DNA from: Thermoanaerobaculia bacterium
GTDB lineage: Bacteria > Acidobacteriota > Thermoanaerobaculia > Multivoradales > JAHEKO01
Length of the DNA: 64,000 bases
Assembly: GCA_945787635.1 (NCBI GenBank)
Contig: CALZIK010000070.1
Coordinates: 1 to 64,000 of the forward strand
Direction: 5' to 3'
Below are positions 1 to 64,000 of this stretch, in pieces. Positions within the stretch are counted from its first letter, which is position 1. Each line of letters begins with the position of its first letter. A program made the translations under genes and the position numbers. The notes under the pieces are model-generated. The model did no database searches. It was not told the DNA's origin and worked only from the letters and a program-made list of their open reading frames with translations.

Positions 1-384
1 CAAGCGGACGGAGACGGAGATTAGGCGCTTGCGCCTTGTAGCGGTCGAGCCCCGTCTCGACCGAATCAAGACGGTCGACGGAGGCGTCGACCGCTACAAG
101 CGGACGGAGACGCAGATCAGGCGCTTGCGCCTTGTAACGGTCGAGCTCTGTCTCGACCGAATCAAGACGGTCGACAGGGGCGTCGACCGCTACAAGCGGA
201 CGGAGACGGAGATTAGGCGCTTGCGCCTTGTAGCGGTCGAGCTCCGTCTCGACCGAATCAAGACGGTCGACAGAGGCGTCGACCGCTACAAGCGGACGGA
301 GACGGAGATTAGGCGCTTGCGCCTTGTAGCGGTCGAGCCCCGTCTCGACCGAATCAAGACGGTCGACGGAGGCGTCGACCGCTA
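1..384. repeat. 96-bp tandem repeat array, four full copies
   Basis: Four head-to-tail units of exactly 96 bp begin at 1, 97, 193 and 289. Copies 1 and 4 are identical and copies 2 and 3 differ at a few bases. The array breaks down just after 385 and probably continues beyond the left edge. Each unit holds several inverted repeats: GGCGC-TT-GCGCC, CGGTCGAG-6 nt-CTCGACCG, and a longer pair CTTGTAGCGGTCGA / TCGACCGCTACAAG. Because 96 is a multiple of three, a frame stays open across the array (29-448) and would encode a 32-residue repeat. I see no RBS or known domain, so I treat it as structured non-coding DNA. Confidence 0.93.
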
Positions 385-421
385 CAACCGCCCGAACGCG
401 GCCTGCGAGACGGACTTGGTG

Positions 422-443
422 GCGCCGCACACGTGTGCGGCGC
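422..443. terminator. Perfect 22-bp palindrome at the ssb 3' end
   Basis: GCGCCGCACAC is followed directly by its reverse complement GTGTGCGGCGC, one base beyond the ssb stop codon. It can form a very stable hairpin on either strand. The leftward ssb transcript has no U-tract after it, so it may act as a 3' end stabiliser or a weak terminator. It also separates ssb from the 96-bp repeat array. Confidence 0.5.
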
Positions 444-444
444 T

Positions 445-870
445 TTAGAAGGGTATGTCGTCGTCGTCGGGACCGGAATCGGGCGGTCCGTCGGGTGGCC
501 CCGAAGGAGAGTGGCCGCCGCCTCCGGACTGCATGCTGTCGCCGCGCCCGCCGAGCATCTGGAAGTTGTCGCACACGATCTCGGTGCGGTACTTTTTCTC
601 ACCGGACTGTTTGTCGTCCCATGACCGGGTCTGCAGGCGGCCCTCGACGAAGATCTGCCGTCCCTTGGCGAGATACTGGCCGGCGATCTCGGCTTGACGA
701 CCCCAGCAAACGATGTTGTGCCATTCGGTCTGTTCTTGGCGATTCCCGTCCCGGTCCTTCCAACGGCGGTTGGTGGCCAGGCTGAATGAGGCCACCGACT
801 GGCCGGAAGGTGTCGAGCGAACCTCGGGGTCCCTGCCCAGGTTGCCGATCAACATGACTTTGTTGAGCAT
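445..870 (-). CDS. ssb: Single-stranded DNA-binding protein SSB
   Basis: This 141-residue protein starts [18 protein letters not shown], the canonical beginning of a bacterial SSB. The OB-fold spans about residues 1-105, with the usual [10 protein letters not shown] segment and the [16 protein letters not shown] strand. A Gly/Pro/Ser-rich linker follows and the protein ends in the acidic tip DDDDIPF, which binds replication and repair partners. The length is normal for the tetrameric bacterial type. It coats single-stranded DNA in replication, recombination and repair. It is transcribed leftward, divergent from dtd, and a perfect palindrome sits immediately after its stop. Confidence 0.97.
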
Positions 871-1000
871 GTTCGTCTCCTCAGAACTCTTCGGGTTGGA
901 CTCTTCTGGCGGTGCCGGAGAGTCGGTAAGCTATCACAGCCTTGCGGACGCCCCGCGGGGCGAAATCGGGTCGGAAGACCCACTTCAATAGACGTAAAAC

Positions 1001-1438
1001 ATGCGGATTGTCTTGCAAAAAGTGAGTCGCGCGGAGGTGCGAGTGGATGGCGAATCGATCGCGGCGATCGATCTGGGTCTTGCCGCCCTGGTGGCGATCG
1101 AGAAGGGCGACGACGAGGGGACCGTGGCGATGGCTGCGGACAAGCTCTCCAACGTGCGCTGCTTTCCGGATTCCACCGGGCGGATGAACCTCGATGCGGC
1201 GGCGGCCGGCGCCGGTTTCCTGGTCGTTTCGCAGTTCACTCTGGCCGCGCGACTCGATCGTGGCCGCCGGCCGTCGTTCGAGCGAGCCGCTCAGCCCGAG
1301 GCGGCCGACGCCCTGCTCGAGCTGTTGGTCGCGGACCTGAGGAGCCGGGGCCACCGGGTCGAAGAAGGACGGTTCGGCGCCCACATGGAGGTCGAGATCG
1401 TCAATGACGGCCCGGTGACCCTGATCCTCGAGCTTTAG
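1001..1438 (+). CDS. dtd: D-aminoacyl-tRNA deacylase
   Basis: This 145-residue protein matches the DTD family over its full length. It begins MRIVLQKVSRAEVRVDG and has the SQFTL motif near residue 79. Near the C-terminus is NDGPVT, the Gly-cisPro motif that reads the chirality of the aminoacyl group. The enzyme hydrolyses D-aminoacyl-tRNAs (and misacylated glycyl-tRNA) in the cytosol and keeps D-amino acids out of proteins. The ATG at 1001 matches the family N-terminus exactly. The gene is divergent from ssb (130 bp gap) and convergent with the M50 protease gene, ending 34 bp from it. Confidence 0.95.
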   Translation: MRIVLQKVSRAEVRVDGESIAAIDLGLAALVAIEKGDDEGTVAMAADKLSNVRCFPDSTGRMNLDAAAAGAGFLVVSQFTLAARLDRGRRPSFERAAQPEAADALLELLVADLRSRGHRVEEGRFGAHMEVEIVNDGPVTLILEL

Positions 1439-1472
1439 TGGACCGCTGCCGGCAAGGTGGTCGGCTCGAGCG

Positions 1473-2432
1473 TCAACGGACCGGGATCACGTCGAGAGGG
1501 ACGGGCATGAATGACAGGGCGAAGACCAGCAGGGTCAGCCAGCCGATCAGTTTGTGCTTGCCCTCGAGCGGAAGGCTCTCGTTCTGGACGGGAGGATGCC
1601 GCAGCCCGATCACGACGACGATCACGCACCAGAGCAGCCAGCCAGGCCAGAGGATGCCGCACAGGCCGAGAACGATCCACAGCGGCCACGCGAACCGGTG
1701 CTGCAGCCGCCCGGCTACCGCGTAGAGGATGTGGCCGCCGTCGAGCTGAGCGAACGGCAGCAGGTTGAGAGCGGTCGCGAGCAGCCCGACCCATGCCGCT
1801 AGAGCGAAGGGATGGAGATTGAGCGCCGCGCCTTCGGGAAGCGGTCCGTGAAACACCCACGAGGCGGCCTGGAGGGCCAGGGACCGCCCGGGCAGGAAAA
1901 GCAGGGCGGTGGCGGTGTCCGGCGATGCGGCCTGATAGAGGGCCGGTTGCGATCGCGCGATGCCGATCCACAGGAAGGGAAGCAGGGCGACGAAGCCCGT
2001 CAGCGGGCCGCCAGCTCCCACCACCAGCAGCTCGCGACGGTTCCGGATCGGGCGGCGGATCTTGATGAACGCTCCCAGGGTACCGAGCGCGAAGGGTGCC
2101 GGCAGGAAATAGGGCGGCGTGGTGGGGAGCCCGTAGCGACGGCACGGGAGGTAGTGGCCGAGCTCGTGGCATCCGAGGATCAACAGCAAGGGAATCGAGA
2201 AGCTCAGTCCCGCGGCCAGCAGGTCGGAGCTGCTCCACACCGCGGCGACCACAGACGGGCTCAGCCAGAAGGCCAGGTCGGTCGAGTCTTCGGTGTGCGT
2301 CGCTACCGACCAGATCGCGCCTAGAGTGGTGGTCGTGAAAACGGTCAGAAGGAAAAGCGCGCCGGCCAGCGCCAGTTGCCAAGGCCGGTGCCTCGAGGGT
2401 GGCAGGGCCGAAGCTGCCGGCGACGCGTTCAC
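1473..2432 (-). CDS. M50 (site-2-type) membrane metalloprotease
   Basis: A polytopic membrane protein with the zinc motif HELGH (about residues 89-93 from the start used here) inside a hydrophobic segment, and a second motif, LDGGH, followed by more membrane segments, as in the S2P/M50B family. Such proteases cut substrates within the membrane, often releasing transcription factors or trimming signal peptides. Its substrate cannot be told from context. The frame stays open back to an ATG at 2606, but that would overlap the HU gene by about 125 bp, so I chose the GTG at 2432 (about 319 residues), just downstream of the HU stop. I see no strong RBS there, so the start is uncertain. Confidence 0.85.
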   Translation of the reverse strand: MNASPAASALPPSRHRPWQLALAGALFLLTVFTTTTLGAIWSVATHTEDSTDLAFWLSPSVVAAVWSSSDLLAAGLSFSIPLLLILGCHELGHYLPCRRYGLPTTPPYFLPAPFALGTLGAFIKIRRPIRNRRELLVVGAGGPLTGFVALLPFLWIGIARSQPALYQAASPDTATALLFLPGRSLALQAASWVFHGPLPEGAALNLHPFALAAWVGLLATALNLLPFAQLDGGHILYAVAGRLQHRFAWPLWIVLGLCGILWPGWLLWCVIVVVIGLRHPPVQNESLPLEGKHKLIGWLTLLVFALSFMPVPLDVIPVR

Positions 2433-2481
2433 GGTGACGAGCGCTGGCCGGCCGAAGGAGTCCTTGGGGGCCGCGGCGGAT

Positions 2482-2748
2482 CTAGATGCCGCGCAGCTCT
2501 TTGCCCGGCTTGAAACGCACCGTCTTGCCGGGAGCGATGGCAACCTCGACGCCAGTCTTCGGGTTGCGGCCGATACCGCGTTTGCGATCTCGAACCTGAA
2601 AAACACCGAAGCCGCGCAGCTCGATTCGTTTGCCTTGCCGAAGCGCGTGCTTCATCGCGCTCAGGATGGTGTCCACCGCGAGAGCCGCTTTGACTCTCGA
2701 AACGTCGGAAGTTTCGGCTACGCGAGTGACGAGATCGTTTTTTATCAT
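2482..2748 (-). CDS. HU-family nucleoid-associated DNA-binding protein
   Basis: This 88-residue protein begins [12 protein letters not shown] and contains the HU signature [20 protein letters not shown], including the GRNPKTG DNA-binding arm, followed by the C-terminal KPGKELR. The size and layout are typical of HU/IHF-type homodimers or heterodimers. It bends and compacts DNA. HU and IHF-alpha/beta cannot be separated reliably by eye, so no symbol is given. It lies between the MshEN-GAF gene (49 bp upstream) and the M50 protease gene on the same strand, which suggests they may share a transcript. Confidence 0.95.
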
Positions 2749-2797
2749 TCCGAGGGCAGCGGAGTGTAGCAGTGGGTCCTTAGGGTGTCAACGAAGG

Positions 2798-3994
2798 TCA
2801 TGTGGTTTGGAGCTTTCGGCGCAAGATGCATCGTTCGAACGCCAGCGAGGCCATTTTCCCGACTCGCTTCAAAAGGTCGAGATCGGTGGAGCTCAGGCCT
2901 GCGCCGCCCTGGTCGACATACACCGCGCAGACCAAACGACCACGAACCTTCACCGGTAGGAACAAGCACTCTCGTTCCAGTGACCCGTCCCAACAGCGAG
3001 CGAGTGCGACGTGAGCGGGTGTGGCTTCGAGATGGCCGGCGAAAAACGGCACCCCGCCGGCGAGCTCGCGAAATACGGTGGCCTGATGAAGTCCGACCGA
3101 GTAATGCCGAAGCCACTCGGCGTCGATGTGATCTCCGCGGCCGGTCCACCCGCTGACCTCATCCCGGCCCGAGGACACTCTGTACAGGAGCACCCGCGGG
3201 AAGCGCTTGGAAAGCGAGTCAAGCAGCGCGGCTCCGATCTGAGAAGCGGTTTCGGCTTCGCTCAACATCTGGCCGAACTGCCCACTGTCCAGCTTGGAAG
3301 CCGACGCCTCGGGATCGTGGGCTACAGAGGCTGCCACCCGCATCGATCCGCGGCTGGCCGCGAGTGCGTCGCGCTCCTCCTGGGTCAGCGCGATGGAGCG
3401 CCTCTCGGCCGGCGGGGGAGCGAAGTGTGGTTGATGCGAGGACCCTTCGTCTTCGGACCCTGGCCGCAAGCGCTGCGGCACGGGACTCACCTTTGCCTGG
3501 GGCGCCGTTGCCTTCGGTCCGGGGTGTTCGTGGTCGAGCAGGTGCCTGAAACGAAGCGGTATCGCGCCGCCATAGTGCCGGTGCAGCGCCTCGACGATCC
3601 TCAGCTCGGTGGCCAGGTGGGGATGAATGCGCCGGCCCAGGGAAAAAGACAGCTCGTCTTCGAGCGCCAGGTCGCCGGGATCGAGCAGCGCGATATCGAC
3701 TCGGTCCGCCGAGAGCCGGAACGGCACCGCCGAGCAGTTCAAGGCCGTGGACGCCGGCAGCAGCGCCAGCAGCTCGGGTGGCACGCTGGCGAGATCGGAC
3801 CTGGTGGCGTGGGGCACGCCCAACTGCCCCGAGAGCACCGAAAGCAGAACGTCCTCGCCGAGTGCGCCGATCTCCATCAGGCAGGTCCCGAGCCTGCCGC
3901 CGAATTCGCGCTGCCGCTCGAGGGCTCGGTCGAGCTGAGGCCGAGAGATGAGGCCGCGAGAGATCAACAGCGCTCCCAACTCGGTTTTGGGCAT
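2798..3994 (-). CDS. MshEN (c-di-GMP-binding type) and GAF-like protein
   Basis: A 398-residue soluble protein. Residues 5-28 and 34-57 are two 24-residue motifs of the form (R)LGxxLxxxG-x6-L-x3-L-x2-Q separated by five residues. This is the tandem arrangement of the MshEN domain (GspE N-terminal domain) that binds cyclic di-GMP; the first copy has ELG instead of RLG. Residues about 60-140 complete that domain. A low-complexity linker follows, and residues about 235-395 resemble a GAF domain. There is no ATPase domain, so this is a stand-alone sensor and not a GspE/PilB motor. Its output is unknown. The start ATG at 3994 is preceded by the region shared with the divergent TPR gene. Confidence 0.75.
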   Translation of the reverse strand: MPKTELGALLISRGLISRPQLDRALERQREFGGRLGTCLMEIGALGEDVLLSVLSGQLGVPHATRSDLASVPPELLALLPASTALNCSAVPFRLSADRVDIALLDPGDLALEDELSFSLGRRIHPHLATELRIVEALHRHYGGAIPLRFRHLLDHEHPGPKATAPQAKVSPVPQRLRPGSEDEGSSHQPHFAPPPAERRSIALTQEERDALAASRGSMRVAASVAHDPEASASKLDSGQFGQMLSEAETASQIGAALLDSLSKRFPRVLLYRVSSGRDEVSGWTGRGDHIDAEWLRHYSVGLHQATVFRELAGGVPFFAGHLEATPAHVALARCWDGSLERECLFLPVKVRGRLVCAVYVDQGGAGLSSTDLDLLKRVGKMASLAFERCILRRKLQTT

Positions 3995-4108
3995 CCAGAG
4001 TGTCTCGATTAAGTCTCTTGTTTTCAGCGGTTATCGCGTCGAATCCGATTATAGGAACGGTTCGTGCGGTTGTAAAGAAAAAGCCGTCATTGATATCGTG
4101 CCTTCGGC

Positions 4109-6079
4109 ATGTTGGAGCGGTCTAGAAACGACTCGAGGCGGCTCGCCACGGCGCTCGCGCTTTGGATCGGCGTCGCTGCGGCCTTTGCCGGCCTCGCCTC
4201 CGCCTCCGGCGCGGAATCGCAACCGGATGGGTCGCAGTCGGGCGCGGCGGAGGTGCAAGACGCGCAGTACCTCTTTGCGCTCGCCCAGGCACTGCGTCAC
4301 GAGTCAGACTACGCCGGGGCTCGCGAGGCCTACGGCAAGGCGCTCGAGCTCGAGCCCGACGATCCGTACCTGCGGCTGACGTTTGCGGAATTTCTGTACG
4401 ACTTGGGCGAGCTCGAAGAGGCCGCCGCCCAGGCCTCGGCGTCGCGCCGGCTGGATCCGGAAAACCCGGAGGCGCTTCGCCTGCAGGCGAGAGTCGCGCT
4501 GAGGCAGGCGGACAAGACATCCGATGCCGTGGAAAACGCGATTCGACTGTACGCCGAGCTGGCTCGGATGTTGCCAAACGACCTCGAAGCGCGAGTCAGC
4601 TCCGGTCGGCTCTTGATGAGCCTCGGCCGATTCGAGGAAGCCGCCACGGTCCTGCGCGAAGCCTACGAGCTGAGACCTGACGATATGCGGCTGGTGTCGC
4701 TGCTCCTGAGCGCCTACCAGGGCTCTCAGGATCACGCGGAGGCCGAACGCGGCCTGCGCTCACTGCTCGCGAGATTCCCGGAGCTGCTCGAAGCGCGGCT
4801 GGCGCTGGGCAACCTGCTCGCCGGCACGGGCCGCCACCGTGACGCCGCGGCGCTCTTGAAGGAGGCGCCGGGTGACCAGCGAAAGAGCCTGGAGCTGATC
4901 CGGATCCTCACCCTCGAGCTCTATCGATCGGGGGTGTGGCAGGAGGCGCTGGCCGAGAGTGAAAGCTGGGTCGCGCTCGCGCCCGACGAGACTTCCGCCG
5001 GGTATCTGAATGCCCTCGCTCTCTCCGCGCTCGGGCGCTACACCGAGGCCGAGGAAGTGCTTCGCACGTTGCACGCAGCCGACCAGACCTCGTTCGACAT
5101 TGTTCGCGTCCTGGCGGAGGTCCTCGAGCGCCAGAACCGAGCCGAGGAAGCCGCCACGCTGCTAGCGGAGACTGTGGCTGCCCTCGAGAGCGACGGCCGG
5201 GCCGAGGAGGCGATGCAAACGACGCTGGAGCTCCTCGACCTCGAGGCGCGCTCCGAGAATTGGGAGCGCGTGATCGAACTGACAGCCGCGTTACAGGCCG
5301 ACGATGCGTTTGCGGACGACGGAGAGATCGCCCTGATGCGAGGCCAGGCGCTGTTGGAGAGTGGTCGGGAGAGTGAGGCGGTGGCTCTATTCTCCGGGCT
5401 GTCGGGAGATTCCGAGGTCGCCGACCGCGCCCGGGCGAGCGAAGCCGAAGCCCTGTTTCGCATGGGCGAGGTCGAGCAGGCCGAGCGCGTGTTGATGGAG
5501 CTCGCCAATGCGGGTGGCATCGAGAAGGTTCTCCTCGTGGCTCGCGCAATGCACCGCCTCGAGCTGTACCAGAAAGCCATCCCACTGTGGCTGCGCGCCA
5601 AACAGGACAACCCCGACGCTCTGGATGTCCGTTTCTGGCTGGGCAGCGCCTACGAGCGGAGCGGGAACCACCAGTCCGCGGAAGGCGAGTTTCGTGAGCT
5701 CCTCGAACGCGACGAGTTGTTCGCTCCGGCGTTGAACTATCTAGGCTACATGTGGGCCGAGCGCGGTGAGAACTTGGCCGAGGCACTCGGCCTGGTGGAG
5801 AAAGCCGTGGCTCTGGAACCCAACAACGGTGCCTATGTGGATTCGCTGGGATGGGCCTACTTCCAGCTCGGCAACTACGAGGAGGCGCGTGGCCATCTCG
5901 AGAAAGCGGCGCGTCTGGTCGGCAACGACGCGGTCGTCTTCGAGCATTTGGGTGACGTCTACGTCGCTCTTGGGAACCGTTCGCTTGCGGCTGCGTCCTA
6001 TCGGCGGGCTCTGGACCTGGAAGACGAAAACGAAGAGGCGGTCCAGCGCAAGCTCGACCAGCTGAACGGCGATTCCTGA
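4109..6079 (+). CDS. Tetratricopeptide repeat protein, probably exported
   Basis: This 656-residue protein has an N-terminal signal-peptide-like segment (residues about 8-33: basic start, hydrophobic core, Ala-rich end). Many TPR units follow, with the usual LG-Y-A-P spacing, for example near residues 50-120 and 500-640. TPR superhelices are protein-binding scaffolds. In Gram-negative bacteria such periplasmic TPR proteins often assist envelope assembly. The next gene, whose unshifted frame opens just inside this gene's 3' end, encodes a LolB-like lipoprotein, so an envelope role is likely. No enzyme motif is visible. Confidence 0.85.
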   Translation: MLERSRNDSRRLATALALWIGVAAAFAGLASASGAESQPDGSQSGAAEVQDAQYLFALAQALRHESDYAGAREAYGKALELEPDDPYLRLTFAEFLYDLGELEEAAAQASASRRLDPENPEALRLQARVALRQADKTSDAVENAIRLYAELARMLPNDLEARVSSGRLLMSLGRFEEAATVLREAYELRPDDMRLVSLLLSAYQGSQDHAEAERGLRSLLARFPELLEARLALGNLLAGTGRHRDAAALLKEAPGDQRKSLELIRILTLELYRSGVWQEALAESESWVALAPDETSAGYLNALALSALGRYTEAEEVLRTLHAADQTSFDIVRVLAEVLERQNRAEEAATLLAETVAALESDGRAEEAMQTTLELLDLEARSENWERVIELTAALQADDAFADDGEIALMRGQALLESGRESEAVALFSGLSGDSEVADRARASEAEALFRMGEVEQAERVLMELANAGGIEKVLLVARAMHRLELYQKAIPLWLRAKQDNPDALDVRFWLGSAYERSGNHQSAEGEFRELLERDELFAPALNYLGYMWAERGENLAEALGLVEKAVALEPNNGAYVDSLGWAYFQLGNYEEARGHLEKAARLVGNDAVVFEHLGDVYVALGNRSLAAASYRRALDLEDENEEAVQRKLDQLNGDS

Positions 6080-6155
6080 GCGGGAGTCACAAGCTGCGCT
6101 GCTCGCCGGGCTGTCGATTCTGGCGGCGATCGCAAGCGGCTGCGCCCATGGTCCC

Positions 6156-6836
6156 GTGCCGGCCGGCGCAGATTCTCGGACCTCATCGCAGACCGGTCTA
6201 CTCAAAGCAGATCTCGCCACCCAGCACTTGTTTCGAGTGCGATATGACGGTGATCGTGGTTCCGGCGCTCTGCGTCTGATTCTCAAGCTCGAGTCGCGGC
6301 ATCGCTACCGGATCGAGACCAAGGACCGCTTCGGGCGAGGCCTCTGGCGAATCGAGTTCGGACCGGAGCAGACGGTTCTGGTGGACGATCGCCAAAACAC
6401 CTATTGCGAGTCGCACGAGGGCGTCCGGATTCCGGAGATCGCGCTCGAGTCCTTGCCTCTCGAGGAGCTGCCTGCGATTCTCCTCGGGCGCCTGCCGGGC
6501 GATCTCGGGCCGCTGTCAAAACCGGGCTGGTACCGCGACAGCCAGGGCCGGCGCTGGACCGCGAGCGGCGGCTCGTCGCAACCCGACTCCTGGACGGTGT
6601 GGCAGGCCGGGGAGCCGTGGCTGTGGTGGGGCCGGGACGAGCAAGGCGAGGGCGTGCTCTCCCACCGGGACGGGAGCCAGTTGAGATGGCGCCACGTCGC
6701 CGGTGAGCCGCTCGTGGAGGGATTGGTCGAGTTGCGTTTGGAGCCTCGCTACGAGCAGGTGGCCTGCGATGAGTGGAGCGTCTCGGCGACGTCGAGCGGC
6801 CGAGACTCCGGAGACTCCGAAGAACGGCAGCCTTGA
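6156..6836 (+). CDS. LolB-like lipoprotein, N-terminus probably further upstream
   Basis: From the GTG at 6156 the protein has 226 residues. Its middle (about residues 20-110) looks like the antiparallel beta-rich LolB/LolA-type lipoprotein fold: repeated strands, then ALRLILKLESRHRYRIETKD and DRFGRGLWRIEF. The frame is open upstream to 6066 and encodes a hydrophobic run ending ILAAIASGC, a plausible lipobox with Cys at 6141-6143. The true start is therefore probably upstream of 6156, overlapping or abutting the TPR stop. No ATG, GTG or TTG exists there; CTG at 6099 or ATT at 6072 are the candidates. LolB proteins insert lipoproteins into the outer membrane; the family assignment here is tentative. 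Confidence 0.6.
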   Translation: MPAGADSRTSSQTGLLKADLATQHLFRVRYDGDRGSGALRLILKLESRHRYRIETKDRFGRGLWRIEFGPEQTVLVDDRQNTYCESHEGVRIPEIALESLPLEELPAILLGRLPGDLGPLSKPGWYRDSQGRRWTASGGSSQPDSWTVWQAGEPWLWWGRDEQGEGVLSHRDGSQLRWRHVAGEPLVEGLVELRLEPRYEQVACDEWSVSATSSGRDSGDSEERQP

Positions 6837-6876
6837 CTACGCAGTGCCCTCGCACTGGGGCGCGGGGAGCGCACCG

Positions 6877-6904
6877 TTGAAATTCGGGCATGGTTTGTTA
6901 GCAT
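6877..6904 (+). promoter_or_regulatory. Putative sigma-70-type promoter for spoVG
   Basis: TTGAAA (6877-6882), a 16-bp spacer and TAGCAT (6899-6904) lie 24 bp upstream of the SpoVG start codon. A purine-rich RBS (GGCGGGGGA, about 6917-6924) follows. This is recognised by eye only. Confidence 0.4.
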
Positions 6905-6927
6905 TACGAATCCTTGGCGGGGGAATC

Positions 6928-7455
6928 ATGAGAATCACAGACATCAAAGTGTTTCCGGTACGCGAGAAGAAGCTCAAGGCGTTCATCTCGATCATCATTG
7001 ACGATTGCTTCATGATCAACGACATCAAAGTGATCAAGGGGAAAGAGGGTCTTTTCATCAGCATGCCCAGCCGGCGAAAGCGAAACGGCAAGTTCAAGGA
7101 CATCGCCCATCCGCTCAACAACGAGACCCGGCAGGCCATGGAGGGCGTGATTCTCCAGGCCTACACCGGTGCCGTTGACGGCGAGGAAGGGCAGACAGGC
7201 GATCTCGAGTCGCCGCAGATGGGAGACGAGGCGGCGCCCGGTCGACAAGTTGAGGAGCCGATTGCCTCCGAGACCCCGGTGCCCCGCCGGAACGCCGTGC
7301 CGGCGGATTCTTCCGGGGCTCGAGCCACGATCGCCGAGACCGCGAACGGCTCGGAAGAGGCTAAGGCCGCCGAACCCGACGAACCCGACAAGTCCGACAA
7401 GTCCCTGGAGGAAGTCGCCGAGCTGCACTTGCGTGATTCCTTCTGGGGCACCTGA
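6928..7455 (+). CDS. spoVG: SpoVG-family RNA/DNA-binding regulator with a long acidic tail
   Basis: Residues 1-85 match SpoVG closely: MRITDIKVFPVREKKLKAF, then IIDDCFMINDIKVIKG and the conserved FISMPSRR-K-D-IAHPLN core. SpoVG is a small site-specific DNA- and RNA-binding regulator found in spore formers and in non-sporulating phyla. The protein here is 175 residues, about twice the usual length. The extra 90 residues are rich in Glu, Asp, Ala and Pro, look disordered, and end LHLRDSFWGT. The frame extends upstream of 6928 but only into the preceding gene. The ATG at 6928 has a good RBS and the exact family N-terminus. Confidence 0.92.
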   Translation: MRITDIKVFPVREKKLKAFISIIIDDCFMINDIKVIKGKEGLFISMPSRRKRNGKFKDIAHPLNNETRQAMEGVILQAYTGAVDGEEGQTGDLESPQMGDEAAPGRQVEEPIASETPVPRRNAVPADSSGARATIAETANGSEEAKAAEPDEPDKSDKSLEEVAELHLRDSFWGT

Positions 7456-7500
7456 AGCTTAGCGCGCGCGGCGCCGGTTGTGGCAGACTCGGGCGGAAAC

Positions 7501-7575
7501 TGGGGCGTCGCCAAGTGGTAAGGCACCGGACTTTGGATCCGGCATTCGCAGGTTCGATCCCTGCCGCCCCAGCCA
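7501..7575 (+). tRNA. tRNA-Gln (anticodon UUG), CCA encoded
   Basis: A full cloverleaf can be drawn: acceptor stem TGGGGCG/CGCCCCA, D-arm GCC/GGC, anticodon stem CCGGA/TCCGG with loop CTTTGGA (anticodon TTG), a five-base variable loop, T-stem GCAGG/CCTGC with TTCGATC, discriminator G and genomic CCA at 7573-7575. It lies between spoVG and prs on the same strand. Confidence 0.96.
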
Positions 7576-7772
7576 TTCGGGCTCCTTCGCCGACTCGATG
7601 GGATTCCCTCCCGGCGGTGGGATGCGCTAAACTTCGGCCGCCGGCGAGGCCGTAGGCCCGGGTACCTAGTACAATCCGCGTCGATTCCGACCCGTGAGCA
7701 GCGGCCCGCGGGGAGGTAAGAATCCGGCGATCCACGCAACCCACCCGAGAATTCCTGGAAATTGGACGCCCG

Positions 7773-8714
7773 ATGTACGGTGACTTGAAAGTCTTCAGTG
7801 GTCGCGCGCACCCCGGCCTCTCCCGGGAGATCGCCGACTACCTGAGCGTGCCCCTGGGAAAATCCGAGGTCTACAACTTCGCCGACGGCGAGATTTTTTG
7901 CCAGATCGAGGAGAACGTCAGGGGTTGCGACATTTTCGTGATCCAGCCGACCTGCAGCCCGGTCAACGAGAATCTCATGGAGCTGCTGGTCATGATGGAT
8001 GCGCTCAAGCGCGCCTCGGCGTTTCGGCTGACCGCGGTGCTGCCGTACTACGGCTACGCTCGGCAGGACAAGAAGGACAAGCCGCGAGTGGCGATCACCG
8101 CCAAGCTGGTGGCCGATCTCATCTCCAAGGCCGGCGCCGACCGGATTCTGACCCTGGATCTGCACGCGGGCCAGATTCAGGGCTTTTTCGACATACCGGT
8201 GGATCATCTGTTCGCCGCGCCGGTCGTGCTCGAGGCGATCCGCGATCTCGAGATTCCGGATCTGACCATCGTCTCTCCCGATGCCGGAGGCGTAGAGCGG
8301 GCCCGGGCCATCGCGAAGCGGCTGCACGCCGGACTCGCGATCATCGACAAACGACGGGTAGCGGCCAACGAGGCCGAGGTCAGACACATCATCGGTGACG
8401 TGGACGGTCAGAACGTCCTGATCCTCGACGACATCATCGACACGGCCGGGACTCTCTACAAGTCGATCGACGCATTGCAGAACGCCGGCGCCGAGCGGAT
8501 CTTTGCCGCCGGCGTCCACGCGGTCCTCTCCGGTCCCGCGATCGACAGACTCATGTCCTCGACACTCGAATCCGCCGTGATTACCAACACCACGCCGCTG
8601 GAAGACAAGCTCTCGCGGTGTCCCAAACTCAAGCCATTTTCGGTGGCTCCGCTCCTTGGCGAGGCCATCCAGCGGATTCATACAAACAGTTCGGTGAGCT
8701 CGCTTTTCGTCTGA
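7773..8714 (+). CDS. prs: Ribose-phosphate pyrophosphokinase (PRPP synthetase)
   Basis: This 313-residue protein matches class I PRPP synthetases from end to end. It has FSGRAHPGLSREIADYL at the start, the ATP-binding segment with YGYARQDKKDKPR, LDLHAGQIQGFFDIPVDHL, the divalent-cation/PRPP region IVSPDAGGVERARAIAKRL and the PRPP loop ILDDIIDTAGT. It makes PRPP from ribose 5-phosphate and ATP for purine, pyrimidine, His and Trp synthesis. The tail IHTNSSVSSLF is typical. rplY starts 20 bp after its stop and pth follows, a common prs-rplY-pth order. Confidence 0.97.
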   Translation: MYGDLKVFSGRAHPGLSREIADYLSVPLGKSEVYNFADGEIFCQIEENVRGCDIFVIQPTCSPVNENLMELLVMMDALKRASAFRLTAVLPYYGYARQDKKDKPRVAITAKLVADLISKAGADRILTLDLHAGQIQGFFDIPVDHLFAAPVVLEAIRDLEIPDLTIVSPDAGGVERARAIAKRLHAGLAIIDKRRVAANEAEVRHIIGDVDGQNVLILDDIIDTAGTLYKSIDALQNAGAERIFAAGVHAVLSGPAIDRLMSSTLESAVITNTTPLEDKLSRCPKLKPFSVAPLLGEAIQRIHTNSSVSSLFV

Positions 8715-8733
8715 GCCGCCGAGAGGAGTAGCC

Positions 8734-9408
8734 ATGGACGAACTCACATTGGAAGTTCAACAACGAGAAGAGACCGGGACCGGTCCGAACCGGCGCCTGC
8801 GCAAGGCCGGGAAGCTGCCGGCCGTTGTCTACGGCGGCGGCCGGGAGCCGGTCTCGATTCAGGTCGACCAGAAGTCGATTCATCAACTGCTGAAGGATGT
8901 CGGTGGCGAGAATGCGGTGTTTCTGCTCAAGCTGGCGGGAACCTCCACCAGCCGACACACGATGGTGCGCAAGATCGACGTGGATCCGATCTCGCGGAGA
9001 ATCCGACACATCGACTTTCAACGCATCGACATGACCAAGACCGTCAAGGTCCAGGTCCAGATCGAAGTAACCGGCGAGTCGATCGGCGTCAAGACCGAGG
9101 AGGGGGTGCTCGACTTCGTGAGCCGCACGATCGAGGTGGAATGCTTGCCCACCAAGATCCCCTCGGTCATCGAGATCGACGTCAGCGATCTGCACACCGG
9201 CCAGCATCTCGAGGTCTCGGATCTACCGATTCCGGAAGGTGTCGAAATCGTCGACGATCCGAGCAAGGTCATCGTTTCGATCGCTCATGCTCGGGTCATG
9301 GAGCTCGAGCCCGAGGAAGACGCCGATCTGCTCCTGGAGGCGGAAACGGAAGAGCCGGAGGTCATCGGACGCACCAAGGAGGACGAGCAGACGGGATCCG
9401 AAGGCTAG
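8734..9408 (+). CDS. rplY: Large ribosomal subunit protein bL25, CTC/TL5 type
   Basis: A 224-residue protein of the long CTC form. Residues 1-95 are the 5S-rRNA-binding bL25 domain (EVQQREETGTGPNRRLRKAG and GKLPAVVYGG). Residues about 96-190 are the second beta domain (VSRTIEVECLPTKIPSVIEI, then DVSDLHTGQHLEVSDLPIPE). An acidic tail follows. An RBS (GAGAGGAG) precedes the ATG. It lies between prs and pth in an apparent operon. Confidence 0.96.
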   Translation: MDELTLEVQQREETGTGPNRRLRKAGKLPAVVYGGGREPVSIQVDQKSIHQLLKDVGGENAVFLLKLAGTSTSRHTMVRKIDVDPISRRIRHIDFQRIDMTKTVKVQVQIEVTGESIGVKTEEGVLDFVSRTIEVECLPTKIPSVIEIDVSDLHTGQHLEVSDLPIPEGVEIVDDPSKVIVSIAHARVMELEPEEDADLLLEAETEEPEVIGRTKEDEQTGSEG

Positions 9409-9428
9409 CCGCGTAAAGGGCCCTGGTT

Positions 9429-10007
9429 GTGCAGCCGGCATCGGAGGATCAGCGGGTCCTCATCATGGGTCTGGGCAATCCGGGCGAACGGTATCGGACG
9501 ACCCGCCACAATCTCGGATTTCGGGTGCTCGACGAGTTGGCCGCTCGCTGGCGCGTCGAGCGACGCAAGCTGGAGTGCAATGCTCTGGTGGGCGTCACCG
9601 AGCGGGCGATGCTCTCCTGGCCGCAGACCTACATGAACCGCAGTGGGTACTCGGTTCGCTGCCTGGTGGAACGGCATGGATTTCGCCCGCAAGAAACACT
9701 GATCATTTATGACGACATCGCGTTGCCCTTGGGAAAGATCCGCTTGCGCGGGAACGGCGGTCCGGGAGGACATCGGGGAATGGAATCCGTGATCCGGAAT
9801 CTCCAGACCGACGAGATCGCCCGGCTGAGAGTAGGCATCCTGCCGGAGCGGGAGCTGGCCGAGGCCGATCTCGCCGAGTTCGTTCTGGCGCCTTTTGCAA
9901 GCGACGAGACGGATGTGGCGGCGATGATCGAGAGGACCGCCGCCGACGCTTGCGAAAGCTGGCTCGACGCCGGGCTCGAACACACAATGAACCGTTTCAA
10001 CGGTTGA
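9429..10007 (+). CDS. pth: Peptidyl-tRNA hydrolase
   Basis: This 192-residue protein has all the Pth landmarks: [10 protein letters not shown] (Asn16), TRHNLGF with catalytic His27, TYMNRSG (Asn70), [16 protein letters not shown] (Asp95/96) and the [15 protein letters not shown] loop. It hydrolyses peptidyl-tRNA dropped from ribosomes and recycles the tRNA. The start is a GTG at 9429, 20 bp after rplY. The C-terminus overlaps nothing, and hppA starts about 20 bp later. Confidence 0.96.
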
Positions 10008-10027
10008 GAGACAGTAGGGAGGAAACT

Positions 10028-12100
10028 GTGGAATTGCAACAAATGACATATCTGGTGCCGATTTGCGGCGTCGCCGCCCTGGCCTTTGCCTGGATGCGCA
10101 GCGTCTGGATCGGAAAGCAGGATCCGGGCACCGAGAAGATGGGCGAGATCGCCAAGCACATCTCCGAGGGCGCCATGGCGTTTCTGGGGCGGGAATATCG
10201 CGTGCTCGCGATCTTCGTGGTCGTCGTGGCCGTCCTGCTGAGCTGGGCCAACGCCGGACGAGCGGACAGCTCGTGGCTGATCGGCGTGTCGCTGATGGGA
10301 GGTGCCTTCTGCTCGGCCCTGGCGGGCTATTTCGGTATGAGAATCGCGACCAAGGCCAACGTCAGAACGGCGGCGGCCGCGCGAACCGGTCTCAATCCGG
10401 CGTTGCGGATCGCCTTCTCGGGCGGCTCGGTGATGGGCTTCTGCGTCGTCGGCCTCGGCATCCTCGGACTCTCCGGGCTGTATCTGCTGTATTCCAGGCT
10501 GTTCGGTGGCGGCTCCGACCAGGCCAACCTGGTTCAGGTGGTGACCGTGCTGACCGGGTTCTCGTTCGGCGCCAGCTCGATCGCGCTCTTTGCCCGTGTC
10601 GGTGGCGGCATCTATACCAAGGCCGCGGATGTCGGCGCGGATCTGGTCGGCAAGGTCGAGGCGGGCATTCCGGAAGACGACCCGCGCAACCCGGCGGTGA
10701 TCGCGGACAACGTCGGCGACAACGTCGGAGACGTGGCCGGCATGGGTGCGGATCTCTTCGAGTCGTATGTGGGCTCGATCATCGGCAGCCTGGTGCTCGG
10801 TGTAGCCGCCACCCGCGGAGGAGAGTCCTTCACGCCGGAGCTCGTGGTGCTGCCTTTGGTGCTCGCCGGGGTCGGCGTGCTGATCTCGCTGGCGGCGACC
10901 TTTCTGGTGCGAACCACCGAGGGAGGCAACCCGGCGCACGCGCTGGATCGTGGCACCTTCGGCGCCGCCGCCGTGATGCTGGGCGCCATCTGGCTGTTGT
11001 CCGACCGGTTGCTCGAGGGCACCTATGTCATCGCCGGCAGCGAGTTCGGGGCGGGAGGAGTGTTCTTCGCGACCGTGGCCGGGCTCGCCGGGGGCGTCGC
11101 CATCGGCCTGATTACCCAGTACTACACCTCGGAGGCCAAGAAGCCGGCTCAGGAGATCGCCAAGGACAGCTTGACGGGCGCGGCGACCAACATCATCTCC
11201 GGTCTTGCGACCGGCATGCGCTCGACGGCCCTGCCGGTAATCGTCCTGGTGGCCGCGATCCTGGTGGCCAACGATCAGGCAGGCCTCTACGGAATCGCCA
11301 TCGCGGCTCTCGGAATGCTCTCGACCACCGGCATCCAGCTGGCGGTCGATGCCTACGGTCCGATCGCCGACAACGCCGGCGGTATCGCCGAAATGAGCGC
11401 GCTCGGCAAGGACGTGCGCGCGCGAACCGACAAGCTGGACGCGGTCGGCAACACCACGGCCGCCATCGGCAAGGGCTTCGCGATCGGCTCGGCGGCTCTG
11501 ACCGCCCTGGCTCTGTTCGCGGCGTTTCGCACCACGGTGGGCCTCGACACGATCGATCTCGCCAACGCCAGGGTCATGGGCGGCCTGTTCGTGGGTGCGA
11601 TGATGCCGTTTCTTTTTTCGTCGATGGCGATGCGCGCGGTCGGCCGCGCGGCCTTCAAGATGATCGAAGAGGTCCGCCGGCAGTTTCGCGACATACCGGG
11701 CCTCATGGAGGGTACCGGCACGGCGGACTACGCCAAGTGTGTGGACATCTCGACCCAGGCGGCGATCCGCGAGATGGTGGTTCCCGGGCTGCTGGCGGTG
11801 CTGGTTCCGGTCGTGGTCGGCTTCTACGACACCGCAGCCCTCGGCGGGCTGCTGGCGGGGGTCACCTCCTCCGGCGTGCTGATGGCGATCTTCATGTCCA
11901 ACGCCGGTGGCGCGTGGGACAACGCCAAGAAGTACATCGAGTCAGGAGCGCATGGCGGCAAGGGCTCCGACGCCCACAAGGCCTCCGTGGTCGGGGACAC
12001 CGTCGGCGATCCCTTCAAGGACACCGCCGGGCCGAGCCTGAACATCTTGATCAAGCTCATGTCGGTTGTGGCTCTGGTGATCGCGCCGCTCCTGGTTTGA
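10028..12100 (+). CDS. hppA: Membrane-bound ion-translocating pyrophosphatase, K+-dependent type
   Basis: About 690 residues with roughly 16 membrane segments. The substrate site is present: [20 protein letters not shown], then [20 protein letters not shown], and a matching C-terminal set ([15 protein letters not shown]). The motif GNTTAA (first Ala about residue 478) replaces the GNTTKA of K+-independent enzymes, so this should be the K+-dependent class. Whether it pumps H+, Na+ or both cannot be read safely. It uses cytosolic pyrophosphate to energise the membrane. A GTG at 10028 is preceded by AGGGAGGA at ideal spacing; longer in-frame starts lie inside pth and were rejected. Confidence 0.95.
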
Positions 12101-12120
12101 CCGGAGCGCGCGAATAGAGG

Positions 12121-12148
12121 TTGTTTTTAGAGGAAAAGCCGGTACAAT
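12121..12148 (+). promoter_or_regulatory. Putative promoter of the rpsF-rpsR-rplI operon
   Basis: TTGTTT (12121-12126) and TACAAT (12143-12148) are separated by 16 bp, about 145 bp upstream of rpsF. The long untranslated leader that would result contains two hairpins annotated separately. Confidence 0.45.
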
Positions 12149-12160
12149 ACGCCGGCTCGC

Positions 12161-12197
12161 GGGAGTCAGGGGCGCTGCTTCGGCGCCCCTGACTCCC
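12161..12197 (+). repeat. Perfect 15-bp inverted repeat in the rpsF leader
   Basis: GGGAGTCAGGGGCGC (12161-12175) and its exact reverse complement (12183-12197) flank a 7-nt loop, TGCTTCG. It lies between the putative promoter and rpsF. No T-run follows, so it is not a standard terminator of hppA; it would form a strong hairpin near the 5' end of the ribosomal protein transcript. Confidence 0.8.
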
Positions 12198-12235
12198 AGC
12201 CTTCCGCTCTCCGGGAGGCGCCCACCATTCATCTC

Positions 12236-12272
12236 CCTGTTCCTTTCGATGAAGAAAGGGACCGATTCCAGG
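12236..12272 (+). promoter_or_regulatory. Candidate S6:S18 autoregulatory leader motif
   Basis: A hairpin can be drawn with an outer stem CCTG (12236-12239)/CAGG (12269-12272) and an inner stem TTCCTTTC/GAAAGGGA (12240-12247/12254-12261, one U-G pair). An asymmetric 3' bulge CCGATTC begins with CCG at 12262-12264. The known S6:S18 leader in many phyla is a hairpin with a CCG-containing bulge just before rpsF, bound by the S6:S18 heterodimer to repress translation. Position, topology and the CCG all fit. An RBS (GGGAGG) follows before the ATG at 12294. I judge this by eye only. Confidence 0.5.
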
Positions 12273-12293
12273 CCGAAGGGAGGCTAGTTTCAG

Positions 12294-12656
12294 ATGAGTT
12301 TGTACGAGTTGGCGGTATTGTTCGATCCCCGTCTGTCCGACGAGGAGGTTGCGAGCCTGAGTGACGGCGTCAAAGAGCTGCTCACCGGCTTGAACGCGCG
12401 GATCGTGAAAGAGGAGAGCTGGGGCAAGAAGCGCCTGGCGTATCCGATCCAGAAGCTGAGTGAGGCGCGCTACGTGTTCTTCACGATCGAGCCGGGCGAC
12501 GGTAATCCGTTTCCCGAAGTCGAGCAGCGGTTGCAGCAGAACGACAAGGTGCTGCGCTACATGACGGTGCGGCTGGATGCGGGGCGCCTGCGCCACCGCG
12601 CCCAACCGGAAGCAGGGGCGCCGGCCTCGCCTGAGATCCAGGAGGAGGCATCATGA
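12294..12656 (+). CDS. rpsF: Small ribosomal subunit protein bS6
   Basis: A 120-residue protein beginning [19 protein letters not shown] and containing [20 protein letters not shown], both characteristic of bS6, with a short charged tail. It pairs with bS18 on the platform of the 30S subunit. It is the first gene of rpsF-rpsR-rplI and overlaps rpsR by 4 bp (ATGA), which implies translational coupling. It may be regulated by the leader hairpin upstream. Confidence 0.97.
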
Positions 12657-12898
12657 GGGGCCGTCCACGTCGGAAGAAGAAGACCTTCATCAAGCGCCGC
12701 AAGGTGTGCCGGTTCTGCGCCGACAAGATCGAGACGGTCGACTACAAGGATACGCAGACGCTGCATCACTTCATCGTCGATCGCTCGAAGATCCTGCCGA
12801 GTCGCATTTCCGGCACCTGTGCCAAGCACCAGCGGATCATCCAGCAGGCAATCAAACGAGCGCGTCACATCGCGCTGCTGCCCTACATTTCGGACTAG
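12653..12898 (+). CDS. rpsR: Small ribosomal subunit protein bS18, Cys-containing form
   Basis: An 81-residue bS18 with a basic N-terminus ([18 protein letters not shown]) and the core [27 protein letters not shown]. Cys19, Cys22, Cys56 and His59 form a CxxC...CxxH set like the zinc-binding (C+) version of this protein. It forms a heterodimer with bS6. It overlaps rpsF by 4 bp and is followed 9 bp later by rplI. Confidence 0.97.
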
Positions 12899-12907
12899 GA
12901 GTCGGCC

Positions 12908-13354
12908 ATGCGAGTCATTCTGATGGAAGACGTCCGGCACACCGGTGTCCGGGGCGAGATCGTCAACGTCAAGCCGGGCTATGCGCGCAATTTTCTGGTG
13001 CCGCAGGGAATGGCTCTCGAAGCCACTCCCGGGAACCTCAAGTTCTTCGAACAGCAACGCCAGAAGATCGAGGTCAAGCACGAGAAGGAGCGCGACAGCG
13101 CAACGGCCCACGCGAACGAGATCGGGGCCGTCACGATCGAGATACCCAAGCGCGTCGGAGACAGCGGCACGCTCTACGGCTCGGTGACCGCGACCGAGAT
13201 CGCCGAGGCGCTCGAGCTCAGGGGCATTACGGTGGACAAGCGGCGTCTCGATCTGGGAGGCGGTATCAAAGCGGTAGGTGAGCATCTGGTCCGGATCGAG
13301 CTCCATTCCGAGGTGACCGCCGAGATCACGGTTCACGTCGTTCCGGAGCAGTAG
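12908..13354 (+). CDS. rplI: Large ribosomal subunit protein bL9
   Basis: A 148-residue bL9: the N-terminal rRNA-binding domain [20 protein letters not shown] and [20 protein letters not shown], a long connecting helix (about residues 40-75) and the C-terminal domain with [14 protein letters not shown] and [15 protein letters not shown]. An RBS (TAGGAGT) lies directly before the ATG. It is the last gene of the ribosomal protein operon. Confidence 0.97.
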
Positions 13355-13386
13355 AGGCAGCGCTTCCCGTCTGCTACGGTCAGGCC

Positions 13387-13953
13387 GTGACCGATCCCGA
13401 ATCCCCGGCGCCTTCCGAGGCGCCCGCAGAGCCCACGCTGGAGCGGTTCCTCGAGCAGCCGACCGAGGAAGTGGCCGATTGGCGCTGGCTTTGGCAAGGC
13501 GACCGCGAGTTTCCGATCGCGAGCCACCGGGACGGTCTCCTGGGCCGCGTGGTGGTGTGGGTGAAAAGGATCGCCCGGCCCCTGGTTCGGGCGCCGCAGG
13601 CCGACCTGTGGGATCGCCAGCGGCAGTTCAATCTCGTCCTGCTCGCTCATCTCGAGCGGCTGCGGGACCTGGGCGAGGGATTGGATGAGCTGGGCCGGGA
13701 CGTGCAGCGCGTGCAGGCGGAGATCGTGGGCGATCTGCGCGAAGTGCAGCGCGATCTGGTCGGCGACCTCGAGAAGATCAACACCGACCTCAGAGAGCTC
13801 GACCAGGGATTCGCGGTGTTCAAGAAGGACGGCCTGGACGACCTCGCTCGCCAGACCGACGCGCTTTTCAGCCTGCTGGACCAGAAGATCGACCGGCTGC
13901 GGAATCAGGCGACGGCGCTGGGCTCCCCAAGGCGGCTTGGACGCTCGCAATAG
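13387..13953 (+). CDS. Uncharacterised coiled-coil protein
   Basis: From a GTG at 13387 the frame encodes 188 residues with no signal peptide. The first 35 residues are Pro/Ala/Glu-rich and probably disordered. A WRWLWQGDREFPIASHRDGL segment and a short basic hydrophobic stretch (VVVWVKRIARPLVRAP) follow. Residues about 80-175 have heptad-like spacing of Leu, Val and Ile with many Asp, Glu and Arg, which indicates a long coiled coil. I do not recognise a family. It starts 32 bp after rplI on the same strand and could be the last gene of that transcript. Confidence 0.65.
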   Translation: MTDPESPAPSEAPAEPTLERFLEQPTEEVADWRWLWQGDREFPIASHRDGLLGRVVVWVKRIARPLVRAPQADLWDRQRQFNLVLLAHLERLRDLGEGLDELGRDVQRVQAEIVGDLREVQRDLVGDLEKINTDLRELDQGFAVFKKDGLDDLARQTDALFSLLDQKIDRLRNQATALGSPRRLGRSQ

Positions 13954-14059
13954 CATGTCGACGAGGTAGCGTCGTCTCTCCGCAGGCGACGTCTTCTCCT
14001 GCTGTCAAGCTAGGTCGAGAATGTGGGTTTGGGCTCTGAGCTCGACTCGCAGTTCGCGC

Positions 14060-14515
14060 TCAGACCCTGAACTGCGTCAGGTGATGGTCGAGGTGCTTGT
14101 ACGTGACCCAGCCGTGCTCGTCGGCCGTCATCGCTCCGAAGATCGGATGCCTGTTCTCGCCAGCCTGATCGCGCCCGGCAGAGTGCATGGCGCGCAGCAC
14201 CGCCAGCAGCCTCGCCTTCTGTTCGTCAAAGCCCACCGTGGCGCCGATCTCGTACTGCGGATGCGTCCTGGCCCCACGTGGGAAGGGCTTCTCACTGACA
14301 ACCATCTTCTTGATCATCCCGCCCATCAACCGGACGTACCAGGGCGTACCGACCAGCGTCTTGCCATTGGCGACTTCGGCCACCTCCGCGCAATGCGCGC
14401 ACATCTGCGCAGCGCTCATCTTGCCCCAGTCCGGCGCGGCATCGGACGTCAAACGAGCGATCCGGCCGAGTAAGGCTTCGTAGATGTCGTTGTCGTAGAA
14501 GTTCTTTCGTTCCAT
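14060..14515 (-). CDS. DinB-like DUF1569 protein
   Basis: A 151-residue protein of the DinB/DUF1569 four-helix type. It has WGKMSAAQMCAHCAEVAEVA near residue 30 with its histidine, the central PFPRGARTHPQYE segment, and the late HGWVTYKHLDHHLTQFRV with three histidines. In DinB relatives such spaced histidines bind a metal. Members act as metal-dependent thiol- or stress-related enzymes, but the exact reaction is unknown. It is transcribed leftward between an unknown rightward gene and the COG2403 gene, with no clear partner. Confidence 0.75.
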   Translation of the reverse strand: MERKNFYDNDIYEALLGRIARLTSDAAPDWGKMSAAQMCAHCAEVAEVANGKTLVGTPWYVRLMGGMIKKMVVSEKPFPRGARTHPQYEIGATVGFDEQKARLLAVLRAMHSAGRDQAGENRHPIFGAMTADEHGWVTYKHLDHHLTQFRV

Positions 14516-14556
14516 GGGCGACTAGTATGCATCAAGCGTAACGGCGGTTGAGCGAC

Positions 14557-15882
14557 TCAGGCCGACCGCTTCAGCACCTCACGCACCGCGGCCTCGAGCC
14601 CACCAGGTTCGATCTCCTCGAGCTCGTAGCTGACGTCGGCGATCGGCTTGTTCACGGTCAGCACCCGGCTGAGCTGGATGGGTGTGCCTTCGACTACCAC
14701 GTCCGCCGGAGTTGCGTTGATGGTCGCTTCGAGCTCCTTGATCTGCTTGCTGCCGTAGCCCATCGCCGGCAGAATGCGGCGAGCGTTGGGGTACTTCTCG
14801 TAGATCGCGCGAATCGATCCGACGGCGTAGGGGACTGGATCGACGACCTCGGCGGCTCCCGCCTGCTGGGCCGCATACCAGCCGGCGCCGTAGCTCATAC
14901 CGCCATGGGTCAGGGTGGGGCCGTCCTCGATCACCAGCGCGCGTTTGCCCCGGATGAGCTCGGGTTCGGTCACGCTCACCGCCGAGCGGCACTCGATTAC
15001 CTTGGCGCCGGGATTGTGCCGCCGGCAGCTCTCGAGCACGGCGGCGAGGTCGGGTGGCTTGGCGGTCTGGACCTTGTTGACCACCAGCACATCGGCCATC
15101 AGAAGATTGGCTTCGCCAGGGTGGTAGAGAGTCTCGTGCCCGGGCCGGTGGGGGTCGACCAAGGTGATGTGGAGGTCAGGGCGATAAAACGGTGTGTCGT
15201 TGTTGCCGCCGTCCCAGAGAATGACCTCGGCCTCCTGCTCGGCTCGGCGCAGGATCATCTCGTAGTCGATTCCGGCATAGACGATGAAGCCGTTGTCGAT
15301 CAGCGGCTCATACTCTTCCCGCTCTTCAATGGTGCAATCGTGGTGGTCCAGGTCTTCATAGGTGGCGAAGCGCTGGCAGACCTGCTTGCCGAGATCGCCA
15401 TAGGGCATCGGGTGGCGCACGGCGACCACCTTCTTGCCCAAATCGCGTAGGATCCTCGACAGGTAGCGGGTGGTCTGGGACTTGCCGCAGCCGGTGCGAA
15501 CCGCGGTGACGGCGATTACCGGGAGACGGCTCTCGAGCATGGTTCTGGTTGCCGAGAAGACCCCGAAATGAGCGCCCCAGGCGACCACGCGGTTGGCGAT
15601 GTGCATGACATGCTCGTGCGATACGTCCGAGTACGAGAACCACACCTCGTCCACGGCTTGCTCGCGAATCAGCTTCTCGAGGTCTTCCTCGGGCACGATC
15701 GGCACACCGTCCGGGTAAAGCTCGCCGGCTAGCTCGGGCGGGTAGACCCGGCCCTCGATGTCGGGGATCTGTGCGGCCGTGAAGGCCACGAGCTCATGCT
15801 CAGGCCGGTTGCGAAACAGGCAGTTGAAGTTGTGGAAGTCCCGGCCCGCGGCGCCCATGATCACGGATCTTCTACGGTCCAA
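14557..15882 (-). CDS. COG2403-type P-loop GTPase, cyclic 2,3-diphosphoglycerate synthetase-like
   Basis: A 441-residue soluble protein. Residues 1-110 look like a Rossmann domain (VIMGAAGRDFHNFNCLF). The P-loop is RTGCGKSQTTRY (Lys134, Ser135), followed by GKKVVAVRHPMPYGDLGKQ, ILWDGGNNDTPFYRPDLHI and VDPHRPGHETLYHPGE. It resembles archaeal cyclic 2,3-diphosphoglycerate synthetase and the bacterial 'predicted GTPase' group, whose role is unproved. The start is a TTG at 15882 with an excellent RBS (AAAGGAGGT, 8-nt spacing). It is the last gene of the leftward nucleoside-uptake operon, so a function linked to nucleoside or ribose-phosphate metabolism is an inference. Confidence 0.75.
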   Translation of the reverse strand: MDRRRSVIMGAAGRDFHNFNCLFRNRPEHELVAFTAAQIPDIEGRVYPPELAGELYPDGVPIVPEEDLEKLIREQAVDEVWFSYSDVSHEHVMHIANRVVAWGAHFGVFSATRTMLESRLPVIAVTAVRTGCGKSQTTRYLSRILRDLGKKVVAVRHPMPYGDLGKQVCQRFATYEDLDHHDCTIEEREEYEPLIDNGFIVYAGIDYEMILRRAEQEAEVILWDGGNNDTPFYRPDLHITLVDPHRPGHETLYHPGEANLLMADVLVVNKVQTAKPPDLAAVLESCRRHNPGAKVIECRSAVSVTEPELIRGKRALVIEDGPTLTHGGMSYGAGWYAAQQAGAAEVVDPVPYAVGSIRAIYEKYPNARRILPAMGYGSKQIKELEATINATPADVVVEGTPIQLSRVLTVNKPIADVSYELEEIEPGGLEAAVREVLKRSA

Positions 15883-16010
15883 AAGTGAATACCTCCTTTG
15901 ACGGTCGCACGGAAGGCGAGCTTACTATCTCGACCTGCGCGCCCTCTCGGACGCCTCCGGCCGTTCATTCGCCCCGTGACGCGGCCTTTTGCGCCGGTGT
16001 CTTCGGTGTT

Positions 16011-16796
16011 CTAGAACTTCCAGACCAGGAGAGCCTGGACGGTGCTCTCGTCGGTGTCCTTGTCGCCCAGTTTGTTCATCCAGTACTGGTACTCGATGCC
16101 GATGGCGACGGTGTCGGAGACGAAATAACGAAATTGCGGTTGAGCCAGGATCCAGGCCTCGACCTTGCCGCCGAACTCGTTGGTGCGCTCTCCGATGTAC
16201 TCGGCATGACCCTCGATGCTGCCCTTCTTGCCGATCGGACGCGCCCAGTTGACGTCGAACATGAAAGTGTCGTCCTCGCTCGGAGCGCTGCCGCCGCCGG
16301 CGATGCCGACGCTGTCATCGATGTACAACGTGATGTCGGTGTTGAGGAAGGCGAAGCCTTTGACGTTCCACGACAGCCCGATTCCAGGGAGGTACTTGGT
16401 TACGTCCGCGTCCGGATCCCAGTTGAAGCCGGCGATGATCCGCACGTCCTTGAGCTTGCCCTTCATCTCTTCTTTGCCGCTCATCTTGCGGGGGCTGAAA
16501 TACGAATACCACTCGCCGTAGGTGTCGGTGTCGTTGAAGCCGCCTTTCTCCGATGAGATGACGTCGAAGAAGAAGAAGTTGTCGCCGTACTTCCAGCCGC
16601 TGGCGTGCTGAAGGGTGAAGATCGTCGTGTCTTTGTCGCCGCCTCCCGCGAAGCTCGGTACGTCGAGCGAGCCGTACTGAAGGTGGAGCTCGGTGTTGCT
16701 CCAGATCGCGGCCGAGGCCGGCTGAGGAGCAAAGGCGAGAACAGCGAGGACGACTACCGAGACCACGACGGTCAGCTGGCTTCGAATACCGGACAT
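16011..16796 (-). CDS. Tsx-like outer membrane nucleoside channel
   Basis: About 261 residues with a clear signal peptide (MSGIRSQLTVVV, hydrophobic core, APQPASA). Amphipathic beta strands with aromatic girdles follow, ending in a terminal Phe (VQALLVWKF), as for outer membrane barrels. Segments such as WSNTELHLQYG, KYGDNFFFFDVISSEKGG and YGEWYSYFSPRK match the nucleoside-specific Tsx/OmpK channel family. It should let nucleosides cross the outer membrane. I used the ATG at 16796 with AAGGGGG upstream; an earlier in-frame ATG lacks an RBS. It lies directly downstream of the nucleoside ABC permease genes, which supports the role. Confidence 0.8.
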   Translation of the reverse strand: MSGIRSQLTVVVSVVVLAVLAFAPQPASAAIWSNTELHLQYGSLDVPSFAGGGDKDTTIFTLQHASGWKYGDNFFFFDVISSEKGGFNDTDTYGEWYSYFSPRKMSGKEEMKGKLKDVRIIAGFNWDPDADVTKYLPGIGLSWNVKGFAFLNTDITLYIDDSVGIAGGGSAPSEDDTFMFDVNWARPIGKKGSIEGHAEYIGERTNEFGGKVEAWILAQPQFRYFVSDTVAIGIEYQYWMNKLGDKDTDESTVQALLVWKF

Positions 16797-16848
16797 ACTT
16801 GGACCCCCTTTTCGAGTGGTTTTCGTATCTGGAAGCTCCAGCGACATG

Positions 16849-17787
16849 CTAGCGCTCCTCTCGGGCGTAGGGCAATCCGAGCGCCGCGGGCGCGCCGATA
16901 CGGCGGCGCATCGAGGCTCTGGATGCCAACACCAGAATCGTAATGGTCAGAACGTAGGGCAGCATCATGAGGAAATAGGTCGGAATCTCGATGCCGACGG
17001 CCTGCACGCGAAGTTGGAGAGCGTCGGCGCCCCCGAAGAGATAGGCGCCGAGCATGGCCCTGGCCGGGTTCCAGGCCGCGAAAATCACCAGGGCTAAGGT
17101 GATCCACCCGCGCCCGCCGCTCATCTGTTCGATCCACATGGTGGTGTAGGCGAGTGAAAGGTAGGCGCCGCCGAGCCCGGCCATGGCGCCTCCGAAGAGC
17201 ACGCAGCCGTAGCGTACCTTGGTTACCGAAACGCCCAGCGAGTCGGCGGTCGCCGGGTTCTCGCCAACCGAGCGAATGGCGAGGCCGAGGTGGGTCTTGT
17301 ACATGACCCACCAGGCGATCGGTACCAGCAGGTAGGAAAGATAGACCATCGCGTCCTGCCGAAACAGCACCTGGCCGAGGATCGGGATGCTCGACAGGCC
17401 CGGAATCGCGATCTGATCGAAACCCGGGCCGACCTGGCCGATCATCGGCTTGCCGAAGAAGCCGCTGATGCCGGTTCCGAGGATGGTGAGGGTCAGGCCG
17501 CTGACGATCTGGTCGGCGCGCAGGGTGATGGTGACGTAGGCATGGATCAACGAGAACAGAGCTCCGGCGATCGCGGCGGCGATAACGCCGACAACCGGGT
17601 TGCCGACGGAATAGCCGACGCTGAAACCGGCGATGGCACCGACCAGCATGAGCCCTTCTAGCCCAACGTTGAGCACTCCCGAGCGTTCGGCGTAGATCTC
17701 GCCGATGCAGACGAACAGGATCGGCGTGCCGGAGCGCACCGCGGCCTGGAGCACGGCCACTACCAGGACGAGCGGGCTAGCCTCCAC
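16849..17787 (-). CDS. Nucleoside ABC transporter permease, NupQ/BmpD-like
   Basis: A 312-residue integral membrane protein with about 8-10 hydrophobic segments, of the BPD_transp_2 type. Landmarks are GTPILFVCIGEIYAERSGVL, NVGLEGLMLVGAI, RSVGENPATADSLGVSVTKV and GGRGWITLALVIFAAWNP. It pairs with the permease encoded just upstream to form the channel of a BMP-type nucleoside importer. The GTG start at 17787 overlaps the upstream gene by 11 bp. Confidence 0.9.
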   Translation of the reverse strand: MEASPLVLVVAVLQAAVRSGTPILFVCIGEIYAERSGVLNVGLEGLMLVGAIAGFSVGYSVGNPVVGVIAAAIAGALFSLIHAYVTITLRADQIVSGLTLTILGTGISGFFGKPMIGQVGPGFDQIAIPGLSSIPILGQVLFRQDAMVYLSYLLVPIAWWVMYKTHLGLAIRSVGENPATADSLGVSVTKVRYGCVLFGGAMAGLGGAYLSLAYTTMWIEQMSGGRGWITLALVIFAAWNPARAMLGAYLFGGADALQLRVQAVGIEIPTYFLMMLPYVLTITILVLASRASMRRRIGAPAALGLPYAREER

Positions 17788-18880
17788 TGAGCGCCGCCTT
17801 CTTGGGTCGTTGGCCGGGCCGGTCGAAGACCAGCCTGTATCGCGAGAGGATGTCGCCGCCGAGGACGAAGAAGAGAATCAAGGCCTGGATGATGAGTACG
17901 ATGTTGACCGGGAGCTTCATCGTGATCTGAACGGTCTCGCCGCCGACGTAGAGGCCGCCCATCAGAATCGAAACCAGAACGACCCCCCAGGGGTTACGGC
18001 GTGCTAGCCAGGCGATGATGATGGCGGTGTAGCCGTAGGGAGCGGCGTGTGGAGAGATGTCCTTGAGCAGCTTGAGCTGGATGCCGCTGACTTCGACCAT
18101 GCCCGCGAGCCCGGCCAGGCCTCCGCTGATCAGCATGACCAGCAGGATGTTACGGCCGGCATTCATCCCGGCGTACTCGGCGGCGTTGGGGTTTCCGCCG
18201 GTCACCGCGATCTCGAAGCCCCAGCGACTCTTCTCTTGAATGAAGTAGAGCGCGACGGCGATGACCAGGGCGAAGACGAATCCCAGGTGCACTCGAGTGC
18301 CGGCCAACCTGAGCAGCTGAGCGCCTTCGGGAAACTGCATGGTCATCGGGAAGCCGAAGCTCACCGGATCCTTCCACGGACCGTAGATGAAGTGAGCCAC
18401 CCAGAGAATCGCGACGTAGTTGAGCAGCAGGGTGGTGATGATCTCGTTGGTGTTGAGCTTGACCTTGAGATAGGCGGGAATCAGCGCCCAGAGGGCGCCG
18501 GCGGCGAAGCCGCCGAGCATCATCGCCGGGATCATCAGCCACGGCGATCCGTCCCAGCCGGTCATCACCACTGCGGTTGCTCCCCACGCGCCCATGTGCA
18601 ACTGCCCTTCGGCACCGATGTTCCAGAAGAGCATCTTGAAGGCGAGCATGACCCCCAGACCGCAGAGAATCAGCGGCGTCGCCTTGACCAGGACCTCGGT
18701 GATGCCGTACGACGTCCCGAAGGCCTCTTTGAGCATTGCGCTGTAGGCGGCCAGCGGATTGGCCCCGGTGCTGAGCAGGAGTACCGCACAGACCACCAGT
18801 GACAGGAGCACCGAGACTACCGGCACGAGATATTCGAGCTTGCGGGATCTCTCGAGTCGCAGTTCCAGGCGCATGGCCAC
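17777..18880 (-). CDS. Nucleoside ABC transporter permease, NupP/BmpC-like
   Basis: A 367-residue integral membrane protein with a short cytoplasmic N-terminus and about 8-10 membrane segments. Family landmarks are VKATPLILCGLGVMLAFK, FWNIGAEGQLHMGAWG, NEIITTLLLNYVAILW and the late GYTAIIIAWLARRNPWG. It is the longer of the two permease subunits of the importer. The ATPase gene ends 4 bp upstream of its start and its own end overlaps the NupQ-like gene, so the three are tightly coupled. Confidence 0.9.
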   Translation of the reverse strand: MAMRLELRLERSRKLEYLVPVVSVLLSLVVCAVLLLSTGANPLAAYSAMLKEAFGTSYGITEVLVKATPLILCGLGVMLAFKMLFWNIGAEGQLHMGAWGATAVVMTGWDGSPWLMIPAMMLGGFAAGALWALIPAYLKVKLNTNEIITTLLLNYVAILWVAHFIYGPWKDPVSFGFPMTMQFPEGAQLLRLAGTRVHLGFVFALVIAVALYFIQEKSRWGFEIAVTGGNPNAAEYAGMNAGRNILLVMLISGGLAGLAGMVEVSGIQLKLLKDISPHAAPYGYTAIIIAWLARRNPWGVVLVSILMGGLYVGGETVQITMKLPVNIVLIIQALILFFVLGGDILSRYRLVFDRPGQRPKKAALSGG

Positions 18881-18883
18881 TCT

Positions 18884-20410
18884 CTAGGCGACCTCCGAGA
18901 GTCGTTGCCCGGCCATCATCAGGCCGAGGCTTTCAATCCGCGCGGTCTCCGCGTCGACGATCCCCATGATCTCGCCGTGGAAGATGACCGCGATGCGGTC
19001 GCTCAGCGACAGGAGCTCCTCGAGGTCTTCCGAGATCAGGACGATTGAGCCGCCCTGGTGGCGATGGTCATTGAGGGTCTTGCGGACGAACTCGGTGGCG
19101 CCGACGTCGAGCCCACGAGTCGCCGACATGACCACCAGAAGGTGGTGCCGGGTCGTCATCTCTCGAGCCAGGATGACTTTTTGCAGATTGCCGCCGGAGA
19201 GCGAGCGAACCGGGGTGGCGTGGCCCGGCGTGCTGATGTTGAACTCCTTGATCAATCGTCGGGCGTAGCCGATGGCGGCGTTGAAGTTGAGCAGTGGGCC
19301 CTTGCCGAATTTCGGCTCCCGGTACCGCCGCAGCACGCTGTTGTGGCTGAGCGACATGTCCCCGACGGTGGCGACTCCATGGCGGTCGGCGGGCACGTAG
19401 CTGACGCCGGCGTCGATGAAGTGTCGAGCTCTCTTACCCCTCATGTCGGCGCCTTGGACGCGCACGGTGCCGGCAGTCGGTCTCTGCAGACCGGTGATCA
19501 CCTGCGCCAGCTCCTGCTGGCCGTTTCCCGCGACCCCGGCCAGGCCCAGAATCTCGCCCGCCGCCACGGAGAAAGTGACTCCCTTGAGCGCCGGAAGCCC
19601 GCGGGTGTTCAGGGCGTCCACGCCCTCGACCTCGAGGACCTGCTCGCCCCGACTCTCCTTTTTCGGGAACGTCGCGAACTTGATCTCGCGGCCAACCATC
19701 AGGTGGGACAGATCCTGAGGATTGGTGTCCTGCACCAGTACGGTCCCTACGTTCTTGCCGCCTCGCAGCACCGTGATCCGGTCCGAGATCGTCATCACCT
19801 CGTCGAGCTTGTGAGAGATAAAGACGATGGAATGGCCCTGTTCACGCATCGATCGCAGGGTGTGGAACAGCTCCTCACTTTCTTGTGGCGTCAGGACCGC
19901 GGTGGGCTCATCGAGCAGCAGGATCTTGGCGCCCCGAAAGAGGATCTTGAGGATCTCGACCCGCTGCTGTTCACCGATCGAGAGCTGCCAGACCAGGGCG
20001 TTCGGGTCCACCTTGACGCCGTACTGCTTGGAGAGGGTCGCCACCCGCGCCTGGGCTTCGTCGAGCTTGACCCGCGAGAAGCCTCGGCCCAATCCGAGGA
20101 CGATGTTCTCGGTAACGGTATGAGTGGGCACAAGCTTGAAGCTCTGGTGGACCATGCCGATGCCCAGATCGATGGCGTCTTTGGGCGTCTTGAGCTGAAC
20201 TGTTCTGCCGAATACCGAGATGCTTCCGGCGTCCGGCCGGTAGATGCCGGTGAGGACGTTCATCAGGGTGCTCTTGCCGGCGCCGTTTTCACCCAGCAGT
20301 GTGTGGATCTCGCCTTCCCGGAGCTCCAGATCGACGCTGTCGTTGGCGATGACACCGGGGAATCGTTTGGTGATTCCCCGAAGCGCCACCGCGATCTTGT
20401 CGTCAGTCAT
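18884..20410 (-). CDS. Nucleoside ABC transporter ATPase with two NBDs, NupO-like
   Basis: A 508-residue protein with two nucleotide-binding domains, as in sugar/nucleoside importers. NBD1 has Walker A GENGAGKST (about residues 40-48), the atypical signature SIGEQQRVEI and Walker B ILLLDEPTAVLT. NBD2 has a degenerate Walker A (GVAGNGQQE), a canonical signature LSGGNLQKV and VVMSATRGLDVGA in place of the usual Walker B region. I chose the ATG at 20410 (MTDDKIAVALRGITKRFPG). It sits between the BMP lipoprotein gene and the two permease genes. Confidence 0.93.
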   Translation of the reverse strand: MTDDKIAVALRGITKRFPGVIANDSVDLELREGEIHTLLGENGAGKSTLMNVLTGIYRPDAGSISVFGRTVQLKTPKDAIDLGIGMVHQSFKLVPTHTVTENIVLGLGRGFSRVKLDEAQARVATLSKQYGVKVDPNALVWQLSIGEQQRVEILKILFRGAKILLLDEPTAVLTPQESEELFHTLRSMREQGHSIVFISHKLDEVMTISDRITVLRGGKNVGTVLVQDTNPQDLSHLMVGREIKFATFPKKESRGEQVLEVEGVDALNTRGLPALKGVTFSVAAGEILGLAGVAGNGQQELAQVITGLQRPTAGTVRVQGADMRGKRARHFIDAGVSYVPADRHGVATVGDMSLSHNSVLRRYREPKFGKGPLLNFNAAIGYARRLIKEFNISTPGHATPVRSLSGGNLQKVILAREMTTRHHLLVVMSATRGLDVGATEFVRKTLNDHRHQGGSIVLISEDLEELLSLSDRIAVIFHGEIMGIVDAETARIESLGLMMAGQRLSEVA

Positions 20411-20490
20411 GGTTTGCTGCTTCTGGCGATGCCCACCTGTAGGATGCAAGTTGCCTGCATCAGGTCTCGGCTCTGTTCTATCGGGCGTGC

Positions 20491-21630
20491 CTATTTCGGT
20501 ATCGTGCCCACGACCCCTTCGACGAGCTTCGTCATGCCGAGCATGTCGCCGTCCGACATGACCTCGCCTTCGGGAACCCATAGCTCGCCGGCCTGGTTGT
20601 TGATGGGGCCGGTGAAGACGTCCCACGCGCCGGAGACGATCGCCGCCTTCTTGGCCTCGACCAAATCGCGCACGTCTTGGGGCACCAGGTCACTGTAGGG
20701 GGACAAACCGACCACTCCGTCGGCGAGCCCGCCCCAATACTGCGACGAGGTCCAGGTGCCGGTGTGCACCTGCTCGACCACCTTGTTGTAAACCACTTCC
20801 CAGTGCCAGATCGGAGCGGTCAGGTGGGCCGCCGGAGCGAAGCTGGACATGTCGGAGTTGTAGCCGATGCTGTAGCGGCCTCGCTTTTCCGCGGCCTGTT
20901 GAGGCGCCGGGGTGTCCTGATGCTGAGCGATCACGTCGGCGCCGACGTCGAGGAGGCTCTCGGCCGCCTCCCGTTCCTTGGCCGGGTCATACCAGGTCTG
21001 GGTCCAGACCACGTGCACTTTGATCTTGGGGTTGACCGACTGCGCGCCGAGCGCAAAGGCGTTGAGGCCGCGGATCACCTCGGGAATCGGATGCGCCGCG
21101 ACGTAACCGAGAACGTTCGACTTCGACATCTTCGCGGCGATCATTCCGGTCAAGTAGCGCGGTTGGTACATGCGACCGAAATAAGTGCCGACGTTGGGTG
21201 CGGTCTTGAATCCGGAGCAGTGCATGAAGGTGACGTCGGGGCTTGTAGCAGCCACGTTGATGGTGGGATCCATGTAGCCGAAGCTGGTGGTGAAAATCAG
21301 GTTGTAGCCGTCGCGAACGTATTGGTTGAGTGTCCGCTCGGCTTCGGCGCCCTCGGGAACCGCCTCGGTGTAGGCGGTCTCGACATAGGGCAGCTCATCA
21401 ACCACGAGACGCGCCTTGTCGTGGGCGAGGGTCCAGCCGGCGTCGCCGACCGGGCTCACATAGATGAAGGCCGCCTTGACCGGAACGCCGTTTCCGGGGG
21501 CCGCTTCCATGGCCGCCTCCGGAGCCACGGCTTTTTCGCCGCCGCCGCAGGCCTGCAGGAACAAGCCTCCGGCCAGAGCGAAGACTGCAATCAGCAAGGT
21601 GGAGCGGTGATTCGTGATCCGAAGTTTCAT
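20491..21630 (-). CDS. BMP-family nucleoside-binding lipoprotein
   Basis: A 379-residue lipoprotein: basic N-terminus, hydrophobic core and lipobox LQAC, then GGGEKA. The mature part is a PnrA/BMP-type periplasmic binding protein (VKAAFIYVSPVGDAGWTLAH, then VRDGYNLIFTTSFGYMDPTI and GMIAAKMSKSNVLGYVAAHP). It delivers nucleosides to the ABC permease encoded downstream. The ATG at 21630 has AAGGAA upstream. The gap to the preceding NCS2 permease gene is 53 bp, so the unit probably begins with that permease. A diverged paralogue lies at 24922-25983. Confidence 0.92.
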   Translation of the reverse strand: MKLRITNHRSTLLIAVFALAGGLFLQACGGGEKAVAPEAAMEAAPGNGVPVKAAFIYVSPVGDAGWTLAHDKARLVVDELPYVETAYTEAVPEGAEAERTLNQYVRDGYNLIFTTSFGYMDPTINVAATSPDVTFMHCSGFKTAPNVGTYFGRMYQPRYLTGMIAAKMSKSNVLGYVAAHPIPEVIRGLNAFALGAQSVNPKIKVHVVWTQTWYDPAKEREAAESLLDVGADVIAQHQDTPAPQQAAEKRGRYSIGYNSDMSSFAPAAHLTAPIWHWEVVYNKVVEQVHTGTWTSSQYWGGLADGVVGLSPYSDLVPQDVRDLVEAKKAAIVSGAWDVFTGPINNQAGELWVPEGEVMSDGDMLGMTKLVEGVVGTIPK

Positions 21631-21683
21631 CCGATGGTTCCTTTCTAGGTCGATGCGTTTCCGTGGCGGGGAAGAAAAGATTC

Positions 21684-23192
21684 TCATCTTTCGCCGACCC
21701 CGAGGTCGCCGGCTTCGGGCACCAGCAGGCTGGGTCCGAGCCCTCTCTCCTCGGGCGAACCGGGGATCAGATTGTCGAGCAGAATGCCGCAAATCGCGGC
21801 CACGGCCATGCCCGTGGATCCGATCGAGCCGACGATTCCGCCGAGGGTGGCGGGCATCGAAGCCATCAAGCCTTCGACCGTCGGCACGTACAACGCGAGC
21901 GTCTGGCCGGGACCGAGCACTTCGGCGCTCGCCCGGGCGGCGAAATACGCCGGGACCGAAAGACCCATGAACAGCGAAAAGCCGGAGATAAAGAGGTTGC
22001 GATCACTGGACAGGTCCGCCTTGGCCAGCTGCTGGATGCCGATCGCCGAGATCAGGCCGAACAGGGCGCAGTAGAGCCCGCCGACGACGGGCCCGGGGAT
22101 CGCCGCCGCAAAGCCTCCGAACTTGCCGAAGATGCCGAGGAGTACGAGGATGATCCCGCCGACCTGGACCACCCACCTGGAGCCGACCTTGGTCAGCCCG
22201 ATGAGGCCGATGTTCTCCGAGTACGAGGTCGAGGCGAAGCCGCCGAAGACGCCGGTGAGGAAGCAGCCGATGCCTTCCGAGCCGATTCCGCGGTTGAGCT
22301 GCTTGGCCGTGGGGTCTCCGCCTCCGGACATGTAGGACACCGCGTGGTAGTCGCCGACCGACTCGATCATCGACGCGAGATAGCCCGCCAGAATGGCGAG
22401 GAAGAAACCCAGGTGGAACTTGGGAGCGCCCCACGGAAAGATGAGCTCGCGAGGATCGAGCCGAATCCACTGCGAATCGCCCACCGCCGCCAGGCTGACG
22501 TGAGAGGGATGACCTTGCGGGAACACCCCCATCTTGGACAGGAGGTAGCACAGCAGCGTCACTCCGAGCACGGCGGTGAGGATCGGGAAAAGCCGGAAGT
22601 ATCGTTTGGTGCGCGACAAGACGAGGGAGAAGATGATGATCAGCAGGATCGTCAGGCCTCCGATCGGCCAGTGAGTGCCGGCCTTGGGCGCACCGTGCAT
22701 GAAGAGCGCGAGGCCGATCAGCATGATGACCGGCCCGATCACGACCGGTGACAGCGCCTTTCGCAAGAACCCGACCAGGCCGCTGAAGCCGATTGTGATC
22801 TCGACCAAAGCTCCGAGGATGATGGCCCCAGCGATGTAGCGCATGGCCAGAGGGCCGGCTGGGACGCCCAGAGCCGTGGCCTCCGCGGCGGTCTCTCCGA
22901 TGATGTAGAAGAACGCCCCGAGGAACGAGAACGACACGCCCTGGACGATCGGCAGGCGAGTGCCGATGGTGGTTTGCAGCAGTGTGGCCAGGCCCGAGCA
23001 CAGCATCACCGCCGAGATCAGGCGGGCGATCTCCCCCGGAGACATTCCCAGAATCGGGCCGAAGAGCAGGGGCACGCTCACCGTGGCGCCGAACATGGTC
23101 AGGACATGTTGTGCTCCGAGCACCAGCGTCTTGGGCAGCTCGGGGCGATCATCCAATCCGTAGATTGGCTGGTGCTCCGTCGGGTCAGGCAT
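21684..23192 (-). CDS. NCS2/NAT-family nucleobase permease
   Basis: A 503-residue membrane protein with about 12-14 segments. The NAT signature [QEP]NxGxxxxT[RKG] appears as ENIGLIGLTK, and the conserved QGVSFSFLG segment is present. Other landmarks are VGDYHAVSYMSGGGDPT and GPVVGGLYCALFGLISAIG. Such proteins import xanthine, urate or uracil by ion symport; substrate choice cannot be read by eye. The ATG at 23192 has GGGGAGGA upstream; longer in-frame starts extend into the region shared with the divergent gene and were rejected. It appears to be the first gene of the leftward uptake operon. Confidence 0.9.
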   Translation of the reverse strand: MPDPTEHQPIYGLDDRPELPKTLVLGAQHVLTMFGATVSVPLLFGPILGMSPGEIARLISAVMLCSGLATLLQTTIGTRLPIVQGVSFSFLGAFFYIIGETAAEATALGVPAGPLAMRYIAGAIILGALVEITIGFSGLVGFLRKALSPVVIGPVIMLIGLALFMHGAPKAGTHWPIGGLTILLIIIFSLVLSRTKRYFRLFPILTAVLGVTLLCYLLSKMGVFPQGHPSHVSLAAVGDSQWIRLDPRELIFPWGAPKFHLGFFLAILAGYLASMIESVGDYHAVSYMSGGGDPTAKQLNRGIGSEGIGCFLTGVFGGFASTSYSENIGLIGLTKVGSRWVVQVGGIILVLLGIFGKFGGFAAAIPGPVVGGLYCALFGLISAIGIQQLAKADLSSDRNLFISGFSLFMGLSVPAYFAARASAEVLGPGQTLALYVPTVEGLMASMPATLGGIVGSIGSTGMAVAAICGILLDNLIPGSPEERGLGPSLLVPEAGDLGVGER

Positions 23193-23406
23193 ATGGCTTC
23201 CTCCCCAGGGTAGGAATCCGCCGCGACGCCACTGGAGCTCGGGCTCGTCCCGCGGTCCAGCCCGCGGCGCAAACTGTGAAGACCGAGCGAGTCTACACCA
23301 CGCGCCAGCGCCCGGTGAGAGCTCTTCGGGACGAGTCGATTTCGGCCGTGAGGCTCCTCCAGTCGTCTCGCATTCTCCCCATCGAAGCGAGTAGCATGGA
23401 GGCGCA

Positions 23407-24723
23407 ATGCGCGCCCGGCCCCTGAGCCGAATCTGGGAATCCATCGCCGACCGCGGGCGTGAGATCCTGCTCGCGCGCCGCGGCGAGCGGCACCGCCGCG
23501 ACCTCGATCAGCTTTGCGCGGATCTGCTCGCCGAGCCGGGCGAGGCGGCGGCGATGGCTCTAGCTCGCGAGCTGGTCGGTCGCTACGAGGCGATGTCTGG
23601 AGATGAGAGGCGGAGCTTTTTCGCTTTGCTCGGAGAGGGGTTCTCTCCGGATGTCGACCAGGTGAATCGCGCCGCCGAGAGCTACCGCGCCGCTCCCGGT
23701 TCCGAGACTCTCCTCGGGCTCAGCCAGGCGGTCGAGCCGCCGCGGCAGGAGCTCATCCGGCGCCTCAACATGGCGCCACACGGGACCGCCGCGATCGTGG
23801 CGATGCGCGGGGATCTCCTGCGGCTGCTACCGGCGCACCCGGAGCTCGAGCCGGTGGATGTGGATTTCGAGCACATCCTGCGCTCCTGGTTCAATCGGGG
23901 CTTTCTGGAGCTTCACAGGATCGATTGGAAAACGCCGGCGTTGGTGCTGGAGAAACTCTTCGAGTACGAGGCGGTGCATGAGATCCGCGGTTGGGAGGAT
24001 ATGCGGCGACGCCTCGAAGCCGATCGCCGATGCTTCGCTTTCTTTCACCCGGCGCTGCCCGACGAGCCTCTGATCTTTGTCGAGATCGCCTTGCTCGAGA
24101 GTCTGGCGGGCGCGATCCAGCCGTTGCTCGATACCGACAGCCCGACCGGCGATCCGGAGCGGGCGAGGACAGCGGTGTTTTATTCGATCAGCAATTGCCA
24201 AAAGGGCCTGCGCGGGATCTCCTTCGGGAGTTTTCTCATCAAGCAAGTGGTGACCGAGCTTGCCGAGGAGTTGCCGAGGCTCAAGACCTTCGCGACGTTG
24301 TCACCGGTGCCGGCTCTGCGAACGTGGTTGGCTGTCGAGCTCGCGGGTGAAGGCCACGGCTGGAGCTCGGAAGAGGTGGAGCTACTGCGGGCTCTCGATA
24401 CCACCGGCTGGCGCCGGAATCCGGTTGCGGCCGAGCCCTTCGAGGAGGTGCTGGTGCGGGCCTGCGCTCGCTATCTGCTGGCGGCGAAGACCGGTCGCGA
24501 GCCACTCGATCCGGTGGCGCGTTTTCACCTCGGCAACGGGGCCAGCATCGAGCGCATCAACTGGCTCGCGAACCCCTCGCCGAAGGGGCTCGAGCAGTCG
24601 GCCGGAATCATGGTGAACTACGCCTATCGGCTAAGGCAAATCGAGCGCAATCACGAGGCCTACGTCAGCCGCGGTCGGGTAGTCGCGTCGGCCGCGGTGC
24701 GTGTCCTCCTGCGCCGAAAGTAG
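23407..24723 (+). CDS. Malonyl-CoA decarboxylase
   Basis: A 438-residue protein with the complete malonyl-CoA decarboxylase pattern: an N-terminal helical domain (RRDLDQLCADLLAEPGEAAA), then YSISNCQKGLRGISFGSFL with the conserved Ser, ARFHLGNGA with the conserved His, and NWLANPSPKGLEQSAGIMVN. It converts malonyl-CoA to acetyl-CoA and CO2. It starts 215 bp from the divergent NCS2 gene and is followed by a second nucleoside importer. It has no obvious link to nucleotide metabolism; malonate-semialdehyde or malonyl-CoA could arise from pyrimidine breakdown, but that is speculation. Confidence 0.93.
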   Translation: MRARPLSRIWESIADRGREILLARRGERHRRDLDQLCADLLAEPGEAAAMALARELVGRYEAMSGDERRSFFALLGEGFSPDVDQVNRAAESYRAAPGSETLLGLSQAVEPPRQELIRRLNMAPHGTAAIVAMRGDLLRLLPAHPELEPVDVDFEHILRSWFNRGFLELHRIDWKTPALVLEKLFEYEAVHEIRGWEDMRRRLEADRRCFAFFHPALPDEPLIFVEIALLESLAGAIQPLLDTDSPTGDPERARTAVFYSISNCQKGLRGISFGSFLIKQVVTELAEELPRLKTFATLSPVPALRTWLAVELAGEGHGWSSEEVELLRALDTTGWRRNPVAAEPFEEVLVRACARYLLAAKTGREPLDPVARFHLGNGASIERINWLANPSPKGLEQSAGIMVNYAYRLRQIERNHEAYVSRGRVVASAAVRVLLRRK

Positions 24724-24921
24724 CCCGGCGGTCCTCGTTCGGATTGGTCCGGGCAGGAGTCGGGGTCTGTGTCTGTCGCTCCTGCTAGACTGCGACTCAG
24801 CAAGGCCAGCTTGACGTTGTTCGAAGGGTCCGCGCGCGGTGCGCGGACCAGCCGAGCGCGTGCCTTCACAAATCCCGGTCCACGAACCGCAACCGGCCCG
24901 AGAGCCACGAGGAGAGCCATC

Positions 24922-25983
24922 ATGATTCGGATGAGCGCACAGCTACTGAGCCCCAAACGACGTTTCGCCGGAGTCTGCTGCTTGATCCTGCTCGGGACTC
25001 TGGCGCTGGGCTGCGGCTCCGCCGAGGACGCGACCACACAGGCGTCCGGTGCCGGAGATGTGGCCATGAAGACCGGTGGGCTGAGGGTCGCGGCGGTCTT
25101 CGAGACCCCGATCGAAGAGCCCTGGGTCAACCAGATCCACGTCGCGCTGGTCAGGGCCCAGGAGGAGTTGGGCATCGAGTACACCTGGTCGGAGAGCGTC
25201 AAGGCGGCAGACTTCGCTCGCGTGATGCGTGAGTACGCCGAAGGTGGCTACCAGCTGATCATGGGCGACGCGTTCGGTGCCGAGCGCATCGCGCGCCGTA
25301 CGGCGGCGGCCTATCCGGATACCGCCTTCGTGTTTGGTTCCGGCATCGGTCCGGCGGAGCCCAACTTCGGCGTGTTCGACAACTGGATACACGAGCCGGC
25401 CTACCTCTCGGGCATGATCGCCGGCAAGGTGACCAAGACCAACACCATCGGCATCGTGGCCGCAATGCCGATTCCCGAGGTCAACCGAATCTCCAACGCC
25501 TTCCTGGCCGGAGCCCGCGAGGTCAATCCGGGGGTCAAGTCGAAGGTGTCCTTCATCGGGTCGTTCTTCGACCCCCCCAAGGCCAAGGAAGCGGCTCTGG
25601 CGCAGATCGAAGCCGGCGCGGACGTGCTCTTCGCCGAGCGCTTCGGAGTCGTCGAGGCGTGCGTGGAGAAAGGCGCGCTCGCCATCTCCAACATGTCCGA
25701 TCAGAGTGAGCTCGGGCCCGACCACGTGATCACCGGCCCGGTCTGGGATATGTGGCCGACGGTGCAACAGGCGGTCAAGCTGGTCGAGGCCGGGGTCTTT
25801 ACCGCCCAGGACTTCGGTAGTTTCTCCTTCATGGCCAAGGGCGGCTCCTATCTGGCGCCCTATCATGTCTGGGAAGACAGGCTTCCCACCGAGGTCAAGG
25901 AGATGGTCGCGACGAGAGCCGAGGAGATCATCGCCGGGACGTTTCGGGTCGACGTCGACGAGGGCACCCCGAAGTCCGACTGA
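24922..25983 (+). CDS. Second BMP-family nucleoside-binding lipoprotein
   Basis: A 353-residue lipoprotein with signal peptide and lipobox LALGC, then the BMP-type fold (LRVAAVFETPIEEPWVNQIH, YAEGGYQLIMGDAFGAERIA, GMIAGKVTKTNTIGIVAAMP). It is clearly paralogous to the one at 20491-21630 but diverged. The ATG at 24922 has GAGGAGAG upstream, better than earlier in-frame starts. The upstream gap of nearly 200 bp contains a 9-bp inverted repeat (24827-24835/24841-24849). It heads a rightward importer operon ending in cytosine deaminase, so its ligand may be a pyrimidine nucleoside or base. Confidence 0.92.
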   Translation: MIRMSAQLLSPKRRFAGVCCLILLGTLALGCGSAEDATTQASGAGDVAMKTGGLRVAAVFETPIEEPWVNQIHVALVRAQEELGIEYTWSESVKAADFARVMREYAEGGYQLIMGDAFGAERIARRTAAAYPDTAFVFGSGIGPAEPNFGVFDNWIHEPAYLSGMIAGKVTKTNTIGIVAAMPIPEVNRISNAFLAGAREVNPGVKSKVSFIGSFFDPPKAKEAALAQIEAGADVLFAERFGVVEACVEKGALAISNMSDQSELGPDHVITGPVWDMWPTVQQAVKLVEAGVFTAQDFGSFSFMAKGGSYLAPYHVWEDRLPTEVKEMVATRAEEIIAGTFRVDVDEGTPKSD

Positions 25984-26027
25984 CGCGGGCCAGCCTTGTC
26001 ATTCCGTCCCGGCGAAGACGAAGCCAG

Positions 26028-27566
26028 ATGACCTCCGCGCGCACTCCGCTGCTTTGCATGCGCGGAATGTCGAAGAGCTTCGGCGCGGTTCGCGCGAATC
26101 AGGATGTGGATCTGGTGCTCTACGCCGGTGACGTTCTGGGGCTGCTCGGAGAGAACGGCGCCGGCAAGACGACTCTGATGAACATGTTGTTCGGGACCTA
26201 CGCTCCGGACAGCGGCGCCATCGAGATTGAAGGGCGCCCCGTGACGATCTCGAGCTCGGCCGACGCCCTGGCCCTCGGGGTCGGCATGGTGCATCAGCAC
26301 TTTCACCTCGTTCCCCGGCTTACCGTGCTCGACAATCTGATGATCGGTCGCCCCGGCAACCGCGGGCGTCTCGATCGTTCGGGAGCGCGCCAAAAACTCG
26401 AGGAGATTGGCGACCGGTTCGGCCTGCGCTTGGATCCGGACGAGCCGGTGTCGGCTCTGGCGATCGGCGAGCAGCAAAGGCTCGAGATCGTCAAGGCCCT
26501 GTTTCGGGACGCGCGCATGTTGATCCTCGACGAGCCCACGGCGGTGTTGACTCCGCAGGAGGCGGATTTCCTCTTCGACGCCTTGCGGGCCATGGCCGGT
26601 GACGGCCTGGGGATCATCTTCATCAGTCACAAGCTCTACGAGGTCAAGGCGATCACCAACAGGGCGATGATCATGCGCCGGGGCAAGGTCACGGCCACGG
26701 TCGATGACATCGGTTCGGTGAGCGAGCGCGAGCTTGGAGAGCTCATGTGTGGCCACGAGATCGTGCCCCCCCAGAAAGCCCCGAGCGAGCCCGGCAAGGT
26801 GCTGCTGAGGCTGAAAGAGGTCACCACGGCACCCGGCGCCGAGGCGAGCGGCGGCGCACCACTACGCGAGGTGTCACTCGAGGTGCGCGCCGGCGAAGTG
26901 CTGGGCATCGCCGGCGTTTCAGGCAATGGGCAATTGGAAGTGGCCGAGCTCATTGCCGGCGTACGCCGGCAAACGGCGGGTGAGCTCAACGTGACGGGCG
27001 AGATCGTGATCTACCCGAGCCCCCGCGCGATTCAGGACCTCAGGGTCGGACGGATCCCGGAGGACCGGCTCGGCACCGGCTTGATCTCATCGCTTCCGAT
27101 GGCGGACAGCATGATCCTGCCGCGCGTGCATGCGGCGCCGTTCAGCCGGTACGGCGTGCTCGACAGAGCCAGGATCCAGGACTTCGTCGAGGGCCAGGTC
27201 GAGCGCTTCGACATCAAGTGCGCAGCCATCGACGTTCGCACCGGCACCCTGTCGGGGGGCAACCTGCAGAAGGTCCTGTTGGCGCGCGAGCTGGCCTTCG
27301 ATCCCCTGGTGGTGCTGGCGGCGCAGCCGACGCGGGGTCTGGACGTGGGTGCGGCGCAATTCGTTCACGAGCGTTTTCTCGAAGTACGCGCAGCCGGGGG
27401 GGCCATTCTTCTGATCAGCGAGGATCTCGAGGAGCTGTTCCTGCTTTCCGATCGCATCGCGGTTATGTACGAGGGGCGGGTCATGGATACCCTGGCGATC
27501 GAAGAGGCGACCGTGCGGAGGGTCGGAATGCTGATGGCCGGAGCGAGCAGTGAGGACGCGGCGTGA
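26028..27566 (+). CDS. Second nucleoside ABC transporter ATPase with two NBDs
   Basis: A 512-residue two-NBD ATPase. NBD1 has Walker A GENGAGKTT, the atypical signature AIGEQQRLEI and Walker B LILDEPTAVLT. NBD2 has the degenerate GVSGNGQLE, a canonical LSGGNLQKV and VVLAAQPTRGLDVGA. It shares the architecture of the ATPase at 18884-20410. Its last codons overlap the start of the next permease gene by 4 bp (GTGA). Confidence 0.93.
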   Translation: MTSARTPLLCMRGMSKSFGAVRANQDVDLVLYAGDVLGLLGENGAGKTTLMNMLFGTYAPDSGAIEIEGRPVTISSSADALALGVGMVHQHFHLVPRLTVLDNLMIGRPGNRGRLDRSGARQKLEEIGDRFGLRLDPDEPVSALAIGEQQRLEIVKALFRDARMLILDEPTAVLTPQEADFLFDALRAMAGDGLGIIFISHKLYEVKAITNRAMIMRRGKVTATVDDIGSVSERELGELMCGHEIVPPQKAPSEPGKVLLRLKEVTTAPGAEASGGAPLREVSLEVRAGEVLGIAGVSGNGQLEVAELIAGVRRQTAGELNVTGEIVIYPSPRAIQDLRVGRIPEDRLGTGLISSLPMADSMILPRVHAAPFSRYGVLDRARIQDFVEGQVERFDIKCAAIDVRTGTLSGGNLQKVLLARELAFDPLVVLAAQPTRGLDVGAAQFVHERFLEVRAAGGAILLISEDLEELFLLSDRIAVMYEGRVMDTLAIEEATVRRVGMLMAGASSEDAA

Positions 27567-28618
27567 TCCGACTGCGGCTGGAAACGCGGTCGCACACGCC
27601 CGGGTGGCTCAAGCTGGTCCTGCCTCTGCTCGCGATTCTGGCGACGCTGCTGATCTGCGCGGGCCTGGTGGCGATGGCCGGCGCCGACGTTCTCGCGGCC
27701 TATTCCAAGCTTCTACTGAGCGCGGTCAGCTCGAGGTTCAACTTCGTCGAGACACTGGTCAAGGCAGCGCCGATCGCATTCACCGGTCTGGCGGTGGCGG
27801 TGGCCTTCCGGGCCAAGTTCTGGAACATCGGCGCCGAGGGGCAGCTTCTTGCCGGGGCCATGGCGGCTGCGTTCATCGGCGGCCGAGCGGCGCTGCCCGG
27901 CTGGAGTCTGGTTCCTTTGATGCTCCTGTGTGGCATGGCCGCGGGGGCGGCCTGGGCTCTGCTGCCCGCGCTCCTCAAGACTCGGTACAGGGTGGACGAC
28001 GTAGTGACCACGTTGCTGCTCAACTTCATCATGTTCTACCTGATGATGGCGCTGGTCGATGGGCCCTGGAAGGATCCGCTGAGCGGCTATCCGGACTCGC
28101 CGGACATTCGCGTGGCCGCCGAGTTTCCCATTCTGCTCGGCGGCACGCGTTTGCACCTGGGGGTTCTTCTGGCCTTCGTGGCGGCGCCGCTCGTGTGGTT
28201 TCTGATGCGGCGCACGACACTCGGTTTCAACATCAGGGCGGTGGGGGAGAACGCCACCGCCGCGCGGTATGCCGGTATCAGGATTCCCGTGGTCATCACC
28301 GGCACCGCCGCTTTGTCGGGCGCACTGGCGGGGTTGGCCGGAGTCGGCGAGGTCGGGGGCATCCACTTCCAGGTCATGGCTGGGCTCTCGCCGGGCTACG
28401 GCTATACCGGCATCGTGATCGCGACCCTGGCGCTCCTCAATCCGCTCGGCGTCCTGCCGGCGGCTTTCTTCTTCGCCGTGATCATCACCGGCGCTGAATC
28501 GATGTCTCGAGCCACCGGAGTACCGGTATTCCTCGCCGACGTCTTCCAGGGCGTGGCGCTGATCTCGATGCTGATAGCCATTCTCTTCACCCAGTATCGC
28601 GTGCGAGTGCAGCGGTGA
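27563..28618 (+). CDS. Second nucleoside ABC permease, NupP/BmpC-like
   Basis: A 351-residue membrane protein of the BPD_transp_2 family, with VKAAPIAFTGLAVAVAFRAK, FWNIGAEGQLLAG, VDDVVTTLLLNFIMFYLM and GYTGIVIATLALLNPLG. A GTG start overlaps the ATPase stop, and the next gene's GTG overlaps this stop, so three genes are joined by GTGA overlaps. It is the paralogue of the permease at 17777-18880. Confidence 0.9.
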   Translation: MIRLRLETRSHTPGWLKLVLPLLAILATLLICAGLVAMAGADVLAAYSKLLLSAVSSRFNFVETLVKAAPIAFTGLAVAVAFRAKFWNIGAEGQLLAGAMAAAFIGGRAALPGWSLVPLMLLCGMAAGAAWALLPALLKTRYRVDDVVTTLLLNFIMFYLMMALVDGPWKDPLSGYPDSPDIRVAAEFPILLGGTRLHLGVLLAFVAAPLVWFLMRRTTLGFNIRAVGENATAARYAGIRIPVVITGTAALSGALAGLAGVGEVGGIHFQVMAGLSPGYGYTGIVIATLALLNPLGVLPAAFFFAVIITGAESMSRATGVPVFLADVFQGVALISMLIAILFTQYRVRVQR

Positions 28619-29559
28619 CCGAGATCCTCGGCGAGATTCTCCAGGTCGGTTTCTTTGCGGCCATTCTGCGGATCGCAACACCCCTCATCCTGGCGACGAT
28701 CGGCGAGATGTTCACCGAGCGCGGGGGCGTGCTCAATCTCGGGATCGAAGGGATCATGTTGCTCGGTTCGATGGCCGGCTTTTCGGCGGCGTACTTCAGC
28801 GGCAGCCTCTGGCTCGGCATCTTGGCGGCCATGGCGGTTGGTGCGCTTGCGGCGCTGTTGATGGGTTTTCTGACCGTCACCCTGGGCTTGAGCCAGCACG
28901 TGTCGGGAATCGGAACCACCTTGCTGTGCACCGGGCTCGCGTTTTTCCTCTATAGGTTGATCTTCGGTCAGCCGTCGGTGCCGCCCAATGTCGAGGCGTT
29001 TCAGGCGGTGCCGCTGCCGCTGGTCTCGAAGATCCCGGTTCTAGGGCCGATGCTGTTCAACCACTTCGCCCTGGTGTATCTGGCCTTGCTCCTGGTGCCG
29101 GCCGCGGCCTTCGTTCTCTACCACACGCCCTGGGGACTGAGCCTCCGGGCGGTGGGGGAGAATCCGCGCGCCGCCGACGGTGCCGGAGTCAGCGTCGCGA
29201 AGATGCGTTACCAGGCTCTGGTGCTGTCGGGTATGTTGATGGGCGCCGCCGGCGCCTATCTGTCGATGGCTCAGTTCAACGCATTCACCTTCGGAGTGAT
29301 CTCGGGAAGGGGTTGGGTCTGCATCGCGCTCGTGGTCTTCGGCCAGTGGAGTCCCTGGAAATGCCTGGCCGGGGCGTTACTCTTTGGATTCGTCGACGCG
29401 CTCCAGCTCCGCCTACAGGCCAGCGGCGTGATCGACATTCCCTATCAGTTCTTCCTCATGCTGCCCTTCGTGTTGACCATCGTGGCCATGGGCGCGGTGT
29501 CTCGCAGCGCGACGCCACCCGCCGCGCTCCTGGTGCCGTTTCGCAAAGAGGAGCGGTGA
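28615..29559 (+). CDS. Second nucleoside ABC permease, NupQ/BmpD-like
   Basis: A 314-residue membrane protein of the shorter permease type, with TPLILATIGEMFTERGGVLN, LGIEGIMLLGSMAG, LRAVGENPRAADGAGVSVAK and SGRGWVCIALVVFGQWSP. It completes the second BMP-type importer. The cytosine deaminase gene starts 18 bp after its stop. Confidence 0.9.
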   Translation: MTEILGEILQVGFFAAILRIATPLILATIGEMFTERGGVLNLGIEGIMLLGSMAGFSAAYFSGSLWLGILAAMAVGALAALLMGFLTVTLGLSQHVSGIGTTLLCTGLAFFLYRLIFGQPSVPPNVEAFQAVPLPLVSKIPVLGPMLFNHFALVYLALLLVPAAAFVLYHTPWGLSLRAVGENPRAADGAGVSVAKMRYQALVLSGMLMGAAGAYLSMAQFNAFTFGVISGRGWVCIALVVFGQWSPWKCLAGALLFGFVDALQLRLQASGVIDIPYQFFLMLPFVLTIVAMGAVSRSATPPAALLVPFRKEER

Positions 29560-29577
29560 CCCGCTCCGATACTCACG

Positions 29578-30900
29578 ATGCCGACTCTCGAACTGATCGT
29601 CCGTAACGCGAACCTTCCGGACGGCCGGTCGGGCCTTGACCTCGCCGTTGCCGAGAGCAAAATCGTAGCGGTCGAGCCGGCGCTCGACGCCGTTGCGGCG
29701 CGCGAGATCGACGCCACAGGCTGCCTGGTGACGCCGCCCTTCGTCGAGAGCCACTTTCATTTGGATTCCACCTTGAGCCTCGGCCAACCGCGCATGAACG
29801 AGAGCGGTACGCTGCTCGAAGGCATCCAGCTCTGGAGTGAGCTCAAGCCGAGCCTGACGGTCGAATCGGTCAAGGCGCGGGCGCGAGAGCTCTGCCACTG
29901 GGCCATCGCCCGTGGAACTCTCGCGATTCGCAGTCACGTGGACGTTTGCGACGAGCGGCTGGTAGGCGTCCAGGCGTTGCTCGAGCTACGCGAGCAGATG
30001 GCGCCCTACCTGGACATTCAGCTGGTGGCGTTTCCCCAGGACGGCTACTTTCGATTTCCCAACGCTCCGCTACTCGTCAGGCGCGCGCTCGACATGGGAG
30101 TCGATGTGGTCGGCGGCATACCCCATTTCGAGCGCACCATGGAGGAGGGGGCTGCATCGGTGCGCGAGCTTTGCCGGCTGGCGGCCGAGCGCGGGCTGTG
30201 GGTGGACATGCACTGCGACGAGACCGATGACCCGCTGTCACGTCACGTCGAGACGCTGGCCAACGAGGCCCTGAGACTCGGGCTCGAGGGTCGGGTCGCC
30301 GGCTCGCACCTCACCTCGATGCACTCGATGGACAACTACTATGCCGGCAAGCTGGTCGCTCTGTTGGCGGAAGCGGAGCTGTCCGCGGTCCCGAACCCGC
30401 TGATCAACATCGTTCTGCAGGGCCGCCACGACACCTATCCCAAGCGCCGAGGCATGACCCGCGTCAAGGAGTTGATGGCCGCCGGCGTGAATGTCTCCTT
30501 CGGCCACGACTGCGTGATGGACCCGTGGTACAGCCTGGGGACGCACGACATGCTGGAAGTGGCCTCGATGGGCCTCCACGTGGCCCAGATGACCGCCCTT
30601 GACGAGATGCCCGGGATGTTCGACGCCGTGACCGTCAACGGCGCGAAGACCTTGGGCCTCGAGGGCTACGGGCTGGAGGTGGGTTGCAACGCGGACTTCG
30701 TCGTGCTCCAGGCGGCCGACAAGATCGAAGCCCTGCGCCTGAGGCCGCCGCGGCTGTTCGTCGTCCGACGAGGGCAGGTCATTGCCGAGTCCGAGCGCTC
30801 GCGAAGCTCGCTGCACCTGGATGGCCGGGAGCACGAAGTCAGCTTCCGCCCGCGGTCAGCAGCTTTTCCACTCGCGGCTCGATGTCGTGAGAGAGCTTGA
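29578..30900 (+). CDS. codA: Cytosine deaminase, CodA type
   Basis: A 440-residue amidohydrolase closely matching E. coli CodA. All expected active-site residues are present: His59 and His61 in VESHFHLD, Gln154 in AFPQDG, His212 and Glu215 in MHCDETDD, His244 in SHLTSMHS and Asp311 in FGHDCVMDPW. It deaminates cytosine (and possibly isoguanine-like bases) to uracil. It is the last gene of the second importer operon. The final 15-20 residues go beyond the usual CodA end and its 3' end overlaps the convergent kinase gene by 62 bp, so that tail may be a by-product of a lost stop codon. Confidence 0.92.
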   Translation: MPTLELIVRNANLPDGRSGLDLAVAESKIVAVEPALDAVAAREIDATGCLVTPPFVESHFHLDSTLSLGQPRMNESGTLLEGIQLWSELKPSLTVESVKARARELCHWAIARGTLAIRSHVDVCDERLVGVQALLELREQMAPYLDIQLVAFPQDGYFRFPNAPLLVRRALDMGVDVVGGIPHFERTMEEGAASVRELCRLAAERGLWVDMHCDETDDPLSRHVETLANEALRLGLEGRVAGSHLTSMHSMDNYYAGKLVALLAEAELSAVPNPLINIVLQGRHDTYPKRRGMTRVKELMAAGVNVSFGHDCVMDPWYSLGTHDMLEVASMGLHVAQMTALDEMPGMFDAVTVNGAKTLGLEGYGLEVGCNADFVVLQAADKIEALRLRPPRLFVVRRGQVIAESERSRSSLHLDGREHEVSFRPRSAAFPLAARCRERA

Positions 30901-31867
30901 CGCCGAGGTGACCGATGGTGTCGGCCGCCAGGAGCGTCGCGAGCTCGCCGCAGACGCGAAGCGGCATCTCGCGAACCAGCCCGGCGAGAAAGCCGGCGGC
31001 AAAGCAATCGCCGGCGCCGGTGGTGTCGATCACCGAGACGTTGTGGGCTTCTACGTGAATCAGCTCGTTTTGGTGGCCGATGAAGGCGCCCGCGGCGCCG
31101 TCGGTGACCACCGCGATGTCCACGGTACGCGCCATTTCCCGACACGCCTGGTCCGACGCCATCCCGGTCAGGATCCGAGCTTCTTCGGCGTTCGAGAAAA
31201 GCACGTCGAGCCCCTCTTCCAGATGCCGGTGGAGGATCTCCCGCGATCGATTGACGGCGAAGGGATCGGCCAGGTCCAGGGCCACCTTGCAGCCCGCTTC
31301 GCGCGCGGCTTCCAGGGCCAGCTCGATCGCTTCGATCTGGTTCGGCGAGTCCCACATGTAGCCGGTGGTGAAGAAGATCTTTCCCCTGCGGATGTCGTCG
31401 AGCGGCAGGTGCTCCGGGCCGTACTCGCGGCAGACGCCCAGGTGGGTGTTCATCGTGCGCTCGCCGTCCGGAGTGACCAGGATCACGCTGGTTCCGGTGG
31501 CGCCCTCGACGCGCGCGAGCCGAGTCGCGACGCCGACCTTCTCGAGCTCCTTTTCGAACAGAGCGCCATTGAGGTCCGGTCCCACCGCCGAGCTGTAGCA
31601 GCCGTGACAGCCGAACCGTGCGGCCACCCGCAGGACGTTCGCGCAGGAGCCGCCGGCCTCGATCTCCGGTTCGAGGCCTCCGACGTGCTCCAGGATGGCG
31701 GCCTGTTCCTCGGTATCCACGAGTTTCATGATGCCCTTGTCGAGGGCGAGAGCTTGGAGGTCCGAGTCGGTGCCCCGGACAAGGAAGTCGAGGATGGCGT
31801 TCTCGACGCCGGCGATATCGAGGGTGCGCTGCTTGAGGGCAGCGTTGAAGAAGTTGAGTGGCTCCAT
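30839..31867 (-). CDS. PfkB-family kinase, adenosine-kinase-like
   Basis: About 342 residues from the ATG at 31867 (AGGAGAAAG upstream). PfkB landmarks are GGSCANVLRVAARFG near the N-terminal third and IDTTGAGDCFAAGFLAGL with the anion hole and catalytic Asp. The overall look (VENAILDFLVRGTDSDL and CREYGPEHLPLDDI) resembles the adenosine-kinase branch. It should phosphorylate a nucleoside or sugar with ATP; adenosine or inosine-guanosine are reasonable substrates given the neighbours. It is convergent with codA, overlapping it by 62 bp, and divergent from the next permease. Confidence 0.82.
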   Translation of the reverse strand: MEPLNFFNAALKQRTLDIAGVENAILDFLVRGTDSDLQALALDKGIMKLVDTEEQAAILEHVGGLEPEIEAGGSCANVLRVAARFGCHGCYSSAVGPDLNGALFEKELEKVGVATRLARVEGATGTSVILVTPDGERTMNTHLGVCREYGPEHLPLDDIRRGKIFFTTGYMWDSPNQIEAIELALEAAREAGCKVALDLADPFAVNRSREILHRHLEEGLDVLFSNAEEARILTGMASDQACREMARTVDIAVVTDGAAGAFIGHQNELIHVEAHNVSVIDTTGAGDCFAAGFLAGLVREMPLRVCGELATLLAADTIGHLGVKLSHDIEPRVEKLLTAGGS

Positions 31868-32014
31868 ATCTCTGTCTTTCTCCTGATTTGGCTGTCTTCG
31901 AAAAAACACCCCGGCGCGGCAGGTGCCTGCGGCGCAGAGGTCGCCAGAGGATACCGCGGACCCGGGTGCTATAGTCCCGCCAGCCCGACTTTGTTCGACG
32001 AGTTCTTCCCTTCA

Positions 32015-32033
32015 CGCGCTACGGGGTAGCGCG
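32015..32033. repeat. Perfect 8-bp stem hairpin between divergent genes
   Basis: CGCGCTAC, loop GGG, GTAGCGCG. It lies in the 299-bp gap (31868-32166) between the kinase and the purine permease gene. I looked for purine, xanthine and guanidine riboswitch cores there and saw none. This hairpin and a good RBS (AAGGAGGAG) before the permease are the only clear signals. Confidence 0.6.
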
Positions 32034-32166
32034 TTGGCTCGCAGATGCCTTGATTTCGCCCGTAAGGAGCGGTCTGGCGGCTGAGTGACGCCTCCCCGAG
32101 TTGCGAAGGGCGCCCGTCGAAGCGATCGTCCACCGAGACCAACTCTACGAAGGAGGAGCCTAGAGC

Positions 32167-33738
32167 ATGAGCGCAGCAGCCAACACGAAGGACTTCCACT
32201 ACCCGATTTTCTCGAGGAGTGATCTCAGCGCTTTCTGGGCGCTCTTCACCGACAACTTCACCAACCTGTTGGTGATCAGCGGCGTTTGCAAGTTCGTCTT
32301 CCAGATGCCGGACGAGATCGTCTTCGGCCGCATCATCCCGGGGGCGGCGTTCGCGATTCTGATCGGCGTTTGTTTCTACAGCTGGCTGGCTCACAAGCTC
32401 GCCGCCCGGGAGCAGCGCACCGACGTCACCGCCTTGCCGTACGGGATCAGCACGCCGGTCATGTTTGTCTACCTCTTCGGCGTCATCGGGCCGATTTACT
32501 TTTCGACCAACGACGCCTACCTCGCCTGGCAGGTTGGCCTCGGAGCCGGCTTCATCGGCGGTATCGTGGCTGGTCTCGGCGCTCTGATCGGCCCGTTCAT
32601 CAAGCGAGTCACACCCCGCGCGGGTATGTTGGGAACCCTCTGCGGCATCGCGTTGGTCTTTATCGGCGTGACCGCGATGGCTCTGGTCTTCGAGTCTCCG
32701 ATCATCGGCTTCCTTTCGCTCACCATCATCCTCTGGGGTCTGGTGGGGCGCTACCGCCTGCCGTTCAACATTCCGGCGGGGCTCCTGGCGCTGTTCTTGG
32801 GCACCGTCGTTGCTCTGATTCTCGGCAAGTCGTCGATCAGCACCGAGGGCGTCGCTTTCAACATGCCTCTGCCCTACATCGGCGACATGATCCAAGGCAT
32901 CAAGCATCTGTTCGAAAACCCGGCGCTGTTCCTGGTGCTGATACCGGTGCAGGTCTACAACTTCATCGAGACCATGAATAACGTCGAGTCGGCAGAAGCC
33001 AAGGGCGACAAGTATCCGGTCGGCGTGGCCATGGCCTTCGATGGCGCAGGCACGTGTGTTTCCGCGATTTTCGGCTCGCCCTTTCCAACCACCGTCTACA
33101 TCGGCCACCCGGGCTACAAGCGTATTCACGCCCGCGCCGGCTATACGCTGGGTGTCGGGGTGGTGCTGCTGCTGGCCTCGACGTTCGGGCTGATGGCTTT
33201 TCTGGCCAATCTGGTGCCGTTGGCCGCCACCGCGCCGATTCTGGTCTACATCGCGATGACGCTCATCTCCGAGAGCGCGGCCGCGGTCCCGAGGGCTCAC
33301 GCCATGGCGATCGCGGTGGCGATGATGCCGCATGTCTCGGAGCTGTTGACCGTCAAGTGGGGCTCGATGTTGCAGGCTCTCGGCGCGTTCGGCGCCGACA
33401 AACTGCCGGCCGCCGTCAACGACCCCGACTTCGTCGCCCAAATGTCACAGCAGGGTGCGCGAGTCATCGGACACGAAACGCTGGCTCAGGGCTCGATTCT
33501 CACCGGCATGATCTGGGGCGGGTTCACCGCGTTGATCATCGACGGCAAGCTCAAGAATGCCGGGTACTTCTGCTTGGCGGCGGCGGCGATGAGCAGCGTG
33601 GGGATTCTGCACGCATCCGCTCTGCAGGCTCCTTCGTTCACTCCCGTGGTGATCGGCTACCTGATCATGGGCGCTTTTCTGGTCCTCTACCCGATGTTCG
33701 GCAAGGTCGAGCCGCTCTTCCCGGAGGAAGCTGACTGA
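32167..33738 (+). CDS. Xanthine/uracil/purine permease, NCS2-like
   Basis: A 523-residue membrane protein with about 13-14 segments. Landmarks are FWALFTDNFTNLLVISGVCK, QRTDVTALPYGISTPVMFVY, VQVYNFIETMNNVESAEA and GSPFPTTVYIGHPGYK, the pattern of the larger, AzgA-related branch of the NCS2 superfamily. It lacks the NAT signature seen in the permease at 21684, so the two are from different branches and probably have different substrates. A strong RBS precedes the ATG. A terminator follows at 33794. Confidence 0.88.
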   Translation: MSAAANTKDFHYPIFSRSDLSAFWALFTDNFTNLLVISGVCKFVFQMPDEIVFGRIIPGAAFAILIGVCFYSWLAHKLAAREQRTDVTALPYGISTPVMFVYLFGVIGPIYFSTNDAYLAWQVGLGAGFIGGIVAGLGALIGPFIKRVTPRAGMLGTLCGIALVFIGVTAMALVFESPIIGFLSLTIILWGLVGRYRLPFNIPAGLLALFLGTVVALILGKSSISTEGVAFNMPLPYIGDMIQGIKHLFENPALFLVLIPVQVYNFIETMNNVESAEAKGDKYPVGVAMAFDGAGTCVSAIFGSPFPTTVYIGHPGYKRIHARAGYTLGVGVVLLLASTFGLMAFLANLVPLAATAPILVYIAMTLISESAAAVPRAHAMAIAVAMMPHVSELLTVKWGSMLQALGAFGADKLPAAVNDPDFVAQMSQQGARVIGHETLAQGSILTGMIWGGFTALIIDGKLKNAGYFCLAAAAMSSVGILHASALQAPSFTPVVIGYLIMGAFLVLYPMFGKVEPLFPEEAD

Positions 33739-33793
33739 AGGGTCGGAGCCGAGTGCGCCGATAGGCGGCTCCGCCGCTGATTCATCGCTCCGG

Positions 33794-33823
33794 GGGCATG
33801 GCTTTCGAGCCATGCCCTTTTTC
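33794..33823 (+). terminator. Rho-independent terminator with TTCG loop
   Basis: A 10-bp perfect stem GGGCATGGCT/AGCCATGCCC closes a TTCG tetraloop and is followed by TTTTT. It is placed to end the permease transcript just before the EamA gene at 33846. Confidence 0.9.
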
Positions 33824-33845
33824 ACACCATGAGCCTTCTTGCACC

Positions 33846-34778
33846 ATGACCCGGGTCCCGAAGCTCCTGCTCGTGCTGATCTTCGTCTTCGTCGGCGCTT
33901 CGAATCCGATCGCCATCAAGTTCGCGCTCGAGTCGGGATGGCCCGTGCTCCCGCTGGGTATCGGAAGGATGAGCTTCATTGGCTTGTTCTTCCTGGTCTG
34001 GGTGCTGGCCAAGCGCGAACATCCCATCGCTACCTCGCCGGAGGGCAGACGCTTGTCGTTCATGGCGGCCGCATGCAAGGGGGTCGGCGTCATTGCCCTC
34101 TATCTGGCTCTGTTTCTGGCTCCCGCGAACCGGGTGATCGTCCTGTCGGCGTTCTCCCCGGTGGTGGCTCTCCTCATGATCGACCGGATGTTGGAGCACG
34201 AAGAGGTCGAGGGTCGTCAGTGGCTCGGCGTGGCCACGAGCTTTCTGGGCCTGGCGTTGCTGCTGTCGTTGCGGGGCGAGCTTTCCCTGCAGGGTAGCGG
34301 GAGTTGGCTGATGACGTTACTGGGGGACGCCTGCATGATCGCGAGCGTGATCTTCCACACCGCGATGGTGGTCTTTGAGAAGAAGGCGATCCTCGCGGGG
34401 GTGAATCCGGGTCAGCTCATCGTTTCTACCAACCTGGTTTCGGTCGCGGTCTTCCTGGTGATCGCACTCGCCGTGGGCAACTCGGGATTCGGCTCGATTC
34501 CGACGACGGTCGAGGCTGTCTGGGCCTTCGTCTATCTGATCTCGGTCGTCGGCGTGTTTCTGTTCTACTACAGGCGGTGGATGGTGGGAGTGCTGGATCT
34601 GGGCTATATCGCGTCGTTCAGTCATCTCGGCAGAGCGATCGCGCTGGTCTATGCTGCCGTGCTCTTGGGCGAAACGATCCCGCTCTCGAATCTGGGAGCC
34701 TTCGCGTTGATCCTCCTGGGTTCGATGATCGCGAATCGTTCGGGGGCACCTCTCTCGAGGGTCTCCCCTCCCGGCTAG
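33846..34778 (+). CDS. EamA/DMT-family transporter
   Basis: About 310 residues with 10 membrane segments in two five-segment halves, the DMT/EamA layout (FVGASNPIAIKFALESGWPV early; RAIALVYAAVLLGETIPLSN and GAFALILLGSMIAN late). Most members export metabolites or amino acids; the substrate cannot be inferred. The ATG at 33846 is used because it matches the family start. The earlier in-frame ATG at 33798 lies inside the terminator hairpin. The gap to the convergent guanine deaminase gene (34779-34969) shows nothing notable. Confidence 0.85.
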   Translation: MTRVPKLLLVLIFVFVGASNPIAIKFALESGWPVLPLGIGRMSFIGLFFLVWVLAKREHPIATSPEGRRLSFMAAACKGVGVIALYLALFLAPANRVIVLSAFSPVVALLMIDRMLEHEEVEGRQWLGVATSFLGLALLLSLRGELSLQGSGSWLMTLLGDACMIASVIFHTAMVVFEKKAILAGVNPGQLIVSTNLVSVAVFLVIALAVGNSGFGSIPTTVEAVWAFVYLISVVGVFLFYYRRWMVGVLDLGYIASFSHLGRAIALVYAAVLLGETIPLSNLGAFALILLGSMIANRSGAPLSRVSPPG

Positions 34779-34969
34779 TGGTCTGTAACTCTCAAAACGA
34801 CACTACCTGGCCGGCCCTCGTCGCCGATGTCTACGTTGCGCCTCCTCGGCATAGGCACCGCTATGACTGCGTCGGCGCGCCTTGACCTCGACGACGAATG
34901 GCTCGGCCATCTAGTATCGCTTCGAGTGTTACAGGCCACTGGTTTTCGCCGCCGGCGCCTGCTTTGCAG

Positions 34970-36364
34970 CTACTCCAGCTTGCGACCCCGTACATAGGTT
35001 TCGGTCAGTGCGACCTGATTGCACGCCATCAGCACGGTGAAGAGTCTGCCGTAGGTACGTTTCAGAGGGTCGTCCGCGCGCAGCCCCCATTCGAGGCTGT
35101 TGCCAAGCGGCTCCCACCGTGCCGGATCGATGACCACCATGTCGGCCTCGCGTCCGGGATCGAAATTGCCGATCCGATCTTCGAGGTCGAGAGCGCGGGC
35201 GCCTGCCACGGTGGCTAGGTGCAGGAGCTCGGCGGGGTGCAACGCGGTGGCCTGCTCGGGTTCGCTGATGTGGACCTTGAACGCGGTGTTGAGGACGTCG
35301 GGGATGAACCAAGTGTCACCGGCTGCCAGATCGGTGCCGGCGGCGACGTTGACGCCCGATGCGATGGTTCGCAGCCAGGGCATGGTCCCGCTGCCCAGAA
35401 AAAGCTGGCTGGTGGGGCAGTGGGCCACCGAGGTCCGGGTTTCGGCCATGCGTTCGAGCTCGGAGTCCTGGCAGTGGACGCAGTGGGCCATGACGCTGCG
35501 GGGGCCGAGCAGGCTCTTGCCGCCGATCTTGCTGCCGGGGAGGAAACGGCCGTCATAGGTATCGAGATAGGTCTCGACCTGGTAGCTCCCGAGAACCGCG
35601 GCGATCTCACCGTCGCCCGACCGGTTGTTCTCGTTGAGGTGGGAGGTGAAGTAGACGCCCCGGCCGCGAAAGTGGTCGTAGAGCTCTCCCAGCGCGGCGA
35701 AGGTCTCGGTGGTAACGGAAAGTGAGAAGCGGGGAACCACGGCCGTGAACACCAGGGCGTCGCGGGCCTCGGCCTCGCTCGGATGCCACTTTTCGATCTC
35801 GTCGCTGGTGAGCCGGATGGCGTCTTTCTCGCTGGTCATCAGGGGCTTGGCTGCGTCGGGGCCGACGGTCTGGATGCCGCGCCCGATGACTCCGCGCAGT
35901 CCGCGTTTGCGGTATTCGCCGAAGAGAACATCCTGGGCCGCCGGGAAGGCGGACCCGAAGACCAACGAGGTCGTCGTTCCAGCCGAGATCAGGCGGTGGC
36001 AAAACTCCTTGGCGGCGCCCGCGGCGAAGTCTTCGTTCTCGAACCTCGCCTCGGCGGGAAAGATACTCTCGGTCAGCCATTCGAGCAGCTGCCCACCACC
36101 GTAGGCGTCGATCGAATTGACCTGGGGAAAGTGCATGTGGGTGTCGATAAAGCCGGGTAGCAGGAAGGCGTCACCATGATCGATGACCTCGACCGAGGCT
36201 CCGTCGAGCTGTGGCCGGTCGGCGTGCCGCCCGCACCATTCGATGACGCCGTCATCGTCGACCAGCAGGGCTCCGTCGGGAACCTCGACCAGCGCCTCGG
36301 CGGCCTCCTGGACGGTGGGTGTTCCGGTCAGATGGAAGATGTGTCCTCTGTGCAGCGTGCTCAC
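34970..36364 (-). CDS. guaD: Guanine deaminase
   Basis: A 464-residue amidohydrolase with the GuaD signature PGFIDTHMHFPQ (His76 and His78), then SAGTTTSLVFGSAFP, YFTSHLNENNRSGDGEIAAV with its zinc His, SVMAHCVHCQDSELERMA and AAGTDLAAGDTWFI with the metal Asp. The length is normal. It converts guanine to xanthine and ammonia in the cytosol and so feeds the xanthine dehydrogenases encoded beside it. It is the last gene of a leftward group that begins with the CodA-like gene at 42201. Confidence 0.93.
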   Translation of the reverse strand: MSTLHRGHIFHLTGTPTVQEAAEALVEVPDGALLVDDDGVIEWCGRHADRPQLDGASVEVIDHGDAFLLPGFIDTHMHFPQVNSIDAYGGGQLLEWLTESIFPAEARFENEDFAAGAAKEFCHRLISAGTTTSLVFGSAFPAAQDVLFGEYRKRGLRGVIGRGIQTVGPDAAKPLMTSEKDAIRLTSDEIEKWHPSEAEARDALVFTAVVPRFSLSVTTETFAALGELYDHFRGRGVYFTSHLNENNRSGDGEIAAVLGSYQVETYLDTYDGRFLPGSKIGGKSLLGPRSVMAHCVHCQDSELERMAETRTSVAHCPTSQLFLGSGTMPWLRTIASGVNVAAGTDLAAGDTWFIPDVLNTAFKVHISEPEQATALHPAELLHLATVAGARALDLEDRIGNFDPGREADMVVIDPARWEPLGNSLEWGLRADDPLKRTYGRLFTVLMACNQVALTETYVRGRKLE

Positions 36365-36384
36365 GATCCCCGCCTCGCTTCTGT

Positions 36385-36864
36385 TCAGACCTGAAAAAGG
36401 TACCCGACCACGCTGCCGACGTAGCCGGTGAGGCCGACGATCAGGAAGATCGAGGCCAGATGATATTTCCTGGTTCTTTCGTTGCGACGAATGATGAGGT
36501 GAACCAGCGAATCATGAATCGTGTCCTTGCACCGGCGGGTGCCCCAGCGCAACTGAAGAGGGCCCATCAGCATCAACACCGCCGAGACCAGAATGAAGAT
36601 CAGTCCGACGGCGATGCTGGCTTTTGAAAAAGTGCTCGAGGCGGCGATCTTGGGTCCCGAAAAGCCGGTGATGGTCAGCGAAATCGTGACCAGCCCCAGC
36701 AACAACTGAGCGCGACTCTGCAGGACGTCGAACTGTTTGACGATCACGTCGAAGACTTTCGAGTAGTTGCCCTCGCCGTGGATCTCGAGCAGATAGTCGA
36801 GCTCCTGCTCAGGTGTTTGAGGGTGGGCGCGCTCGGTCCGAACCCTTTTCTTGCGGTCCGACAT
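36385..36864 (-). CDS. Small membrane protein of unknown function
   Basis: A 159-residue protein with a charged cytoplasmic N-terminus (about residues 1-50, including TPEQELDYLLEIHGEGNYSK) and three or four hydrophobic segments (about 55-70, 80-102, 138-158). I do not recognise a family. Its position between xdhB (16 bp) and guaD (20 bp), co-directional with both, suggests co-transcription with purine genes, but nothing in it points to transport or catalysis. Confidence 0.6.
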   Translation of the reverse strand: MSDRKKRVRTERAHPQTPEQELDYLLEIHGEGNYSKVFDVIVKQFDVLQSRAQLLLGLVTISLTITGFSGPKIAASSTFSKASIAVGLIFILVSAVLMLMGPLQLRWGTRRCKDTIHDSLVHLIIRRNERTRKYHLASIFLIVGLTGYVGSVVGYLFQV

Positions 36865-36880
36865 GGGTGTCTACGCCGGC

Positions 36881-39226
36881 CTAGGCCACGCCCTGGCTGG
36901 TGCGTCCGTTCTCGGCGGCCAGCCGCCGATTCAGGTCCTCGATCGCCATGAGCACTTCTTCCGGGGTCGCCGGACCGCTGAGCCTTGGGCTGAGGCGTTG
37001 CCGGCCGACGCTGGCCACGGCATCCTTGATCGCGTGAAAAACAGAGATAGCGAGCATCAGCGGCGGCTCGCCCACGGCCTTGGAGCGATGAATGGTCGGC
37101 TCGTTGTTGCGGCCGGAGCGGAGCAGTTGGACGTTGAACACCTCCGGCATGTCGCTGGCAACCGGTATCTTGTAAGTCGAGGGCGCGTGGGTCTGGAGCT
37201 CGCCCTTGGCGTTCCACCATAGCTCCTCGGTGGTCAGCCAGCCCATGCCCTGAATGAAGCCGCCTTCGATCTGCCCCATATCGATGGCCGGGTTCAACGA
37301 CTCTCCGACGTCGTGGAGGATATCGACGCGGGCGACCTTGTACTCGCCGGTCAAGACGTCGATCACGACCTCCGAGACCGCCGCGCCATAGGCAAAGTAG
37401 TAAAACGGACGACCGGTCAGAGTCGAGCGGTCGTAGTGGATCTTGGGAGTCTTGTAAAAGCCGGTGGCCGACAGCGACACCCGGCCCAGCCAGGCCCGGT
37501 TGGTGAGCTCGGCAAAAGGCACCTTTTCATCGCCGACGTGGACGTGATCGTCGCGGAACTCGACCTGCTCGGGAGCCACGCCGTACTCGGCGGCGGCGAA
37601 CTTGGCGAGGCGCTCTTTCAAGGTCCGGGCCGCGGCCTGGGCGGCCATTCCGTTCAGGTCCGAACCCGAGGAAGCCGCGGTGGCGGAGGCGTTGGGCACC
37701 CTGGCGGTGTCGGAGGGCGTGCATCGGATCCTGCCGATGTCGATCTGGAGCTCCTCGGCCACGACCTGCGCGACCTTGGTAAAGAGCCCCTGGCCCATCT
37801 CGGTGCCGCCGTGGTTGAGCTGAAGGGTACCGTCCGAGTAGATCAGGATGAGCGCCCCGGCCTGGTTGTAGTGAGTGGCGGTGAACGAGATCCCGAATTT
37901 GACCGGCGTCAAGGCGATGCCTTTCTTCAGCAGCTCGCTCGAAGCGTTGAACTCGTCGATCTCCCGGCGCCGGTTGCGGTAGTCCGAGGTCTTCTCGAGC
38001 TCGGGCACGATGTCCATGAGCCGGTTGTCTTCGACCTTCATGCGGTAGGGGGTGATGTCGCGATCACCGATGCCGTAGAAGTTTCTGGTGCGGATGTCAA
38101 GCGGGTCGGCCTTGAGGAAACGGGCGATCTCGTCCATGACCCACTCGATCGCCATCATCCCCTGGGGTCCGCCGAACCCTCGAAAGGCGGTGTTGGAGAC
38201 CGTGTTGGTCTTGCAGCGATGGGAGGTGATGGCCACGTTCTCGAAGTAGTAGGCGTTGTCGGCGTGAAACATGGTCCGGTCGTTGACCGGGCCCGAAAGG
38301 TCGGCGGACATTCCGCAGCGTGACGCGAAGACGAACTCGATGCCTTTGATTTGACCGTCTTCGTCGAAGCCGACGTCGTAGTCGACCCGATAGCCGTGAC
38401 GCTTGCCGGTCATGACCATGTCGGTGTCGCGGTCGGGCCGGACCTTGACGGCTCGACCGGTCCGGCTGGCGAGCAGGGCGGCGATGCTCGCAAACAGCGC
38501 CGGTTGGGTCTCTTTGCCGCCGAAGCCGCCGCCCATCCGCCGGCACTCCACGACCACGTCCTTGGCGGTTTTGCCCAGCGCGTGGGCGACCACGTGCTGG
38601 ACCTCGCTGGGGTGCTGCGACGAGCTGTGAACGAGCATGTCGCCGTCTTCCTTGGGCAGCGCGAACGCGATGTGCCCTTCGAGATAAAACTGCTCCTGAC
38701 CGCCGAATCGGAACCGGTCGCGCAGGCGGTGCGGAGACCGCTGAATCGCCTTCTTGGCATCGCCTCTCACCATGGTCATGGTGGGCAGGACGAAGGACTG
38801 CTTCTCGAGCGCCGTGTCGATGTCGAGGATCGGCTCCAGGTCCTGGTACTCGATCACCGCCAGCCGGGCGGCGCGACGAGCGTGCTCGACACTGATCGCG
38901 GCCACCGCGAACACCGACTGGCCGACGTACTGGACGAGACCGTCCGCGAAGATCGGGTCGTCCTTGACCGGGCCGCCGATATCGTTGGCCCCGGGAACGT
39001 CGCCGGCCGCGATGACGTCGACCACACCGGGAGCGCTGCGGACCGGATCCAGATCGATCGACCGGATGCGCGCGTGAGCGCGCTCGCTCATGCCGATCGC
39101 CGCGTGCAGGGTTCCGATCGGCTCGGGGAGGTCGTCGATGTATTGGGCCTCGCCGCTGACGTGAAGGTGGGCGCTCTCGTGGGGTTGAGGAGTGCCGACA
39201 CGGCCGTTGATGGTTGTCTTCGTCAT
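36881..39226 (-). CDS. xdhB: Xanthine dehydrogenase molybdenum-binding subunit
   Basis: About 781 residues from the ATG at 39226, which overlaps the xdhA stop (ATGA). Mo-hydroxylase landmarks are QEQFYLEGHIAF (Gln and Glu at the Mo site), RMGGGFGGKETQ, the substrate-Arg region FRGFGGPQGMMA, GGTEMGQG and the base-carrying KAVGEPPLMLA. All key residues of classical xanthine dehydrogenases are present. With the FeS/FAD subunit it oxidises hypoxanthine and xanthine towards urate using the molybdenum cofactor. No XdhC-type insertion chaperone is in the window. Confidence 0.94.
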   Translation of the reverse strand: MTKTTINGRVGTPQPHESAHLHVSGEAQYIDDLPEPIGTLHAAIGMSERAHARIRSIDLDPVRSAPGVVDVIAAGDVPGANDIGGPVKDDPIFADGLVQYVGQSVFAVAAISVEHARRAARLAVIEYQDLEPILDIDTALEKQSFVLPTMTMVRGDAKKAIQRSPHRLRDRFRFGGQEQFYLEGHIAFALPKEDGDMLVHSSSQHPSEVQHVVAHALGKTAKDVVVECRRMGGGFGGKETQPALFASIAALLASRTGRAVKVRPDRDTDMVMTGKRHGYRVDYDVGFDEDGQIKGIEFVFASRCGMSADLSGPVNDRTMFHADNAYYFENVAITSHRCKTNTVSNTAFRGFGGPQGMMAIEWVMDEIARFLKADPLDIRTRNFYGIGDRDITPYRMKVEDNRLMDIVPELEKTSDYRNRRREIDEFNASSELLKKGIALTPVKFGISFTATHYNQAGALILIYSDGTLQLNHGGTEMGQGLFTKVAQVVAEELQIDIGRIRCTPSDTARVPNASATAASSGSDLNGMAAQAAARTLKERLAKFAAAEYGVAPEQVEFRDDHVHVGDEKVPFAELTNRAWLGRVSLSATGFYKTPKIHYDRSTLTGRPFYYFAYGAAVSEVVIDVLTGEYKVARVDILHDVGESLNPAIDMGQIEGGFIQGMGWLTTEELWWNAKGELQTHAPSTYKIPVASDMPEVFNVQLLRSGRNNEPTIHRSKAVGEPPLMLAISVFHAIKDAVASVGRQRLSPRLSGPATPEEVLMAIEDLNRRLAAENGRTSQGVA

Positions 39227-40794
39227 GTCCGGGCTCCCTGTCCTTGCCGGTTCGGGTGCTCGAGAACCCGTGTCTCGCCGGGCCATCCCGAGGTTTCGAG
39301 AAAGAGCTTTCGCAGCAGGTTGCGAGTGACCAGGCGCCGGTATTCGACGCTCGCCCGCATGTCCTCGATGGGCGCGTAGTCCCGGTCCAGGGCCTCCATA
39401 CCCGCGGCCAGGGTGGAATCGTTCCACGGCTTGCCTTCGAGCGCGGTCTCGCATTGGCTGGCGCGCTGGGGTATGGCCGCCATTCCGCCGTAGCAGATTC
39501 GGACGTCCCGAAGTCGGTTCTCCTCCAGCCGGAAGCTATAGGCCCCGCACACCGCCGAGATGTCCTGGTCGAAGCGCTTGGTGATCTTGTAGGTCCGGAA
39601 ATGACGGTCCGCGGGTGCGAGGGGAAGCCTCACCCGCTCGAGAAACTCGCCCGCCTCGAGAGCGGTCTTTTGGTAGGCGAGGTAGAACTCGTCGAGCGGC
39701 AGCTCGCGGGTTTTCGCTCCCCGCCGCAGCACCAGAGACGCGCCGAGAGCGATCAAGCCGGGCATCGAGTCGCCGATGGGAGAGCCGTTGGCGACGTTTC
39801 CGCCGATCGTCGCCGCGTTGCGGATCGGCGGCGAGGCGAAGCGCCGGTACATCTCGCCCATATCTGGGAAGTGTTCCCCGATCAGCTCGTGGGCGTCGGT
39901 GATCGTGACCGCGGCGCCGATCTCGATATGGGAATCGTCGACCTCGAGAACCTTGAGCTCCTCGACGTTGCCGAGGTAGATGATCGCGTCGAGATCCATG
40001 TGGCTCTTGGTCACCCAGAGGCCGATGTCGGTTCCGCCGGCGAGAATGTGAGCGTCCGGATGGGTTTCGACCAGGTCGGCCAGGTCGGCCACCGTGGTCG
40101 GGGCGTAGTAGGTGCGCTGGCCGCCCGAGAGGTCGGGGCCGGTCAAGGCCAGCCGGCCGGTCCGTTGAATGGCGCGAAGCCGCTCGGTCATCGCGCGTTC
40201 GGCGGCGGACGGCTGGGCAGCGTCCGAGGCGGCATAGGGGCGGTCCGCGCCGCCGCCGTTGCCATTGCTCGCCAGCCGGTACATCCTCTCGGCGGCATCG
40301 AGGATCGGGCGGTAGCCGGTGCAGCGGCAGAGGTTGCCGGCCAGAATGTCGTTGATCCGGGCCCGGTCGGGCTCGGGCTCGGACTTGTACATGGCGAAGA
40401 GCGACATGACGAATCCGGGCGTGCAGAAGCCGCACTGTGAGCCGTGGCATTCGACCATCGCCTCTTGCACGGGGTGGAGAGAGCCGTCCGGAGCTCGCAG
40501 GCTTTCGACCGTGAACAGCTGCTTCCCGTCCAGAGTCGGCACGAACTGGATGCAGGAGTTGATCGCTCGAAACCGGACCCGATCGCCGTCGAGCTCGCCG
40601 ACAACCACCGTGCACGCGCCACAGTCTCCCTCCGCACAGCCTTCCTTGGTGCCGGTTCGTCGCAGCGTCTCCCGCAGGTAGTTCAAAACCGTGGTATTCG
40701 GGTCGATGCCGCGAAGGGAGATGACCTCACCGTCCAGGATGAACCGAATCTCGTCGCTCGGAGCCGCTGATCCGGACTGTTTCGTCGCCGTCAT
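39223..40794 (-). CDS. xdhA: Xanthine dehydrogenase FeS/FAD subunit
   Basis: A 523-residue fused subunit. Residues about 15-180 carry two [2Fe-2S] clusters (GCAEGDCGACTVVV, then CGFCTPGFVMS and LCRCTGYRPILD). Residues about 225-400 are the FAD domain, with ILAGGTDIGLWVTK and TIGGNVANGSPIGDSMPG, followed by the C-terminal CO-dehydrogenase-flavoprotein-like domain. It passes electrons from the Mo site to NAD+. An RBS (GGGAGAG) precedes the ATG. A 192-bp gap separates it from the CodA-like gene upstream. Confidence 0.95.
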   Translation of the reverse strand: MTATKQSGSAAPSDEIRFILDGEVISLRGIDPNTTVLNYLRETLRRTGTKEGCAEGDCGACTVVVGELDGDRVRFRAINSCIQFVPTLDGKQLFTVESLRAPDGSLHPVQEAMVECHGSQCGFCTPGFVMSLFAMYKSEPEPDRARINDILAGNLCRCTGYRPILDAAERMYRLASNGNGGGADRPYAASDAAQPSAAERAMTERLRAIQRTGRLALTGPDLSGGQRTYYAPTTVADLADLVETHPDAHILAGGTDIGLWVTKSHMDLDAIIYLGNVEELKVLEVDDSHIEIGAAVTITDAHELIGEHFPDMGEMYRRFASPPIRNAATIGGNVANGSPIGDSMPGLIALGASLVLRRGAKTRELPLDEFYLAYQKTALEAGEFLERVRLPLAPADRHFRTYKITKRFDQDISAVCGAYSFRLEENRLRDVRICYGGMAAIPQRASQCETALEGKPWNDSTLAAGMEALDRDYAPIEDMRASVEYRRLVTRNLLRKLFLETSGWPGETRVLEHPNRQGQGART

Positions 40795-40986
40795 GGTCGT
40801 GCTCTCCCGGGAAGGGACGGTTCTGGTTCCTTGCTCCCGGCGGATGCCGCCGTCGGGCCCGCCGAGGTCGGGAACCCGGTCGAAGCCAGAGATCCAACCT
40901 CCCTGATCGCGCGGCCAGCGAAGAACCCGCCTAGAGTGTCTCTGATTCAGTATAGCCGAGCGGCCTCGGTGGGCCTGCTGAGGCTC

Positions 40987-42201
40987 TCACGCGCAAAGAG
41001 ACTCGATGTCGACCAAGTTGCCGTGGCTGATCACGTGCAGCGGCGCCTCGTGGCGCCACAGTGCGTCGTAGACCGATTTCGCGTCGAGCACGACGCAGTG
41101 GGCCGGCGAACCGACCTCGAGAGCGAACCGCTCGAGGTTCATCGCGCGGGCGGCGTCGACGGTGATCATGTCGTAGATCTTTTCGATCTCCGGGCGGGTG
41201 GTCATCCAGAGCATGTGAGCGGCCAGAAAACCCACTTCCAGCATGTTGTTTCGGCCGAAAGGGTAGTAGGCGTCGGCAATGTCGTCCTGTCCTAGGGCCA
41301 CCAGTACGCCCTCGGCGATCAGTTCCTTGGCGCGCGCGTGGAGGGGCCCGGTGTGAGGATCGGTGATCACTCCCATTCCCGCGCGCTCGAGGAGGGCGCA
41401 GATCTTGCGGAAATAGGGTTCCGGGTACAGGCTCATCGCGCGCGCGTGATGGGCCAGGCAGCGGCCGGTCCGGCCCTCTTCCACCGCCCTGACGGCCAGC
41501 ATCTCGAGGGTCCTCAAGCCCGAGTCGCCGGCGTCGTCGACCAGCATCGAGACGTCGGCGTCGTGAGCCTTGGCGATCTCGAGCATCTCGTCGATGTGCC
41601 GGCGCTCGTCGGCGGCGGTGAACTCGATCCAAGGAATGCCGCCGACCACGTCGGCGCCGAGGTCCATGGCCTTGCGAATCAGGTCGGTGGTGCCCGGTTC
41701 GCGGACGACGCCATCTTGCGGAAACGCGACTACCTGGATGTCCACGACGCCCTTGAACTCCTCTCGGGCCTTCAGAAGCGCCTTGACGCCGATCAGCTTC
41801 GCCTTGGAGTCGACGTCGGCGAACGCGCGGATGTGGGTGTTGCCGAAGCGCGCCGCGAGGCGCAGGGCGCGACGCACGTTCTTCAATATCCAGCGTTCGT
41901 CGTATGTATTCTTGACCAGGGCGGCCCGCTCGATGGCCTTCATCGCGGCGCCCATGGTGCCGCCGTGGTAGGACTCGAGCGCCGTCGAATCCTGCCTTTC
42001 GAGGGTGTAGACCTTGTCCAGGTGGAGATGAGGATTGACGAAAGACTCGGTGACCAGGTTCCCGCCCGCCGGGATCACCTTGCGTCCACGCTCGGTGATC
42101 TTCTTCGCGATCTTTTGGATCGAGCCCTTGGCGATGCCGATATCGACCTTCGCCGCGCGGTTGCGCAGGCGGGCGTCACGGATGATCAGGTCGTAGATCA
42201 A
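40987..42201 (-). CDS. CodA-like amidohydrolase with an altered metal site
   Basis: A 404-residue protein related to cytosine deaminase: FVNPHLHLDKV (His58, His60), IQVVAFPQDG (Gln162), LAHHARAMS and ALGQDDIAD (Asp306). At the position of CodA's HCDE it reads MLVDD, so the metal-ligand His is replaced by Leu (about residue 220) and the catalytic Glu by Asp. It may bind metal differently or act on another substrate, such as a hydantoin-like or N-carbamoyl compound. The start is a TTG at 42201; I see no strong RBS and no better start upstream. It may head the leftward xdhAB-guaD group. Confidence 0.78.
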   Translation of the reverse strand: MIYDLIIRDARLRNRAAKVDIGIAKGSIQKIAKKITERGRKVIPAGGNLVTESFVNPHLHLDKVYTLERQDSTALESYHGGTMGAAMKAIERAALVKNTYDERWILKNVRRALRLAARFGNTHIRAFADVDSKAKLIGVKALLKAREEFKGVVDIQVVAFPQDGVVREPGTTDLIRKAMDLGADVVGGIPWIEFTAADERRHIDEMLEIAKAHDADVSMLVDDAGDSGLRTLEMLAVRAVEEGRTGRCLAHHARAMSLYPEPYFRKICALLERAGMGVITDPHTGPLHARAKELIAEGVLVALGQDDIADAYYPFGRNNMLEVGFLAAHMLWMTTRPEIEKIYDMITVDAARAMNLERFALEVGSPAHCVVLDAKSVYDALWRHEAPLHVISHGNLVDIESLCA

Positions 42202-42317
42202 GGTGTTCTTGCGAGTGGGCTCGAGCTGTCCGATGTCCGGAGAGTATAGCTTCGGCCTGCTGCTAGACTCTCTGCTCTTGAAGTCCTTGACCGAGAAGCA
42301 CAGGTTGCGCTTCGCCG

Positions 42318-43364
42318 ATGGCGGAGGCGCGGGAGTTATTCATGGGTGACACGACTCCGGGCCTGGTTTGCGCCCACCATCACTTGTATTCGTCGCTGGC
42401 GCGGGGAATGCCCGCGCCGCCGAAGACGCCGACCAATTTCCAGGAGATCCTCGAACAGATCTGGTGGCGACTGGACGCGGCGCTGGATCTGGAGATGATT
42501 CGCTGGTCGGCGATGCTCGGCGCCCTCGAGGCCTTGGAGGCGGGCACCACCGCCATCGTCGACCACCACGAGTCGCCCAACGCCATCGAGGGGTCGCTTT
42601 CCGCGATAGCCGACGCCTGCGCCCAGGTGGGGGTGCGCGTGGTCTGCGCCTACGGAGTGACCGATCGCCACGGTTCGGACGGGGCGCGCCGGGGTTTGGC
42701 GGAGAACGAGCGCTTCCTGCGCGCGGGTGGCAGGGGCCTGGTGGGGATTCACGCGGCCTTCACTTGCAGCGACGACACGCTCGCGGCCGCCGCCGGGCTG
42801 GCCGCCGATCTGGGAGTCGGTGCCCACATCCATGTCGCCGAGGGGCCGAGCGATGTGGACGCGCCGGCGCGCCTGGCCGGTCTGACGCGCGACGACTGGC
42901 TGCTCGCCCACTGTATTCACATTCCGGACGATCATCAGCTCAAGGGCACGGTTCAGCACAACACCAGGTCCAACATGAACAACGCGGTCGGCTACACGCG
43001 GCCGTTTCGTTTTACCAACCCGGTCGTCCTGGGCTCCGACGGTATCGGCGGCAACATGATCGAGGAGTTTCGCCTCGCCTACGTCAAGCACCGGGAGGTC
43101 GACGTGCTCGCGACGCCGGAAACCGCCTGGGGCTGGCTCGAGAACGGCTGGGATCTGGTGCCCGAGGCCAGGGAGGACGTGGTGACGTGGTCGTACGACC
43201 CCATGGATCCCTGGCACCTGGCTTTCACTCCTGGGGTCCGGCCGCTCGAGATCGTGATGGATGGCGAGGTCGTGTTCACGGATGGTAAACCGACTCGGGT
43301 GGACGCCGAAGAGGTCCGATCGAAGGCGGCCGAGCAGGCCAAGCGCCTGCACGCGAGGCTGTAG
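42318..43364 (+). CDS. ssnA: SsnA-like aminohydrolase, N-terminally short
   Basis: A 348-residue amidohydrolase matching SsnA from its metal motif onward: PGLVCAHHHLYSSLARG (His20, His22), WWRLDAALD, HHESPNAIEGSLS, HIHVAEG, HNTRSNMNNAVGY and LGSDGIGGNMIEEF. SsnA proteins are about 440 residues with a beta-sandwich of roughly 50 residues before the metal motif; here only about 15 precede it, and an in-frame stop at 42288 rules out extension. SsnA belongs to the purine/uric acid degradation cluster and deaminates or opens a purine-derived ring. This copy may be functional in shortened form or a damaged gene. Confidence 0.8.
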   Translation: MAEARELFMGDTTPGLVCAHHHLYSSLARGMPAPPKTPTNFQEILEQIWWRLDAALDLEMIRWSAMLGALEALEAGTTAIVDHHESPNAIEGSLSAIADACAQVGVRVVCAYGVTDRHGSDGARRGLAENERFLRAGGRGLVGIHAAFTCSDDTLAAAAGLAADLGVGAHIHVAEGPSDVDAPARLAGLTRDDWLLAHCIHIPDDHQLKGTVQHNTRSNMNNAVGYTRPFRFTNPVVLGSDGIGGNMIEEFRLAYVKHREVDVLATPETAWGWLENGWDLVPEAREDVVTWSYDPMDPWHLAFTPGVRPLEIVMDGEVVFTDGKPTRVDAEEVRSKAAEQAKRLHARL

Positions 43365-43759
43365 AGGATGGGGCTTGTCATGGCAGCGCTTCGGGTGCGG
43401 CCTCGGATGGGTCCGCTCGACCAGAGACCGGAGGGAGAATTGACCGCCACAGTGCGGCCGAAGGGGCTCGACCATGGACCTGTGCCCGTCGAGCTCCGTG
43501 TCGACCGCTACACCTCGACGGTAGTCGGAGAGAGTCCGGGGCGGGGGCGTCCCTCTCCCCCCGGAAGGGGCGGGAGAGGGATCGAGGGAGAGGGGGGGAG
43601 ATCGACTCGGTGAAGGTGCGGAGGCGCTTCGGGTACAGCTTCGTAATGGTCGGTTCGAACAGAGAACCGGACGAAAACGCCATGATGGCTCAACACGGCA
43701 ACAACTGGCGAAGCAAAGTCGCTTCGGATTCTCCACCAGCTCCAAAGGAGCCCTAGACC
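43365..43759. repeat. Non-coding spacer with diverged repeats and a hairpin
   Basis: This 395-bp gap before ygfK holds no convincing gene. Two imperfect copies (about 75% identical) beginning GCGCTTCGGGT lie at 43386-43432 and 43624-43671. Between them, 43488-43512 resembles the 96-bp array at the left end: GTCGAGCTCCGTGTCGACCG differs at one of 20 bases, and GTCGACCGCTACA is identical. A perfect 10-bp stem TCCCTCTCCC/GGGAGAGGGA (43550-43559/43572-43581) follows. An RBS (AAAGGAG) precedes ygfK. Confidence 0.7.
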
Positions 43760-47404
<3,645 letters not shown>

Positions 47405-47413
47405 CTCGGCCCG

Positions 47414-49521
<2,108 letters not shown>

Positions 49522-49525
<4 letters not shown>

Positions 49526-50673
49526 AGTCAGAGGAACAGGCGAAAGCGAGTGTCGAGAAGCTGGGCGCCGCCGGCATGGCCACGCTGCGCGGCCGGAGCA
49601 TGTTGCTGACCAGCGAGTGGTCGAGCGCGGACATCGAGAGCCTTCTCGACGTCGCCGAAGCGCTGCAGGCGCTCGATCAGGCCGGCGTCGCAACGCCTCT
49701 CTTTCCGAACGAGCTTGACTACGCGCTGTTTTTCGACGCTTCGACGCGGACCAAGTCGAGCTGGGCCGGGGCGGCGGCGCGGCTCGGTTCGAAGCCGGTG
49801 ATCGTCGATGGCTCGAGCACTCAGGTGAGTCACGGCGAGACCGCCGAGGAAACCGGCGCGATGCTGGGGATGAACGCCCACGCGATGGGAATCCGCCACG
49901 ATCTGATCCTGGGCGAGGGCAACGCGTTCATGCGCGACGCCAAGAAGGGGATCGACGACTACCTGGCGGCCACCGGAGACGAGCGAGTCGTGCCAATCGT
50001 CAACCTGCAGTGCGACATCGATCATCCGACCCAGACGCTCGCCGATCTCAACTGGCTGCGCGAGCAGTTCCCCGAGGGGGTCGCCGGCAAGACCGTCGCC
50101 GTGAGCTGGGCCTACTCGCCCAGCTACGCCAAGCCGCTGTCGGTGCCGCAGGGGCTGATCAGCCTGCTGCCCAGATTCGGAATGCACGTTCGCCTGGCTT
50201 ATCCCGAGGGCTACGACCTCATCCCTGACGTCCTCGAGACCGCGAGTCGCGGCGCCAAGGTCTCCGGCGGGAGCTTCGAGATCGTCGGGAGCATGGACGC
50301 GGCGTTCGCCGGAGCCGACGTGGTCTATCCGAAGAGTTGGGGACCCTACGATCTGATGCTCGACCGGGTGGAGGCCAACCGCGCCAAGGACGCGGGTCGC
50401 ATGAAGGCCATCGAAGGCCAGGCCCTCGAGCGCAATCTGCAGCATCGAGACTGGATCTGCAACGAGAGCCGGATGGCGACGACCGCTGGCGGTGAGGCGC
50501 TCTACATGCACTGCCTCCCGGCGGACATCGGAGCCGAAGTGACCGCCGGGGTGATGGACCGAGCGCGTGTGGATCTGGCCCGGGAGGCGAACAAGAAGGT
50601 CTACGTCATCATGGCCCTGCTGGCGGTTGCCAAGGCCGCAGACTTGCGAGCGCAACTCTTGGACTTGTTCTAG
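49522..50673 (+). CDS. ygeW: YgeW-type carbamoyltransferase
   Basis: A 383-residue aspartate/ornithine carbamoyltransferase relative. The carbamoyl-phosphate motif is FDASTRTKSSW (about residue 73), followed by DHPTQTLADLNWL (about 167) and HCLPAD (about 330). The extra internal segments match the YgeW family. In the purine-degradation setting it should take a carbamoyl group from a ureido intermediate to phosphate (reverse direction), making carbamoyl phosphate for carbamate kinase. Its ATG overlaps the preceding stop (ATGA). Confidence 0.92.
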
Positions 50674-50755
50674 CGGCGAGCGCCCAGAGCTGGCTTCTGA
50701 CTGCAATAGCGAGGGCGGCCGCCGGCGCTTGTAATTGAACGTGGAGGAGGAAAGA

Positions 50756-52291
50756 GTGGACGACAAGATTCGCGAGCTGGCCGAGGCCTACAAGCCGTTG
50801 GCTGTGGAGATCCTGAAAGAGGCGATTCGGATTCCGGCCGACTACGTCGATGAGTCTCGGGACCAGGGCGGGGATCCCGACTGCGGCCTGTCCAACCACG
50901 AAGGTCCTCGGCTCGAGTACCTCAAAGAAAAGATTGTCGAAATCGGCGCCGTGGACGGCGCGGACGATGTCGGCTTCGACACGTTCGGCAATCTGGTCTG
51001 GACCGTGGAAGATCCCGAAGACGGTGTGTCCGCGGATGAGAAGACGGTGGTCTACTTCGACGGTCACACCGATACGGTCAAGGCGTTGCGTCCTCGGTGG
51101 CACGAGACCATCGGCGGCGGCATCGATGCCTACCTGGGCCTGACCGACGCCGCCAAGGTGGATCAGGAGTCCCTGCGCCGCGAGCTGGGCTATCTGCCGG
51201 ACGCCGACGAGTGGCAGCATCTGGTCTGGGGCCGGGGATCGGCCGACCAGCTCAGCGGTGTCATCTGCCAGATCATCGCCACCAAGGTTCTGCGGGAGCT
51301 GCGATCGGAGGGTGCGCTCGAGGGTGTGATCGTGCGCAGCTACGCCTCGGTCGCGGAAGAGGATAACGACGGCGGCGGGCCGATGTATCTCATGCGGGAG
51401 GCCCTTCCCGGATCGCCGCCGGAGGTGATCCCGGACGTCTTCATCCTGTCCGAGCCGACCGGTTCGGCGGTCCACGGAGCTCTGGGCATCTACCGGGGTC
51501 AGCGCGGCCGCATGCAGATCGAAGTGGAGGTTACCGGCAAAAGCTGCCATGGATCGATGCCGGCGGAAGGGCGCAATCCTCTCGAGTACGGAGGCGCGAT
51601 CCTCGCCGAAGCGGCCGAGGTCCATCGTCGTGGCGAGGGGTTCCTCGACGACGACTTCCTCGGCCGGGGCACGCGCACCGCGAGCTTCGCGACCTTGGAA
51701 ACTCCATCGGACTGCGCCGTGCCGGAGCGCTTCACGTTTCGTTTCGACCGCCGGCTGACCGCCGGCGAAACGCCCGAGCAGGCGGTCCGGGACGTGGATT
51801 CGCTCGCCGCGGTGGCCAAGGCCCGCGGTGACGGTCTCCAGGTCGAGGTTCGGGTGCCGCTCTACGATCAGCTCACCTGGGCGGGCCATCGCCCCGGCAA
51901 CCCGCAGATCTACCCCGGCTGGGCGACGCCGGAAGATCACCCGGCGATTCAAGCGGCCGGCGAGGCCTATCGCCGTGTCGTCTCACCCGGCATCGCGAGC
52001 GACGGCAAGGGCGGTGGTGGCCTGCGAATGCAGCCGCGGGTGTCCCGCTGGGTGTTCTCGACCGATGGCGTCGGGGTACCGGTGGCGTCCGGAGACGAGA
52101 ACCTGCATGTGCCGTCGGGCAAGCGCTGGGTCGAAGCCGGCGCCTTTCGGCACCCCGCCATGTTCGGTTTCGGCCCCGGGCACGAGGAGAACACTCACAA
52201 GATCGGCGAGTGCGTGGACAGCCGCGAGATTCCGCCGGTCGTCGCGCTGTATGCCCGGTTCCCGAGTCTCTACCGGGAGAGCGTCGGCTAG
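50756..52291 (+). CDS. ygeY: YgeY-type M20 hydrolase, enlarged
   Basis: About 511 residues from a GTG with GGAGGAGG five bases upstream. It belongs to the M20 di-zinc amidohydrolases: FDGHTDTV with the first His, a GRGSADQLSG segment with the bridging Asp, ASVAEEDNDG with the catalytic Glu, LSEPTGSAVHGALG, the dimerisation-domain HGSMPAEG, and ENTHKIGE with the last His. YgeY is usually near 400 residues; extra segments lie before and after the metal sites. It probably hydrolyses a ureido or N-carbamoyl intermediate between YgfK and YgeX. Confidence 0.9.
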   Translation: MDDKIRELAEAYKPLAVEILKEAIRIPADYVDESRDQGGDPDCGLSNHEGPRLEYLKEKIVEIGAVDGADDVGFDTFGNLVWTVEDPEDGVSADEKTVVYFDGHTDTVKALRPRWHETIGGGIDAYLGLTDAAKVDQESLRRELGYLPDADEWQHLVWGRGSADQLSGVICQIIATKVLRELRSEGALEGVIVRSYASVAEEDNDGGGPMYLMREALPGSPPEVIPDVFILSEPTGSAVHGALGIYRGQRGRMQIEVEVTGKSCHGSMPAEGRNPLEYGGAILAEAAEVHRRGEGFLDDDFLGRGTRTASFATLETPSDCAVPERFTFRFDRRLTAGETPEQAVRDVDSLAAVAKARGDGLQVEVRVPLYDQLTWAGHRPGNPQIYPGWATPEDHPAIQAAGEAYRRVVSPGIASDGKGGGGLRMQPRVSRWVFSTDGVGVPVASGDENLHVPSGKRWVEAGAFRHPAMFGFGPGHEENTHKIGECVDSREIPPVVALYARFPSLYRESVG

Positions 52292-52511
52292 AGATTCTAG
52301 TTCGGGCGGACCGGGTACGGCCGTCGGCTCGCGAGGAGATTCCCGGTGGGAGGAGTAGGCTTGGGTTCCAGCTGGGTGGTGGCCATGTGGAAGTCTCCGC
52401 TACGGCCCAGCAATCACCGGCTCCAGCGATTCGTCGACGACCACCGGCCGGTCGTACGGTCCTGGGCTGCCTGGTATCGTCGGGAAGACCTGGGCAAATA
52501 ATGGGTGGATC

Positions 52512-54053
52512 GTGACGCAGGCTACGGCGAGGCTCCAGCCCGTCGCGTGGCGAGTGCTCTGTGGCATCGCTCTCTTCAAGCTCGCCCTGCACCTCTATAC
52601 GAACCTCTTCGCCGGCTACGGGATCTTCCGCGACGAGCTCTACCATCTGGCCTGCGCCCGACACTTGGCGGCGGGCTACGTCGACCACCCACCGCTGTCG
52701 ATCTGGATCCTGGCACTCAATCGCGCGGTCCTCGGCGAGTCGGTCTTCGCGCTGCGCCTGCTGCCGGCGATCTTCGGCGCGGCGACGGTGCTCGTCGTAG
52801 GCCTTCTGGCGCGACGGATGGGCGGCGGGCCCTTCGCCCAGGGGCTGGCGGCGAGCGCCGCCACGGTGTCGCTCATCTTCATCGGCTATGACGTCATCTA
52901 CTCGATGAACGCGCTCGATCTGTTGCTTGCTGCGCTCGCCGTCTACTGCCTGCTTCGGCTGATCGACAGCGGCGAACCGCGCTGGTGGGTGGTACTCGGG
53001 CTCACTCTCGGTCTCGGCCTGCTCAACAAGGTCGGCATGCTGTGGATCGGGCTCGGCGTTTTCGTCGCGGTGGTTCTCGGCAGCGAGCGGCGCTGGCTCG
53101 CCACCCGCTGGCCGTGGATCGGCGGCGGCATAGCATCGGTTGTCTTCCTGCCCTACGTCATGTGGAATGCGAGCCACGACTGGGCGCACCTCGAGTTCAT
53201 TCGCGGGGCAGTGGGCGGCAAGTATTCGGGGCTCGATGCCTGGGACTTCCTCTCGGGTCAGTTCGAGATCCAGAACCCGGTGACGCTGCCGGTCTGGCTC
53301 GCCGGCTTGGTTTTCCTGTTCACCCCGGCGGGCCGGCGTTTCCGGGCGGTCGGCATCGTCTTTGTGACCGCCGCCGCCGTGCTGCTCATCAACGGGCACT
53401 CGAAGAGCGAGTACCTGGCCTCGGCCTTCGCCGGCGTCTTCGCGGCAGGCGGCGTGGCCTGGGAACGTTGGCTCGAGCCGGCGCCCCGACGCTGGCTGCG
53501 ATTCGCGCTCGCCGCCCTGATCGCCGCGGGCCTCATTCTGGTGCCGGTCGTGCTGCCGGTCCTTCCAGTCGAAACCTACGTCCGCTACGCGAGTGCCCTG
53601 GGCGTCCAGCCGTCGACCGCCGAAGGCAAGGAGCTCGCCGAACTGCCGCAGTTCTACGCCGACATGTTCGGCTGGGAGGAGAAGGCCGCGGCGGTCGCCG
53701 AGGTCTATCAGGCGCTACCGCCCGAGGAGCGTCGTGTGGCCGCGATCTACGGCGAGAACTACGGTCGCGCGGGGGCGATCGACTACTTCGGACCTCGCTA
53801 CGGTCTGCCGCCCGCGATCGGCGCGCACAACAACTACTGGCTGTGGGGACCGGGCGCGGCGACCGGCGAGGTGGTGATCTACGTCGGCGGTTCGGAAGAA
53901 GGACCGGCTTCGGCCTTCGAGTCCTACGAGCGGGCCGGCGTGGCCCGCTGCGACTACTGCATGCCCTACGAGAAGGACATCCCGATCTGGGTCGCTCGCG
54001 GCCTCAAGCAGCCGGTCGACCAGGTCTGGGCTGGTATCGGCCACTACGAGTAG
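52512..54053 (+). CDS. GT39-type (PMT/ArnT-like) membrane glycosyltransferase
   Basis: A 513-residue protein with about ten membrane segments. Near residue 38 it has FRDELYHLACARHLA, the acidic DE motif of the first periplasmic loop in PMT/ArnT-type enzymes, then DHPPLSIWIL. A periplasmic C-terminal domain (about residues 350-513) contains IYGENYGRAGAIDYF and WLWGPGA. Such enzymes transfer a sugar from a polyprenyl-phosphate donor to lipid or protein. The acceptor is unknown. It starts at a GTG 220 bp after ygeY and marks a break in the purine island. Confidence 0.82.
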   Translation: MTQATARLQPVAWRVLCGIALFKLALHLYTNLFAGYGIFRDELYHLACARHLAAGYVDHPPLSIWILALNRAVLGESVFALRLLPAIFGAATVLVVGLLARRMGGGPFAQGLAASAATVSLIFIGYDVIYSMNALDLLLAALAVYCLLRLIDSGEPRWWVVLGLTLGLGLLNKVGMLWIGLGVFVAVVLGSERRWLATRWPWIGGGIASVVFLPYVMWNASHDWAHLEFIRGAVGGKYSGLDAWDFLSGQFEIQNPVTLPVWLAGLVFLFTPAGRRFRAVGIVFVTAAAVLLINGHSKSEYLASAFAGVFAAGGVAWERWLEPAPRRWLRFALAALIAAGLILVPVVLPVLPVETYVRYASALGVQPSTAEGKELAELPQFYADMFGWEEKAAAVAEVYQALPPEERRVAAIYGENYGRAGAIDYFGPRYGLPPAIGAHNNYWLWGPGAATGEVVIYVGGSEEGPASAFESYERAGVARCDYCMPYEKDIPIWVARGLKQPVDQVWAGIGHYE

Positions 54054-54085
54054 AGCCGGCCACGGTGCCGCAGATTCAGCTCTTC

Positions 54086-54332
54086 CTACTCGAGCAGCTG
54101 CCACGGACGGTCTTTGTTCTCACCGCTCTCGGCGACCTCTTTTCGTCGGTCCACTCGGACGAAGAGGTACCTGCCGGCCAAGGGCTCGAGTCTCTTGCGC
54201 TTGAAGCGAAGGGGCGTGCTGCTATCGGCCGCAACAAATGAGCACCTCGACAGCACGCGCGGACCGCACCGAAGAGAGTGCGAACAGAACGAGTGCCATC
54301 CCAGCCAGCCGGACTGAAGATCGGTATCTCAT
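54086..54332 (-). pseudogene. Possible frameshifted small secreted protein
   Basis: From an ATG at 54332, leftward, one frame encodes a good signal peptide (MRYRSSVRLAGMALVLFALS, then SVRSARA and a cleavage-like AxA) but stops at 54222. The adjacent frame continues with SFVAADSSTPLRFKRKRLEP, then LAGRYLFVRVDRRKEVAE and PWQLLE, ending at a stop at 54086. One extra base near 54230-54250 would join them into a secreted protein of about 80 residues. I recognise no family. It lies in a 322-bp gap downstream of the GGDEF gene that otherwise holds nothing. Confidence 0.35.
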
Positions 54333-54375
54333 GTCAACCTCGAGATCCAGCGGCCGCACTGGTCGTACCAAGTGG

Positions 54376-55269
54376 TCAACCGGCGACCCGGTTTCTGCCG
54401 CTGTTCTTGGCTTCGTAGAGCTTCTTGTCGGCCCGCTCCACCAGATCGAGTGCCGTCTGGTCCCGCGGATCGAACTGAGCGCAGCCGGCGCTGGCGGTGA
54501 CTCGAATCTCCTCGCCGAGGTAGTCGAAGGCGTGGCGCTCGATCCTCCTGCGGAGCTTCTCGGCCAGCTTCTTGGCGCCTGCGAGCTTGGTCTCGGGCAG
54601 AACCAGGGCGAACTCCTCGCCGCCGTAACGAGCAAACACTTCTTCGCGGCGAATCCTCTTTGCCAACAGTTCGGCCAGTTGGCGCAGGACGGCGTCGCCC
54701 GCCAGATGGCCGTGCTCGTCGTTGCATCGCTTGAAGTGGTCGATGTCGAGCAGGATGAAACTGAACGGCCGATTGTGCCGCCGAGCCCGTATCACTTCGC
54801 GCTCGAGCATCTCGGACAAATACCGTTTGTTGTGAATCTGGGTGAGACCGTCGAGGATCGAGACGCGGTAGATCTCCTCGTGATAGCGGACCTCGGCGTC
54901 GGCGCCCGACAGGTACTTGAGGATGGTGAAACCCGCCTGGATACGGTCGTTGTTGACAAGCAGTTGGTTACCCGGAATCGGATTCTCGTTGACGTAGGTT
55001 CCGTTGGTCGAGCCGCCGTCGACGACGTACCAACCGTCGAGGCGGCGCTCGAATTGAGCATGCGCTCTCGACACGCTGTCGTCGTGCAACAGAATGTCGC
55101 AGTCGGCCTCCCGACCCAGACGAAGCGGACGATCTGTGAGCGAAAACCGCCGGCCCAGCAGGGTCGGCTGGGTCGTGTAGATCACGACCACGCAGTCGTT
55201 CTCGGTGTGAACGATGTCGAGCTGTCGGCGACTGACTCGGGTTACACGGGTCTCGGGCTGATCGCTCAT
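54376..55269 (-). CDS. FHA-GGDEF protein, probable diguanylate cyclase
   Basis: A 297-residue soluble protein. Residues about 35-115 are an FHA domain (LGREADCDILL, SVSRAHAQFE, STNGTYVN), which binds phosphothreonine. Residues about 130-295 are a GGDEF domain with the active motif ARYGGEEFAL and DGLTQIHNKRYL at its start. The inhibitory I-site RxxD reads RREE, so product inhibition may be weak or absent. It should make cyclic di-GMP under control of a phosphorylated partner. An FHA protein gene lies just upstream on the same strand. Confidence 0.93.
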   Translation of the reverse strand: MSDQPETRVTRVSRRQLDIVHTENDCVVVIYTTQPTLLGRRFSLTDRPLRLGREADCDILLHDDSVSRAHAQFERRLDGWYVVDGGSTNGTYVNENPIPGNQLLVNNDRIQAGFTILKYLSGADAEVRYHEEIYRVSILDGLTQIHNKRYLSEMLEREVIRARRHNRPFSFILLDIDHFKRCNDEHGHLAGDAVLRQLAELLAKRIRREEVFARYGGEEFALVLPETKLAGAKKLAEKLRRRIERHAFDYLGEEIRVTASAGCAQFDPRDQTALDLVERADKKLYEAKNSGRNRVAG

Positions 55270-55403
55270 CGGGGGGTTGTGCTCCTCAGGGGCCCCGATA
55301 CTGCAGCATCGGGTTTGCCTTTGGCGATTATAGGCCTCGAGCCAAGAGTGCCCCGATGGAAGCTTTGCTTGCTGCTTGACCCAATCAATAGGCGTGCTTT
55401 GAC

Positions 55404-56081
55404 TCAGTCGCGGGGACGAATGCGGTCAAGAGTCTCTCTTAGCTGTTCGAGATGGGCAACTCTTCCATCCACCGCCTCCCGCAGTGCTTCATCCCTTCGT
55501 TCGGGCGCTTCGGCCTGGTAGATCTCGCTGATTCGCGCCAGCACGTCGGCAAGCTCCACCGCGGCGTCCTTGAAGGGATTCTCGTAGGGCCGTTCAATGA
55601 CTGTGGGTGCTTCCAGCGCCTCGGGCTCCGGCTCGGTGCCACCCGCCGCGACGCGCACGAGGAAGCCGCCGATCCGGATTGTCGAGTTGGCGGAGAGTGG
55701 ATAGGGGATGTCCGGTTCGAGCTGCTGGTCGTCGAGGAACGTGAAGTTGCTGCTATTGAGGTCGGTGACGGTCGCTTCGCCGTTCTCGACCGAGATCCGG
55801 GCATGCGTGCTGCTGACGTGACACTCGGGGTCCTCGAGCGTCCAGTCGCACTTGCTCGCGTCCCTGGAGCGACCCAGCGTGACGGTTGGCTGGTTGAAGG
55901 TCCGCGCTTCGCCGGGGGAGTCGGGAGCGGACGCGTCGACGATCTCGACCGTGAGCAGCGCTCCGGTCTCCGCTTGTGAAGCGGAAACGCTCGCGTGCAC
56001 GAACGGGTTGCGCCGGCTTCCTTGAAGCTCCGACTTGAAGACCATCCGTCTGACGTGCTGAGGCTTGTCCGAATCCGCCAT
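55404..56081 (-). CDS. FHA-domain protein
   Basis: A 225-residue protein. Residues 1-40 are basic and variable. Residues about 45-145 form an FHA domain (VTLGRSRDASKCDW, SSTHARISV, TVTDLNSSNFTFLD); the usual NGT is replaced by SNFTF. The C-terminal third is charged and helical (ELADVLARISEIYQAEAPER). It presumably reads Ser/Thr phosphorylation. It is co-directional with the FHA-GGDEF gene and divergent from the large duplicated decarboxylase-like gene (79-bp gap). Confidence 0.85.
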   Translation of the reverse strand: MADSDKPQHVRRMVFKSELQGSRRNPFVHASVSASQAETGALLTVEIVDASAPDSPGEARTFNQPTVTLGRSRDASKCDWTLEDPECHVSSTHARISVENGEATVTDLNSSNFTFLDDQQLEPDIPYPLSANSTIRIGGFLVRVAAGGTEPEPEALEAPTVIERPYENPFKDAAVELADVLARISEIYQAEAPERRDEALREAVDGRVAHLEQLRETLDRIRPRD

Positions 56082-56160
56082 TCTGTTTCACTTTCTAGAC
56101 GATGGGCCGAAGATGTGCCGACGATCGAGCTGAAACGGCTGTCGTAATAGTGAGATACTA

Positions 56161-59067
56161 GTGGCCGCTCCAAGTCGGGTCAAACCAGTGGGGAATCCTC
56201 GCTACAACAACGCGCGCGGCGCGGCGACCTTGATCGGTGTGCCTCCGTTTGTCTTTGACGGGGTGGTGATGCGTATCTTTCCGCTCAAGGCGAGCATGCG
56301 CGCGCTCCGGAGCTTCTGCGACCGGTACCTGAATCTGATGCCGAAGGAGATCGCGTACTTCGAGCCGGCCGCGCCGTACGTGCTGCTCTCGGCGATCAAC
56401 TACGGCCGGATGGGGCAGGAGGCGTCGAATCTCGGCTGGGTGTCGCAGAACGAGGTGGTCTTCAGCGTCCTGCTCAGGCGATCACGCCTCGAAGGCGACC
56501 AGATGGTCTTCGAAGACTTCGCGTCGGTCTCGCCGTTCATCTATGTCGATGACTATTCCTCGATGGCGACGGGTCGCGAGGTCTACGGCTGGCCCAAGAC
56601 CATGGCCTGGCTGACACCGGGGATCAACGAATGGGCACGGCATCCGGAGAGCCCGCAGGACGTCTTCGTCCTGAGCTCGATGGTGTTCCCGGAGCTCTTC
56701 GCCGGGAAACGTCAAGAGCCCAGAGTCCTGCTCGAGATTCAGCGGCAGCCGACGCCGTCGGTGACGCGGTTCCCACCGGATCTGTCTAATCCGCTCAACC
56801 CGCTGCTGAGCATCCCCAAAGCGATGATCGAAGGGATGTCGGTCGTGAGCGACATGATCCAGGCGGTTGCGGCGCTTCCTCTCCAAGGGTACCCAGCCGA
56901 TCGCGAGATGGGCGCGGTACCTCAGATGATGGGCAAGGCGACCGAGTATCTGGATGTTTTCCGCAGACTGCCGATCGGCAACACGGTCAACTTCAAGCAG
57001 TTTCGGGACGCTCGCGACGCCAATGCGGCTTGCTATCAGGCCATCACGACCGCTCCGATGACCGTGGTGCGCTACAACGGCGGCGGCCTTCTGGGCGACA
57101 TGATGCAACTGCGCGGAGACCCCACCGGTGGCTTCTCGCTTCGGGTCCATCGCTATCCAACCCAGCCGATCATCGAGTCGCTCGGCCTCGAAGTCGATCG
57201 AGAGGAGGATGTCGGCGATCATGCGGTGGCGACTCTCAAACCGTACTTTCCACTCTGGGTCAACCTCGACTTCAACTACGGCAAGGGTGAGCTGGTCTGC
57301 TGGCGAACGACCCAGATCGGATGGCGCAGGGACACCGTGCCCGACGAGAATCCCGAGCCGCCATCGAGCCTGGCCGTCAAGTACCCCTACAACACCGCTC
57401 GAGGCGGAGCCACCGAGGCGGTCACCGGGCCGTTCTACTTTCCCAACGTCACGCAGAGGGTCCTGCCGCTACTTGCGACCCACGAGAAGCTACGGAGCTT
57501 CTGCGAAGAATATCTGGACAACGACTTCGTCGTCTTCGAACCTTGGGGAGCCTACGTCTACCTCATCGTCACGACGTTCGAGGAGATGGCCTCCGAGACT
57601 TACAACGTCGGTTGGTGGGCCAGTCGCCAAGTGACGTTTTCGTTTCCGGTGCGCTGGTACAAGCGCAAGGACCTCCGGGGAGGACCGGTGATCCCGAAGC
57701 GTGCAGAGGAGGAGTTCGAGCTGGTGGGCACGGGGCTGGTCAGCCCGTTTGCCTTCACCGACAGCGACCTTGGCGCCACGACCGGCCGCGAAGTCCAGGG
57801 CCTGCCGATGGTCAAGGCCGCGATCGAGAGCCCGGAGAGCAGTTGGCTGGAGGACTCGGGGCCCGCCCGGATGAGCGATCTCCTGCGGCTGTCGACGAAC
57901 GTCTACCCGGGCTTCAACGCCGGGCAGAAAACGCAGGACGAGCTGCTGCTGAAGATCACGACACGGAACAACATCCCTGAGAACGACGATCTGGCCTGGC
58001 GAAAAGTCGCCGGCGAGTGGGGAGAGCGCCTCTATGCCGAGTTGGAGGAGAGGCTCTACCTGAGAACCGTATGGGCGGAGCAGTTCGACAACCTGCGTGC
58101 CCTTTCGATCGAGTTGCTGCGCGGCGAAGGCGGGCAGCCGATCAACGAGGTGTCGCTGCGGCAGTTCCGGGACATCGACGATCCGGAAAGCGCTTGCTAT
58201 CAGGCCATCACCGTGACTCGAACGACGATCGAGGATCTCCATGAGCTTCGAGAGATCGAAGATCCGCTGCACGTTGCGATACACCGCTATCCGAATCAGC
58301 CGCTGGTGAAGCTCCTTGGTTTGCGGGTCAAGTCGACCGACGCCTCGGGCAGCTCGGTCGTCGACTACCTGGAGCCCATCCGCCCGTTCTGGATGAAGGT
58401 GGCGATGCGCGTGAACCTGGGAGAAGACATTTTCTGGCGCGCGGGGTCCACGGTCTGGTTGCCGAACTCTACGGGCTGGTATCAACCGGTCGAAGAGCTC
58501 CGGAAAGAGCCCTGGAAGTCGAGCTCGGGATCGCTACGTTGGTACCGCGAGATGGGGGTCGAGCAGCCCGTCGCTCCTCGGCTCCTCTATCTGGTCAACG
58601 GGACACCGGAGGTCGCGACGGAGCTGTCCAAGGATCTGGATGGGGACGTCGGGGACGCGAGACGCGACCTGAGAAGCTTCTGGAGAGCCTGGCGTTACCC
58701 CAAGGGCAAGGCGCCGGACCGCATGTCGCGAGAGGATGCTCGGGAAGCTGTCGGCGAAGATATGACCGGGGGCTACATCCCGCCACAGGCGGTGATCGAG
58801 AGCCTTCTCGAGGCCGATTGGGGACGGCAGTCGGCCCATCGCTCGGGAGAGGAACGCCCGCCCGCGTTCGCGTTGCCGAAGAGCTCCCTCGGGAACGACA
58901 AGGTCCGGAAGAGCTACGCTAAGATGCTGGGCTTCGAGGAGTCGGGAGACCGCCTAGTTCACACCGGTTTCGTGAAAGAGCTCGCGGAGGCCAAGGAGGG
59001 CAAACACGCGAAACGCTATGCCGAAGCACGGCGCAAGTACGAGGAGAGCAGGAAGAAAGGGAAGTAG
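56161..59067 (+). CDS. Duplicated acetoacetate-decarboxylase-like protein, function unknown
   Basis: A 968-residue soluble protein starting at a GTG. Two related halves (about residues 14-390 and 400-770) each repeat the order YN-ARG-AT, RSFC-YL, FEP, GREV and ACYQAIT. The GREVYGWPK segment in half 1 resembles the acetoacetate decarboxylase active-site strand and keeps the lysine (Lys146) at the place of the Schiff-base Lys; half 2 has Met550 there. The C-terminal 200 residues are charged and unlike either half. I cannot name a substrate. It is flanked by FHA genes and xdhD but shows no clear link to either. Confidence 0.65.
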   Translation: MAAPSRVKPVGNPRYNNARGAATLIGVPPFVFDGVVMRIFPLKASMRALRSFCDRYLNLMPKEIAYFEPAAPYVLLSAINYGRMGQEASNLGWVSQNEVVFSVLLRRSRLEGDQMVFEDFASVSPFIYVDDYSSMATGREVYGWPKTMAWLTPGINEWARHPESPQDVFVLSSMVFPELFAGKRQEPRVLLEIQRQPTPSVTRFPPDLSNPLNPLLSIPKAMIEGMSVVSDMIQAVAALPLQGYPADREMGAVPQMMGKATEYLDVFRRLPIGNTVNFKQFRDARDANAACYQAITTAPMTVVRYNGGGLLGDMMQLRGDPTGGFSLRVHRYPTQPIIESLGLEVDREEDVGDHAVATLKPYFPLWVNLDFNYGKGELVCWRTTQIGWRRDTVPDENPEPPSSLAVKYPYNTARGGATEAVTGPFYFPNVTQRVLPLLATHEKLRSFCEEYLDNDFVVFEPWGAYVYLIVTTFEEMASETYNVGWWASRQVTFSFPVRWYKRKDLRGGPVIPKRAEEEFELVGTGLVSPFAFTDSDLGATTGREVQGLPMVKAAIESPESSWLEDSGPARMSDLLRLSTNVYPGFNAGQKTQDELLLKITTRNNIPENDDLAWRKVAGEWGERLYAELEERLYLRTVWAEQFDNLRALSIELLRGEGGQPINEVSLRQFRDIDDPESACYQAITVTRTTIEDLHELREIEDPLHVAIHRYPNQPLVKLLGLRVKSTDASGSSVVDYLEPIRPFWMKVAMRVNLGEDIFWRAGSTVWLPNSTGWYQPVEELRKEPWKSSSGSLRWYREMGVEQPVAPRLLYLVNGTPEVATELSKDLDGDVGDARRDLRSFWRAWRYPKGKAPDRMSREDAREAVGEDMTGGYIPPQAVIESLLEADWGRQSAHRSGEERPPAFALPKSSLGNDKVRKSYAKMLGFEESGDRLVHTGFVKELAEAKEGKHAKRYAEARRKYEESRKKGK

Positions 59068-59112
59068 GGCTTGCGGCGAGCTGACGCGGACGCGGTGATC
59101 AGCCGAGGCTCG

Positions 59113-61737
<2,625 letters not shown>

Positions 61738-61991
61738 GCTAGGTGTTCCCGAGTTCAGAGGACGTTCGCGAGTGTTGGATGCGCGGTCAGAGTATCCCAG
61801 GGCTCCGGACCGGGCAACTTTCGCGAGTGCGGACCAGTCGCGGGCGTTGGGCTGCCGGCCGGCGTCGAATCCGGGATGACCTCTGTAGACTGCCCTCCGC
61901 AATCCGGCTCGCATCCCGTGCTTCCGGCGCTCTTTCTCTCGGGTGGAGTTGACTCGGCTGGGTTCGCGAGGGACTCTGGCGCTCGAGACAA

Positions 61992-62951
61992 ATGACCGTG
62001 AAGTCGAAAGCCCGTTTGGCCGTAGTGGCAGTCGGTGGCAACTCACTCATCGCCGACGAGGCACATGTGACGATCTCCGATCAGTCGGTGACCGCGACGG
62101 CGACGGCCCACCAGATCGCCGAGATGAGCGCCGACGGGTGGAACCTGGTCGTGACCCACGGCAACGGTCCTCAGGTCGGGTTCATACTGCGCCGCTCGGA
62201 GATCGGGATGAACGAGGTTCCTCCCATCCCGATGGACTACGCGACATCCAACACGCAGGGCTCGATCGGGTACATGTTTCAGCGGGCCCTGCGCAACGAG
62301 TTCCGGCGGCGCGGAATCGCGCGGGATGTCGTCTCGTTGATCACCCAGACCCTGGTCGATCGAAACGATCCGGCCTTCGACGCGCCGACCAAGCCGATAG
62401 GCCCTCACCTGGATGAAGCCACGGCTCGTCAACGGGCCGTTGAACACGGGTGGGTGGTGAAGGAAGACTCGGGACGCGGCTGGCGGCGGGTCGTGGCGTC
62501 GCCGCTTTCGCTGGCGATCATCGAGCTCGAGGTGATTCGCTCTCTGGTGAGGCAGGGTACCGTGGCGATCGCCTGCGGCGGCGGCGGTCTGCCGGTTTTC
62601 GAAGACGAAAGGGGCGAGCTCATGCGGGTCGAGGCGGTGATCGACAAGGATCACGCCTCCAGCCTGTTGGCGCGAGAGCTCGGCGCCGACCTGCTTCTGA
62701 TCACGACCGCGGTCGAGAAGGTGGCGGTCAACTTCGGCAAGCCGAATCAAGAGTGGCTCAGCCGGGTGACCCTGGCGGAGGCCCGACGCCATCAGGCGGA
62801 CGGTCAGTTCGCTCCCGGCAGCATGGGGCCCAAGATCGAGGCGATGATCGCCTTTGTCGAGCGAACCGGGGGTCGGGGGTTGATCACCAATCCTCAGAAC
62901 CTGACTCGGGCTCTCGCCGGCGAGACCGGCACCGAGATCGTGCCGGACTGA
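61992..62951 (+). CDS. arcC: Carbamate kinase
   Basis: A 319-residue kinase of the amino-acid-kinase fold: LAVVAVGGNSLI, VVTHGNGPQVG, the PMDYATSNTQGSIGYMFQRA region, VASPLSLAIIE, ACGGGGLPVFED and AVIDKDHASSLLARELGAD, then SMGPKIEAMIAF. It transfers phosphate from carbamoyl phosphate to ADP, giving ATP, ammonia and CO2. In this setting its substrate would come from YgeW, so this is the ATP-yielding step. ygeX begins 20 bp after its stop. The 254-bp gap to xdhD should hold divergent promoters, but I see no clear boxes. Confidence 0.95.
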   Translation: MTVKSKARLAVVAVGGNSLIADEAHVTISDQSVTATATAHQIAEMSADGWNLVVTHGNGPQVGFILRRSEIGMNEVPPIPMDYATSNTQGSIGYMFQRALRNEFRRRGIARDVVSLITQTLVDRNDPAFDAPTKPIGPHLDEATARQRAVEHGWVVKEDSGRGWRRVVASPLSLAIIELEVIRSLVRQGTVAIACGGGGLPVFEDERGELMRVEAVIDKDHASSLLARELGADLLLITTAVEKVAVNFGKPNQEWLSRVTLAEARRHQADGQFAPGSMGPKIEAMIAFVERTGGRGLITNPQNLTRALAGETGTEIVPD

Positions 62952-62971
62952 AACGACCCGGAGACCGACCC

Positions 62972-64000
62972 ATGACCACTGAAGCCCCTCTGCAATGGGC
63001 CGCCAATCCGAACCCGGAGTCGGGTGAGCGCACGGCATCGCTGGACGCGATCCTGCCCGCGGGCGCTCTGCAGAGCGCTCGCGCGTTTCACCGGCAGATC
63101 CCCGGCTACCGCTACAGCCCGCTCAAGAGCCTCACTGGACTGGCGGCGATGCTGGGTTTGGGTGGTCTATGGGTCAAGGACGAGGCCCAGAGGCTCAGCC
63201 TCAGCTCGTTCAAGGTCCTGGGCGGCTCGTTTGCCATCTACAAGTTCCTGGAAAAGCGGCTGGGGCGCGAGAATCAGGGTCTGACCTTCGCCGAGCTGAC
63301 CTCTCCCGAAGTGAGAGAGCAGCTGGGTGAGATCACGTTTGCGACGGCGACCGACGGCAACCATGGCCGGGGTGTCGCCTGGGCCGCGACCAAGCTTCGA
63401 CAGCGCTCGGTCGTCTACGTTCACAGCAAGACCTCGACGGCTCGAGTCAAGGCTATCGAGAGCCACGGAGCTCGAGTCGAGGTCATCGACGGGACCTATG
63501 ACGACGCCGTCAGGAAGGTCGAGCGTGATGCCCGAAAGAACGGCTGGCAGGTCATCTCGGACACCTCGTGGGATGGCTACGAAGAGATTCCGACGTGGAT
63601 CATGCAGGGCTACACGACGGCGTTCTCCGAGGCCCAAGAGCAGCTGGCGGCCCAGGGCCTGGTCAAGCCGAGCCACGTCTTCATCCAGGCCGGGGTCGGG
63701 GCGCTCGCCGCGTCCTGCGTCGGCTTCTACCATCGCCTGTTCGGCGACGACGCTCCGATCTCAGTGGTGGTGGAGCCCAGCCGAGCCGCTTGCCTGCTCG
63801 AGTCGGCGCGGGCCGGCGACGGCCAGGCGCGTCACTTCCCCGGCGACCTGGACACGATCATGGCGGGCCTGGCGTGCGGCGACCCGAGCCCTCTCGCCTG
63901 GGAGCTTCTCTGGGAGCGCGCCGATGTGTTCGCGGCGGTTCCCGACTACGTGGCCGCCAAGGGGATGAGGGTCTTCGGGGTGCCCCTCGACGGCGACCCG
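62972..64000 (+). CDS. ygeX: Diaminopropionate ammonia-lyase (partial, cut by window end)
   Basis: The frame from the ATG at 62972 (GACCCGGAGA upstream) runs 343 codons to the window end without a stop. It matches YgeX: VKDEAQRLSLSSFKVLGG with PLP-lysine Lys81, ATATDGNHGRGVAWAA with Asp128, IPTWIMQGYTTAFSEAQEQL, and DTIMAGLACGDPSP. Asp128 and Asp197 correspond to the catalytic Asp pair described in E. coli YgeX. It splits 2,3-diaminopropionate into pyruvate and two ammonia. About 50-60 residues at the C-terminus are missing because the window ends. Confidence 0.93.
   Translation, partial: MTTEAPLQWAANPNPESGERTASLDAILPAGALQSARAFHRQIPGYRYSPLKSLTGLAAMLGLGGLWVKDEAQRLSLSSFKVLGGSFAIYKFLEKRLGRENQGLTFAELTSPEVREQLGEITFATATDGNHGRGVAWAATKLRQRSVVYVHSKTSTARVKAIESHGARVEVIDGTYDDAVRKVERDARKNGWQVISDTSWDGYEEIPTWIMQGYTTAFSEAQEQLAAQGLVKPSHVFIQAGVGALAASCVGFYHRLFGDDAPISVVVEPSRAACLLESARAGDGQARHFPGDLDTIMAGLACGDPSPLAWELLWERADVFAAVPDYVAAKGMRVFGVPLDGDP

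Follow-up and report, generated by a model that had tools for sequence, protein, structure and literature searches.

The double-ADC gene of the window

The window, a stretch of 64,000 nucleotides from a Thermoanaerobaculia bacterium (contig CALZIK010000070.1), harbours a gene whose product consists of two acetoacetate decarboxylase (ADC)-type halves and a charged C-terminal region (Table 1); proteins of this build are called double-ADC below. The gene stands alone, with a divergent FHA gene upstream (55404-56081, - strand) and a xanthine-dehydrogenase-type gene converging on it from downstream (59113-62046, - strand). Two adjacent upstream frames, at 54376-55269 and 55404-56081 (- strand), are FHA-like as read from the sequence, one apparently with a GGDEF-type domain.

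Table 1. Features of the double-ADC gene in the window.
Feature	Position	Strand	Basis
Double-ADC gene, 968 aa, GTG start	56161..59067	+	Uninterrupted open frame
Half 1, residues ~12-392, ADC-type domain with putative Schiff-base lysine	56194..57336	+	PF06314, hhalign, AlphaFold2
Glu98, equivalent of C. acetobutylicum ADC Glu76	56452..56454	+	Alignment mapping; Glu in 34/34
Lys146, equivalent of ADC Schiff-base Lys115	56596..56598	+	Lys in 34/34 double-ADC, 31/31 single-ADC
Half 2, residues ~408-770, lysine-less ADC-fold domain	57382..58470	+	VIA, profile match to half 1
Gln490, half-2 position matching Glu76	57628..57630	+	Glu in only 19/34
Met550, half-2 lysine position	57808..57810	+	T17, S7, A6, M3, V1; never Lys
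Charged C-terminal region, residues 791-968	58531..59064	+	36.5% charged; pLDDT mostly 33-84
Short conserved C-terminal motif, PQAVIESLLEADWG and onward, residues 873-920	58777..58920	+	Column conservation

The initial annotation had described two homologous halves, a lysine in the first only and a charged C-terminal region, and all three descriptions held. Aligned to each other, the halves are 30.4% identical at 391 positions and score 146 bits; none of 2000 shuffles exceeded 27 bits, which rules out chance similarity, and the half-1 profile matched the half-2 profile at E = 1.3e-64. At the GRExxGxPK site, half 1 reads TGREVYGWPK and ends in K146, whereas the aligned half-2 string, TGREVQGLPM, ends in M550. 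Charged residues are more frequent in the last ~178 residues than in the two halves (21 and 25%). Moreover, a motif of the form P(Q)x6-7LSxxW(G)...P (residues ~873-901) is seen again in many relatives, with P875 kept in 22/23, L883 in 28/30, W887 in 25/27 and P901 in 24/28 of the rows having the respective column. The C-terminal region is thus more than low complexity.

Fold of the two halves

An AlphaFold2 model was produced with a 26-row family alignment and searched with Foldseek and VIA. The model reached a pTM of 0.79, with pLDDT of 85-95 for the greater part of each half's core (mostly 85-93 in half 1); confidence is weaker in the helical insert at 203-269, between 771 and 814, and through much of the sequence after 814. 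Against the PDB, Foldseek ranks 1-17 all belong to the ADC superfamily (E from 2.8e-9 to 4.8e-6), followed by a wide gap to rank 18. VIA aligned 219-242 residues to solved structures of the superfamily at Z of 17.7-21.3, the next unrelated row being at Z 4.6; the aligned residues are mostly 405-766, that is, the lysine-less half.

Half 1 was tied to the same fold via PF06314, hhalign and its match to half 2. By sequence, PF06314 matched half 1 only, and marginally (30.0 bits for a cut-off of 29.8), while at E 0.01 it matched 25 of 26 relatives; hhalign of half 1 to ordinary ADCs gave E 3.8e-6 (Prob 87). Searches of PDB sequences returned no matches by phmmer, for either the whole protein or one relative, and by profile a best match of just E 0.81, to 4zbo. 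Some of the VIA ranges start in half 1, from which the halves may exchange structural elements like the subunits of a dimer. By its predicted fold, the double-ADC protein is a member of the ADC superfamily, as the initial annotation had proposed.

Solved members of this superfamily include acetoacetate decarboxylase itself (C. acetobutylicum 3bh2 and 3bgt; L. pneumophila 3c8w; PF06314), which has the fold and the equivalents of the half-1 lysine and of E98 (its Glu76). It is a single domain of ~245 aa, whereas the double-ADC protein fuses two halves, one of them lysine-less, each with a helical insert before its KQFRD strand, and Arg29 is not kept. The Streptomyces bingchenggensis aldolase-dehydratase (4zbo/4zbt/6eej), MppR (4jm3) and Swit_4259 (5upb) have the same fold with lysine and glutamate; going by their PDB titles, they perform chemistry beyond acetoacetate decarboxylation on this scaffold. 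They too are single-domain proteins, unlike the two-half double-ADC, and are not known to have an FAD partner.

Catalytic residues across the family

A sample of 34 double-ADC proteins was compared, 28 of which came from a DNA-pattern scan with two patterns, all sequences matching the one that contains the half-1 lysine. Residues were mapped by alignments to 3bh2, the profile alignment setting Glu76 on E98 and Lys115 on K146. Arg29, Glu61, Glu76 and Lys115 were taken as the functional residues of the C. acetobutylicum enzyme, in a numbering that fits the printed alignment coordinates.

K146 is Lys in 34/34 proteins, a count partly selected for by the scan pattern, and E98 is Glu in 34/34. The half-2 result is free of this bias: the lysine position holds Thr (17), Ser (7), Ala (6), Met (3) or Val (1) and Lys in 0/34, and the Glu76 position is Glu in 19/34 (Gln490 in the window copy). 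The proteins recovered by tblastn or profile search (four from the window genome, two from its order-level relative G029, plus L128, L129, L130 and L132) divide in the same way, with Lys in half 1 and another residue in half 2. Furthermore, near-invariant columns (at least 33/34) number 44 in half 1 and 11 in half 2. On this residue evidence, the pattern of one catalytic and one non-catalytic half suggested earlier for the window gene is fixed in evolution and no accident of that gene, since every protein has K146 and E98, none has Lys at the half-2 site and the conserved columns stand at 44 versus 11. In single-domain (single-ADC) relatives, the catalytic position is likewise Lys (31/31).

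Half 2 keeps the KQFRD lysine in 31/34, the GRE glutamate (E544) in 34/34 and G547 in 34/34, with K, Q and Y of its KQFRD..CYQ motif kept in 31-33/34. From these residues it may bind a ligand or carry out some chemistry, although its likely reading is that of an inactive domain.

The equivalent of Arg29 is V35 in a hand alignment to 3bh2 with a register of +/-1-2 residues, the 34 proteins having Val (31), Thr (2) or Met (1); around ADC Glu61, the profile alignment is unreliable. Acetoacetate decarboxylase activity proper is therefore without support, and the Val at the Arg29 position points to a different carbonyl compound as the probable substrate.

Distribution and origin of the family

A contig scan with a single sequence recovered zero relatives, while a scan from an alignment recovered them. 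By record titles, the 34 proteins come from Acidobacteriota, Pseudomonadota, Myxococcota, Gemmatimonadota and Nitrospirota. The family is rare: double-ADC was found in 2 of 59 close genomes, and in the bacterial family around Sulfitobacter one genome among 295 has a clear copy. The window genome is an outlier with four double-ADC genes plus one single-ADC gene. Plasmid records gave no match. The double-ADC genes at L131 and L028 are broken by a stop or divided between two frames, by sequencing error or decay.

In a tree of 28 half-1, 28 half-2 and 24 single domains (200 bootstraps), half 1, half 2 and the singles were each separated from the rest by a branch in 100% of the bootstrap trees, with branch supports of 99/96, 100/99 and 100/99, respectively; an earlier tree with 31 singles gave the same grouping. 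The simplest reading is that a single duplication and a single ancient loss of the lysine would have preceded the spread across phyla.

A putative isoprenoid operon around double-ADC genes

Among 35 scan loci outside the window genome, 32 have an FAD oxidoreductase (the FAD partner), an isoprenyl diphosphate synthase (IPPS) or both within the DNA covered, usually as a single compact operon; neither was found at L031, at L051 or on the short contig L053. The recurrent order is FAD partner, a ~250-aa protein, IPPS and double-ADC, with small gaps or overlapping genes. Common extra neighbours are an HpnA-like epimerase, a saccharopine-dehydrogenase-like protein, a methyltransferase and a large kinase/cyclase-AAA regulator, which resembles TIGR03903 (TOMM system kinase/cyclase) at a score below the TIGR03903 cut-off. 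Such a large cyclase- or kinase-AAA regulator adjoins the operon at L026:14004-17435, L036:14780-17992 and L019:1333-5109. No known terpene cyclase is among the recurrent cluster genes.

The FAD partner is the best conserved protein of the operon (50-63% identity across phyla). Its N-terminal FAD-binding region, and that region only, is like those of HpnE hydroxysqualene dehydroxylase, phytoene and zeta-carotene desaturases and the plant-type carotene desaturases; it differs from them in its length of ~727 aa, in scoring far under the curated cut-offs and in its link to ADC. Among the 59 close genomes, the full-length FAD partner occurs in just the two genomes with double-ADC.

The ~250-aa protein (L025:8061-8798 and equivalents) lies inside the double-ADC operon in ~24 loci. 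Pfam gave zero matches for it and the PDB none that convinced; its predicted structure combines a helical hairpin with a C-terminal beta domain, the latter confidently modelled. A phasin identity, considered from the helical hairpin, was dropped as neither a family nor a PDB fold matched.

Single-ADC proteins are linked to the same FAD protein

At 29 of 31 single-ADC loci, this FAD protein is fused to the single-ADC or encoded next to it; in the other two, L081 and L153, an FAD frame was not found in the 1.5-kb flanks. FAD and ADC share one open frame in 16 of the 31 and lie in adjoining frames in 13. Both orders of fusion occur, ADC-FAD in L092, L140, L144 and L150 and FAD-ADC in the remaining fusions. 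Thus, by fusion, adjacency and co-occurrence, a functional link between the FAD protein and ADC is very likely.

Of 192 genomes in the class that includes Minicystis, 38 had a hit with the search profile. Minicystis rosea itself has three FAD/single-ADC fusions in one genome, in both orders (L092:6821-9790, L093:4883-8200 and L094:4589-7645), and many further FAD/single-ADC fusion proteins were seen in the class. In the checked neighbours of the three Minicystis FAD-ADC fusion loci there was neither a ~250-aa partner nor an isoprenyl synthase; hence the isoprenoid link may be limited to the double-ADC branch.

Status of the window copy

Paralogues of the window gene lie on contigs C14, C25 and C52 of the same genome. 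The full operon is on C52 (L019), where the ~250-aa protein, double-ADC, IPPS, FAD partner and methyltransferase are encoded on one strand. The window copy is an orphan paralogue, additional to and dispersed from the one in the complete operon, and its function is read from its relatives: by homology, it might share the role of the operon family, a view we hold at slightly short of even confidence. That it is instead a decaying or repurposed paralogue outside the pathway is unlikely; the genome has four double-ADC copies to one FAD partner gene and this one lacks operon neighbours, yet its 968 codons are intact, its half-1 catalytic residues are present and each half is 49-53% identical to that of the C14 copy.

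Near this C14 copy, which is the window protein's closest paralogue, lies a separate single-ADC with lysine (L017:338-1660); a gene judged by eye to encode a CPA2-type antiporter separates the two.

Proposed function and alternative explanations

The grades of confidence worded in this report are judgements, none computed. The architecture, the fold and the residue pattern of one active and one dead half are held with high confidence. Overall, the explanation we favour, with reasonable confidence, is that half 1 is a lysine enzyme which, together with the FAD protein, works on an isoprenoid-derived carbonyl, and that half 2 is a pseudo-enzyme. K146 would bind a carbonyl substrate as an imine or enamine, E98 being its partner acid/base; such Schiff-base catalysis in half 1 is probable from the conserved residues. 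Half 2 would be an ancient pseudo-enzyme that preserved its fold; its probable role is to complete the domain pair or to hold the substrate or a partner. The isoprenyl diphosphate synthase of the operon would make an isoprenoid on which double-ADC and the dedicated FAD oxidoreductase act, the FAD enzyme making or consuming the carbonyl on which half 1 would act by decarboxylation, aldol/retro-aldol reaction or dehydration. Joint action of the family with the FAD protein is likely, while an isoprenoid as the substrate of double-ADC is favoured by a narrow measure. More tentatively, these proteins could form a previously undescribed isoprenoid pathway that crosses phyla, in which FAD partner, IPPS, the ~250-aa protein and double-ADC take part and the last performs carbon-carbon chemistry on a prenyl-derived carbonyl.

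Alternatively, neither half would be enzymatic: the protein would partner the FAD oxidoreductase by binding lipid or as a scaffold, its lysine being kept for structure or to bind a ligand. The retention of half 2 in every double-ADC without its catalytic lysine is consistent with this, and a lipid-particle complex would suit the long variable C-termini and the adjoining ~250-aa helical protein. However, K146 and E98 are jointly strict and the lysine recurs in all singles, the hallmark of catalysis in this superfamily, so that we consider such a role improbable. Half 2 could be active with another chemistry through Thr/Ser, the KQFRD lysine and the GRE glutamate, making the protein bifunctional. 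The conservation of E544, G547 and the KQFRD..CYQ residues would agree with this, but the lysine position drifts among five residues, the Glu76 site is Glu in little over half of the proteins and near-invariant columns are few; a bifunctional enzyme is thus quite improbable. An ordinary acetoacetate decarboxylase, merely duplicated and working in acetone or butyrate metabolism, is hardly credible: the fold, the lysine and the Glu76 equivalent agree with it, yet the Arg29 equivalent is Val, Thr or Met throughout, the Pfam match is marginal and isoprenoid and FAD neighbours recur.

The superfamily is known; what is new is the two-half architecture and its gene context. In a literature search limited to open-licence PMC papers, no description of the double-ADC family was found, and the conserved isoprenoid gene cluster that holds it is apparently undescribed so far. 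The operon and fusion evidence points to a conserved cluster in cultured Sulfitobacter, Polyangium, Minicystis, Rhodopila and Methylotetracoccus. As a family of fused catalytic and putatively pseudo-catalytic ADC proteins, with one ancient loss of the lysine, double-ADC would offer a clean case for studying the role of a dead domain that is retained.
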